A stretch of 64,000 nt of DNA from Brachypodium distachyon (Eukaryota; Streptophyta; Magnoliopsida; Poales; Poaceae), in assembly GCF_000005505.3 (NCBI RefSeq), contig NC_016131.3, positions 63,473,355 through 63,537,354 on the forward strand, given 5' to 3'. The first letter of the stretch is position 1, and each line of letters begins with the position of its first letter. The notes below the pieces were generated by a model that had not been told where the DNA came from, did no database searches, and saw nothing but the letters and a program-made list of their open reading frames with translations. Of this stretch, positions 1 to 64,000 are shown in pieces. A program made the position numbers and the translations under genes.

Positions 1-530
1 CGCTGGCCCCGACGACGCCGACCGAGCACGCGCGCCGCACGTGGTTGCCGCCTCCTCCGTACGGAGGGAATCCCCGCTCCGACGACCGGGCCGACGAGTC
101 CCCGCCTCCGTCCTCGACGTCGTCTTCCCCTGCCGTGGCAGCATCCTCCTCCCTGCCGCTGGCGTTGCCCATGGCTTCCTCCCTTCCTCCTCCCCCTACC
201 CCCGCCCCGCGGCGGCCAAGGGGGCGGCGAAATTACGGGAGTGCCACTCACTGCGTTGTGGCGCTGCTGTTGCGCGAGAGAGGGGGGCAAAGGAAGGAAG
301 GAAGGAAGGAAGACGAGCGAGAGGGGAGAAAAAGAAAAGAAGGCGGCTGCGCCCGTTTGCTCGTGCAGGCTGCTCCTTTGCCCGGGGCGAAGCGTGGCGG
401 CACCCGTCCGTGCACCCGGCGCTCGTGGGTTGCAGGGTTGCTGTCCCGTGGGGCCGCCGTGGTTTGGTTGCCGGGTGGTGCAGGAGGATCTAGCGTACGG
501 AGGTAGCGTGTTGGTGACACGTACGTGACG
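1..530. other. GC-rich edge region, possible part of a gene lying to the left
   Basis: This stretch is very GC- and CpG-rich, unlike the AT-rich DNA that follows. The forward frame starting at position 3 is open through about position 506 and reads as a Pro/Ser/Arg-rich low-complexity peptide. It contains an ATG at 171 and a GGAA microsatellite near 290. It could be the end or the first exon of a gene beyond the left edge. I recognise no domain, and GC-rich plant DNA often stays open by chance, so no CDS is called. Confidence 0.3.
289..312. repeat. (GGAA)n microsatellite
   Basis: About five to six uninterrupted GGAA units lie in a purine-rich tract. Confidence 0.8.
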
Positions 531-3500
531 TGGAGCGGGGCCGGATCACGGCGCGCACGTTGGGTTGGTTGGGGCCTGGGGTCGGGCCCCGGCTGGTAGC
601 AGAGACCCGGAACCCGGCATCCGTCGCTGTGATGTCATTGGCTGACTATCTTGACAAACTCGTGCGTCCAAGAACCATGAAAGGGATTCGTACGTGCACT
701 AGTCTTCCAATGCGAGCACTTGTCGTGTGCCAGGACGATCTCCCGGGTCGGGCCTGCAAAAGTCTCTAGAGCTTAGACTTGCGTCTCTGAATCCAGAGAG
801 TTTTTTTCTTCTTCTAGATAATACTACCTGCCAATAATACTGTATAATTAATTATGTGTGTCATGACAAGAAAATGGAACTAGCACATCAACGTGCGATC
901 CATCTCTAGTCACACCCCCCACCTTTCTAATCGTTGGAATCATTCCCTGATACGCAGCCATGTGCCCTGAGCCTGCTTAGATCCACCCATATACGAAAAC
1001 TCTACATCAAAAAGGAAAATAAAAGAAAAGAGATGCAAACCACAGGCTTTAGGACTAAACTCGCATACGCATACTTGGCAGGATTCGTCATTTCGCCTCC
1101 ATTGACAGAATCTAAGGCTCTGACCGTGCGTTGTCACGTATACAGTACTCCCACCGGGTTCCTTGCCTCTTTGGTCCTAGACTACAGGCAACAGCGAGTA
1201 CAATTTCAGAATTCAGAGACGTTCAGTTCAGAAAAGGTGAATAAGCAGTTAAGTCACTATCAATGCTTTGCTTACAAACCTAACAAAAGCACAGTGGTTG
1301 GAAGGGAGCCCACCCACGCGACGCGAAACACAATCGTAATCATTTTAGATGTACGTGCACCAGAGTTTGAGCAAAAGCGAAACGTCAGGGTCGTATACAT
1401 AGTTGCCTTCACCAGCTCGTTTGCCGGTCCCAAGCAAACAAGCCAATCGTGCCATATTCTTTTCAACCACATCTGTCGCTGGGGTTATATTTATCCGGTG
1501 TCTTCTAGTGCTCAACCACTCTTCACAGAGGTCAGAGCTGGGGGATTTTTTTCACTTGCCCCGAGTTTGGTGTCTAGCAAAGAGCCGGAGAAGCAGGGAA
1601 TATAACCAAGCTGGAGCAAGATAGTGACATTGCCAAAAAAGAAAAGAAAAGAAATGGAGATGGTTACACTTACACGGAAGCTCGTGTATTCGTGAAGGCC
1701 GACCTAACCATGCAAAGAGCCGAATTAGAGAACTGGGCCGGATGGTAACTGAACTAGTAGCTGGTGCACATAAGCAACTTTCCAAACGTCTCATGGGTGT
1801 TAGAACTTAGGACGAAAGCTTCGTGTAAAGCAGGGCCCAACTAATTATTCATATGGACCGAATCACACAAAGGCCGGTTTCCGTCGACACCCGAAAGAGG
1901 GCCGGTTTCCAAACAGAATCAAAGAAGTCCATTTTTTTTTCATGCTAAAACTTTGGGGCTTCCTGACCAAATGATATTTGGTCAAATCCGTACATTGAAT
2001 GACATGGGCCAGTTTTTTCGGCTTTCTTGACCGGCTTCTCTGAAGAGTGAAGAGTTTCTCGGAGAAACCGTCATCTAAATTTGATTAGGCTATCAAAATA
2101 GTGTAGCCTAAACTATTTTGAAAGTCTAGCTAAATTTGTAACGCGGCTTCTTCAGAAAGCTAGCTGAGAGCAGCTTCTAGGATAAACCGGTCCTACGAGT
2201 CGAAAAGAACGCACCCGTGGCCAGGTTAGCCAGCAACACGTGTGTGTGTGTTCGGGAGTGGGCCGCTCCTTAAAACTTCACCGATTCACTTCCCATTCCA
2301 ATCCGAGAGTCACTACTGCTAGGCTGGAAGCCATTAACCCAAGTTGGCTCAGCTAGTCCAATTTGACATAGCCGGACGGGGTCAGAGGTCTGGTCGAGGC
2401 AAGGCTCCTGATCGGGTAGGAACTGCCGCCTGCACTGGAGAACAGGAAAAGAGGCAACCGATGGAGAACGGAAGGAGGAGGAAGCCTCCGGACCACCGGC
2501 TCGCACGACGGTCTAGAAGTGGCCGAGTCAGGGGAGCTGCGGGAGCTTGGATCCGTCATCTGCTTCGATGGGTGACGTGATAGCAGGGTGGGGTAGCTAC
2601 CGGAGGAAACGGGGCGGCGCCGCGGAAGGCCCTACATGCTGCGGATTCTGGCATCGGCGAGGGTCGAGGCGAACAAGGGGATGGGGAGGAGAATAGATTC
2701 GAACGAATCTTTTTCACTTGGCGGCAGCAACATGTTTGTAATTTCTCTACTGTTCCGAGTTATGCAATTCCGAAAATCTTTAAAAGAGATGATCCAAGAT
2801 TTGTATGACGAATTGGACTGACTTCCCGTGGTGTCAGGAAGTTGGAAGCCAACGTACATCCAAAGACACCCTGGATATGCACAGTGACAATGTCGTGGTA
2901 ATACAAACTCCGCTGCAAAATTCTTCAAATTTCTCACTTTCTACGTTCTTCAATGTCACATGGACTTCATATTAAGTAATCGGATATCAAAACTTTACCT
3001 TACCAATCATAATACGCCAATATTATGAAACTGATGCGGCGACTTCATTGGCCTACGTGTCGACGATGAATTCCAGTCAACGATGCCTCCATTGCTGACC
3101 GTAAAACTAGTATCAAAACACAACAATTGCTCCGATATACTACTCCGTAGTACACTTGTACTAACCAACAGTGCCTCGCATGCTTGTTCTACAGCTCGAA
3201 ATAACTGGGTTTGAAACATAATATATATGCAGACACGCATACATGCCCAGTCTAAGATACATATGCATGACCGCGAGGAGATATGTCTGCAGCACAAGAA
3301 TCGATCGATGCCGCGCGCCTTGCCGGCAGGGAAATGAAGATCAAGAATGAAAAAGAAAAACCGAAAAATATATACTCTCGTAGTCGTATGAACATCACCA
3401 ATACAGATTTACAGGAACTCCAAGAAGCATGAGGCATGACTGTACTACGTAGCTACTCCGTAGGCAGCAAATTCGCACATATACATATGCAGGTGATGGA

Positions 3501-3559
3501 TCGATGGCATGTAGAAGTACTAGAACCGCTACAATTAAGGGTATAATCGATCTCCGATC
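531..3559. other. Intergenic, no supported gene
   Basis: AT-rich to mixed DNA. One long forward open frame (about 934-1605) has only a TTG at its 5' end, and its first ATG is at 1033. Its peptide shows no family resemblance and no splice or promoter context. Nothing else is recognised. The 3' part (about 3000-3560) probably includes the 3' UTR of the VQ gene. Confidence 0.6.
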
Positions 3560-4021
3560 CTACCAGTAGTAGTCTTGGCCGTAAAGCAGGGCGCCGGCCC
3601 CTCCGGTTTGGTCATACATGCTCTGGAACGGCGGAGGCATGGGTCCGGCACCGCCCGCCGCGTACAGCTGCTGGTCCGCCGTGGACGCCATGGCCGGCGG
3701 CAGAGCGCGGGCGGCCGTGGACGGAGAGGCGCCGCGCCCGAAGGAGGAGCCGTAGCCGGAGGACGAGGTGGAGTAGGAGGACGATGAGGAGGACGGGACG
3801 ACGCCCGCGATGTCGTGGTCGGCCACGTTGGAGTCCCGGCCCGTGAGCTCCTGCACCACGGCGCGGAACTCCTCGGCGCTGGCCGTGAGCTTCATGGGGC
3901 TCGAGATGTACACCACCTTGATCCCCTTGTTGCCTCCTCCCTTGCCCTTGGCGCCGCCCTTCCCGTGGTGCACCGGCGGCTTCGAGATGCCGTTATTGTG
4001 CTGCACGCCCAGCTTGTCCAT
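3560..4021 (-). CDS. VQ-motif protein, sigma-factor-binding-protein (SIB)-like
   Basis: An intronless gene of 153 residues. The hallmark VQ motif FRAVVQELTG is at residues 52-61, directly preceded by a KVVYISSPMKL-type block typical of the SIB1/SIB2 subgroup. The N-terminus is Gly/Lys-rich, and the C-terminal half is Ser- then Gly/Pro/Tyr-rich, ending in YYW. VQ proteins are small nuclear (SIB types also plastid) cofactors that bind WRKY factors, and SIB proteins bind plastid sigma factors; they act in salicylate and jasmonate defence responses. I chose the ATG at 4021 because it starts with MDKLG, as related proteins do. An in-frame ATG at 4066 would add 15 residues and cannot be excluded. 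A TATA box lies about 160 bp upstream. Plant VQ genes are usually intronless, which fits. WRKY partners are inferred. Confidence 0.88.
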   Translation of the reverse strand: MDKLGVQHNNGISKPPVHHGKGGAKGKGGGNKGIKVVYISSPMKLTASAEEFRAVVQELTGRDSNVADHDIAGVVPSSSSSSYSTSSSGYGSSFGRGASPSTAARALPPAMASTADQQLYAAGGAGPMPPPFQSMYDQTGGAGALLYGQDYYW

Positions 4022-4182
4022 CGTCAGCCTCCGCTGCTCCCCTGCTCTCGTACGATATGGACACAAGAACGTCTCTTGATGTGATGAAGCGGACTGATGA
4101 GCAATCGATCAATCAATCAATACGTCTGATGCAAGTTGGTTAAGCTTTGAGATGAGGAGGCGATGCGAGGGATCCGCTGGAG

Positions 4183-4191
4183 CTTTATATA
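4183..4191 (-). promoter_or_regulatory. TATA box of the VQ gene
   Basis: On the minus strand this reads TATATAAAG, a near-consensus plant TATA box. It lies about 160 bp upstream of the chosen ATG (4021), leaving room for a 5' UTR of about 130 nt. Confidence 0.7.
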
Positions 4192-4199
4192 GGCTGTGT

Positions 4200-7100
4200 C
4201 ATGTGTGTGCCGCCCGCCGCAAGGATACAAGGTCGGGTCAGGGATACGATTTTTTGTTTTCAAGATATTACTGCTTCTGTGGCTGTGGATTGGGCCGTGC
4301 AGGTTCCCGGAATCTGCCGGGTACTAATAATTTTGCTCTGGGTTCTTGTTCTAGCTGGGAGGAGGAGGGGGGATTTGTGGCACATGGGGCTTTGATTAAG
4401 TTTGGAGTCACAACCAACACCGATCGATGCAAGTGCCCAGTACGGTCATCGGGTGTGACGGTTTCCTTCTTGTACTAGTACTACTTGTTGCGGTGGTGCA
4501 CCCCCGTTGCTTGAGAAAGCTGGTGAGTTGGACGACCGGCACGGGATAACTTCGAGAGGGAGACGGGGGGGAGTGAAGGTTCCAGGAAAAAAGGGGCGCG
4601 GGAGATATTGACATCCGTGGACGCGGACGTGGACATTTGAGTACTTTTTGGACGACACTGTTTGTTTGCTGTGTATCTGGAAAGGGGTGCACGCCGCATG
4701 CGTACACATGCATGTCACCTCAATTAGGAACCCTGCAAGATCCCCGTAGTCTTCCAGTTCCAGTCCACGTACGGCTCCACGGTGGAATTTTTCGGCTGAC
4801 CCCGGCCGTGGCGGTCGATCGATGTTTCGCGCAAGATATCCCTCCGTATCTACTCTCTGCAGTGTCCTTGTGTTCGCTGTCTACTACTCCGTATGTGAAA
4901 CGCGCACACCGCGGGCACGCGCGGGGTGAATTTTCCCGTGAAGCAACCGTACAGGCGATCATGCATGGATTCATCGATGCGTTTCTCACTGTGTAAAACG
5001 TTTCGGTTTTAATCGAAATTCGAAAGATTCCAGTAAATATACACAGCGAAGTACTTCCTCCGTTACTAATTACTTGTCGCTGTTTTAATATAAAATAATT
5101 GTCGCTATTTTATTGCAAGGCTAAATACGGTTTGGGCTCGCCAATCGGTCGGCCAGCGGCGACCCTCTACCTGTCTGAAGGAGCTAGTCAGATAAATAGT
5201 AGTAGATTCGATCAAACAATGGCGATCTCTTCTCCGTTAACCAGGTGTTTTTGATTCTGGTCCAAGATTGTGTCTCAGTCTACGTGCGGGAATTAAGTAA
5301 GCCGACGCGGTCTTTATAAAACCGGCCGTTGCCCTAACGTTGGGCAGGCAGGCGCGAGGTTTATTTCTGCTGCACGATATGATGCGTGGTCAAGGCTCAA
5401 GGTCAATATTCGTCTTGTACTTCGAATGGAGTACGAATTCAGGATAGCGTGTACACAGAACTGGCACGCCAATGGCTCTTACAGGATAAGATATTTTTCA
5501 CTGGAACACAGGCGTGGCGTACGTACGCGCGGTACGGCCGTGCGCAATCGCTGACGCCAGTTTCTTCTCGTCATTGCGTAAGGTAAACATGGAGTGATGA
5601 TCAACAGGGAGAATCGGATCGGGAAATAATGAATCGAGGCGACATGGACGCGCGCGCGGTGGGAAGAATTCAGGGAGAAGAGAGAATAAGTAGCCATCTT
5701 GCGGGGAGTGGAATCTATATATATATATGGTCGATAGAAAAGGCCAGTAAGTTGAGGTGACGGACTGACGGACGGGCTGGCTAAGCCGGGTGAAGTTTCC
5801 ACGCTGCAGCGATCTCAACACTTTTTCCACTCTTAGTCAAGGTACGCCGGCCGTGCGTCCCTGTCCCTTCATCACCACAGGGACATGCATATATCATCCC
5901 TTTTTTGTGTGCGACGACACTCCGTGGATTTGGATCATGCATACAAACATTGTGATCTTAAGTTCTTTCTTTTCGTCTCTCTCTCTCTCTTTCTCTCTTT
6001 CCCCCTCTCTCTCTCCAATGATTCTTTGCTGAGATTAGCCCACCCGCCACAACCTTTGAGGCTTTGACACGGAGGAAGAGATGAAACCGTCCTGACAAGT
6101 TGTTAATTAAAGGTCAAATCCTCAATCTGCTGCATCGTTGGGACATGACGTTACGTTTTAACTTTGATACGGATCAGACTACGACTTGTTGCACGTCTAG
6201 ATTGGTCAGTTCTCTCAAAAAGCTAGTTTAGTCAGAGAGAGGTTAGTTTTAAATTAGTTTGCTTAACTACTTCCCCGTTGTAGAAGTGCAAAACAGTCTC
6301 GATAATTCTACAAGTATATTATTGTCCTACTGGTATAAAATACTCGTGCCTAGTTTCGACGACTGTGTAGCAGCGGGCCAGCTGCGAGCCTGTGACTGTG
6401 AGTAGGTAAATAACTAAAAGAGCAAGCACCGTCTTTGAAAGTTCCTTGGATTGGTAGCTTCAAAGATCACGACGCAATTCTCCCAAAAGAAAAAAGAACA
6501 TCACGACACGTTAAGAACTATAGCTTTGTCAGATTAGTACATGATTACCACCACGTTTGCGGATGAAACGGCCGAAGGTAATTAAGTATACCAACTGTCA
6601 ACTTGTGAGATTTCGACAGATTTTGTAAAAATATGCACTGATTACAGCAGCGACCACCCAGCAATCAACCTTGATCGGTTGACCTGCCTCCGGATGGTGT
6701 CAGGGCTAGCTGCACCAAATCGGTCGCTGTCAGCTTCCTCCATTTGTTTGCATAGGTCAATTATATATCGTCAAGCTTGAGAGGTGCATACTGCAATTTG
6801 ATTCCCAGGAGAACATTGCGTTTTCACTAGGAGGAGACAAGCTCGTCTGTCTTCAGGATTTGCGTCGTCCGTAACGATTCTCCCGGAATGGTTCCGCATT
6901 GGCTGTTTCAACTTTTTTTCCTTTTCTTTTTGATAGGGACATTGGCTGTTTCAACTCGTTTTATCAGGTGGCTGGCAACGCCGACCTAAGCCATCGCCGC
7001 GTGGGATTTCAATTCTGAGGCTGCACTCCAAAACCTTCACCTCCAAGGAGCTCAACGTTCATTAAAAAAAAAGTAGCTCAACGAACACGCCACACCTTCT

Positions 7101-9615
7101 TTTAAGAAGAGACAAAAAAATTGCCTTATTATTACCTAGCTAGCACTCTTTCAAAATAAAACCTAGCTAGCACAATATTGCGGTTTTTTCTAAATCGTAT
7201 CTAGGTACACAATGAAACGCGTCTCGATACAAGCGTATCTAGACAATGTTTCGGCAATTATTTTAGATCGGAAGGAGTACTATCTTATACCATATATGAT
7301 TTATATTCGTTCTCGTCTTAATGATTTGTACCAAATCAACAAGTAACATAATGTGATAAAGTCAGAAGGTAATAGACCACCAATTGAATCTTATATATGT
7401 GGGAGTAAGAATTAAGAGAAAGTTTAATCAAAGGATACATAAACTAAAAGGAACTGCCAATCGCCCAAGATGACACTCCTGGGGAGCGCCCAATCCGTGG
7501 CCTTAGGGCAGCTTCAGTATGCCGTAACTACAGCCGTTACTTCGCATGCCATGTCATCACTACTCTTTTCTATCCTTCGTTTTTTTAATCTGAAAAGTAC
7601 CTTTTGTATTAGGACCCACTTGTCATACTCTAACTTTTCTTGGTACCTGTGAAGTATTAATTGTTTGCAGAAAAAACTAGTACTATACTTTATAGTACTA
7701 TCTCTCCTCCACCTAAGCAAAACTCTGACACATGGAGTTAAGTAACGGCTGATTTTCAGCCGTTGGAGATGCGCTTATTTTTTGTTCTCCTCTTGATGAT
7801 GGACGGTGTTGTCGCCACGTTCTAGAAACGCTCACTCCAAATTACCTACATGACACGCATAAGGAACAAGGCAAGCACCTTCCTTTGGATGCCAACGCCG
7901 GTTGTGTTGTGGAGCGGGACGCGACCAATAGAGGAATTGTGGCCATACGTCATCCTAAGTAGATGGCATAGGAGGACGGCCATCGTCTCCCTTGTCATGT
8001 TGGTAGTTTTGGAACAAAAGAAATGCTTGAGTTTTCTGTAGCAAATCGACAATGCCGCTGATCATCATCACCAAGATCAAATTTGAAGCGAAATTGGGCG
8101 ACAGCGAGGCTAAGCACTTGAGCGTTATTTTGACACGCTAATAGGTTTATATTTTCTCCTTCTTCGGTCGTCCCAGCCATGCAAATTTGATCAAACTTCT
8201 TCTCAAATAATGAGACGAGGCAAAACTTTTATCTCTGTTTCGGAAAAGAATATAGATCTTAGACTCATGAACGAACGAGTACACCTTCCCTAAGGGTAGT
8301 AGCATATATGACAAAAAAGAGAGAAAAACTTAGACTCATGAAATTCGAGCTCCAATGATTTGTGGGGCTAGTTTTATTTTTCTTCTTTTGTCTCCTTTGA
8401 TGAATTGCTTGTATATATGATGCTATCATATTTGGTAGAACGTCCTGGCTCCTCTTAGTTTTCGTGAAAAGGGAAAAGAATTCTTGACTCTGGAAAGAAT
8501 GCAAAAGAACTGTAGCATAACTCTATATGCATCGGTGCCTTCAAGAAAAAGAAATCAGGGGAAAAACTCGAGACCAGCTTAACAGAGTGTTTTTCTGGGA
8601 AGGATCCATCTGGGCTCTATGCAAATCGCCTTCCACAAAGGACCAGGAGCCACAAATCAGTAGGTGCACAAGCTAAGACGAAGACAAATTAGGATCAGGC
8701 TGGCATATAGCTAGCAGAATTTAATTTGTGTCAATCTTCAACGGGAAAACCGCGCGCGACAGATCCCATCTCCACGCACCACGCGTGCGTGTCAATGGTT
8801 TTGCGCTTGGTAGCACTCAGCACCGAAGCAACCAGTCCATGGTCCATGATTAGTCAAGAACTGTTCAAGGCTTCGGACCAAAGGAAAATGTCTCCGGCCC
8901 CTGACCAGGGCTTTTCGTCAACTGCCTACGACTCAAGCAGGATACATTATTGATCCTTCCTCTCTCTATCTCGCAATATTTGCGACAAGAACTGGAAATT
9001 AATTGCGGTCACCACTGGGGAAAAAGGAATTTTTTGGTCTAGACTCTTGGAAAGAAGACACCGTAAAACTGTAGCACCGGATTCATCACTGAAGGAGTCC
9101 TGGAAGATGGATGCTTGGTTTCATGTCCACGGATATACAGCGCATTAATTTGTAACCGCTGAAGACTGCACAGCCAGGGACAGTGAGACATGAAAATTGA
9201 AACCCATCCATGTATCCAACCGGACCCAATGTACCAAAGGCTTGTTTTTTTGCTGAGCTTTACAGTCTGCAGCTACTAATACCGCGATCCTTTATAGAGG
9301 AGTAAGTAGCTCCGTTTCCCCCCTTTTTAAAAAAAAGCCCCGTTTCGCCTCGCCAGGAGACACGGTGCACTATCTACTTCGTCGACGGACAGACTGGATC
9401 ACGTCCTCGCACGTCCTTGCTCCAACCAACAACAGCATTCCACAGCTATGGATAGGTTCTCTTCTTTTTCGAGATGATGGATAAGTTCTTCGGCAGCGAC
9501 GAAATTCATGCGTGTCATACGCAGTCCAAACACCACCGACGAAAGGATAACGGACACATTGGTCTTGTTCTTCACAAAAAAAAAAATGAAAATAGAGAAA
9601 ACTATAATAGAAAAA
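4200..9615. other. Long intergenic region without a supported gene
   Basis: About 5.4 kb with only short chance open frames. It holds pieces of MITEs: a left-end fragment near 5058-5110 beginning CTTCCTCCG, and a right-end fragment near 7195-7278 ending GGAAGGAGTA. It also holds a CT-rich tract near 5974. The part next to 4200 is probably the VQ promoter. I recognise no RNA gene before the tRNA at 9616. Confidence 0.55.
5974..6017. repeat. CT-rich low-complexity tract
   Basis: Nearly pure pyrimidine sequence of repeated CT and TCT units. Confidence 0.8.
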
Positions 9616-9688
9616 TGGAGGTGCGGGGAATCGAACCCCGTGCCTCTCGCATGCGAAGCGAGCGCTCTACCATATGAGCTACACCCCC
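9616..9688 (-). tRNA. tRNA-Ala (anticodon CGC)
   Basis: The minus strand folds into a complete cloverleaf of 73 nt. The 7-bp acceptor stem pairs GGGGGTG with CACCTCC (one G-U), followed by a discriminator A. The D-arm contains TAGCTCATATGGTAGAGC. The anticodon stem CTCGC/GCGAG encloses the loop TTCGCAT, giving anticodon CGC. The T-arm contains GGTTCGATTCC. There is no intron. The CCA tail is not encoded, as is normal for nuclear tRNA genes. The gene stands alone, about 1.5 kb upstream of the TGA gene and on the opposite strand. It probably has its own internal A and B box promoter for RNA polymerase III. Confidence 0.95.
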
Positions 9689-10340
9689 TCATTGAAAGGG
9701 TCGCAAGTTAAGGGCTTAATATAAAATTAATTTGTTTCAAGTTGATTAAGTATTTTTGGGTCTACACTGATTAGGTGTGATCCGGGCCCGGCCTTTTACA
9801 CATGGGAGAAAAGTGGAAGCCACTCTCCCCGGCCCAGTTAGTACGATACGGCGAGGAACTAATTTTCAGTTCCTCCTGTCCTGGCCCATTCCGCGCGGCA
9901 GCAAAATTGCACCGCACGACGACGCCCACCACACGAAGTTAAGAACGATGCAAAAAGCTGAGCCTCTTTTCCCTTTCGTCCATCGACCCCGAAGTCCCGA
10001 ACCCGGAAAGCCTGCTTTCTTTCTCACATTTTCCCATGGCTGCCAGTTTTACACTCCGGAAGAACGGCCCGCCTGACGCTATGAGCTGACGCCTGACAGC
10101 AACCAACCGATCAGCCGAACCATATCATTTGTGACGTGCAACTGATTTGGGCGCACTTATTAAAAAAAATTCCCTGGGAGAAACAGAGAAATCCACGTCA
10201 GAGCCGTGATGGAACGGCCCAGGTGCCATGAAAAGCCAAACGCTGAAACGCCAACTTCCCCCACGCTTCTCACCAAACCCCACTGCTGCATGGGCCCCGA
10301 CCCCACCCTGTCAGCCACCGAGTTTCTCAACCCTTTGACT
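9689..10340. other. Intergenic, probable TGA-gene promoter
   Basis: A gene-free stretch between the divergent tRNA and the TGA transcription unit. It becomes C-rich to the right. No clear TATA box was found, so the promoter assignment rests on position only. Confidence 0.4.
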
Positions 10341-10593
10341 AGAAGCGCACGCCCTCTCTCCTATCGTCGCCTCTCTCTCTCTGTCTCTCTCCCTTCTGAC
10401 CAACCCGGCCGCCCCCCATTTCTCCTCCTCTTCGGTCTCCTCTCTCTCTGCGCTGCCGTCCCGACCCCGCCTTCTGCCCCTCCGCTTAACGCGGCGCCGG
10501 CCGCCGGCCGGTCTCCTCCAAATCCGTACAACTCGCGAGCTCTGCTTCCCCTTCCAGCACCTCCCCACCCTGCCGCAGACGCCTGCTGTCGTG
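10341..10593 (+). other. Probable 5' UTR exon of the TGA gene
   Basis: A pyrimidine-rich block (CTCTCTCTCTGTCTCTCTCC type) of the sort common in grass 5' leaders ends at a good donor, G|GTAAGC, at 10594. The main ATG is 640 bp further on. An acceptor for this leader intron could be the AG at 11231-11232, just before the ATG at 11235. The start of the exon is only approximate. Confidence 0.45.
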
Positions 10594-11234
10594 GTAAGCC
10601 CTAGTCCCGTTCTCTCTCCCTCTCTCTCTTCCCCTGATTACTCGGCACCCTGTCCGATTTCATATAATTGTCGCGTGCGTGCGGTTGGTTGGTGCTCGTA
10701 TGTGCTTGCGGTCGTGTTGGATATGGCTGTTGATTTAATTCTTAGGTCTGTGCTGGCTGCTTTGCTTTCTGTAGAAGGAAGCTCTGCCGGCAGCCGGCTA
10801 GGGGTCTGAGCTGTGGGTGAGGTAGGCCTAAGCTTAGTTATTGACGCTAGAGCTGGGGAAAATCTGTACTTGGCGCTTTGCCTTAAATTCTCCCTCCCCC
10901 TGCTGGTGTCCTGCTGTACTTGTTTACTTTTGGAATTAGTTGCTACTACTATAAGGGAAGGTACGCTTAGTCGACCTCGAATTTCCATAGTGGGCACTAT
11001 CCATTGTGCGATCTTTGCAGATCCGGTGCGTACAGCTGATCTGAATGTTAGTTTTGTCACTCCCGAACTGCTTTTTACGGTGCTAATATGCCTGGATTAT
11101 CTGTTTCACTTTCTTGTGGTGGATAGGCTCTGGCCCCTGAGTGATCTGACACCCACTGGCGGCCTTACCTCCCTGCTTCAAGTGAAGGGACAACAATTTG
11201 TTGTCCCGCTGCTTTGAGCTGGAAACAAACAGGC

Positions 11235-14200
11235 ATGGCTGATGCTAGTTCGAGGACTGACAATTCGATAGTTGTGGACACGGACGACAAGAATCAAAGG
11301 GTAAACCCTCTTATCCATTGTACATCATGTACCTGGCTGATGCTAGTTCAGGTAGATTATTGGAAATAGCATATGTAATGTGTCTAAGCTGAATTGCTGA
11401 ATAATAGGAGGTAAATAATGTCACTCCATTCTGTGAAGCACTGTTAACTGGGATGGTATTGATGCCAGTACTTGATGCTTCTTTTGTCATGTCCATGTTA
11501 CCATCTGCAGATCATTGTACGCATTGCTCCAGTGCCAAAAGAAACAACACACTTCTTAAATTAGATATCAACTTGCAAAAGTCAACAGGACTACTGCTGC
11601 TGCACTATAAGTTTCATCAGGTGGGAAGTACAAATATTCAGTGTGGCGTGCATTAAAAACGTGAAATGTGTGAATCACTTGGATGCTATTACTCTGAAAT
11701 TCTTGACAAATAAAAGCGCAGTTTAATGACTTGATTAACACCTCCTGGAGGTAGCACATACTCTACATCCATACAGAAGAAGAACAACACATGCAAATAT
11801 GGTTATTTCTTATTTTCTCCCCCTCTTTCTCCATTTCTACTGTTTATCTTTATGATACAGTATTGAAATTTGGTCACAGGATAGTTGCATATCCCTGTTC
11901 CGACATGCAAGTTTTCTCATGTTTTCAAAACATAACTGACTACGCACATCCGTTACACTTCTAATATGACTCATGCCAAGTTATTCATTTCTAATGTATC
12001 TAAGAAGACTTGCTTTGTGAACTTTGTAGGTACTAGGTGCTAGTACATCACATATAATCTTTCCTCTAGTTGTTACCACATTCTTTAAGATGAGTGGACA
12101 TGCTATAAAATTAACTCTGTAAAAGGCCTAATTTCTCAGTTTTTTGCCGAAATGCCTGTCAAATTCTGGTGTCAGTTGAAACTCATCCGAAAATGTCAAT
12201 TCATCTTCTGTTTAATGTTGTATGGCAACTTCTAGTCCTACACATATATAGGGCAATATGCAAGCTGTGGTTTCTAATTTTTTTAAACCAAGTTATGCAG
12301 ATGGAAAACGGACAAAATGGAGCAATGGTGCCTTCTAATTCATCTGATCCGTCGGACAGGTCCGACAGGCCTATGGACCAAAAGGTGCTATTTTATATCT
12401 TTATTTTAGAATGTCAACTATCCTTTTTAAGGTGCTATTTTATCTCCTTTTATTTTAGAATGTCAGTTTTCCTTTTTAAGGTGCTATTTTATCTCCTATT
12501 TATTTTAGAATGTCAATTATCCTTTCATAATAATGGTATTGTACAATGCTATTGCTATTCCACAGGTGTTGCGGCGGCTTGCCCAAAATCGCGAGGCAGC
12601 ACGGAAAAGTCGCCTGAGAAAAAAGGTGTTATAACCACACATGCATGCACATGTATTTTACTATACTAGTGTAGGTAAATGTGGGCTGTTACTTATTATA
12701 TTATGGAACTATTAATGGACGATGGTGCAGTTAAGTGAAAATGTCGTGAATGAGCTAGTGGGTGGGTGGATGTATGATATGTCCTGTGTGCCAGCACTTC
12801 TGATACCACCAAATGTTCCTTATTTCTTGATATGTATCATGTATGTCAAATTACAAAAATGAATAAATAAATAATCAGAAGGTACCTTTGCTTCAAAACA
12901 ATTAGTTGCTTGTTTCTTGGTTCATGTCTAACCTCGATATCTTACAGTCTATGTGCTCCCTCCTTTTCACAAAGGTTGGCGTACTTTGTTTCGTTAAGAC
13001 AAGACTTTGACCAATGAAAACTCTATTGATATGTGTTTTTTCATACATGAAATTTATATAATGGATACGTCTTTAAAAGTTCTTGCTCATGATCATGGTT
13101 TCGTATCATATAACTTACATATTAACAGAGTAAATTCTTGGTCAAAGGCTTGTCTTAACGAAACCAAATACGCCAACCTTTGTGAAATGGAGGGAGTATA
13201 ATATACCGATGCTGTAAATTGCATCTATCGATTTTTTTTTGCCTTCACTTTTGGTTCATTTATTTGTGAAGAGCCATCCTGATACTTATTCTTATTTTTC
13301 AAGGCATATGTGCAACAGCTAGAAAGCAGTAAGCTGAAACTTGCAAGCCTAGAGCAAGAGCTCCAGAAAGCTCGACAACAGGTAAGTATCTATTGACAGA
13401 TGTTCGTACTGTACAGTCGATTTCCCGTTAAATTTGTTACTTTGATGTTGTATTTCAGGGGATATTCATTTCTAGCTCTGGAGATCAAACTCACGCTATG
13501 AGTGGAAATGGTAAGTTTTCTGGCTCTCTCTGTGTGCGCTCTAGTGCTTGCATGCTCATGCTCCACTACTCAATCATTGTCTAAAAGTTTGTAAAAATAT
13601 GTTTAGTTGTTCCTGAGTGTTATGAGTACAACTGAAACAGTAAACTTGTTTCTGCAGGAGCAATGACCTTTGATTTAGAATATACTCGATGGCTAGAGGA
13701 GCAAAACAAGCAGATAAATGAGCTGAGGACTGCAGTAAATGCTCATGCAAGTGATAGTGATCTCCGTCTTATTGTAGATGGGATAATGGCACATTATGAT
13801 GAGATATTCAAGCTGAAGGGTGCTGCTGCAAAGGCTGATGTTTTTCATATGCTTTCAGGCATGTGGAAAACACCTGCTGAAAGGTGTTTTTTGTGGCTTG
13901 GGGGTTTCCGCTCATCTGAGCTTCTAAAGGTGCATAAACTGTATGATGATTATATAAATAAACCTACTGCCTGGATACTTTTAAGTAGTAAAATGTCAGT
14001 TTTATTGTATGTTTCCGTGGATGCTTTAAAGATACAATTCTTCCTCACTTCTTTTTTGTAATTTTTCAGCTCCTTGTAAATCAGCTTGAGCCTCTAACGG
14101 AGCAGCAGTTGTTGGGGCTATCCAACCTCCAGCAGTCCTCGCAGCAGGCTGAGGATGCACTATCACAAGGAATGGAGGCATTGCAGCAATCCTTGGCAGA

Positions 14201-14665
14201 AACATTGGCTGGTTCTCTTGGTCCATCAGGATCTTCGGGAAACGTGGCAAACTACATGGGCCAAATGGCTATGGCCATGGGAAAACTTGGAACCCTTGAG
14301 AATTTTCTTCGTCAGGTATTTTGAACTTCTCTTACTATCTCTCGAATTTAGTAAACATGTTGTTTTGTTATTATTAGCTTTCAATATGGAAGGAATAATT
14401 GAAACTAATTTTGTTGATAAATTACTTAAAACTTCCAGTTTTTGTGCAACTTCTGAGCAAGCTGTGAAACTTTGGATGTTTGTGACCCTGAAGACTTTTT
14501 ATTTTCTATTTGTGCTAGGCTGACAATCTACGGCAGCAAACTTTACATCAAATGCAAAGAATTCTGACAATACGGCAGGCTGCTCGAGCTCTCCTTGCAA
14601 TACATGACTACTTTTCGCGTTTGCGTGCCCTGAGTTCTCTCTGGCTTGCTAGGCCACGGGAGTAA
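11235..14665 (+). CDS. TGA2.1: TGA-class bZIP transcription factor (TGA2/TGA2.1-like)
   Basis: Eight coding exons: 11235-11300, 12301-12384, 12566-12625, 13304-13381, 13459-13510, 13658-13929, 14070-14315 and 14519-14665. They total 1005 bp and encode 334 residues, the normal size of short TGA2-type factors. The basic region (about residues 51-71) has the N-x7-R signature (N58, R66), followed by a short leucine zipper (about 76-95). The DOG1/TGA domain follows from about 118, with WLEEQNKQINEL and CFLWLGGFRSSELLK blocks, and the protein ends in SSLWLARPRE. TGA factors bind as-1/TGACG elements in the nucleus and recruit NPR1 for salicylate-dependent defence. The protein matches my memory of rice TGA2.1 and wheat HBP-1b. 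Introns carry a tandem repeat at the intron-2 donor and a Stowaway element in intron 3. A longer leader is likely. Confidence 0.93.
12384..12530 (+). repeat. Tandem triplication (47-51 bp units) at the 5' splice site of TGA intron 2
   Basis: Three head-to-tail copies start at 12384, 12431 and 12480. Each opens with GGTGCTATTTTAT and contains ATTTTAGAATGTCA. The first copy begins at the last base of exon 2, so the unit carries the donor GTGCTA; copies 2 and 3 reproduce that donor. Each copy also has a TTTTAG acceptor-like site. Consequences for splicing are inference. Confidence 0.9.
12956..13196. mobile_element. Stowaway-type MITE in TGA intron 3
   Basis: A 241-bp element begins CTCCCTCC and ends GGAGGGAG, with long inverted ends of about 55-60 bp that differ at only a few positions (shared core TTTCACAAAGGTTGGCGTA). 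TA follows the right end. The left flank is TG, so one side of the TA target has mutated or slipped. It is non-coding. Confidence 0.9.
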
Positions 14666-14918
14666 ATATTGTACACCACCTTTGACGCTTCGTGAGCTGG
14701 TCTGGGAACGTGGGGCAAATTGCGATGCATTTGCGGAAGTTTGGTGGTTCAGTTCCCTCTGGAAATATATATTGGCACCTTCCGGTCTCATATTGTACTT
14801 CGATGTTGTACAAGTAGGATTAAAGGTTGTAACTGTAAGTTATCATGAATTTATAATTGGCAGATTGTGCAATTGTATTAGTTATAATTGGCAGATTGTA
14901 CAATTGTATTTAGGAATG

Positions 14919-14924
14919 AATAAA
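14919..14924 (+). terminator. Polyadenylation signal AATAAA of the TGA gene
   Basis: A canonical AATAAA lies 254 bp after the TGA stop codon and inside AT-rich 3' sequence. The cleavage position is not visible. Confidence 0.6.
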
Positions 14925-15338
14925 GGAGTAGATAATAGTTGTGTCTTGTGTTTGAGTGGTCTATCAATGTTCTTTTTTATATAGAAACACCACAAGACAC
15001 ATAGGATGTCAAATGTAAGGTTTGATACCGGTTGGCGTAGAGGTACAACCACATCATCAAGCATCCAATTGAACCTATGCTTGGTTCTCTAGTGGTCTAT
15101 CGACTATCAATATCTGTCTTCAATCACAGAAGTAATTCAGACCTTCACTAACGAGAACAAACCGAGAACTATTTCCCAAATACAAAAAAACATGTAAACG
15201 AGTCTTTAAAGGTTTGTAAATTTTCATGGAGAAAACAGATCTGATTCTAAGTAAAAAAGAAACAAGTTTTTAGAGGAACTACGGCGGGCATAAGCCCACT
15301 CGCACCATTTTAGTTAAGGGGGTGTCTATTTTCCAGTA

Positions 15339-15488
15339 GACTTAGAAATAGTTATTTCTCAGTCGACGATCATAGCCATCCAATTAAATTTTTCTCATCA
15401 TTTTATACTTATATGAATCTTGCATGAATCTCAGTGATTGGATTGGATGGTTGTTAACGTCGACTTAGAAATAGTTATTTCTCAGTCG
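15339..15488. mobile_element. Small TIR element with palindromic ends
   Basis: A 27-28-bp near-palindrome (GACTTAGAAATAGTTATTTC followed by TCAGTCG) occurs at both ends, at 15339-15365 and 15461-15488. Between them, further inverted sequence is present: CCATCCAATTA on the left faces GATTGGATGG on the right. This is the structure of a fold-back MITE of 150 bp. No coding capacity and no confident target duplication were found. Confidence 0.6.
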
Positions 15489-15539
15489 TCTTAGAAATAG
15501 CAAAACCGTTTAGTTAAATAAAAAAATTGTGATACGACG

Positions 15540-16080
15540 AGTACAATGTCGTTATTTGCCAAAAGAAATACGACAGAGAAGAACCTAGACCGTCGAAACA
15601 TGCCAACAACGATCTGAGTGCACAAAGAGCATCGACAATGCAATCGAAGGGTGTTGTCGAGCCCACCCCTGACACTGAGTCGTCGATTACTTAGCCGAGG
15701 CCGCCTCACGCCACCTTCGTAGCCGGCATATTCGAAGAGCCATGTGCCACCGAGACCATCCGTGACGAATATGTGCCGCTGATGTAGTCGAAGGATGACT
15801 CAAAACCGAGAGCATACCTCCACACCTTGTGCCGTCGGCCAAGCAGAAAGGACACACACGATCGAGAATTCAACACAACACATATGTGCCTCCGCTGAAG
15901 ACGAATAGCATCACATACCGCTGCCACACAAAAGGAAAATAAACACACTCTAGCATCAGGCACGGACAGATAAACTAGGCCACACAAGACACAAGAAGAG
16001 ACACCCCCAACCTCCCACAAACCTAACACAAAACACTATACCTTAGACAAAGTACGTTACCAGATGCCACCAAGAGTCAT
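15540..16080 (-). mobile_element. Retroposon-like fragment, unclassified
   Basis: A moderately GC-rich block bounded by AT-rich DNA. On the minus strand it has a G/T-rich, pseudo-coding character like that of the blocks at 59.6-60.7 kb and 62.5-63.7 kb, with short recurring phrases such as CTTGGTGGCAT. No intact reading frame or protein family is recognised. A decayed non-LTR or other transposon remnant is the best guess. Confidence 0.35.
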
Positions 16081-16656
16081 GGTATCCCAAGGAGGAAAGC
16101 GACATTAGAACTCAAAAAGAAACAAGTCTTTTACTCGAAAAAAAAGGGAAGATGTCTTTAGGGGCTTGTAAAAAAAGAAATTTTTCTTAGGGTGTAAAAA
16201 CATGTAATTCTCTTTTATACTTCTAAACATTTACCTGTGATAGTTTTTGTAAACTCTATAAAATTTACTGTTTTTGGTTTGAGATTGGTAACCACGCTTG
16301 CCGCGCGGTTTACGAATTTATTGTTTAACCCAAGCGCATGCTTTACAAAGCCATTTTGTCTCTCTCGCACTTTATCGGTTGGGCCTTTTAGCTGTACCTG
16401 TACGCCAAAATGTCCCCAGTGCAACAGTTCAATAGCAACGGGAGCGAAAGCTCCAGCAGAGTACAGAGCGTCGCTATCCGCTCTCCCCTTCCCCGTGATT
16501 ATCCATTGAAAGTTGAACCTGATGACACGTACGGGTAGCTAGTGTTTTGTAGTCTATCAGTCCGGGTCTTTCACGATCTTGGCACCGGCCACCGCCGTGA
16601 GACTAAAAAAAGCGGGGAGGCACCGCCGGACCAAGCAAGAGGCACCAAGAAAGGTT

Positions 16657-19600
16657 ATGGCGGGCCTCGCCATGTCGGCTTTAGCAGCTCCAGCACCGCT
16701 CTTCCAATCCTCGTTGGCGGCTGCGCGCTTCAGCCCGGTGAGTACTCGACTGCCCGTGCTTGGTGGCGGTGGAAGGTCTGCTTTTGATTTCCTTCCACCT
16801 ATGAGGCAGGCGCTACCTGCTCGATGAAATGCCTTCACTGGGTTGTTAACTTGGTATACTGGTGGTTGTGGCCATGGCTGTGCTAGGGATGGAAACGGCA
16901 CATCCGCGAAGCCCGCTAAACTGGGGTAGCCTGTACGAAAAATGCACTAATTGCATCAAACCAAATCGAGACTTGATTTGCCCGATTCACCCAAGGACAC
17001 GGACTGCCGTGCTGTGCCGCTTGCACGGTTGCACCCCTAGGATGGGTGGAACCGTGGAAGGGCCAGTGCTCCTATGTGCTATCAGGATGCTTGATGAAAT
17101 GCCTGTGTGAGGCTGTAATTCCTGTGGCCATTTCTGGCGCCTAGGAAGAGTCAGGCAACTCGACGAAGTACATTCTCGTACCATATTGTCTACCGGTTGA
17201 TGCTATGCATAGCATTTTTATTGTTTCACGACTGCTTTGACTACTTTCAGTAGTAGAAATGGACGCATTCATGTGCTGAACAACTGCTGCTTGATGATTC
17301 TGTACATAGGTTGCAGGACCTGCCGTCAGTTTTAGAACGCAAGCTTGTGGATTGAGATGTTGGATTGCTGCCAAGCTGAAGCTCCATAAGGCCTTGAAAA
17401 GGCACGGATGGCAAGTTCATAGAAAGCTGGAAGTTAGAGGGGATGGTAAAATTCCTGATTGCTTGGAGGTTGCGTCCCTGACTAAAAAGACAACTGGGAA
17501 TGCACAAGCTGCTGATGGTTGGTATTTGGAGATCACTTGTATTTTCTTACTTTGTATGTCTATCAAAATTATGTGATTATTGGCTTATGATTCCCACAGT
17601 TTTACTTGCGCATGGCACTAGTTTGCTTCATACCTCTGAAACTTGCATCTGATTTCATTATCAGTGAAATATGGTAGTCACTAGTTTTCTTCATATATTC
17701 TTACTGCTATCATCACAAACTTCTCTGGATATTGCTTCCATCAAGTTGCTTTCACATACACATAACATCATTGTTTCCCTTTATGTAGAATCTGGAGGTG
17801 AAACAACAAAAACAAGCTCTCCTACTTTGCATAGCTCAACTGATGAGAAAAATTCAATCCTTCTGGGAATGATAAATCAATGTGAAGCTGACCCTCCTCT
17901 ACCAAAGGAAGATGTAATGTTTGATCACTTTGATGACCGACCGGAAAGTGCGCCATCTCTTTGCATTGCTGTAATCGGTGCTACCGGTGAACTGGCAAGA
18001 ACTAAAGTCTTCCCAGCACTATTTGCTCTGTATTACAGTGGTTTTCTTCCTCAGGTATGAACATAACATATTATAAGTTCCGCTAGCCCTCAATTTTATC
18101 AAATTTTTTAGCACCAACTTTAGCAAACTAGCCTTGATCCCCAATCCTGTATTTATAATAAACCCACAGAATCAACAATTTCTATTTATGATTAGTTCCA
18201 GTGCAGACATATGTGGTGTTGCACTTGTGAATAACTGATGTAGAATAATCATATTTTAGAGTACTTCTGGAACTTTGGTTCCACTAACTTATATGTCAGC
18301 TTGTGACCGTTATCATGTCACAATTTAAATGTTTTATATTGCAGAATGTTGCTATATTTGGATATTCTAGGAAGGCATTAGCAGATGAGGATTTAAGATC
18401 CATGATTGAAGCCAATTTGACCTGTCGTGTTGATCACCAGTATGTTTCTTTTGTACAGCTTGTCAGACCTTGACTCCATACTTCATGTCAAAATATTATT
18501 TTAGGCAATTTCCATCTGATAATATTAATAATATTATTGTGTACATGCAGTGAAAACTGTGAGGACAAGTTAAATGAATTCCTTAAAAGGACATATTATA
18601 TCGATGCAGGACATGATAACAAAGATGGGATGGTGAACTTAAATTCCAAAATGGCACAGATAGAGGTAAAATTTGAGAGTATATAACATTTTTTATGAAA
18701 TACTGTTGGATCAAATTCACGTGTTATATTTGAGCCTGGAGTTCGTATGTTAACTTTAATTAACTTCTTGTTTCAAAGGGTACTCATGCATCAAACAGGA
18801 TATTCTACCTTGCTGTTCCCCAAGAGGCACTTCTTGATGTTGCCTTGCCATTGGCTGACAGTGCCCAAACTATGCATGGCTGGAACAGGATAATTATCGA
18901 GAAACCATTTGGCTTCACTAGTTTGTCCTCGCAAAGGGTAACACAGTCTCTGCTGTCAAGATTTGAGGAGAAGCAAATTTACCGGTGACCATCTTGTACC
19001 CTTGCTGTATAGTTTCCTAGCATGGATGGCGTTAGTAGCTGTATAGTTTCCTTATTTGATTTCTGCTCTTCCTTGTTGTTTAGTAGGTTGGCTAGGCTTT
19101 GCTGTTTTCCTTTCCTTTGCTGTTCTTTGCCGTTTTCGGTGCATAATATCCATGTCATCTCAGTGCTTTCTTCTAATGAAAATGACTTGCTCTTAGGAGT
19201 GTATTCGAGAAAATCTTGTATCCTTTCAAGTGACAAGTATTGTCACTGTTTTTTTACTGCACCTTTTATTCCATTAATTCTTATTTCTAAATGTTTGTGT
19301 CACACAGAATTGATCATCTTTTGGGGAAGGATCTAATTGAAAATCTCACTGTCTTGAGATTTTCTAATTTGGTGTTTGAACCTTTGTGGAGTAGGACGTA
19401 CATACGCAATGTGCAGGTACATATGAGACACGCTCATTTCACCAATGTTTTACTGTTTTAATACACAAACTGCTAATGTGCATGAATTGTTACAGGTCAT
19501 TTTTTCCGAAGAAACAGCAACAGAAACACAAGGGAGGTCAGTTAAAACCAAGGCATTTCTCTGTGAAACAAAAACATCACCAAGTCATGGTCCTCATTGA

Positions 19601-21156
19601 TGAAAGAATGTTCTCGCCTTTAGGTTACTTCATGATTAGGCACCATTTTTGAGCGCAGTCTAAATAATACTCCGTATATCATTTGGGTCATGCTGATTTT
19701 ACAGAATAAGCAAAAGTCAATCTTTGTGAGTAGTCAATGTTAAAGAAAATGTAGCTGCTCCGTTTTTTTATCCTGGTTGTATGCTGCATAGGTTGGGTTT
19801 TAGTGAAAATTTAGTCATCTAGGGCTCCCATTTTACATTTATATTATCATTTAGTTCCACCACCATATGCCATTTCAGATACTTTGGAAATTATGGGATA
19901 ATCCGGGACATAGTGCACAGTCACATTCTTCAAACAATAGCACTATTTGCTATGGAACCACCTGTAAGTCTTGATGGAGAGGACATCCGTGATGAAAAGG
20001 TAACTAGGTAAAGCACTATTTTTTTATATTGGGTAACTTATCATCCTAGAAGTTAAAAAATGCCAATACTAGATGATCACGAAATCTATATATTATGCAG
20101 GTGAAGGTGCTTAGATCAATTCGAAAAGTGGACTTTGAGGATGTCGTCCTTGGTCAACTCAAAGATACCTCTGAGGTTGACAGATATACGAAATCAATGA
20201 CACCAACCTACTTTGCTGCTGCTATGTACATCGACAATGCACGCTGGGATGGAGTACCATTTCTGATCAAGACTGGTATGGGGCTTATGAAGAATAGGTA
20301 CACTCTATGAGTTCCATCACTTTTACCATTAGATGCCTTGTTTATCTCTGATACTTAAAAAGTTATTCTCTGATTTCAGTCACCTCATTGCAGCCTTTTG
20401 CTATTATGAAATCAATCATCATAGCTTCCCTGAATCTTTAAGTTCTCCAAGGGTAGAAGTGCATAATGTTTCATATGCATAAGTATGCACTGCTTTATCA
20501 AATTGTTTTCAGTAGTCTATCTTCCTCTGAGCACGTTACTGAAAACTTTATGCAAAGCTTATCATTTAAGGAAAAACAAAATATCACCTGACTAATTGAT
20601 CACGCATAACTGAAGATTCGTAATTGTTTATCTCCTTCAGAGCTGAGATTCGTATTCAATTTCGTCATGTCCCTGGCAATATCTACCGTGAACGTTTTGG
20701 GCATGACATAGATCTAGACACAAACGAGCTGGTTTTGCGTGATCTACCCGAAGAAGCCATTCTCTTGAAAGTCAATAATAAGGTCCCAGGACTTGGGCTC
20801 CAACTGGATGCTTCAGAGCTCAACCTGCTTTACAGGGATAGGTATGGAGGTCACTTGGATCATCTTGTGATCTATTCAAGAGAGCTGGTATAAAATCATA
20901 ACAAGTGTTTTGTAGGTATGACGTTGAAGTTCCAGATTCGTATGAACATCTTCTTCTGGATGTCCTAGATGGCGACAACCATCTATTTATGCGCAGTGAT
21001 GAATTGGCTGCTGCATGGAACGTATTGGCTCCAATAATCCATGAGATTGATCAGAACCGGGTGGCTCCTGAGCTCTACGAGGCTGGGGATAAAGGACCTA
21101 TCAATGCTTACTATCTCGCTGCTAAGCATGGAGTCCGATGGGATGATGACTGGTGA
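16657..21156 (+). CDS. G6PD4: Plastid glucose-6-phosphate dehydrogenase, G6PD4 class
   Basis: Twelve exons: 16657-16737, 17310-17517, 17789-18054, 18345-18439, 18551-18665, 18779-18984, 19308-19416, 19496-19536, 19879-19999, 20101-20297, 20641-20841 and 20916-21156. They total 1881 bp and 626 residues. The first two exons encode an Ala/Ser/Arg-rich transit peptide. The Rossmann NADP motif is GATGELA (160-166). EKPFG (K297), IDHLLGK (325-331) and IIRD plus HSH (D384, H389) mark the active site. Canonical enzymes read DHYLGK and GKAL; here Tyr is Leu (L328) and the GKAL lysine is Met (M474). The same type of change marks Arabidopsis G6PD4, reported as catalytically inactive and as a partner of G6PD1. 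The family oxidises glucose-6-phosphate in the oxidative pentose phosphate pathway; whether this copy is active is open. Exon 2 ends at a weak donor (G|GTTGGT), so the 5' part is less sure. Confidence 0.9.
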
Positions 21157-22220
21157 GGGGATACTTGGCAGCAGCTGCTCAATATATGTGACATTATGTA
21201 CAGCTCCTCATCTGTAGCAAAACTGTTCGATAAACTTGAATAAGTAATGAAGAAAAAAGTTCTTCCTGCTTTGAAGCAATGTTGATTCAGGCCCTTCGAG
21301 GTTGTATCACACCTATATCTAGCTTTTTGATAAATTGTATCGGACAACCATGTTGTGGTCACCTTCCTCCCATGCGTTTGTCGCCACCTCTTCTCCGAGC
21401 TCTGGGCGCTGTTCCTTTCATTTCCCCTTCTTAATCTGTTGGACGAGCTGGCCAGAGGCATCCCTGTAGGCGGTCGATGCGATGCGCTGCTTTGCATCCA
21501 ACTGCGCGGTAAAAAAGAGAGAAGAAAGAGCAGTCCAGAATACAAGCAACAGATATTTACCATGGAGATTCGGCGATATTGCCGGTTAAGAGTTGCTAGG
21601 AGATTGAAGATGCGATTGGGCTCCAAAGAAGCCAATTCACGCAAGATGACATCACAACCTAATGCGATACACTCTGGGAGTGAGCTTCATTGTTTAAATC
21701 CTCTGCATTTCATTTAAGAAGCAAGCCTGGCTCATCTGATTATCAGGAGAAGCCGAAACCCCTGCGTCGCTCCTCGAATAGAGGAGTGCTTGGTCGCAGC
21801 AGGCATGACACGGCGGGCGCTGCGTCCAGACCAGGTTGCTCCCCGTGTCCAGGATGAGCTGCACAGGCTGTGCCGATGGCCAGGTGCACGGCGCAGCCAG
21901 GTACTCCGTGTCAGAGATGACGTCGTTTGGCATAAAAAAAGAGAAAAGAAAGCAGGTGCATGGCACGGGCCTGGCTGCGCGCTGCCATGCGGTGCAGCGG
22001 TTCATGGTTGGTGAGGCCGCGGCCGGCGTCGGCGTGGGTGGCGTGCAGCCACAGCCCACAGAGCTGCCGCATCGCAGTAAGAAATGGTCAGTGCAATCAA
22101 CAACAGCAGCGGAAGTATTTTCTTCTGGAGCTGATTCATTGCTTCAACTCTTGCAGCATGGAAGGCAGTTAGGCAGCCACGTTTAGTCTGCAAGAAATTG
22201 ATATCGACATAGAGTTTGAC
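21157..22220. other. Intergenic and 3' flank of G6PD4, no gene seen
   Basis: The first 100 bp is probably the G6PD4 3' UTR. The rest has short overlapping open frames on both strands with no recognisable domain. It borders the inverted repeat at 22.2 kb. Confidence 0.5.
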
Positions 22221-22567
22221 CTCTTTCACTGTACCTTCAAATGAGTATGAGCCCTCCATTTCAGTCAATCCAATGGATCAGAATGAATCGTACTCCAACA
22301 CAGCTAGGAGGGACTACCACCTTAGAAACGAGAGGAGTACGTCGATTCAGGGGTAAAAAGGTAAGCTCCGATTTGAACACGACAAACTTAATTTAATTTG
22401 GATAAACATATCACTGCTTGCAGTTGGTAAGTTTCAAAAATCCCCCGACGCATCCCCAATCCTCTCCAGCATGCCCGTGCCAGAGACAAGGCCCCGACAC
22501 AAGGTCGCGGCTGTAGCCTTTCCCGTGGTTTTTTTGGGGGGGGGGGGGCGTGTCCTCCGGAGCCGAC

Positions 22568-22767
22568 CTCCTAATCTGCTGGTGGAGGGCGGGGGCACCG
22601 GCGGACGATTCACTAACGCGGACCTGCACAACGGTTTCTACTTCACCGACCTCGAGTTCCCCTCCCTCTCCGACGACTCCCCTGTCGTCTCTTCCACCGC
22701 CGGACTAAGGCAAGAAGGTCATTCCCGCCGAGCTGGAGCTCCTCGATCCCAAGCGCGCAAAGAGGTG
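22568..22767 (+). pseudogene. bZIP-like gene fragment, left arm
   Basis: The plus strand encodes a stretch containing FYFTDLEFPSLSDDSP. After a one-base frame change it encodes ELELLDPKRAKR, followed at once by a GT donor (GTGAGG). DPKRAKR is the start of the basic region in group I (RF2a/VIP1-like) plant bZIPs, where I expect the downstream exon to continue with the DNA-binding helix. That continuation is absent. The frameshift and truncation mark it as a captured, non-functional fragment. Family assignment is moderate. Confidence 0.55.
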
Positions 22768-22814
22768 AGGCCATCCTGAGCTCTTCCCACTTTATGGCGT
22801 TGTGTGAAGATTGA

Positions 22815-23124
22815 TAGTTGTAAAGGCGATTTGCACCTATAGTTTGTGATGCTCTGCATCAGATGATGGAATGTAAGGCTGGTCCAATTAATGTTTTTGA
22901 TGCCTTCGATGTCAACAAGAAGGGCCAGATAGTTAGTGCTGATGCTTCTCTTTGTTGTAAGGAATAAGACAACAACAATTGAACATCGCAGGAATCTCCT
23001 AATGAAGTGCTCATCGCAAGAGCCCTCGTTCATGGTTATCTGCTCAACCAATGCATTGAAAGTAATTTCTGTTCCATTTGGATCTTTGTATAACTTGTAC
23101 AGTTCGAACACTCTCTCGCAATAA
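22815..23124 (-). pseudogene. Second captured gene fragment, left arm
   Basis: The minus strand is open across most of this arm. It encodes TTKRSISTNYLALL, then IKNINWTSLTFHHLMQSI. The pattern (TTK, YL, a D-x-E-x-I run, NW, then L-MQSI) resembles a conserved block I remember from plant mobile-domain and Ulp1-associated proteins often carried by Mutator-like elements. I am not sure of the family. The same fragment lies in the right arm with substitutions. Confidence 0.4.
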
Positions 23125-23289
23125 GACACTCATTGTGCAAGGATCTGGCGGACCAATTTGTTATTGCACAACAAGCTTTCACGTTGGAGATTCAATGCTA
23201 CAGATGTCCATACAAGATGCCTCACATATCTTGGCGTTGCCTTCAGAAGGCCAGGAAGTCGCTGCTGCCCGAGCCTAGTACCTGGCAAT
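23125..23289. other. Loop between the inverted-repeat arms
   Basis: About 165 bp of unpaired sequence separates the two arms. It has an open plus frame without recognised similarity. In a transcript across the whole repeat it would be the hairpin loop. Confidence 0.8.
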
Positions 23290-23998
23290 TTATTGTGGGA
23301 GAGAGTGTCCGAACTGTAGAAGTTATACAAAGATCCAATTGGAACAGAAATTACTTTCAATGGACTGGTTGAGCAGATAACCATGAACAAGGGCTCTAGT
23401 GATGAGCACTTCATTAGGAGATTCCTGCAATGTTCAATTGTTGTTGTCTTATGCCCTACAACAAAGAGAAGCGTTATCACTAACTATCTGGCCCTTTTTG
23501 TTGACATCGAAGGCATCAAAAACATTAATTGGACCAGCCTTACATTACATCATATGATGCAGAGCATCACAAACTATAGTTGCAAATCGCCTTCACAACT
23601 ATCAATCTTCACATGACGCATAAAATTGAACAAGGAAGAGCTCAAGATGGCCTCACCTCTTTGCGCGCTTAGGACCGAGGAGCTCCAGCTCGGCGGGAAA
23701 GGCCTTGGCGTAGTATGGCAGCGGAAGAGGCCACGAGGGAGCCATCGGAGAGGGAGGGGAACCCGAGGCCGGTGAAGCAGAAACTGCTGTGCAAGTCTGC
23801 ATCGGTGACCCGAAATCGTCCGTCGATGCCACCGCTCTCCATCAACAGCGCCAACAGATTAGGAGGTCATCTCCGGCAAACATGGTCTCCCCAGCCCTCC
23901 ACCCTAGCTGTGTTGGAGTACGGTTCATTCTCATCCATTGGATTGACTGAAATGGAGAGCTCATATTCATATGAAGGTACACTAAAAGAGCTCTTCAA
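23290..23998. repeat. Right arm of a large inverted repeat
   Basis: Reverse complement of the left arm. It lacks the roughly 230-bp segment of the left arm that includes the G-run. The plus-strand fragment encoding LCPTTKRSV and IKNINWTSLTLHHMMQSI is at about 23383-23616, and the minus-strand bZIP-like fragment (SFCFTGLGFPSLSDGS and ELELLGPKRAKR) is at about 23655-23870. Similarity fades near 23998. Confidence 0.85.
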
Positions 23999-24320
23999 GG
24001 TTTGCAGGCATGCTGAAAAATGAAGAAGTTGTATCTTGTTTGATTATTTTCTTCACCAAATCCAGATACACACACGTAGTTTATGTAGCAACTTGGTCTT
24101 CCACATGTGGTAGAAAGCGGTATTTACCATCTCAGTTTACCCATTGTTAAATGAAGGCAAAAAAACATATAACTTGTTTCTTACAAGCGCAACCAATGTT
24201 ATCATTTTGTCAGCCGGCATAATTTTCAATCCAATGTACGGCCCGAAAAAGAAAAGGAATCAAGATATCTACAATGGAAAATAATATGATGAGGTTCGGA
24301 AGTGGGACAGAGGGAGTAGT

Positions 24321-24331
24321 AAATAGTAGTA

Positions 24332-24385
<54 letters not shown>

Positions 24386-24413
24386 GACGACAACAACAAC
24401 AACAACAACAAAA
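24321..24413. repeat. (TAA)n and (CAA)n compound microsatellite
   Basis: About 17 TAA units (24332-24383) are followed by a few ACG units and then about seven ACA/CAA units. It is likely to vary in length between individuals. Confidence 0.95.
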
Positions 24414-25110
24414 ATCAACTAAATGTTCCGTCGCTTGCAACAATCCAACAAACTAATGCTTTATTAAGTAATCAAAACTTCCTTATTTCTTTGAATTATT
24501 TCAAGTAAATGCTTTGTGGTTAGCATATTTGTGACAGTGATGGTTTTTTCAAACAATTTTTCAAATGGTAGTGATAACCTGACACTAACACGGTTATCAA
24601 AATTAGTTGTACTTCTAGTTTAATAAGTGAGGATTAGATTCTGAAGTGCTCCTAATTCGTGGAACTGTAGAAAACCAACTCATAAATGGGCAAGATGACA
24701 GAGAAACCTCTATTTGAAACTTTTCTTATATAAAAGAACCACAGGAAATCAGTAGCTGGTAGATTTACCTTGATGATCTATCCTTCCGTTGGCCAAGTAA
24801 ATTACTGAAAGCTGATAAGGGATAACCAATCAAATCTAACGGCCATCTTTGACAATCAAATATCCACAACTCATACAAACAATCTGCATGGCGTGCACTT
24901 TACTAACCACTGCAGGCACATTCATGTGTTTTGTCATGCCATGACTGTCTTGATATTTCGTGTCTGCCAAATTTATCACCTTAAGCTCAAAATGCTGAAT
25001 GAACTATTAGTATCCCACAGCTGCGCTTTCGAGCATCGTAGTGGATATTATATCTGCACAAGTGGAAGTTTAACGTGGACATTAATTGGTGTGCACATTC
25101 AAAGAACATA

Positions 25111-25234
25111 CTCCCTCAGTCTAACAAAGGATGTCTCAACTTTGACTAAATTTGAATGTATCTATACACTAAATCATGTCTAGATACATCCAAATTTTGA
25201 CAAACTTGAGACATCTTTTGTTGGACGGAGAGAG
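25111..25234. mobile_element. Stowaway-type MITE
   Basis: A 124-bp element begins CTCCCTCAG and ends GGAGAGAG, flanked by TA on both sides. The inverted ends share AAAGATGTCTCAA followed by a TTTGAC-type stretch and match almost end to end. It is a common grass Stowaway subfamily and has no coding capacity. Confidence 0.92.
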
Positions 25235-25838
25235 TATATACTGTTAGCCTGAAGTAGGGAACACGATAAATAGCATAGAACGACTAACTTTCACGTCAAA
25301 CTTTCTTCTGGGGTTTGTAACCATTCAAAGAATAAAATGCTCCTGTTGTAAATCCAGTGATTCCCTGCACGAGAAAATATTTTGCAATTGAATTATTGTC
25401 TTTGTAAGAGGTGACTACCCAGTTTCTAATTCACCGTAACTCTGACCTCTAAGATGCGATGTGGCTTAGAGCAGCAATTTGCATGACACCATCAATGGTT
25501 TGCAAATATATCGAGGGAACAAGCTTGCCATATGCAGTTTTCTCATAATGGATGATGAACTTCATGTTCAGATGAAACCTGATTTCTGAATATGTTCCCT
25601 AAGAAGGCATTGAACTAGTTATACTAAAGCCTTCTACTGGTGATAAGGTATGAATTGCCAAATGAAATTATTATTGAGAAACCAAGGGTAACTTTCCTGA
25701 GACGCACAGTGGAAGCATCATAAAATGAGTTACGATTTGGCAAACAAAGGGTAACTGTACTCAGATACCGTGACTTACCAAATGGAAGGTTGAGAACTTG
25801 AGATGATGCAAACCAAGGAACCAACCTGGCCATTCACC
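25235..25838. other. 3' flank of the PPR gene, no other gene seen
   Basis: AT-rich DNA downstream of the minus-strand PPR stop. It probably contains the PPR 3' UTR. No separate open frame with support. Confidence 0.5.
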
Positions 25839-27959
25839 TCACCAATAGTCCCTGCAAGAGCACAACCCATCTTTGAAATGATGGAATCTATTAGCATCCC
25901 TCAGTATGATTTCCCGAGAAGTTATCTTCGTGATTAACTTTATAGCAGAATGGCAATCACCACACACTCTAAGGTTCTTCATGACACGAATAGGCATTCC
26001 TGCTGGTACTTTCAAGAGTCCATATGCCACAGCCTGCCGCTCACTATGGTACCGTAAGCTCTGAGCTTTTTGCTCCTCGTCTACATCATGAAGCACGAAG
26101 CTTCCATCAGCTGAGTAACCAGATTCCATTAATAATCCATCTAGCTCCTCCAACATATTAAGGATAATAGCATGCTCTGGATGTGATAATACATCACCAG
26201 ATGTGAACAGATGCACCATCTTGTTATATTCTATCCAACTACAGCCTGGTGATTTGTTCAAATTCCTTGAACTAATGAACTTCCGCATATCAGAAGCATC
26301 TTCCCACCTCCCGGTGGATGTATAAATGTGAGAGAGCAAGACATATGGTCCGGCACTACCAGGTTCTAGTTCCAACAGCTTCTTAGCAGCAACCTCAGCA
26401 ATCTCAGCATTCTTGTGCATCCTGCAGGCACCCATCAGAGCTCCCCAGATAATAGCATCTGGTTCAACTGGCATGTTGTTTATCAAATCTAATGCTTCGT
26501 CTACAAGACCAGCTCGACCAAGCAAATCGACCATACAAGAATAATGTGCAGCTCCTAGTCGGATGGAAGAATTCATACCCATAGAATTAAAGATCTCCCT
26601 GCCTTCTTTAACTTTTCCTGTATAGCTACAGGCCGTGAGGACCCCTATATACGTAATTCCATCAGGTGCCATTCTCGCCAACCTCAGGTCATCAAATATG
26701 CCGAGTGCTTCCTCCCCCAACCCATGCTGAGCATAACCAGTGATCATGGAGTTCCACATCACGACATCTTTGGGCTCAAACATATTGAAGACCCTCTTGG
26801 CCTTATCCAAATTTCCACATTTTATGTACATGGTAATTAATGCTGACACGGCAAAGACATCCGTGTCAAAGGAGCATCTCAGCATTGCAGCATGTAACTC
26901 CCTCCCATAATCGGCAGTAGCTAGTGCCGCACACACCGTAAGGATGCTAATGAATGATGTGTAATTTGGACGGATACCTCGGCACAACATCTCACGGAAC
27001 GTAGACAGTGCCTCCATCAAGAATTCGTTCTGCTCATACACTTTAATCATTGCACTCCATGTACCATCATCCCTCGCACACATTCTCTCAAACATTGCCT
27101 TGGCAGCATCGACCATCCCATGCTGCCCAAACCCAACCATCATCGCATTGCAGGCTGCCACAGGGTGATCTGGCATTGCATTAAACAGATCCTCAGCATC
27201 CTCGACATGGCCAGCCTGTATGTACCCGACTAACATTGCAGTCCATGACACCTCATTGCGATCAGGCATCACCTCAAAAAGCTTCCGTGCAAGGATAACC
27301 TTCCCGTTTTGAGCGTATCCAGATATCATGGCAGTCCATGACACAACATTTCTCTTTGGCATTTCATCAAACAGAGCACGCGCCTCGGTGATCCGTCCAG
27401 CCTGGCAGTACCCGGATAGCATGGCAGTTCGCGCAACAACATCCTTGTCAGGCATTTCATCGAACAACTTTCGGGCCTCGTTGACACGGCCGGCATCTAG
27501 AAAACCACCAAGCAGCACCGTGTATGTGACGTGGTTGCGCTCGGGCATCTGGTGGAACAGGCGGATGGCGTCGGCCAGCAAGCCGTGGCGCACGTACCCG
27601 CGCAGGAGGGAGGTGAAGGAGACGACCGAAGGGGGTAAGGGGATGGAGGCGAGCGCGGCGGCGGCATCGGGAAGGGTGTGACGGCGGAGGGAGAGGCCGG
27701 CGATAAGGGCATTGTAGGAGCCGAGGTCGCGGGAGGGCATGCGGTGGAATAGGCCGAGGGCGGCGTCCGGGAGGTGGTTACGAAAGTAGCCGGCGATGAG
27801 GGCGTTGTAGGAGGCGGTGGTGCGGAGTGGCATGGCATCGAAGGCCGCGCGGGCTCCCTCTATGTTCCCCGCGCGCACCAGCCAGGCTATGCGCGCGTTC
27901 GCGGCCACCACCGCCGGCGCCGTACTCGATGGCAAGAAGCGGACGGACGGGAGGCGCAT
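25839..27959 (-). CDS. PPR protein, PLS class with DYW domain (organelle RNA editing factor)
   Basis: A single-exon gene of 706 residues. After an Arg/Ser/Ala-rich N-terminus, likely an organelle presequence, come about 16 pentatricopeptide units, mostly 31-residue S-type units (SYNALIAGY, SWTAMISGY, SWTAMLVGY and so on). E/E+ motifs follow from about residue 500. The C-terminal DYW deaminase has the zinc and catalytic signature H638-S-E640 and CGDC at 666-669, then HHFKDG and the terminal DYW triplet at 704-706. All key residues are present, so C-to-U editing activity is plausible. Each unit reads roughly one RNA base, and the editing site is unknown. Length and repeat order recall Arabidopsis At1g56690/At1g09410-type mitochondrial proteins. 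The 5' third is more GC-rich than the rest, as in many grass genes. Targeting is inferred. Confidence 0.95.
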   Translation of the reverse strand: MRLPSVRFLPSSTAPAVVAANARIAWLVRAGNIEGARAAFDAMPLRTTASYNALIAGYFRNHLPDAALGLFHRMPSRDLGSYNALIAGLSLRRHTLPDAAAALASIPLPPSVVSFTSLLRGYVRHGLLADAIRLFHQMPERNHVTYTVLLGGFLDAGRVNEARKLFDEMPDKDVVARTAMLSGYCQAGRITEARALFDEMPKRNVVSWTAMISGYAQNGKVILARKLFEVMPDRNEVSWTAMLVGYIQAGHVEDAEDLFNAMPDHPVAACNAMMVGFGQHGMVDAAKAMFERMCARDDGTWSAMIKVYEQNEFLMEALSTFREMLCRGIRPNYTSFISILTVCAALATADYGRELHAAMLRCSFDTDVFAVSALITMYIKCGNLDKAKRVFNMFEPKDVVMWNSMITGYAQHGLGEEALGIFDDLRLARMAPDGITYIGVLTACSYTGKVKEGREIFNSMGMNSSIRLGAAHYSCMVDLLGRAGLVDEALDLINNMPVEPDAIIWGALMGACRMHKNAEIAEVAAKKLLELEPGSAGPYVLLSHIYTSTGRWEDASDMRKFISSRNLNKSPGCSWIEYNKMVHLFTSGDVLSHPEHAIILNMLEELDGLLMESGYSADGSFVLHDVDEEQKAQSLRYHSERQAVAYGLLKVPAGMPIRVMKNLRVCGDCHSAIKLITKITSREIILRDANRFHHFKDGLCSCRDYW

Positions 27960-28086
27960 GGCGAGCGGAGGTATCGTATGACAAACGAAGTCAGCGCTGA
28001 CACAGACCTATTCCGATGGTTACTGAGTTAAAAAGGCACGGAGTACTGGAGTACTCACTGGTTTTAAGTCGTTCGTCGCACGTAAA

Positions 28087-28165
28087 AAGTGTTATTTCCA
28101 CGTGTGATCGGGTGACATGACCAAACTAAAGTGTTATGGTCGTGTGTGATCGGGTGACATGGCCG
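28087..28165. repeat. Short tandem duplication upstream of the PPR gene
   Basis: Two copies, about 44 bp apart, share GTGTTAT followed by CGTGTGTGATCGGGTGACAT (first copy with one difference). They lie about 130 bp upstream of the PPR start codon, in its likely promoter or leader. Confidence 0.75.
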
Positions 28166-29280
28166 TTTGGCCAACACCATGTAGGTCTAGACCCACACGT
28201 CAGTTTATCACGTCGATTGTTATCTATAAAAAAAAAGCCCAGCACCTTTCGTCCTTCCATTTCGAAACTTGACAATGTCTGCTCGCCACACGGGAAAGAG
28301 ATTTTGCCGCCGAGATCCGCGACGAAACGACGAAGTCGGCGTTGAGGAGAGGCAGGCTCAATGGAGGCGGCATGACGAGAAGCTCGTACAGGCTGCGGAA
28401 GAGCACCATGACAGGTGACCTCTAGGCTGTGGGAGGCCCAAGTGACAATGTTTTTGGCTCCACGGTGTTGACGCAACTCCTTGGGACGAAACAAAAGGAC
28501 CGGGGAATGGCTGGAACGATGACAAGAGTGGCGGCGGTGCTCCACCGAAGATGGAGAAGAAGGGTTCGGGGCAATGGATTCGGGCACGCTCGACCTCGAG
28601 GAGGGGCGTTGCGAACTCGGGACGGGGCAATGTGGCTTCTAGGCTCGGTGCAAGGGCGAGGAAGGCGCCTCCGCTGCCGCGGGACATTCATCACGGCGCT
28701 ACTGGGTCGGATAGTGGGCCCATGTTTGCCAAAAATCAGCTTAGCGACTAACTTGGACTGTTTGGACTGGGATCAACAGTTTACACCAAACTGATGATTA
28801 TGTGCAATGAAAAATCAGAGCAGTGTGCTTTCCCAACCTAAGCCAAAAATGATGTTTTTTTTCAATTTACTCATGCATTAGGATCAAACGTCGCCGGTGT
28901 CAGTAAACTCGGAATCTGAGGAGGCCCAGGCAGGGAGGAGAGATCGCGGAGAGAGCCAGAGAGGGCACTGGCAGAGATCAGAGAGACGCTGTCTCTGTGT
29001 GTGTGTAGGGGGGAAAGAAGATCGGATCGAGGGGAGAGAAAAGTGTCGCTGACTCGCTGCTCGTTGTTTTCGTGTTTTAACGGGGTTTTGTTCTTCCAAA
29101 ACAAAATCGGGTTTTGTGTTTCTTCTACGCGATCTTGACAGTTGGAACAGTAATACAATCGGTTCCCGATTGTTTGGGGGCGTACGTAAACCTAGACCGG
29201 TCGGTAAACATCCCGGGATATATAGATCCATACATATACATCAGTGGAATCCGGAGAAAGCACTGCAATCGTTAACCGCC
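28166..29280. other. Intergenic between divergent PPR and ATG18 genes
   Basis: A GC-rich patch (about 28260-28690) is open on both strands but shows no recognised domain and could be a decayed gene or transposon fragment. The part from about 28880 to 29280 is GA/TG-rich and then becomes the leader of the ATG18-like gene. No TATA box was called with confidence. Confidence 0.4.
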
Positions 29281-31539
29281 ATGGCGTCGTCGGCGACTCC
29301 GACGACGAGGGCTCGACCCACGCCTCCCGTGCCGTCCCCCGTCGCCCACCTCTCCTTCAGCAGCGATTACTCCTGCTTCATCGTGGCCGGCGCATCCGCC
29401 GCGCACTGGCTCTGCTGCGACACCTTGGAGCCGCGCGGCCTCTACCAGGAGCGAGACCCCGCCGCGGCCACCATCGTGGCCGTGGCCGGCGACATGCTGA
29501 ACCCCAAGGAGTCGAGGTGCGCAGTCGTGAGCCTCGACGCCGCGAAGACCAACTTCACCGTCAGGCGCTGGAAGCCGGGCCACATGAACTACCACTGGCG
29601 GTACGCGGAGGAGGAAGCGACTCTGCAGGCCGCGGAAGCCGAAGCCGTGCTGGCGGTGCGCGTCCACGGGGACAGGATCGTCCTCGTGTACCCCCGCCGG
29701 CTGGAAGTGCTCGGGTCCTCCTGGAGGGACGTCGACGGGCCCGTGCTTCTCCACCGGGTGGAGACCGGGGAAAATCCCCTCGGCCTGTGCGCCGTGTCGT
29801 CGTCGTCTTCGCAAGGCCAGGGATCAGGATCAGACGACTTGTTCGCGTATGCGTGCCCCGGCGAGAAGGTTGGGGAGGTGCGCGTTGAGCGTTGGGAGGC
29901 GGCGGCCGGGGCGTCGCCGGTGGCGGTGGCCATACGCGCGCACTCGTCCGAACTCAAGTGCGTGGCCATGTCCTGCGACGGGGGCCTCGTCGCCACCGCT
30001 AGCGTCAAGGGCACCGTCCTGCGCGTCTTCCGTGCCGCCGACGGCAAGCTGCTCCTGGAGGTACGTACGTAATTAATCACTCCGTTTCTAAATAGTTACT
30101 CTATATGTTTAGATTTGTCTCGAGTCAAATTTAGCACGATTTAACTAGGTTTATTTAGAAACATATCAATATCAACGATGCTGAATGAATTCAGCATGGT
30201 TGATATTTCCGTGACCAATGCAATGAACTAGTAATTTAGTGTTGTACACATCTTAGTATATTTTCCTACCCCCTCCGACAGAGGGAGGAGTATATAAAGC
30301 TGATTAAAATTAGAAAGGTTTGTAGTACCTAAAGAGATGGCCTTTAGGCCACAAAGGGTCGATCCTTTTAATTTTCTAAGAGAAATTCTGTTTTGTAACA
30401 AACATGCAAAAAATTGGACACCTTCAATTTGGGTCTTGTAGAATGTGCCAGAAATCTGTTTAAACATCGCCATGTAAAAACAATCTCAGTTTTGCTAGGA
30501 CCCGGTCGTTCTCGGTCGACTATGTGAGCTGTCAAATCAATTTTGAGATTTGCACAACTATTTTATATTTTCGTTCGTGTTTTTATGTAGATGGATGGCC
30601 AATATCATTGACGGAGAAATTGTTATTCTTGGTTGGTCGATTGTACCGTAGTCGTACCCAAACAATCCATAATCTAGGGAAACCTGATGTTTTGTTTGAA
30701 CTCATGGGTGTGAATTTGAGTTCAAGTTTCAACCACGTTGACTTTCGCTCGTATTGCGGCAATATCGCTATTGTATATCTACTTAGAATGAGTAAATATG
30801 CTTTATCTCATGTTCATCTCCATGTAGGTGAGGAGAGGCTCAGACAGTGCAGACATCCACTGCATTGCCTTCTCGCCGGACTCCAAATGGTTGGCCGTCT
30901 CCAGCGACAAGGCAACCATGCACGTCTTTAGCGTCGTCGATGTTGATTCTCCTGCAGAGGCCAATGCCAACAAGAGGTCATCGCTGTCGTTCCTCGGCCT
31001 CGGAGGTATATAATTCTAGTCTACTCTTATGTGTTCAGACATCTGAACTCACAGCTTACAAGAATTGATGGAAATTTGCGTGTCTTCAGGTTTAGCATGA
31101 AGTTTTTTTTTCTGTTAATTGTTGTTGCACATTTTGATGAATGTATGAAGAACTGAACTCATAGTTGCTGGTTTACATCACGGATAACATAGCATACAAA
31201 TTGTGTAGGCTCTGCGTTGGGATATTTTCTTTCAGAATGGTCCTTTGCTCAGTTCCGCGTCGAGGAAGGCAGGAAGTATTTGGTGGCGTTCGGTAAGCAA
31301 CTGTGCACAGTTCACATCATCGGCATGGACGGAAGGTTGGCCAAATATATATACTCGATTTGTTCTCGACATTTGACGCTATTTGCTTAAGATTGAAGTT
31401 TGGGCTCTCTGCCCTTAAACGTTCTTCTTCTTAAAGTTTGTGACCTATGGTGTGCAGTTTCTACCGGTGCCAATTCAACCCAGAGAAAGGAGGCCAAATG
31501 GAGCGGCTGGAGTTCAGAAACTTCATAAATCCACAATAA
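29281..31539 (+). CDS. ATG18/WIPI-like PROPPIN (WD-repeat autophagy protein)
   Basis: Four exons: 29281-30060, 30828-31005, 31209-31335 and 31458-31539. They total 1167 bp and 388 residues. The ATG at 29281 has a strong context (CCGCCATGG). The sequence forms degenerate WD blades: [13 protein letters not shown] near the start, [18 protein letters not shown] before the key motif, then [27 protein letters not shown] and GMDGSFYRCQF near the end. PROPPINs bind PI3P and PI(3,5)P2 through two sites sharing an F/L-RRG motif and act on phagophore membranes in autophagy. Here the motif is V261-R-R-G264, with both arginines kept and the first residue changed. Exon 1 is very GC-rich, and large loops (for example a Ser/Gln/Gly-rich one) separate the blades. 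Divergence from canonical ATG18a suggests a specialised paralogue. Neighbouring PPR is divergent. Confidence 0.88.
30168..30207. repeat. 40-bp near-perfect palindrome in ATG18-like intron 1
   Basis: The sequence AATATCAACGATGCTGAATG reads back as its own complement with two mismatches. Just upstream (about 30078-30165) is a fragment resembling a Stowaway end (CACTCCGTTTCTAAATAG). Confidence 0.75.
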
Positions 31540-32795
31540 TGAGGTGGCGAGAAAAAGTTGCACACTATCTTCTAAACGGAGGGGATTGGAAAGAAAATTG
31601 AACTGTAATCTCAGCATTACTATTTGATCTCTTCTACGTAGGAGAGAAAAACAACATGTGGACAACTGAATAGTAAACAAACTTTTCTATGCATGATTCC
31701 AAAATGATTATGAGATTTATTTTTAGGTAATGTAATTTTTCTCACATATGTGCTCTGCGTGCGTCCGCTAGTAGTCCCAAGCAATACACGTCAGACTAGC
31801 TACAAGGTGTTCTCTGCGTATTAAATGTATTATGTGTTTTGTTCATGATATCTCCTATTCTCAAGATAATTTTGATTTTTCTTTCTTTTTTTTGCCTCCA
31901 TCTCCCCCTTGCCTCCATCTCCCCCGCAACGCAAGCGAAGCGAGGTTCATCGGTACCGATCTTTCTGCATCCATTTCCATCTTTCTGCCTCCATCTCCCC
32001 CGCAACGTAGGTTCTTTCTTCTTTTTGCCGCCACCACAGAGGTATGGCGAATTCTTATAACGGACATATAACTTTGAAGATTTATTTTATGATTGAAAAA
32101 ATGTATTTAATGTGTTTGGTTTGTATTTTTTTAATAATTCTTTATAACATCTTGTTTTTAAAATTTCATATTTTAATAGGTTTCATGCAAATACAAGTCG
32201 CATCGCATATAAGTATGAACTGTCAAATGTGTAATAATCTCGGTGCTATGTATCTTTCTAATAATCTAATGTTTCACGTAAAGATAAAACACATGTAGGT
32301 GGATATATTATCAAGTTAGGTCTTTATAAGTGTAAATATATATTTATATTTTTTTGCTTCTAGAAGCATCTCATTTTTACATACTTAACAAAATAGATAT
32401 TCAGGTTTGCTATACCCTAAGTCGCATGATTTTTTGTTAGGGATAAGTTGATTATGCAGCCGTTGGATCTAGATTGTGCTATAAGATTCAGAACGGAAGA
32501 GAAGGGAGTGGCTTAGATACTATCAACTGACAATTAATCTTTTGTTTAAAAAAATCAGGCACATATGGACACACCCATGGATATCTGGCATAACAAACGG
32601 AGTAATTTCAAGGAACCACGGTTTTTCGGCAGTCGTCTCACCGAGTTCCAGTTTTTGCTAATTTGCGTTGGAAACGACGTCGTAAAGAAATCAAAGAAAA
32701 AACATTTCATGAGCCGTGGTTGAAAATATACAAAGTTTACAAACGAATAATAAATTGTAGTCATAGAGGAGTTGAAGAAAACCCTTATGAGACAT

Positions 32796-32954
32796 GGTTA
32801 AAAGAATAAGTAAATAGACAAGAATTTCAAATGAAAAATATACTTTTTTTGTTGACAACAAAACCAATTTTTTTGGTTAAAAGAATAAGTAAATAGACAA
32901 GATTTTTAAATGAAAAATATACTTTTTTTTGCTGACAACAAAATACAATTTTTT
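32796..32954. repeat. Tandem duplication, about 79-bp unit
   Basis: Two adjacent copies start at 32796 and 32875. Each opens GGTTAAAAGAATAAGTAAAT and contains a run of T followed by a GACAACAAAA phrase. They differ at only a few positions, so the event is recent. Confidence 0.9.
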
Positions 32955-33970
32955 TACGTCACATGAACTATTAAACTACTTTTTCATCATGGGTGGGTCT
33001 AGAGTTGGAGCTCATTTATCTCTCAATTTTTGTTTGCTTGGCAACCTTCCCTCCCCTGGCCCAACCCCGTCGCTCGTCTTCCTCCTCGAGTGAGCGCCGC
33101 CACCCCCTCCCTACTCATCCCGCTGCCGAGCTCCACAGCCCCCTCGCTCCGTCGCTCGTCTTCCTCCTCACGCGAGTGATTCAGCCCCATCGCTCCGTCG
33201 TTCGTCTTCCTCTTCGCACGAGCGCCTCCACCGCAGGTATCTATCTCACCTTCAATTCTCTCGTTCCCGACCGTTTCTCCTCCCATCACCCCATGAACAG
33301 ATCTGGCCCTTTAGCTCTCCGTTTCATCTGCTCCACCCTAGACTTCAACCCGCTGGTACTCTGGTTGTTACTAAAAAGACGAGGGGTAGAAAATTTCATC
33401 TATAGTAACCACTTCTCCGACAACCATTTCTTTGGTCTGTTACTAAGACTAGTACACGTGAGATAGAGTCTGTCACTCTGAGGGCTGATTGATCTATTAA
33501 TTGGAGTGGAGCCCGCTGAATTGTTTTTCTTGGCAACGGACGCAGCTCCAATAGGGTTTAATTTATGCAGTTCAATAGGATTTGCATTGAATTTGGACCT
33601 GCAGGATCAACCAATGGTGGAGTCTTCGGACATTTTGTCTTTGAAAACTGCTCCCAAACCTCCCACCAGGTTGTAGGCAGGGAACTGCTGCCACCTCATT
33701 CATCGGAGCCTAATCCAATGCAATCATTATCTTCATTCACAAAATTAATCACATACTGGAAAACGAAATCTGCTGGTAGTAAACCCATATATTGGATCAT
33801 TTCGCTACTTATCCATCTTTTCCTATCTTTTTGAGCTTTCGCTATAGATTTAAACAAACATTTAAACAAAAAATCTTCCCCAGCCGAACTACTACTAAAT
33901 GCTCGGCTAAGTGCTCTCCCCTTTAGGCTTTGTCTCATTCTATCTCTCATCATCACTCAATCTTTCTCAA

Positions 33971-34172
33971 AAGTCTTTTGAGGAACCTTTCAATTGGATT
34001 TGTCATTTAACTCGATACTTCATCTTGCTATCTGTGAGGTGGTAGTTACTCCTCCTAGAATCGGTTTCACCAAAAAGTCTTATGAGGAACCTTTCAATTG
34101 GATTTGTCATTTAAATCGATACTTTGTCTTGGTATCTGCGAGGTGGTCGTTACTCCTCCGAGAATCGGTTTC
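33971..34172. repeat. Tandem duplication, about 104-bp unit
   Basis: Copies begin at 33971 and 34075. They share GAGGAACCTTTCAATTGGAT and GAGAATCGGTTTC-type segments, with about ten differences. No function seen. Confidence 0.9.
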
Positions 34173-35268
34173 TTACTTTCTCCTCCGAATTCCCTGTCCA
34201 CGTCACTCTAATGCTGAGATGCCATGTTTTAGTAACTGCAAACGTGGAATATTGGAGATGCCCTCATGGCTATTAGTAGCAAGATAAGGATTCACGATTG
34301 ATCACATCCCATATATAGGTGTTTTGGGTTGGTCAAAAACTTCTGTGCCTGCAGCAGCATAGCACATTAGCACACCAGTCTCAACTTGTTGTTTGTCACG
34401 TCATTGCCTTCTTTTTAGCTTTCATTCCTAACAAGAAATCTGACAGGGGAGATGGCAAGTAGGGTACCAAACCACCAATCATCTGAGTCCCTAGGTAAAG
34501 GCACGTAATTTCCCACAAGGTATCGACGGAGTGATGGAACATAACTATGCTGGAAATCAAAGTCCAAAACATGCTTATCCTGAATGAATCGATGCAAATC
34601 AAAAGAATTTAGAAAATACTATGCATGTGACTTAATTTTTTTTAAAGTTATTCATAGACATATGCATAAATTGTGTATTACTCACTCCCTGGATATATTG
34701 GTACTTTGGGTACTTTTGCATTTGAGCAGCAAAAATAATTCCAAGCCTTGCATATGTTGTGGCTTATGCGAGACACCATGGTTACCAGTAATTACCAATT
34801 ACACCTGGTATCACAGTGAACAAGATTACATTTCACCCAATGATGCCACATGCATAATCCAATCGTCACCAAGAACACCATCACAATAAACAAAGGGCAT
34901 TTTCCACACCATAACAATGCCAAGTGCATAATCCAAAAAAACACAAGTCTGGTGGTGATAATCTCCAACAGTCGGGGCATGAAAATGCTACTGCATTGCA
35001 CTGCAAACCATCACAATGATGCTAAATTTAATCCAACAAACAGAAAACATTTCCCCCACCTCTATGACTTGTTGGAGATTATGTAACAAAAATGAAGAGA
35101 AATGCCCTATACACAAACCCCAAGTAACCTGGATGTTAGGCTGTCAGTCGTCAAGATGAGAACCCAATGGTAGCCAGAAAACGCAGGTAAACTGAACCGA
35201 CACAACAAATAGATGTTAAACTGACACAGGAAAAAAAAATTAGTTGCAGATCGTTACAAAGATTCCAC

Positions 35269-38167
35269 TTAACTCACTTTTGTTGAGATAGCCTGCTCGG
35301 TATGTTCTTCTCCCCTTGGCTCGAGGGAACCAATTCCATCACCTATAACCTCTGATGACGAGTACCCGGCCACATTTAGCTTGATGTGTACTGAGCCAAC
35401 CTTTACAACGTCAGTAGGAGTAATTCCTTTCGTCTCATTAACAATGCCTTTCGCTTGCCTGTCCACTTGATTAGTTGACAAGCCCTCTGGTTTCTTGAGC
35501 AATTTTGCAGACTTTATATCCCCAGCTATCCCAGACGCACCATCTTTCATACGATCTTTCATACAATCTGATGTCACATGACCACCAAATTCTTGAGAAG
35601 GACCTTTTTGGCAAGATGAACAATTGGGCTCGGATGAGTTTATCACAGGATGGGTTTTACGGCCATTACAGCCTTTTCCATTAGATTTAACTTGCTCGCT
35701 AAAGATAGCAGGTTTCTTTCCAACATTTTCTGGTGATGCAGAACTGGAACAGTGCTCGGTCTGTTGATGATCTCTGGCATCTAAACTATGACATTCTGTT
35801 TTTACATGCTCAGGTTCCTCAACAACTGTTACTCCCTCCCTTCTGAGTACTTGGGTAGCCCTTGCCACTCCATCTTTCATTTGGCTCGTCTTGCCTGCTT
35901 GCTCACAAGCACCACTATCTTGTCCAGTTTTCCCTGAATGTGGATATTTGTTGCTAAATTGGCCTTTACCTACTTCAGAAGGTCCACCCTCCACAACAAC
36001 ACTCTTTTCAGCAACAAATGCTGGAACATAATTAAGACCATTGAAATTTCTACCCAAGTGTCTGCGTTTCTGCTCTAGCATTGCTTTCTGCCTACCTTCA
36101 TAAAATGGGAAATCATCAAGAATCGATGTCGTCATTGGACTGCTCTTAAATAGCGCCAGCATGTTTATTCCCGACTTATAAGGTATCTACAGAGAAGGAA
36201 CGATTGCCATCAGTACACAGTATACAGTTCTGTATGTTCATTCCTGGCAATTTAGCAAAAAAATTACCTCTTGTGTATCTCGGCTGTTGGTGACAGGCTT
36301 GTTCTCGTTGTTCTCTAATATGATGTGTCGAAAAGTGGAATTTGGCACATCCTTTACGAGATGCCACTTCACTGGGAAGCTCCCAGACCACTTATCTTGC
36401 TGCCAGAAATCCATGTCTTTGTGAAAATCCACAGGGCCAACCATTTCAGCAACACCACAAAACTGCCCACTTGTATTAACCTAAATAAAGTGTTTTATAA
36501 GTCAATCTCATAGACAAGTATTTACCAGATAAAAGAAAACAAGAAAACATCAACACTCACCGAAAAAAAGAGAAATATCAGACACTTCCATGGGCTTCTT
36601 CCTTGTGCTTTTGAGTAGGCAGCATCCAGCCTCCTGTTGCCATTGGGTGTGCTGGACCACACATTATATTTGATGCTTTTATGCACGTCATCCTCACTGT
36701 AAGATTTGATGACAAAAAACTTGGCATCTGGATGATCTGAAGGGAAGTCAACCTTGTTATATTGGTCAGGATGTATTACAATGTTTTCCACTGTACTTCT
36801 TGACACTGCTTTGGTTGTGGTATCCACTGACGCAACTTCTGGCCTGACTGTTCTTGGTCCCCTATCCCCAGAGCTCGATGGACCTGAAGTGACCTGAAGA
36901 TTCTGGGAAAGAATCCAGCCTTCATCAAATTGTCTATCATGCACGTGAAATAATTAAAAACCCAGATTTTGTGACACTTTTGCAAGTATGATCCTATGAA
37001 AATATTCCTTATAAATGTGGAGTTCTCAGAAATGTACTCTATTCATAAAGTAAACAAATGGGGTAACAAATATCATTCTTCATAAGAAACGTTTCCTTTC
37101 AGCAGTCACTAGTCAGTAGTGCAGTACTTTTATTTAAGAAATAATACAACACAAGAAAATGGATTCCTATAAATTCTAGCTTCTGTGTGCGCTGTCCAAT
37201 ACGAACATCAGCACACAATCTCATCAAAACTCTTGGAGCGTAAATATTCAAGTTTAGTCACAATACCTTGTCAGTTGATGAAGCATCCACTGGATTTGTC
37301 AAATGTGAGGTCAAAGGCTTGTCACGCCGGGTCGCATTAGCACCTGCCAGATCACAAGGCTTATTTGTGCTTTTATTCTGGTAGGCATGATGGAAAAACC
37401 CATCAGCTGGACTTCCAGAAGGGACAGTCTGAGAAGCTGATGTATTTCCAGAGATTTGATGTCTATCTTTTATGCTAGTATTAGTAGGCCTACTAGCAAC
37501 AGATGTGCCAGTACTGAATACAGGAGGCTCGAAGGAAGCAGTTGAGCTCAAATCTGTGGTGGGCTGGATGAATATTGGGTAGTAACCAGCTAGCGAGTCA
37601 GGAGGCTGATATGGACTAACAAAATACTGTTGACTTCCTACAGCTGAGCCATCAACCCCCATAAACATCCCAGGCATATAGGTGTACTGATCTTGGGGAG
37701 AAAAAGAAAATCCATAGCCAGGTGTGCAATATACATAAGAAAGATTGTCATTCTGCACAACCAGAAATATAGAATCATCACGGAAAATACAAAACAACAT
37801 TGAAATACACAGTTTGCAATCACAATATCAACCAGAGTGTCACATATGCACTTACCGGCAGTTGAAGATATTGACCATCTACCCCCCAAAAATTAGTGTT
37901 TTCACTCCATCCAACAGGTGGCTCAAATCCTATCCATAGTAAAACAGAAAAGTTATGCACCAAGGTGATCATATTAAATAGACAGAGAAGGAGTCACCAG
38001 GAGATACAGAAACACACACCTGCATAGTAAGCATATCCATTTGTAGCTGGATAAGAAAGACCTGGGTCATATATGTATTCAGCCGAAAAGCCATTACTTG
38101 TGCTGTAGTCAACTCTAGCAGGTAGAGATGCGGGACTCATGTATGAATTAGTACCAAAGCCAGGCAT
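35269..38167 (-). CDS. ECT/YTHDF-type m6A reader (YTH domain protein)
   Basis: Six exons in transcript order: 38167-38020, 37929-37856, 37752-37267, 36893-36561, 36480-36268 and 36186-35269. From the ATG at 38167 they encode 723 residues. The N-terminal half is Tyr/Ser/Pro/Gly-rich and disordered, as in ECT proteins. The YTH domain spans about 293-430 ([17 protein letters not shown], then [11 protein letters not shown]). The m6A cage tryptophans are W315, W373 and W378, with spacing like that of human YTHDF2. A long polar C-terminal tail (about 300 residues, encoded by the last exon) is unusual in length. ECT proteins bind m6A in cytosolic mRNA and control growth and stress responses. All six exons join in frame. 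The true start is uncertain because the first exon opens exactly at an acceptor (CAG|ATG) and upstream coding exons may exist; a leader exon near 40.9 kb is likely. Confidence 0.9.
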
Positions 38168-39566
38168 CTGAAACCAAAGAAACAGTCGCTAAATGGGGGA
38201 CTACCAACATTTCCGAATACTCAGAAGGCGTGAAAATTTCTCTAAAGATACTATTACTATTTAAAGAACTTTGATATTGCCTTCTTTTATTGGTGGGAAG
38301 TACAAATATATTAGTAGAATGTATCTAAACTAAACTGGGTCATATGCAGCATTTACAATCTTACTGCAGATGGTAAAAGCACATAGTCTAAGATCATCAC
38401 ACCCTCCAAAAAGCATATTCCAAATTAATCCAGTTGGTTGTTTTAAAATGTCAAAGAGACAGAGTAAAGGAATAGGCCTGAACCATCCTTAAGCGAATGG
38501 CTGACTCATGGCCAAAAGACGGAACTTGCAAGTTCAACATCGCAAATCGACTTGCTGGAAGATTTATGCCAACGGATTAGGTGATTACCATGTAGGTCTC
38601 TAAATCCCCTTTTCCCCTTCTTGGATCAGAATCACCAAGGTTCCCTCACAATATGGTAAATGCCTCTGGCAACTTTGAAAAGGTAAACAAGGCATGGAGA
38701 ATCAGTATTGATTAAAGAAAAAACAAACTGAGATTAAAACTGCAGGTAAATAAAAGGGTTCATTGTACAGGAGGATAAGAAAGCTAAGACTAACTAGCAA
38801 AATAATTCCATGTGACATGGACAATACTCAATGTTCCTGAAATTGTGAGGTATAGAGATAAAGCAATTAAAACCAACAAGCAGTATTGATTCTTCCACAA
38901 GCTACTACCTTTAGCATCAAAGTTTCAATAAAGACCTAAACCATAAACACAATTCAAGCATAAATTCTCAACAGAACAACTTATGCAGAGCAAAATGCAC
39001 AAATCCACGACTTACAAGCTAATCCTAGCAAACAGATACTACAAAAGTAGAGACGTCATTTCCTAGAGAAGAAGGGCTTTCAGCATAGCCTCAGCACCTA
39101 TAGCCCTCATGACAATTTAAGAACAGATTCTTAATGGAACAAATTCCATGCAATCAAGACCGATGTACTAACCATGGGCCAAATTCTAACTACTGATTCT
39201 AGCACCTGTGTCGAAATGTCGATGCTCGACGAACCAGAGAATATCGGTCGACAATTAGAGCGCCACTTATCTTTCCTTGCGCTTACAGCTGCTATGGTTA
39301 TCTTACACGACAGTTTAAGGGAGAATTTGCTTTTCATACAAATGGCTTCAGACCAACCAGAGAACTTCAACAAATATGGCAGCCAAGTGTGCAAAGTGCA
39401 AACAGGTGATTTTGATGACAACACGTCAAGTTCAACTGCTGTTTGGGTGTAATCATGTAACCGAGTTGGTCGAGACACCAAAAAAATTACGTGTAAAAAA
39501 TGGTTTTTTTATTTAAAAGGATGACATCCACCTGATATGTTGCCTACATTAATTGTTGAGAGAATT

Positions 39567-40357
39567 CCATATTTGCCACTCAAATTTTGCCCATATGCCC
39601 AAATGCCGATCAGAATTTCCTTGTTCCAAATTTGCCACTGAAATTTTGCATAGGGTATAAATATGCCACTACGTTAGTTGACCGCTAGTTGACCATTAAT
39701 TAAGAGATGAACAATTATCAATTTTTCATATTGACCAAAATACCCTTGGGTCCACATTTGCAGCGGGGTCATGATTGATGAATCACTGGAGAAACCAATC
39801 TGCAGTAATTAGGCAGCCATATGGTCTAGTAAATCTCAGGGCAATCATGTGCCAATCGTGGAGTTGCTGAGGGGCCATAGCCTGAACGAAGTGTTGAATG
39901 GCCCGTATTGCAGCATATTGCAGCTGGACAGCCCATGGCGCAGGAGAGCGGACACAGGACGTGCGTGCAACTGTAGCGGAAGTTCTAAAAAAAAATTGTA
40001 TCGGGAAGAGAAGATGACGTGGCACCATGAGGAGCCAGTAATCATTATCACTCATTTCAAATTTTTATGCCAAAATAACTACTATTCATTTCAAAATTTT
40101 GCTGAAATTTACTCCGATATAGTGTGTTACTGACATCTTAAAAATCTGAAATTATAAGTTCTCTGAAATAAGTATTTTGTTGTAAAGGAAATCAACATAT
40201 TACCTAGGGGCAAAATTGTCCTTTTATCTCTTACTTAGCGGTCAACTAACGGTAGTGGCATATTTGTAACCTGTACAAAATTTGAGTGGCAAATTTGGAA
40301 CAAGGAAATTTTGAGTGGCATTTGGGCACACGGGAAAAATTTGAGTGGCAAATATCC
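39567..40357. mobile_element. TIR transposon with about 120-bp inverted ends, inside the ECT 5' intron
   Basis: The left end (from CCATATTTGCCACTCAAATT to about 39690) pairs with the reverse complement of about 40236-40357. Both contain CTTGTTCCAAATTTGCCACT and AGTTGACCGCTA. The interior of about 550 bp has no recognisable transposase. Long ends suggest a Mutator-like or related non-autonomous element. No flanking duplication was found. Confidence 0.8.
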
Positions 40358-40849
40358 TTTTATCATCAAAGGCATTTGGCATCATTCGGCAATCAGCAGT
40401 AACAGGCAACTCAAACACTAAATGGTTTCACCTGACAGCTACTTGACATCATTCGGCGCATCAGATATCCATAGAAACTATAGCCAAGAGATTGCACTAA
40501 GTCTCAAGGAATTGAACCCCGTTAGTATTAAGGCAGGAAGCAAACCGACACCCAACCTGGGAATTCGATTACAAATGATCCTGGTGGCAAATTTGACGCA
40601 CCTAAAGAGAACTTGCAGAGAGGCAGTTAACAATGAGAAAGGCCAATTATACAACAATTACCAATTGCAGTGAAACAGCACCTAATTTTGGGTCGAGACA
40701 CCAAAAGTGGGAGATGCGAACCAACCACCATATCCACGCACGCCCCCGGAAAACCCATTACCACCATATCCAACATACCCAGGCGCAGTTTTACTGGTAT
40801 AAACCCCAAAAAGGCACGGCACCACATCGATAGGGACGAAAGGAGTACC

Positions 40850-41150
40850 TTAAAAACCCCGGAATTAAAACGCGGAGCCAATCAATCAAGCCGCGGCGAG
40901 GGGGCTTCCGGCCGGCGACCCCAACCATGGCGGGATGGGGGAAGGCGGGGCGAGGAACCGACACAGTAGCGCTAGTAGGCGGTAGGAGCCAGCATGGTGG
41001 CGCTGGAGCAGAGGCTGGGTAGGGGAGGAGCGGAGGGGAAAGAAGGCGACGAAGAGGAAAAGGTGAAGGAGGAAAGGAAGGAGCGCAAAATGGCGAAAGG
41101 TATTTTCTGAGATGGTAACGAGATGAGGTGGCCGGCTTCTGTTGTGACAT
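40850..41150 (-). other. Candidate 5' UTR exon and promoter of the ECT gene
   Basis: A GC-rich island on the minus strand ends near 40850 at a GTACTCC donor. It lies upstream of the first ECT coding exon, with a large intron between. It contains a very short upstream reading frame (40995-40972, seven codons plus stop) and a second ATG at 40928. Linkage to the ECT gene is inferred from position and base composition. Confidence 0.45.
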
Positions 41151-43186
41151 GGCCCGATGGCCATATGGGCGTCGCTGTGCACGGGATGCTGCGCTTCTTC
41201 TTTCTTGGTGGGAATGAAAAGAAAGAAGCTTAAGACCATTTTCAGTTCACAAGGCAGTTGTGATATTTTACCAAGTCTACGCTATCTAAAAAATAAATAA
41301 ATAAGTCTGCGCTACATAACATCTAAAAATATCTATGCTGCAGAAACATACTAATGTCGTTCACAAACGAATTTACTGTTGTTTTTAAGATTTTAGTACT
41401 TTGGTGTCACGACACGTTTTTTTAAGAAACGTAACGCAGACGCTCACAACACGCACATACACTCATCGCACATCGTTGCATTAGCTTGCGTTAGTACCAG
41501 TGGAATCTCGCTTACAACAAATGAATTTCTGCGTCAAATTCCTATAATCATTGTGTTAAGTAGATTATTTACTTCGCCTTCCTCGCAAAAATAAAAGATA
41601 ATTCCTTTGATACGTATTCACAGCAGTCTCCAAAATATAACTTTGAGCACTAATTTGTCCTGTAACATGTTCATATAACAGAACAAATAAGGCTTCTACA
41701 ATATAACTCCAAGCATTAATTTTTAGTGTAACATATTTGTAGAACCAAACAAAATTGTCGCAAAATTATTATCTTTTGAGATAAATTTATGCATACGAAT
41801 CTTAAGTATCTAATCCAAAGATACAGGTAACCACAGTTTTGAAAGACTAAATTTATTTGTGCCAAAAACGATAGGTTTTAGGAAACTGGGGGAAGTTTTT
41901 TTTTTGTTGTTTTAGTTGCTCAACCTTAGTGCTCCAAGTTTTGATCTTTACATCCGTTGAAAAAGTGGGGAAAAAAGAAGAAGGCCAAATTCTTTTTTCT
42001 TTTGGGAAAGAAGGCCAAATTCTGATGACACGCAACATTTTGTGGTTGTGAACCAGATACTGCATTTGCCGCTACGTAAAGCAATTGGTCCCTGAGTTCC
42101 TCAGGCACCAAGTGCTTCAGATGATTCGGACTACACTTTGACCTATGGAGAACTAACTATCATGTTGTCAGCACGGTATTGTTCCCGGGTTTAGAAAGTA
42201 CGGAGTACATCTTGTACTAAGAGTGATAAGCATAATCAAATATCAATGATGCTCGGATCAACGAGTATTATTCCTCGTTGCATTCCTCCTGGTGTCTACT
42301 CAAGCATTCGCCCCAACTCGATATATTAGAAAATGCTTCCATAGTTACGGTATTACAGAAACTATGATGAGTGATGACACAGAGTACATTAAATGCTTGG
42401 CTTTCTTAGATAAGGTAGACAGGGACTAAAGGCATTTGTCCATTGATATGGTTTATGATGACACAGTTGCCTGTTCCGGCAGTACACATCAGGAAGCAAT
42501 ACATAGAGCAATTGAAAGTGTGATGCAACCCTAAGCCCTAACAGGTGACTGATAAATCCCATAGTAAAAACAACCAAAATTCCACCCGGAACAGGAAGGG
42601 GCATGATGAGTAACAAACCATGGTCTTGAACAAGGCACGTCTTCAATCCAGAATCGAATGCAGATTTCTTGTGTTTTGAGGAATTTCGGAAAACAGTGAC
42701 TGGCAAAAGCTAAAAAAGCAAGATCACATGTCTAAAAGGAGAAGATGATAGGAATACCGAATACCCTACAGAACTACAATCAGAATCAATGGATTTTATC
42801 GGACGAACATTGGGGCAGGAATCTTTTGTGACACTATCTCCTGACTGGCACGGTGAAATGTGGATCTGTCTTTTGAAAAAAGAAAAAACCTTGTGAGATT
42901 TTGAGTTCTCACAAGGCCCCCCAAAAGTAGTCAACTGGCAAAAAATGAAATATTTTACATGGGAAAAACCAGATAATGATATTCGACATTCAGTAGAATT
43001 ACATCGTCATATACATGCAGCACAGCAGGCATCCATAAAAGTAGTCAAGAACTTTGCTGTTACTACCAAAGATACTCATAGGATTGTTATTCATCATCTC
43101 AAGAACCAAAATACAGTATAGGGTGCTGGAAATACCCATGAACTCTTTTTCTTTTGCCAAACAATTTGAACTCTAGCATAGGGTTA
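41151..43186. other. Intergenic between ECT and ABCI genes
   Basis: AT-rich. A repeat phrase of grass type (GCAGACGCTCACAACACGCA) is near 41440. A minus-strand open frame of 105 codons at 42389-42706 has a hydrophobic stretch but no known relatives and could be part of the ABCI 3' UTR. No gene is called. Confidence 0.45.
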
Positions 43187-46100
43187 CTACCGAAGAACAC
43201 TATTTGAACTTAGAAAGAAGTTCTCTTCGCCTGCTATGGTTGAGGTGAGCCTTCCTGCTGCCCACCCGTTGTTCACTACTCTACTCCCCTCAATAACCTT
43301 GTCGAATGCCGGGAGGCCTTTCTCCTTCCGCTCCTTTCTCTTCCTCCTGTCCTCGTCCCTCTCTTTCCTCAGCCAGCTCTCGACTGTTCTCTGAAATGCA
43401 GATGCACCAAAATCTGATGAGCTATGTGCTGTGCTAATTAATACATCCTGTTATACATTGATGAAACTTACCATGAGAGATAACTGGCTCATTTCTTTCA
43501 CCTTTTCTAAAGGCAGTGCTAGTTGCAACTTCCCATGAGCAATGTAGACCTGAAATCCAATGGCATCGATAAGTGTTACTTTGAGAAAACACAAAGCTTG
43601 CTCGATGCATTGATACAAAGAATGGAAATAGAAGTCCAAGAACAGGCCGACACGAACAACCACTCAAGACAAGACACGACGACGGGCATCACAAGTTCAC
43701 AACCAGCATCGATAAGTGTTACTAGTCCATATGAATTTCATGAGCTCGTAAGTAGAGAGGAAAACTCACAATGTGTGTAGGCCAGTCATCAAGGCCATCA
43801 AAAATATGTGTCGCGTATATGATTGTTGCACCTCGTTCCTCACATTCCTTCTTTAGATATGTCAATAGATTTGCTCTTGCCAACACATCAAGGTCGACTG
43901 TGATCTCATCAAGAAGAAGAGCCTGCATTGAATTTTTACTTTCTTATGAAAATCTTGTTGTGTGCACACAAATTGCACACATGATCCACCCTTATGGTGA
44001 CATAGCGAGCCAAAATAAACCTTGAATGGCTTGAGAAGTCCCATACAAATCTGGACTCTTCTCCTCTGACCATCTGATGCTTTGTGCATGCGCCAGCCAA
44101 GGTCAATATCCAAAATCTGGAACATCACAAAGTAGGAAATTCAATAAAGTTGTGCATGGTACGAAATAAGGGCTATGGCTAACAACTTAACATAGCTGAA
44201 GTTTAGGTATCCCAAGCTAAGGTCGAATGATCAGCTAATCTCCAGACTACAATAACGTGGAACATGAACTTGCAATGAATATCTTTTGGGGCTTACCTTA
44301 GTTATGCTATTTAGCCATCTACAATATACATTGCTGAAAATAGGAAGTTATACTAATATGAGTATGCTCGATTTTCTGTAAAATGTCAGATTTTTCTGGG
44401 CAGTTAATACATTTTTCCATAATTTGAATCGCTGCTGACAAAAAGTTCAGATACCATTTAATCCTAATTTTTAGCTGAAAATAGAACAGGGCGCTCATAT
44501 GAGTATGCTTGGTTTTCTGTATGTTTTTAGATTTTTCTGGGCAGTTTGAATTTTTTTTGGTCAGAATTTTGAGTATAAGGTGTATCCATATGTCTGTGAG
44601 AGTGTGACCAAGAGTATTAGGGGGAAAAAAATAGCCTAGGCCAGTCAAAGGGCTTTGACCAACTGTAACGCCTGTACATGGCAAAAAGAGAAGAAAACCT
44701 AACAGACCGGTGGCATATTTCATTAATAACCATAAAGCAATGGCATAACCAGAATTCCAAAGTGAACTAGTGGCATTGACACAAATTTCCCTTATATCAA
44801 AGGAAATGAGTGCCTTTATTCATGGATTAATATGGTTAGCAACAACTAAGCCTTTCGTCCCAAGCAAGTTGGGGTAGGCTAATGGATTTATATGGTTAGC
44901 GTCACACAAATTTTGTTCCGAGAAATGCAACGCAAATACTTTGAACCTTTGCTCTTTCCTGTTGTTCTATTTGCAAAGTTGAAGTTGCAGACCTGCCCTT
45001 TCACATTCCCAAAGGCTCTTCCGTAACCTCAAATTCCTCTTCAAGGGTATTCCCACATCCCGCATGCCATTAGACACACAGATTATAATTTACTAGATGA
45101 TGCCCCGCACATTGTTGCGGAAATTTTAGTTAGCATACGTGAGCTTTGAGGAAATTTTTAGTTAACATACATGAGTGGAAAGGAGCAAGAAAAGAGTATC
45201 CAGTGAAATTGTATAATGGATTTGTATGATAGATTATAGATTCTTCAATTAGTTGAGATTGCTTGATGAAAAGCAGCATGCATGCATGTGCAAAAAATAT
45301 GAGTTTCCCATTAAATAGGTGTGAACAAATTAATGGTGTGATGATGTGGCATGCTTGCATGTTGAGAGAAATCAAGTAGTGGGTTTCTCCTACTTAAATA
45401 TAAAAGATTGAGCATGGCGATGAATGATGATTACCTAACGCACGTGCTTTAACTGGCAAGTACTTCGGATATTCCTCAATACACCTAAAATACTTTATTT
45501 GCCAGTTCGCTCTAATTGGTTAAAATATGCAAGTGTATGACCATGACAAATCAGAAATTACTGGGTACCATTTGAATATTGCATAATGCACTATGTCCAG
45601 CAAAACATAATTTAGTCCTCATATATGAAATAGCAACCATTTCTACATAACTGTGCAATGCAAGGGGATTGACAATCAGTATATAATATTTGATGCATGA
45701 AAACAAACAAGCTTAAAGTGGCCATTGTTTATTTTTCCGTACACTGCACATAAAAAGACAGTGACAAATCTGATAGAGTGATGAATTTATTATTGGTGAA
45801 ATCGGAGCAAACTTGCCTTGATAAGTTCATCTCTCCTCCGAGAATCAACACCAGTGACACCAAATATCATCTTCTCTGCCGAAATGTCCATCTGTATATT
45901 CACCTGGTAGCCCGCAAAGGCAACATCGCGTCTCCACTGCATCGTTTAGGAGAAAATACTAAATTAGATTCATCGGAAGATGGTTAACATTGCAAAATTC
46001 CCTCGCCATTACGAATGTCTAGCCTCACAATTGCGCAACAGAAGCAACAGCAAAACCTTAAATCGCTAGCTCACCTCACCGCCGAGGTAGCAGAGATCGC

Positions 46101-46453
46101 CGGAGGAGGTGAGCGCCGTGTCGTGGAAGGCGGACCTGCCCAGGACCCGCACCATGCTCGGATCCACCATGTGCTTCCCGCCCAGGATCTTCAGTATCGT
46201 CGTCTTGCCTATCCCCGGCGCCCATCCAAATCAAATCCCGCAACCAGGAATATAGAAACTAGGCGAGCGGGAGGAATGATTGCAGAGGGGGCAGAGAGTT
46301 ACCTGCGCCGTTGGAGCCGACGAGGAGGCAGCGCTGACCGGCGTCGAGGGAGAAGCAGACGTTCTCAATGAGCGGCGGCGCGCCAGGAGGGGGCCGGCCG
46401 TCGATGCCCGGGTAGGTGAAGGTGAGATCCCTGATCTCCACCGTTGGCGCCAT
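43187..46453 (-). CDS. Soluble ABC ATPase of the ABCI19/20/21 type
   Basis: Seven exons in transcript order: 46453-46303, 46208-46075, 45936-45817, 44116-44021, 43922-43770, 43549-43472 and 43390-43187. They total 936 bp and 311 residues. Walker A is GSNGAGKT (46-53), split by intron 1. The signature loop is the variant SDGQ (149-152) followed by RRRVQI. Walker B is LLLDE (D172, E173), and the H-loop is ATHIFDGL. There is a single nucleotide-binding domain and no membrane segment, so it is a cytosolic (class I, CCR4/CAF16-like) ABC protein, not a transporter by itself. Arabidopsis ABCI19-21 are linked to cytokinin and light responses in seedlings. The C-terminal exon is Lys/Arg/Glu-rich and ends in a Ser/Gly tail. 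Intron 3 (1.7 kb) uses a GC donor (AAG|GCAAGT) and carries repeats. The promoter lies to the right of 46453. Confidence 0.93.
44333..44560. repeat. Diverged tandem duplication in ABCI intron 3
   Basis: Two copies about 141 bp apart share GCTGAAAATAG, ATATGAGTATGCT and GATTTTTCTGGGCAGTT. No function is seen. Confidence 0.7.
45090..45120. repeat. Grass dispersed-repeat end in ABCI intron 3
   Basis: The phrase TACTAGATGATGCCCCGCAC followed by ATTGTTGCGG is a familiar terminal motif of a common grass DNA repeat. The other boundary of the element was not found. Confidence 0.35.
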
Positions 46454-47041
46454 GGTGCGTGGCTGCCCGCCGTGGCCGGACCGCCGGAGGTGCAGGCGGA
46501 GCTCGGGAACTGTGTGTTTTGGTTGGTGGAGAGGAGAGCAGAAGCGTAGCGGCCCAACTTGTGAGAGGTTGCTAGGCTCTAAGGGTGAAGTTGTTGGGCC
46601 GCGGTTGGTGGCTGGCCCAGTGGGAACAGCTTTCTATTCGGAAATACGAGGACAGCACAGGGCCACGTCTCGCACCCCTAAAGAAAAATGGCCACGTCTC
46701 GCAATTGGAGCGCCAGAGGCCACCGACAGAACGGGTGAATGGTCCTCTGCGGTCAGCATCAAATAGTGCGGGGGCTAAAAAAGTCCAAACTCGCCAGCTT
46801 AATAAACACTCGAAGACACGCTCGAAGAACTCGTGGCTTAACAAGTTGACTTAGTTGTGTATTTGATAAATTTGAGTCAACAATTTAGAATTAGAGGGAT
46901 AACTTTTTTTACTCGCAAAGCTAGTGAGTACTCTTTAAATTTGTTAAATTTTGTCTTCTACAATATCTATTTTAGAATAATGTATAATATCTTGTAAACC
47001 AGCTTAATAAATGTTTTCAAGGAAAGCCCAACCAACCCGAA
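46454..47041. other. ABCI promoter flank, no gene seen
   Basis: A GC-rich leader region just right of the ABCI start passes into AT-rich DNA. Open frames here are antisense or run-through of the GC-rich part. Confidence 0.45.
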
Positions 47042-47672
47042 TGATACACGTCCAAGGCCTTTGACCCTTTCGCTTATGTTCGTGCGTCCTCGTCCACGAC
47101 TCCATCAGACTCTAAGGGACTTGGGAACCGGAGGACAATGATGGCTAGGACCCAGCTCGATTATGGGCTACCTCGGCATACCCCAAACTAGAAGGCTTCG
47201 AGTGGGAAGAGCACGGGTGTGTGTTGGCGATTCCTTCGACTAACAAGGATAGGGGGGCACGATTTACCCAGGTTCAGGGCCTTCGGAAGGTAATACCTCT
47301 ACGTCCTGCTTGTCTGATCTGTATTGATGGAGAGATTACAAGATTGTCATGAAAGCATGTATGGGAGATGAGATCTGTCTGGAGAGAGAGGTTCTGTAGA
47401 GAGAGAGAGTCCATCTATCAAAGAATAGGATCCGTCCTCCCCGGCTCCCCTCTTAGTCCTTTATATAGGAGGCTAGGTTTCGGGCGTAGAGTCCGGATCG
47501 GTTACAATTAGAGATAAATCCTGATTTGGTTTCTTAATTATTTGTTCTTATCTTGAGCTGCAAGCTGAGTTAGTTGGGCTCCATGGATTGTAGTGGGCCT
47601 CCGAGTGGACCCCCTGTTTGGCTGTAGCAGGTATACCGAAGGTGAGTACCCGATGGGTCATTCCCTCGTCAG
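47042..47672 (+). mobile_element. Probable solo LTR or LTR fragment (Gypsy-like)
   Basis: A TATA box (TTATATAG at 47461) follows a C-rich stretch, and the sequence ends with GGGTCATTCCCTCGTCA, like many grass Gypsy LTR ends. Phrases such as ACGATTTACCCAGGTTC and CTACGTCCTGCTTGTCTGAT are typical LTR text. No internal gag or pol and no second LTR are nearby. The 5' edge is uncertain, and no 5-bp target duplication was found. Confidence 0.55.
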
Positions 47673-47860
47673 TTGCACTTAAGATGAGCATCAAGCGAGT
47701 GTTGTGGTTTTTGTCGATCACTCCGCCGCATGATTCACGCATTGCATCTCCGCCTCAACGTCAATGTTTGCCATTGCATGTCTTATGAAAGGAGTTCATC
47801 TTGGGGGAGAGGGGATGGGCTGGGAACTTTTGCGCCAATGAATGTCTATCATTTCCCAAA

Positions 47861-48604
47861 GAATTGGTCATGACATGCATGCTTGAAATTGAAATACGAC
47901 ATCTGCATTGGTAGAAAATGTCAAAAACTATTGGATCCACCGCCTCTAGCCAAAAGGAATGGATCAATAAGTAATCGGACACAAACATCCAAGAGATCAG
48001 TTAGTGCATAACTAGTATCAGGGACTAAGCAGCAATGTAAATTAGGTACCGCGTGGTAACTAAAAATAGTGGCAACTAACCAACCTTGTTCAAAACATAA
48101 GCACAACCCGCCAAAAGAACCCGGCTCACCTTATCAACTCCAGAAAGGCAAATCCACATTAATACTTTGCCTCATCATGAATAAGCACGAGATGAGCATG
48201 AGAACAAAAGAGGTATCCAGCACAAACATGACCAATACCGGAATCATACTCGGCATCCTCCACATGCTCGCTAGGACAACACGCTAAAAACAAATCAGAT
48301 AGGACAAAACGCTACAAACAAATCAAATTAATTTGCAATAAAATGAACAATTCAACAGAGAACCTATTCATCTACTATGACTTACAATAAAAGGTTGAAT
48401 ATTTATACCGGTGGTGTCGGCACAATGCTTTAATCACTGGCGAGCCACAACAAGAACAAGCGAGATCAACCGGTACAATTGCAGAACGGTGATCCTCGGG
48501 GTGTACCAAAGCCCAGTGGCTCGAGGGGCCCAAAGAGCCTTGTGACAATGCCAATGTGACCTCAAAGATATTGCTAGAGCTTGACAAAAGCTAAGAGGGA
48601 GCCA
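47861..48604. repeat. Unclassified repeat, copy A of a diverged tandem pair
   Basis: It shares ordered blocks with copy B: an ACTAGTATCA block, CTCCAGAAAGGCAAATCCAC, a TCATGAAT block followed by GATGAGCATGAG-type sequence, a GGTGTCG block and a region ending in AAGAGCC. No open frame is conserved between copies. Confidence 0.65.
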
Positions 48605-48760
48605 TGACATAAATTACATGTCTCTATTTTATTTCTTAGTGAGCATCATCATACTGTTAATCTTTCTAATGATCCTGAACAATACTACTAATGAATGTAA
48701 CTTGGTAATTATCTGTGTCTCTATGTGTGAATATGAGGTTCATGACAGCCTGCCAAATTG

Positions 48761-49395
48761 CTATGTGACATTACTATGTTGCTTGGCATAAATGCATTGG
48801 TGCATAAAAATCATACTAGTGGATTCACTAGCTCTAGCCAAATATAAAATGTAAGAAAATAACATCCAACAAATTTGGCAGTGCCTAACTAGTATCACAA
48901 AGCACAAGTAAAATACGGTACAGTCGGTAACCAAATCATGATGGTGACACACGCACACTCGACCATCACATAGACAAGAACAAGATCCATTGTGTTGGCT
49001 CCAGAAAGGCAAATCCACGGGGAAACTTTCACCTCTATCATGAATGAAAAGCATGAGGATAGCACAGATTGCCAATGCAAAAAAAAGACTAAGTATCCGC
49101 GTTTGGTGTGATTACACTTCTTGGGAAAATCATTAACATTTGATTTGTAATCAAATTAACAATCCAATAGAACCTACTCACGCTTTATGATTTGCAAGAA
49201 AGGTTGATGTTCATACCGACGGTGTCGATGTGGCGCTTCATCTCACCGACGAACCATAGTATAAGCTGAAGTGAGATCACCAGATACGATGATAGAAGAT
49301 AGTGTGATAATCTAGGACTAGAGGATCCTGACAACAAGTAGGCCAAAAGAGCCCTGCGGTGGTGGTAAGGCGACCCCAAAGAGAATGAGGGAGCT
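48761..49395. repeat. Unclassified repeat, copy B of a diverged tandem pair
   Basis: Same block order and orientation as the copy about 900 bp to the left, with substitutions and small gaps throughout. It is probably an old duplication of a transposon-derived sequence. Confidence 0.65.
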
Positions 49396-49430
49396 TAGAA
49401 AAAAAATCAAAGATCAGATCGACCGGCCGT

Positions 49431-49504
49431 CATGGATATGGAAACCAATCAAAAATCTGAGGACCGGCATGGATATGGAAACCAATCAAAATTCCGATCA
49501 GGAT
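49431..49504. repeat. Two-copy tandem repeat, 37-bp unit
   Basis: CATGGATATGGAAACCAATC starts at 49431 and again at 49468. Confidence 0.85.
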
Positions 49505-50918
49505 GGGTGGAAAGTCAGGAAACAGAAATCGAATAGGTATGCAAATACCAATCGGTAAGAAACCAACCCGTGAAAAGTTAACGGAGTTTCCTCGCCGGCG
49601 GTTGTGATTGCGCCAGGCGCTGCGCGTGCATACATTCCAGCGAGGCCCCAGTGGCGAGCGCAACTGATTTATCTTTTTTTTCTTAAATAAGCAAAGCAGG
49701 CCGGCCAAATGCAACAAAACACAATCTATTCCTTCAGTTAGAGCGTTTGTCAACAAAGTTAGTCTGAGTTAGAATTTTTTTTATTCCATCTAAGAACAAT
49801 CAAAAGCTTTAAAAAAATTGAAAGTTTGTACAAAAGTATTTGGAACTTAATCCTAGAATTTTGCAGTACACGATAGGCCAAGATAACCATCGAAGCCATA
49901 AAAAAAGATGATAGAAACCCGATCAAGTTGCTTGAAGACGCATGACGATCCAAATCTTGAAGACACCACTCCGAGCAACTCAACTGAATTTATTTCACAT
50001 CAGCTTTCGCACACATCGCTCAAATTTAATCCAAACATTAAATATATCGCCCGAGTCGCATAGGACCAGCATGATGCAAGCACGGGGTTTATCACACGAG
50101 AAGCACTTGGTTGCTCGGCTAGCTACGAATCAACCACACAACGCAAAATCCCAATTAGTCATATTCATACGTACAAGATAAATTATGTCGACCATCAATC
50201 ATGCTCAGTAAATCATCAGAGAAAAAACATCATAAAAAATCTAAAGTCGGTCCCGCGCAAATGTGCAGGTCATAGCATCATATAGAACGATGATATGCCA
50301 TCTTTGTGTTGTATCCCTGCAATTTTGTAGTATAAACCAAAGCAAACAAACCTCCGTATGCATAAATGAGATACTTTAAATCTACGAATCAATTAAGATA
50401 CAAGATGAAATAAACAGAGTTTTATCATAAAAAAATTACAGGATAATAAAAAGAACTAATAATTAATGATTAAAAAACATGTACATCAGTGATCGATGAC
50501 TAAATTAAACTTCTTAAATTGTCAAAAATAAAAAAAGTTGCTGCACAAATTTAAATGTAACAGATGGGCGGCAGCCCATAGACAAAAAAGTCAACAAACG
50601 ACAGGGAAGGAAGGCCAGGAGACGGGAGCCACGAGTTGACGGTAAGAATCAGTAAGGCGAAGGCCAGGATAATCCCAAAAGCAATACATGAGGATATCTC
50701 TTCGTTATAAAAGTATGTGTCACCCGCTAGTTTGCACTAAAATAAGGACAAAAAATTTAGAAGCGGAGGAATAACCAACTTGAATCACGTATCTGTGTGG
50801 TATAATTGAAAATACTGGTTGGTTATGATAGATATGCTTTCCCCGTCTCCGCGCTGTGCTGTCTCCGCCTCTCGGTGGCTATTGGTGTAGACGGTCATAT
50901 TTACTGGCCGGCTACTTA
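49505..50918. other. Intergenic, repeat-like, no gene
   Basis: AT-rich. The segment about 50040-50290 resembles 61620-61860: both have an AGCACTTGGTTG phrase, then GAGAAAAAAC and a CGCAAATGTG- or GTGCAAATGT-type end. This suggests a dispersed element. No coding region. Confidence 0.45.
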
Positions 50919-51157
50919 CTACCTCCGTTCGATAATATGAGGCATATTAGGATTCGGTTGACCAAACGTTTGACCACAAATTACTTCATGAATGTGTGAC
51001 TAGTGTGATTAAAATTATAACCATAAGCAAATATCCTTGAGTACGAACATAATGGATATGAATGTATGTCATAAATTATATATTGATTGAGTAATTTATG
51101 GTCAAAGCATTGGAAAATAAAATTCTAATACGTCCCGTATTGTTGGAACGGAGGGAT
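50919..51157. mobile_element. Stowaway-type MITE
   Basis: A 239-bp element begins CTACCTCCGTTC and ends GAACGGAGGGAT, flanked by TA. The inverted ends include CATATTAGGATTC on the left, facing GAATTCTAATACG-type sequence on the right. Non-coding. Confidence 0.85.
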
Positions 51158-54060
51158 TACTCAGCTCTGTAGAGTGGATAAGACCCTGATACGTACTCTT
51201 GGACTCGACGGCAGAGCGTGCGTGCATGCACGCGTGGCTGCTGCACCCGCTGGCCGCGTGCAGAAGCATGCCTGGGGAACGAACATTGCGCCTCTTGCCC
51301 CCATGCATCCTCCAGCCGGCGGACAAAAGAAGTGAGATCAAGCACGCGCGCACATGCCGCACCGAACGACAACCCAGGTGCCAATGAACTTGCAGACCCA
51401 CGTACACGCCGTACTTCGCCTGCTAGCTGTGGCGCTGCACAGGTTCGATACGACTTGGCCAATTTGGAACTAGTTGTAGTATCATAACTCGAGATCTTGT
51501 AGCATGCACGATGATGATAAACTAAATAACTCGACGTCGACGATGGACGTGCGCAACTGCGCATCTACACGGCAGTACGGCACAGCAGGCGGTGCGCCGA
51601 CTCTCTCCTTTTTTGCGGGAAACGCACCGAGCTGGTCGTGCACGGCTGGCCGAAGAAGGAGGAATATATCTTACGTCCGGTGTACCGTGTACGTGCAGTG
51701 CAATACGGATATGCTCATATCCATGCCACGAGCACGAGTCTCTGGCTCTCTGCCCATCTGCCATCGTCAAGGAAGACGACGATCGAGACATTGCCTTATA
51801 GGCCGGGGCTGCAACTTAATTAATTGTCATGGGATGACGAGATCGAGGTCGGCCCGGATTATATTCTGGATAAAGTCGTACGTGCGAGTCCATCCTGTTT
51901 CCACGTTCCAGAACAGACCAGTACGTAGTATGATCAATTCAGACTTCGTGGCGTTTGATCCGAGGGATTTACCTACTCGGCGGGGAAACGGGGAAGACAT
52001 ACGTGTATGCTGCCGATTTGGTCGCTAGAAGTTCAGTCCACTGCCGGTGGTCAAACATATACTGTAGCCTCTAGGTGCTGCTTCGTCAATCTGTTATTTC
52101 TCTATCATAAAAAAAAACAACCTGACACCATGAATGTGTACCAGTATGTGCTAGCCGTGTCAGTTTTTAGTTATGACTTTATCACCAGGAATTGAACTAC
52201 AGAAGGGGGTACGAGTGTGACACCTAGCAACTCGACCTAGATAGGGCAATTGACATGGTATGCTGGAACTTTAATTAGACCGCTTTGCGAGGGTATCCTG
52301 ATGCTACGCGTGCATCTTCTAAGCGGGCAGAAACAGGACAGGAGTCGACCGATTCTAGTTAATTTACTGTGTGACCTGACAGTTTGACAACATCAATAGG
52401 CAGTTCAGAAGTTTCAGCACCGGCCATACGCCCATGCGTACGCATTCAAAGGGCAGTACAAAAGGTCAAAGACACAATACTAACCGACCAGCATCACAAC
52501 CGCGCAGCTAACGAGTAGCGATCGATCGATATGCAATGTATATTTGCAAATTACATGGCGCACATATCGCATCTTGGATAGGGTGGATTTGTTTAGTTGA
52601 GAGTTTTGGTTTTCGGACAAAAAGTTCGGCCCAATTTGAATTGCAGTGTCTAAATATGTCTAATAACTACGTAAATAGTAAGTATAAACCTTGTAGCTCA
52701 CAGTTCACGTGATCCATGCTAGAATCTTTTTATTGAATGTATTTTTACACCGGCGCAAAAAATTACAAATTGCGCATTGCCAAAATCAAACTCATTACCT
52801 CCTGAAATTGTAGTTGGCTATTAACCACTCGCCTAACTTCCTAAGTAACGTTTATTGTACATTTCATTGATGATAGACTATTTATCTGCTACACTTAAGT
52901 TTAAGTTTAAAATTTTGATTTGCACTTTTCGTCCGAATTTTTTCAAAAAAATCCGAAATTCGCCCATTTCGGTCGGGGGCGAATTTTTTTACAAACCGAA
53001 ATCCAAATCGAGCCCAAGGATGCGCCTTGCATTTCAAATTGTAAGCTTTGATAAATTAAAAGTCTGATAGAATAGACTGAGTACATCTGTAATCTAGAGC
53101 AGTAGAACCAACAACACTCGGAACCATAATTGCAGGCTTCCAGCATGCAATGCAGCGTGAGTAACACAGTTCGGTCCACAAAGTAGCTCACAGCGACCTG
53201 GAGCGTGCGCAACACCACTCGCACTGCAAGACGTCCAAAGACAGCGCCCGCACAGAGTCGTCACAACCAAAACAAGGACCCACGGACAAGATCTTTTTAT
53301 ACCAAGGAAATTAGGAAAGGACTTCGGGGCAGCCAGCTGAGCCGATCGACTGGCAGGGACTTGGGGCCCTCCGATGCCTACGCAGCACCTGTTTTGTTTG
53401 ATGCTTGCTGACTCATGGACCAGTGCAGGGATCAACGACGCGGACGGCTGACCGCCACGTCTCGAGGTCGACAGAACCATCTCGACGTCTCGAGGATCGG
53501 GAACCACAAACCGAAACGTAAACACGAGTGCCGTAGGTGCGATGTATTTTATTTTATATTTTAAAGAAGGTGCGATGTATTGAGCCAAGCTTTTGTTCCG
53601 TCGTAAACTGCCCGTCGAATACGTCATACTCCAATTTGACTTAGAGGAAGCATCCAGAAATATCAGGAGGCAAAACATTGCCCACACATATCACGTAGAC
53701 ATGAGACTCTTTGCAAACAAATTTAAAAGGGAGAAATGGAAGGCCCGTCATTCGGTACCAAACATAAGTGAGCGAGACATGCATGACAAAGATGCCATAA
53801 CCTATACAGCTTCTCATTAATTCACACACATAATTCCTTTTTTACAGGACTACAATACTCTACTACTACTTGACAAAAAAAGGTCAAGAGTATTTTACAC
53901 AGCTGGACTCTTTCGATCAACTCAAATGAGTACACTAGCTTAGACAACACTGGACACAAATTGGACCCAAAATACCAAAATGTAGATGTTTCTATACGTG
54001 GCCGCTTTTCCCGTCGAACGAACGTACGCCACCTGGAGGGAAGCGATAGGGTGCCACCAA
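51158..54060. other. Intergenic, no supported gene
   Basis: Several open frames of 130-197 codons occur on both strands (for example 51504-52028 plus and 53094-53687 minus). They overlap each other, lack families and have no splice context. The DNA next to 54061 is likely the GolS 3' UTR. Confidence 0.5.
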
Positions 54061-55402
54061 TCACGCGGCCGAGGGCGCAGTGATGTACTTGACGGTGCCG
54101 GCCTCCGCCAGCGCGGCGCGAATCGGCTTCTTGGCCGCCGCCTCGAGCTCGTCGGCGTCGGCGGGCAGGCCCTTGAAGTCCAGGCTCTCGTCGTTGTAGA
54201 TGTCCCACCACTTCTTCACGAGCACCTTGATGTCCTCCCTGTCCATGTTGGCCTCCTTGCCTGTGAACCTCCATGGCTTGGAACCCTGCAACCATTTATC
54301 ACATCGGGGTAAGAATACTTGCACGGAAGGAAAAATCAGAAGAGAAATATACTTTGCCCAGAGTTGAAACACGCACCGCTGCGCAGTAGTGCACCGCCTT
54401 GACCTTCGCGAGCTGGACGTTCTCGGGATGCCTCCAGAGCATGGCCAGCACGAGGTTGTACACCAGCGGGATCGGCTTGTACTGCTCCCTGAAGAACACG
54501 TTCAAGAAGTCCTGCAGATCGATCGATAAAAAAGAAAAGTGAGCACGCACGTAGCCACTAATTCCAGAATCCGGGATCTGGGAACACAATTATTCGCTTG
54601 AGTACGTATGCCAATCTGGGAAAGTTCGTTTTCATTTACCTGCTCTGCAAATGGAGTTGTCGGCGACACGCGGAGGGTGTCGAGGAGCGCCTTGGCGGTG
54701 GCCATGCTGGGCTCGTGCACGAACATGCCGGCGTTGAAGTAAAGCGCCGGGGGCGGGCCCATCTCGGCGGCCGGCCACGTCACCCTGTCGGGGCACTGCT
54801 GGCAGTAGCCGATCTGGTACTGCGGGGTGTGGCTCCACGTCTTCTCGCAGAAGCAGTCCATCACGGCGTAGAAGTGCCCCTTGGGCAGATCAAACAGCTC
54901 GTCCACGTTGTCGAACACCTGGATGTCAGCGTCGAGGTACACCATCCTCTCGTACTCCACAAACTGCGCACCAACCGAATCAACGACATATCAGCACACC
55001 AAATCCTATAATTAGTACTACATGTGAGCTTAGAGTAGTTGAAAAGGGTGTTGGATAAGTGTAGTAAGTCACCTCCCAGATACGGAGCTTGGAGTAGTTG
55101 ATGACGTAGTAGGCCATGGCGAACTGGGTCTGGTTCTCGGGCGGGTACACAGGGACGATCTCGCGGAGGATGCAGCCCTGGGAGGCAAGGATACGGCGGT
55201 GGGACTCTGGCACGTCGGGCAGCATGGCCACGACTAGCGGGTAAGCTGAGCCGGCCTTGCGCAAGCCCTTGGCCAGCCCGACCACGCCCTTCCAGTAGTC
55301 GCCGTCGCCCGCCAGGAACGTCACGAACGCCTTCGTCGCGGGCTTCACGGCAGCAGCAGCAGCCTTGGCGGTGGTCATCTTGCGGGACAGCTCGGGAGCC
55401 AT
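54061..55402 (-). CDS. GolS: Galactinol synthase
   Basis: Four exons in transcript order: 55402-55073, 54963-54640, 54511-54377 and 54285-54061. They total 1014 bp and 337 residues, the usual family length and intron pattern. It is a GT8 glycosyltransferase that moves galactose from UDP-galactose to myo-inositol. This makes galactinol, the donor for raffinose-family sugars, in the cytosol. The nucleotide-sugar and Mn-binding DxD is D121-A-D123 in VYLDADIQVFDN. HYCAAGSKPW (259-268) is the second conserved binding block. The protein ends in APSAA, the hydrophobic C-terminal pentapeptide typical of GolS. A short Lys/Ala-rich N-terminus precedes KAFVTFLAGDGDYWKGV. Family members respond to drought, cold and heat; no specific element was mapped here. 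A TATA-like site lies 140 bp upstream. Confidence 0.96.
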
Positions 55403-55540
55403 CTCGTCGTCGGGGAAAGCTAGCTAATTCGGGCTTGAAGAGTCGAGTTTTGTATGGGATTTGAAGTCTCGGTGGGAGTGGTTTAAGCGCTTGGTTTGCT
55501 TGGGATTTTGGATGGGTTTTCACGGTGGGGTGGCGAGGCC

Positions 55541-55548
55541 TTAAATAA
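55541..55548 (-). promoter_or_regulatory. TATA-like box of the GolS gene
   Basis: The minus strand reads TTATTTAA inside a GC-rich promoter, 139 bp before the ATG at 55402. Confidence 0.55.
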
Positions 55549-56538
55549 GGAAAACGGAGGGCGGAATGGTCCACTTTGGATCGCCGCGCTGGGGCTCATC
55601 CATGGATCCACCTTGTCGTTGGCTAGCGGGTATGTTTGGTCTGTGCGGTCTCAGGCGTACGCGTGGCAAAATCAGTGTATCGACGGACGGGGGCAACGTA
55701 GACGGAAGCTTCTCGTGGAATTTTCGGTCGACAGGTGCGAGAAGCGGGAAGAAGGGACTGTCTGCCGGGCCTCTTTCTTTCCCTTTGGTTGGGCCCGCGA
55801 CTGCTTACCGGCCATCGGCCTATGGATAAACCGGATTCCACATAATTAATTCTGGACAGAGGGCGTCAGGATACTCCACTGTTTGTGCTTCGTTGTGTGC
55901 TTGTTTATTTGCGTGCAAAATCTCTGGAACGACCGCCGAGTCAATCAGAACTATTTGGAGGAGGAAAAAAGGCAAAGGTTGAAGGTAATTGACGATCTAT
56001 TGTAACCAGCCTTCCTTTTCTTAGGTGGAATTTTGTTTTCCTTGTTGTGGGATCAAGGAACATTTAGTTTTTACCGGGACGTCTCACCTTAGATGGCACT
56101 GACATCTGAACTTAAATGATAAATAATAGGGATCAAAATGATTAATAATGTTTTCCTTGTCGTGGTAATACAAGATATGTTGACTTTAGATGTAGGGAAC
56201 GTATGGGGTGAAAACACCTATTCCGTGAAAAACTAAAAAACTTCCAACCTGATAGTTAAATATTGAATAAATTAGCGAGACGGTGGCTAGTCTTGCATAA
56301 TAAAATAATATCTTTATGTATTTATGTTTATCTTTATGTTATTTAGATGTAATCTAATCGCATGCAATTTAGATTTGTTGGGACCATGAGTAACTGGTGT
56401 TCGGGCCGTTTTTCTACTTGATACATCCTCTTTATCGGTGTGTGTCAAAACTTCGTCACACGGCCATTTGTAACCTTGACAGTGTCACCGGGTTGCCAAT
56501 CGCATGATAAAGCATGGAAAATAGAAGGACAGAGGGTA
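55549..56538. other. GolS promoter and intergenic DNA
   Basis: A GC-rich proximal part passes into AT-rich DNA. No gene is seen. Confidence 0.5.
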
Positions 56539-56619
56539 CTCTCTCCGTTCCTAAATACTTGTCGTGGTTTTACGCAAATTTGCACTAAAACCACGACAAG
56601 TATTTAGGAACGGAGGGAG
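56539..56619. mobile_element. Short Stowaway-like fold-back element (81 bp)
   Basis: It begins CTCTCTCCGTTCCTAAATAC and ends with the complement, flanked by TA on both sides. The two halves pair almost perfectly around a short centre (GCAAATTTGC). Confidence 0.9.
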
Positions 56620-56685
56620 TACATGATGACCAATGTAGTTTTAGATAAAATGCTGTCGATTTAGACATGTATATTTTGGTTGCTA

Positions 56686-57532
56686 CTCCCTCCGTGCCAA
56701 CGGTATTTTTGCAAAATGCTCATGCCATTTGTTGAATCAACCCGCACGTCCCTCGTTTCTATATCCCGTCTCGCTCTCTGCCTCCCCTCCTGTCCCAGCT
56801 CGCCTTTTCCGCGGTCCGGCCTCCCCTCCCCTCCCAGCTCGCCTCCACCGCGCTCCCTCTCGCCTCCGTTGTGCTGCGCACCCTCTTCTCCTCCCCTGTG
56901 TTGCGCTCCCCTCAGGTGGCAGCGAGGCCAGATCTTGAGGTGGCATGGCTGGATTCGGCGGCGGAGAGGACAAATCCGGCGGCAGCGAGGACGGGTCCGG
57001 TGGCAGGCAGGAGGCGACGGAGGCCTAGGGAGGAGTCGGGGCCGGAGGAGGATCCACAACGTCAGCATGATGCGGCACAAGAGGCGTCGCCGCTGCGGGC
57101 CGCTCGGGTTCGTCAATGGCGGCGGCGACCAGGGAGAGGGACGAGATGTCTGCCGCCGCGAGGGGCACTTCGTTGTCGTCGACTGGCTTGTCGAAGAAGT
57201 CGGCATCGCCGGAATCGGACGCCGTCAACGGAGAACTAGGGTTTGGATCGAGGGTACTGGGGTTGTGAACTCCTCGAATCTGGTGGCGGACGCCAGCATC
57301 GGCCTCCTGGGAATGATTGAAAATCGTCTTTCCTACAGATGCTGCCGTCGTAGCCTCCGCCTCCGACGTGACCAGGACGGCGGCGCCGAGCATCAATGTT
57401 GTTAACGCCGCAAGTTCTATGTGCATTGTAGTAATTGGCAAGGGTGTAATTGTAATAATTTAACACTATCGGACTTAATTGTAAAATCTTCTTGTGAAAG
57501 CCCCTGCGCCAACATTTTCGGCACGGAGGGAG
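56686..57532. mobile_element. Stowaway-ended element with GC-rich cargo (847 bp)
   Basis: It begins CTCCCTCCGTGCC and ends GGCACGGAGGGAG, flanked by TA on both sides, so it has Stowaway ends and target. The interior (about 56740-57440) is GC-rich and gene-like, with long open frames on both strands. No known transposase or domain is visible. Most Stowaways are under 350 bp and AT-rich, so this looks like a non-autonomous element that has taken in foreign sequence. Confidence 0.65.
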
Positions 57533-58312
57533 TACGTCCCATTACATTTATGTGTTTTTGTTAACACATATATTAAGCGTGTACGTATTGACATGGAGTA
57601 CAAAGATGAGGTGAAAAGACAGAACTCATCGAATTATCCATGCATGTTTTACCGAATATGTCCCCACATATAGTCACAAATTTATAGTGTGTGGTTGATT
57701 TACAACTTAGTGAAGGATGCGAGTTGCAGTCCAATCGTGTCTGTCGGCTCTTGGCCAACCAGTTTGCGAAGGAGTAAGCGTCTAGTGTTAGTAGGTGTTT
57801 GTAGGCAATCTCCAACAAAATTAATCGTTTTATTGGTCGTCTAAGATGGAGACCATCACGCCCGTCCGTTTCTAAATTCTTATCATGGTTGGGTTCAAAT
57901 AAGTTTAAATTTGATACGGACGGATGGAGTACAAATTAAAAGATAATACATGCATGTTTTTTTTCTAACAAGTTTAATTAGTTAAACCAGCCAATTCGCG
58001 AGTTACATGTTAACGAATTTTACCGAGTTGAGCTGAGTCGAGTCGAGGTGGCTCATTATCCGGTCCTAGTCACCATTCGAACGCAAGGTATATGAGTAAA
58101 AGAGGTCTGAATGTGCAAAGGGTCCACCAGCAGAACACAACGTAATGATCACAACGGCACTATTGATCGCAGTGTGGAAGTCTGCTTGGAGGAGAAATGC
58201 AACATACCAGCGCTGCTGCCGAGCAAACCTACAGTGAAGGCCTGAAAGGTGTAACACATGCCTGCGACCAAAATGTCCTCAGTGTCTCGGTGGTTTCCCG
58301 ATCGTTTTCTGA
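57533..58312. other. Intergenic with a MITE fragment
   Basis: A short fold-like remnant (about 57868-57935) has a CGTCCGTTTCTAAATTCTTA left side and a GACGGATGGAGTA right side. Otherwise nothing is recognised. Confidence 0.4.
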
Positions 58313-58534
58313 AGTGTTTGGTTGGTAGAACATGATGCAGTTGATGGAACCATTCCAGATTTTAGAGAATATATGAAAGTGAAATGAAATCAGTTGGTTT
58401 CTTAAAAAGAATATTTCTTCAATATGTTTATAGAATATACAAAAATAGAAACGTTCCACTCCATTTTGTTCTTAAAGAAATATAATTATTCTACGTATTT
58501 CATTTCATTTCACATCGTTCTGCAACCAAACACT
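58313..58534. mobile_element. TIR MITE with GTGTTTGGTTG ends
   Basis: The left end AGTGTTTGGTTGGTAGAAC faces GTTCTGCAACCAAACACT on the right. The element is 222 bp, AT-rich inside and non-coding. Superfamily (hAT, Harbinger or other) is not resolved. Confidence 0.75.
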
Positions 58535-59599
58535 ACATGTCATATGACGATATTTGAGGTTAGCCTGACCTGAAGATGTGTACTGTCAGGCTCACATGTC
58601 ACCTAATAATTTATCACGAAGCTCTCGTGACCTCTGCCAGCCCAAAAAAGGACAAAGAAAAATGGGATCAGAGATTCGCCCGAGAGGCCAGGAGAACTCG
58701 CGAACCTTGTGCCGTATTCCCGGACGCTGATCGGTAGGACGACACCGGGTCAAACGTGTTGTACCTGACATCCGATGCAATCGACACCCACACATGAACG
58801 TAGCTCCAGGAAGGCGCTCGCTACCATTGCCAAGAGCTGACGTACGTTGGTCGAGTGGATCCTGACGTCCCTCAGTCCACGCCCTATGTGATCTTGCCGT
58901 GACATCTGGTGATCTGGACCATAGTGGGCTAGTGGCATAATCCAATCCCAAGTTCCCAACGGCCAGACCAAAAGCATGTATAACATGGAAGTCATTTAGG
59001 TTTCACCATGGGCGGAGCCAGGTAATGCCTGAGGATGCAATGCATACCCATCTTTTTAAGCTAGTTTGCAATCTCAACCTATACTTGCCGCATAGCTCAC
59101 CAATGTCTCGTTATCCTCCCATTCCATGTTAACATGGCATCTTCCTAGAACACTATCTTGCATATAAATTTCTCGGCTAGTGAGGTTTTGACCGTGAATT
59201 TTTAAGTTCTTGTGTCTAGGCATCCGATCATTCATGTACACATAGTGCTCTAACTCAAGCTAAGTATGAAATCAGCTGACTGATGCTTTAAGTCGGATTA
59301 ATTGTCGGAAACCCTACATGACCAATATTCGTCAATACATCATAATATGCCTCCTCTTTTCCGTTGCTATACCTACCGTCCTACTCTCGTGTCGACACTG
59401 CCTTGCATATCCATGTTTGAAATCCTGGCTCCGCCAGCTTCACGATTCACGGTTTTCATGTATTTCTTTCAATCTTGTCTCCATTTTCAAGGCGTCTCTT
59501 AGGTTATAATCAAAGAACTCAGTCCGTTACTCAGCTCCCCTTTTTTTTCCAACCGGTGACGAACTCAATCCTAATTAAGCAGAAAAGAGTTGTTCAGCT
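58535..59599. other. Intergenic, no gene seen
   Basis: Mixed sequence with short open frames only. No element boundaries recognised. Confidence 0.45.
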
Positions 59600-60665
59600 A
59601 ATTAGCAAAAAAGGACAAAAATTAAAAATACATCCACAATGCTATCAGGAAACGTGACCGCACAAAGATATTCCTGGCAAACCAGACTACCCAAACACAT
59701 TGGACACATGCTGTGGAACGAAGAACAATGTTGAGATTGTATGCAAATGTCATCGTCATGATACAGACCCTCCTCCTGAGCAGTCAACTTCGACTTCACC
59801 GCACACGACCAACAATGGAGTCGCTGCTTCAACAGACGCGTGAGCTCGCCTCGACACTTGTAATACAGTCGGCCACTTGCTCACTGACCAAGCGGCGCCG
59901 ATTCTGATGCGAGATTCTTATAGGCAATATGCAACACTCGTGCTGAACTGGACCACTCAACACCAAGTCATCGTCATCCGTTATCACTTCATCGAGCTAG
60001 AGACTCTGATTTCTCAGCAATGAAGTAAACCAACCATGAAGAGCCAGCGGACACGGCAGATGACCGACTACAAAAACCATCGCGCGTTCAAAACTCCGCT
60101 CACTACCGTCGTCAATGCCGCGAAAGATGCCAACAAACATCACACTGACAAACCACCTACCACCATTAGTCCCTGGACGACACCACCTCCTAAAACAATG
60201 CCACCAAGGAAGCGACGCATTGTGCCCCCATCTCTCGATCCAAGCACCGTGTGTGAGGTTTCCCCCAAAGCTAGGCAACAAGAAGAGAAGAGGAGCAAGC
60301 CATGACAAACGATGCCTCCAAGGAGATGAACGATGACTCGGCGTTGCCATCCCTGGCTCAAGCTGAAGCTGGAGCATGGCTTTCGCCCAGGTCTGCTCTC
60401 CCACTCCCAACAACAGCAACCATTTAACCTGCAAGAATGCTGCATGTCGCCGCACATACCCACAAAAGGGGGTGGCGCCACAAGATCACAATCAAAGATC
60501 CAATGTCGTCAAAACACCCCACCGCCAACCCCTCACCGAAGCTGCAAGATCTACAAGAGGAGGCGAAGCGCAAGCCGCCGCCAACGACCGGGAGAACCAG
60601 GAGCCCGCCGTCTGTCGTTGCACCGAGAAGCCGCCCATGGCCACTTACCCACCGTAGCCAAGATG
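59600..60665 (-). mobile_element. Retroposon-like GC-rich block (minus orientation)
   Basis: On the minus strand it contains phrases such as CTTGGATCGAG, CTTCCTTGGTGGCATTGTTT and CTCCTTGGAGGCATCGTTT. These align loosely with the plus-strand block at 62512-63722 (TTTTTGGATCGAG, CTCCTCGGAGGCGTTGCTTT). The two therefore appear to be diverged members of one family in opposite orientation. No intact reading frame was found. Confidence 0.45.
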
Positions 60666-60760
60666 TTTAATTTCTACATACATGAAGACCTTACTTAATC
60701 CTTTGCATCAAAACGGAATAGTGATATAGTAACATCAGAACTTTATTTTGTGGTTTGCGA

Positions 60761-60913
60761 CCATGTTTATATCAAGATTCATCAGTTCCCACGAATCCAG
60801 CCGACCAGGTTCATCAATATTCTATATTTTCTCCTTTTCTAAATTTGAAAATCATGTGAAAGGAAGGGGGCCCTAGCTTTGTTATGTGAAGGCTTTATAG
60901 CTAGGATAATCGA
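60761..60913. repeat. Dispersed repeat, uninterrupted copy
   Basis: It contains ATATCAAGATTCATCAGTT, CGACCAGGTTCATCAAT and, at the right, GAAGGCTTTATAGCTAGGAT. All three blocks recur in the same order at 62440-63790, where 1.2 kb of other DNA separates the second from the third. Confidence 0.8.
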
Positions 60914-61262
60914 TCAATTTGGTTTGCGAAAACGTCTCATAGGAAAAAAGACGAAGTGTATATTAGATTCAAAATGTAAAATGTGTATTCAATGATTGAC
61001 TAATATCTTTGTACAAAAAAGAAAAAAAAAATTTGACTACCGGACCTGTCATGACACACTTCCCAAAAAAATAGGACATAAATATGCAGTTTAGTAATTT
61101 TAGTACACTTGACATCTCGTCAATAATATTAGGACCGCGGTCGTATTTTACTCTATTATTATCTATGCAAGTAAACATGAATGCTGAATGCAACGTGTAA
61201 TGAATCCATGCACTCTACAATAATCGTATGTTTTTTTTGGAAGAAACAAATGGGCTGTTGAA

Positions 61263-61404
61263 TCGTTTCCTACTAAAACAGAAGGGCAGCTCGATCGTTT
61301 CCTACTAAAACAAAAGGGCAGTTCGTTTCCTACTAAAACAAAAGGGCAGCTCGATCGTTTCCTACTAAAACAAAAGGGCAGTTCGATCGTTTCCTATTAA
61401 AAAC
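61263..61404. repeat. Minisatellite, five units of about 32 bp
   Basis: Units begin TCGTTTCCTACTAAAACA and start at 61263, 61295, 61323, 61355 and 61387. The second-to-third interval is 28 bp because a TCGA is missing. The last unit is diverged (CTATTAAAAACA). Confidence 0.95.
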
Positions 61405-61619
61405 ATGAAGCCATCACGTTTGTTCATTTTTTTCCCCGAAAACGATCACGTTTGTTTTCATAGGCTAAATAGTCTCTACTGTCAATTACTGTGAGTCATG
61501 ATAGAAAATAATAATATTCAAATAGAGATATACATGCATATAACTGTGATTGCCACCTTAGCAAGAAGACCCAATAAAAGTTTAGGACAGATAAAACCAA
61601 ATTCTACCGCGATCTTTTC

Positions 61620-61990
61620 TTTATTGCAAAACGACGCGCTCTAACAACCGGCCGGGTTGCACAGGGTCATCGAGATGCGAGCACGGGATTGATCCTATGA
61701 TGACAAGCACTTGGTTGGAGTACACAAAAGAAATCCTGGTCATTAAAACAGAATGAAAAATGCACCATGTTCATATGTATAGGCTAAAATATGTCAATCA
61801 TCGATAGTGTTGGGTTCACGTGAGAGAAAAAACCCATAAAAATATATAGCGTGTCTAGCCGTGCAAATGTTGATTTCAAGGATGGATAATTTTTCTTTTA
61901 TCCCAATTTGAAGAAAAGATATTTAATTTCTAATTTGAAAGAAAGGATATTTAATTTCTACGTGCATGAAGACTTTTTTTAATCGAGTAA
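61620..61990. repeat. Dispersed repeat related to 50.0-50.3 kb
   Basis: It shares an AGCACTTGGTTG phrase, GAGAAAAAAC and a GTGCAAATGT-type end with 50040-50290. A segment near 61945 (ATATTTAATTTCTACGTGCA) resembles 60662-60700, extending the A/B repeat relation of this area. Confidence 0.5.
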
Positions 61991-62435
61991 ATTTTACAAA
62001 ACCACTACTTCTGAGGCTGTGGTTTCATGAAGGTACCACTCACATGTCTGTACCAGAAAACATCTTTTTCACATAACCCAAATCTTCCGGATTAGTGCAT
62101 TTGACAAAGAATCTGACGAGGCAAGCCCACATGTAAGGCATTTTTTGTCCATGCCATTTTTTCACTCAGGCCCCTCTCTATTTTTATATTTTCCCTTTCT
62201 CCTCTGCTCTTCTCCAGCTCCGGCCGGAAGCATCTCCCCCGTCTCCATCGGCAGCTCTGCCCCGCCAGGATAGCTGCACCAACGACGTCTACTTTCAGCA
62301 TAGCAGCCTCCCCAAGGCCGCACCGGCACCCCTGCTGCTCCAACGAGGACGCCGCCATGGACCCCAACGACGAGCAAGCGGCGCGGGCGAGCTGGTGAGA
62401 TCAATGAAAACTTTCATTTTCGAAAGAAAAAAATG

Positions 62436-62511
62436 TTGATATCAAGATTCTTCAGTTTACACGAATCCAAACGACCAGGTTCATCAATGTACGAAAAAAA
62501 ACAGAAAAACA
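62436..62511. repeat. Left part of the interrupted repeat copy
   Basis: It matches 60761-60830 and ends with AGAAAAACA (62503-62511), which recurs at 63723-63731 on the other side of the inserted block. Confidence 0.75.
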
Positions 62512-63722
62512 CCCTAGGCTTCCCTCCTCCTCCTCCTCCGGGAGGCGACCCGATTGGGTGGCGACCCACACACCCCCGAGCACCACCGCCAAGCTTCCCT
62601 CCTCCTCCTCCTCCTCCTCCTCCTCCTCGCCGCCGCCAGAGGATGCCTCGCCTACGGCGGACGGCGGCGGCGGGGCTTCCTCGTGCTCGTGGTGGGTCAA
62701 TTTCTCCAGGGCGTGGCGCGGATCTTCGGGGCTTCGTCGGGCCGATGGCTCTGGGGCGGGGCGGCGGCCTGCTCCGCGCGGATCTGGGGTCTTGCAACCT
62801 GATCTGTTCGGGGCGGACGGCTGGGCCTGCTGGTTGGCGAGGTGGCCGGCGAGGCGCGGGCACGGGAGAGGTGGTTGGGGAGGCACGGAACTCCATGGCG
62901 TCAGATCCGTGGCTACCGGTGGTGATGGCGCTGGATTTCCGGTGTGCGTGTGTGCGGCATTCCAGCCGGTGAGTGAAGAGCTCTGTGGTGTGCGGCGGGC
63001 TCCGTCGGCGACCTGGAGCGGTGGTGGAGGGGATTCTGGTCAGGCTTTCTCATCTTGGTCTCATCGTGTGTTTCCTCATGTCTGTGGTGTGTCGCGGGCG
63101 GCTGCGGGTGAAAACGCTGCATTAACGATGTCGGTGCCGGTGACGACGGCGTCCTCGGCGTCGTTTTTCTTCTTGAAGGCGTTGTTTTGCATCCCCATTA
63201 CAACCCATCATGAGCAATTGAGTTGTCTCCGAGCGAAAGTCCAGATCCGGTTTTTTGGATCGAGCAACGGCGACTGCTTCGTACATCGTTCCCTCCTCGG
63301 AGGCGTTGCTTTTGGAGCCCTCATTTGGCGGCGGTGGATATGCTACAATGAGCCTGGTAATGGCCTAGCCAAGGATAGCGACTTCGAGTGGCACGATCAC
63401 GCCGATGCGCGAGCTGTACCTGTTGAGACGATCTCCTCTTTGCTTCGCTCGCCGGAGAAGGCCAGTTCCGCCTAGCTTCTTCTGGCGTTAAGAGTTGCTC
63501 CCGGTCCGGTGTTGTTGGAGTGGGCGGCGGTTTGCTTTTACGGTTGCGACTCGTTTTCTTGGCTTTGACTTGTAATGCTCGTAGTCAGGGTTTTCGTGCG
63601 GTTTTTCTTGAATAAGTTGTACACTGTACGATTTTTGGCTCCGTTTCCGTTGTAAACGGGGCCACTCTATTCTTCTTAATGAAGTGCATGACCACTCTGC
63701 CCTCTTGACGAGGTTCTGTGAA
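62512..63722 (+). mobile_element. Inserted retroposon-like element (about 1.2 kb)
   Basis: A GC-rich block begins with CCCTAGGCTTCCCTCCTCC and CTC repeats and ends in an A-rich stretch (CTGTGAAAGAAAAA). AGAAAAACA flanks it on both sides, like a target-site duplication. A long plus open frame (62558-63475) has no recognised domain and only low-complexity Ser, Pro and Gly runs at its start. Style and polarity suggest the 3' part of a LINE or a related non-autonomous retroposon, but reverse transcriptase is absent. Confidence 0.5.
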
Positions 63723-63790
63723 AGAAAAACATGTGAATGGATGGGGGGTCTAGCTTGTGTTATGCGAAGGCTTTATAGCTAGGATAATTT
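63723..63790. repeat. Right part of the interrupted repeat copy
   Basis: It matches 60850-60913, including GAAGGCTTTATAGCTAGGAT. It begins with the second AGAAAAACA. Confidence 0.75.
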
Positions 63791-64000
63791 ACGAGCCATG
63801 CTGGCAGTTTTGACTCTTTTTTCGAGAGAGTTATCATTTTCGTACTTATCAGAAGAAAAAGAAAACACGGCGACCTAGTCCCTCCGTTAAAATATGTCAT
63901 ATTAGCTTTCATTAGGACAAGGTTTTGTCCACAAATTACTATGCTAAGATGTGATTTATCCGGCATGAAATTAGTATCGTTAGATTTTTTATCAAAAATA
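63791..64000. other. Right edge, start of a possible MITE
   Basis: From about 63878 the text TAGTCCCTCCGTTAAAATAT looks like the left end of another Stowaway element cut by the window edge. No gene is seen. Confidence 0.4.

Follow-up and report, generated by a model that had tools for sequence, protein, structure and literature searches.

A long hairpin in Brachypodium distachyon probably descends, judging from its sequence, from a non-autonomous DNA transposon that captured gene fragments and long ago underwent an inverted duplication on the plan of the Mu killer locus. The window in which it was found, the whole stretch of DNA that was analysed, comprises 64 kb (C1:63473355-63537354), and the genome searched comprises 271,293,937 bases in 11 contigs. 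The hairpin is located in a short gap between two convergent genes. Its left neighbour is a glucose-6-phosphate dehydrogenase-like (G6PD-like) gene on the plus strand, whose last exon frame runs to 21156. Its right neighbour is a minus-strand open frame (25839-28007), which looks PPR-like from its sequence. In a search for an empty site, the left flank of the hairpin gave one 116-bp match elsewhere in the genome (75%), whereas the right flank gave none. The left-flank match falls within a degenerate aspartic-protease-like fragment (21694-22143, minus strand), which adjoins the left end of the hairpin and scored 21.5 bits for TAXi_N, below the cut-off of 30.

Architecture of the hairpin

A loop of 175 bp (23121-23295) separates the left arm (22218-23120) from the right arm (23296-23993), which repeats it in inverted orientation. 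The borders are slightly shifted compared with the earlier note, which had described the inverted arms with a loop of 165 bp. Alignment of the arms, proposed there to obtain their percent identity, revealed 605 identical bases out of 670 aligned (90.3%). Identity amounted to 87/95 in the outer end, 195/225 in the bZIP part and 308/332 in the plant-mobile-domain (PMD) part, and the end-and-bZIP part has diverged more than the PMD part (p = 0.037).

On the outside of the left arm lies a transposon left end on the plus strand (22218-22367; terminal motif GACCTCTTTCACTGTACC), recognized by homologous ends elsewhere and by the count of its terminal 18-mer. A linker (22314-22550, plus strand) and an internally deleted bZIP first-exon fragment (22551-22764, plus strand) follow. 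The bZIP fragment, assigned by its matches to two genes termed L062 and L061, runs to DPKRAKR and is succeeded by a GT splice donor at 22765. The inner part of the arm is a PMD-like fragment on the minus strand (22788-23120), identified through PF10536 in a relative, L051. In the right arm, the PMD-like copy (23296-23628, plus strand), assigned by the arm alignment and tblastn, contains a 98-aa open frame (23320-23616). The bZIP first-exon fragment of this arm (23657-23896, minus strand), aligned to the left arm, L062 and L061, ends with GPKRAKR and a GT donor at 23656-23655. Outermost, the left transposon end recurs in inverted orientation (23898-23993, minus strand; GAGCTCTTTTAGTGTACC read from 23993), identified by alignment to the family ends. 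The splice-donor stop of the bZIP fragment and the I-K-N-I-N-W block running opposite to it were both described in the earlier note and are found in both arms.

The surplus of approximately 230 bp in the left arm, also noticed earlier, is real and consists of gaps of 35, 130, 41 and 20 bases (about 226 bp) at the linker, which is absent from the right arm. Because L063, a single-armed outgroup copy, also has the linker, loss from the right arm is more likely than insertion in the left, and the latter explanation is disfavoured.

With 12-base seeds, five inverted pairs of at least 60 bp within 5 kb were found in the 64-kb window, and four of them are parts of the hairpin. The rarity of such pairs and a predicted fold far below those of shuffled sequences ruled out a chance inverted repeat. 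A mirror artefact of the assembly is unlikely, as had been argued before, since the arms differ at 10% of the aligned sites and have unlike flanks, and since 21300-24120, when compared with the whole window, gave no match beyond the arms.

Both outer ends derive from one end of a transposon family

The outer 100-150 bp matched ten places in the genome, two being the hairpin's own arms and eight being dispersed elsewhere. At up to one mismatch, the terminal 18-mer GAGCTCTTTTAYNGTACC occurred 300 times in the genome, compared with four matches for the reversed control. A partner end (at most 5/18 mismatches, within 1.5 kb) together with an 8- or 9-bp target-site duplication (TSD; at most one mismatch, one-base shift allowed) was present in 15 of the 30 18-mer loci that were fetched. 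At zero shift 14 of the 30 passed, and the bases beside the 8-bp TSD match in just 2/14 and 0/14. These 14 complete elements are 127-974 bp long and have short terminal inverted repeats (TIRs), with 17-25 identical positions when the outermost 40 bases of one end are set against those of the other. In the 25 element pairs listed, the first 146-152 bp align in 18, more in three and 35-45 bp in four; near the right end, alignment was also seen in five of the 25. From partner ends, TSD counts, element lengths and end alignments, the family can be described as non-autonomous DNA transposons that are short and make 8-bp TSDs.

Both outer ends of the hairpin align to the left end of this family and face outward, which supports the transposon involvement suggested in the earlier note. 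A third terminal motif was not detected inside the hairpin at up to four mismatches; the scan used the motif of the left end, to which right ends conform less closely. Nor was a TSD recognizable at the hairpin ends: 3/8 bases agreed at the expected offset (hand count), and the best shifted match outside the ends reached 6/8. The hairpin may therefore have formed in place instead of moving as a unit.

Of 26 interior ORFs listed, ten were scanned, representing ten of the 14 complete elements; they contained no Pfam domain and thus gave no sign that the family captures genes habitually. Two kinds of domain near family ends that might have marked habitual gene carriers, serine carboxypeptidase and methyltransferase, fell outside the elements. 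Among 100 of the 300 family sites, inspected by eye, no left end was accompanied within 5 kb by another in convergent orientation. Two left-end motifs at C3:22294759 and C3:22295964 are divergent and 1.2 kb apart. The 14-mer GAGCTCTTTTACGG was not found in the literature searched.

The arms hold fragments of two genes

The captured gene fragments reported earlier are present as a bZIP first exon and a PMD-like piece in each arm. The search for a parent bZIP gene found no immediate parent: two genes on contig C5 match the fragment in short blocks alone, and internal stretches of them are absent from the arms. The blocks in L062 measure 47 bp (94%) and 45 bp (91%), those in L061 88 bp (78%) and 86 bp (76%). 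In L062, a domain search located the bZIP domain in the exon that follows, and the same basic-region peptide was recognized by eye in L061. Identical stretches are missing from L063 and from both arms, namely 251 bases relative to L061 (212 relative to L062) and a further 12 bases, indicating that the bZIP capture took place before L063 and the hairpin diverged. L063, which lies on the same contig at a distance of 1.1 Mb, has the end, the linker and the bZIP piece (69.6% over 22221-22749), whereas neither a PMD match nor a second arm was seen in it. It also contains three weak left-end motifs, a minus-strand pair with five mismatches apiece and a plus-strand one with three, which were judged to be chance matches.

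In each arm, the innermost 333 bp are PMD-like and antisense to the bZIP fragment. For PF10536 the piece in the window scored 15.7 bits, below the cut-off of 34.9, and its relative L051 scored 43.1, above it. A DNA search of the genome with the PMD part, which scores the best candidates alone, returned just the two arms. At the protein level, 24 further places in the genome matched the fragment, and a protein collection yielded one unnamed match. In tblastn with the L051 ORF, residues 43-67 were placed at 23112-23186 and residues 64-90 at 23174-23254 (joint E 7e-5), while residues 109-208 fell in the right arm; all blocks are on the plus strand, in order and frame-shifted. Since these blocks are collinear with the right arm and absent beyond the left-arm copy, which has no upstream continuation, the loop represents the upstream part of the PMD fragment in single copy and continues the fragment of the right arm only. 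The second fragment of the earlier note is present in both arms, with its identity refined to PMD-like and the loop recognized as single-copy PMD sequence.

A second long inverted repeat with PMD-family sequence was observed at L064:976-4285 (G000:C1:52898975-52902284). It has arms of approximately 1.45 kb that are 84-86% identical and a loop of 165 bp, and it matched neither the transposon end of the hairpin nor, at up to four mismatches, the terminal motif.

Divergence of the arms and methylation footprint

The Jukes-Cantor divergence between the arms is 0.104. At grass substitution rates of 1.3e-8 and 6.5e-9, the age of the hairpin is about 4-8 million years. Comparison of the PMD copies gave a dN of 0.063 (14 changes) and a dS of 0.050 (three changes), and on these 17 changes in all the PMD frame displays no sign of purifying selection. 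C/T differences between the arms affected 14/106 CG, 14/106 CHG and 13/429 CHH sites (CG+CHG vs CHH, p = 2.8e-6; CHG vs CHH, p = 1.3e-4). They are thinner in the PMD part alone (CG 4/26, CHG 3/35, CHH 6/200). Methylation at CG and CHG sites would be expected to leave such a pattern, which is indirect evidence and was compared without an unmethylated control.

Formation of the hairpin

As both ends are the same left end and the loop continues the right arm only, the inverted duplication that had been considered from the outset can be refined to a duplication of half an element. As read from the sequence, an ancestral element with the left end of the family would have taken up the bZIP first-exon fragment, which then lost internal pieces. 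The PMD fragment would have been joined later, in antisense orientation and in the hairpin lineage. The left half of this element would subsequently have been copied back in inverted orientation and the original right half lost, with about 175 bp of the PMD fragment staying behind as the single-copy loop. The linker was most likely lost from the right arm and kept in the left arm and L063. Thereafter we infer drift of the hairpin copy without coding constraint under cytosine methylation. The arrangement would fit either a left arm that is the inverted copy of the right, or two arms that are the remains of a larger palindrome trimmed off-centre.

A chance head-to-head insertion of two separate family members, without any inverted duplication, would account for the left end in each arm, and the family is large. 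It is nevertheless highly improbable, given that the bZIP capture, the missing stretches and the bZIP-PMD junction are common to both arms and that a genome search with the junction and the PMD fragment gave the two arms alone among the best candidates scored. Somewhat less improbable, and still unlikely, is a Pack-MULE whose long TIRs extended into captured sequence. TSDs of MULEs usually measure 9-11 bp; those of the present family measure 8 bp, with matching adjoining bases in only 2/14 and 0/14 elements, and its TIRs are short (17-25 of the terminal 40 bases). A precedent for such an extension exists, since acquired sequence is described as becoming integrated into extended TIRs of MULEs (PMC3310237). 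The Pack-MULE label of the earlier note was not upheld, because the family makes 8-bp duplications and no transposase could be tied to it. Duplication of half an element is thus the reading that we prefer for the origin of the hairpin.

Relation to known systems

Among transposon rearrangements that silence the family from which they arose, Mu killer is the best known. According to the published account, both TIRs of this maize locus (Muk) come from one element end, and two partial mudrA copies end in an inverted duplication (PMC3440606). The same source proposes silencing via hairpin or short antisense transcripts and describes read-through transcripts of a flanking gene where silencing failed (PMC3440606). 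The Brachypodium hairpin likewise has outer ends that both derive from the same transposon end, and it consists of an internal inverted duplication, the remainder of the element having been lost. The two are alike in being part-transposon inverted duplications with one-end TIRs and a deleted internal part, and candidate hairpin RNA loci between two genes; they differ in that the Brachypodium arms hold captured host-gene fragments and Mu killer holds transposase. A further difference is that the Brachypodium hairpin belongs to a non-autonomous short-TIR family with 8-bp TSDs, is old (10% divergence) and would be at most a candidate silencing locus. By its structure, the locus would belong to the Mu-killer-like kind. 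No such Brachypodium hairpin was found in the titles and abstract beginnings searched. A second natural locus with one-end, inverted-half structure, in another plant and with host exons in its arms, would imply that rearrangements of this kind arise repeatedly, and it would serve as a model for when they silence relatives, host genes or nothing.

Young plant MIRNA and hp-siRNA loci arise by inverted duplication of target genes. The hairpin resembles them as an inverted duplication holding target-gene sequence, and differs in being transposon-made, in containing two unrelated fragments and in matching no Rfam family. With Pack-TYPE and Pack-MULE elements it shares transposon ends that enclose a host-gene exon fragment including a splice donor, and host-gene fragments (bZIP exon, PMD) are found without transposase. 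In contrast to these elements, it is an inverted half-element; MULE-type ends with a 9-11-bp TSD were not found, the family having 8-bp TSDs and the hairpin none that is recognizable. The 8-bp TSD of hAT-like Pack-TYPE elements is a feature of the family members and was not seen at the hairpin. In one survey of rice and maize, all hAT elements had 8-nt TSDs (PMC8903248). Captured sequences in maize are regarded in a review as siRNA reservoirs able to silence their donors (PMC13317346).

Predicted RNA fold and potential targets

A transcript of the hairpin is predicted to fold with -1182.7 kcal/mol, compared with -522.6 +/- 13.6 kcal/mol for eight mononucleotide shuffles. The predicted fold comprises 613 pairs between left and right arm, in agreement with the long double-stranded stem anticipated for a transcript, and there are 12 perfect runs of 19-49 bp between the arms. 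Transcription may come by read-through from the convergent flanking genes, and the RNA, if made, would fold into a stem of about 600 bp that Dicer-like enzymes would cut. The resulting siRNAs would most likely keep the locus and its near relatives methylated, with at most a weak action on the two bZIP genes. We regard this RNA step as tentative, with slightly less than an even chance of being correct.

Exact blocks of 26 nt with L062 and 24 nt with L061 are found in the left arm, which has six exact 21-mers to L062 and four to L061; the right arm has none to either. At up to two mismatches, 47/220 left-arm 21-mers matched L062 and 33/220 matched L061, against 10/247 and 9/247 for the right arm. 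Thirty-eight family loci (8 close and 30 motif loci, of which L018 and L033 are the same place) were compared: the best 21-mer had at most one mismatch in five and at most two in nine, and one shuffle per locus gave 5-7. No 21-mer with fewer than three mismatches was found in the five PMD loci compared out of 24. By sequence, the most plausible targets are therefore the two bZIP genes and those loci that are most closely related to the transposon end. Action of siRNAs in trans on a bZIP gene, mainly by the left arm, is possible.

An active trans-regulator, whose transcribed hairpin yields siRNAs repressing bZIP genes related to the captured exon, as envisaged in the earlier note, is improbable. 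The exact left-arm blocks and 21-mers and the long predicted stem would suit it. However, exact 21-mers to the two genes are absent from the right arm, which has few even at up to two mismatches; the arms are 10% diverged and look methylated, and no promoter is evident. Furthermore, the exact matches to L062 and L061 fall in a single coding stretch that is conserved between them and may therefore reflect constraint on the genes. Even less probable is a two-target cassette, in which siRNAs from the left end would act against the transposon family and bZIP siRNAs against the two host genes; if true, it would couple transposon control to a transcription factor. An inert relic, with the origin proposed above and never transcribed, decaying without effect, is a serious contender, although we consider it rather doubtful. 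Decay at CG and CHG sites, the lack of any sign of coding constraint and an Rfam search of 22100-24100, which gave no match at E up to 1 and thus no curated microRNA family, are consistent with it. On the other hand, the gap between the convergent genes (to 21156; from 25839) makes read-through plausible, and long near-perfect stems, if transcribed, typically yield dsRNA. Our preferred reading remains an inverted half-element whose RNA, if made, would act chiefly on the locus itself and its near relatives.

Two other inverted pairs were observed in the window. One at 39569-40355, with 104-bp arms that are 89% complementary and spaced by 579 bp, is perhaps a short DNA transposon. The other, at 25103-25242, has 66-bp arms with 8 bp between them and is MITE-like; it was missed with 12-base seeds and detected with 9-base seeds.
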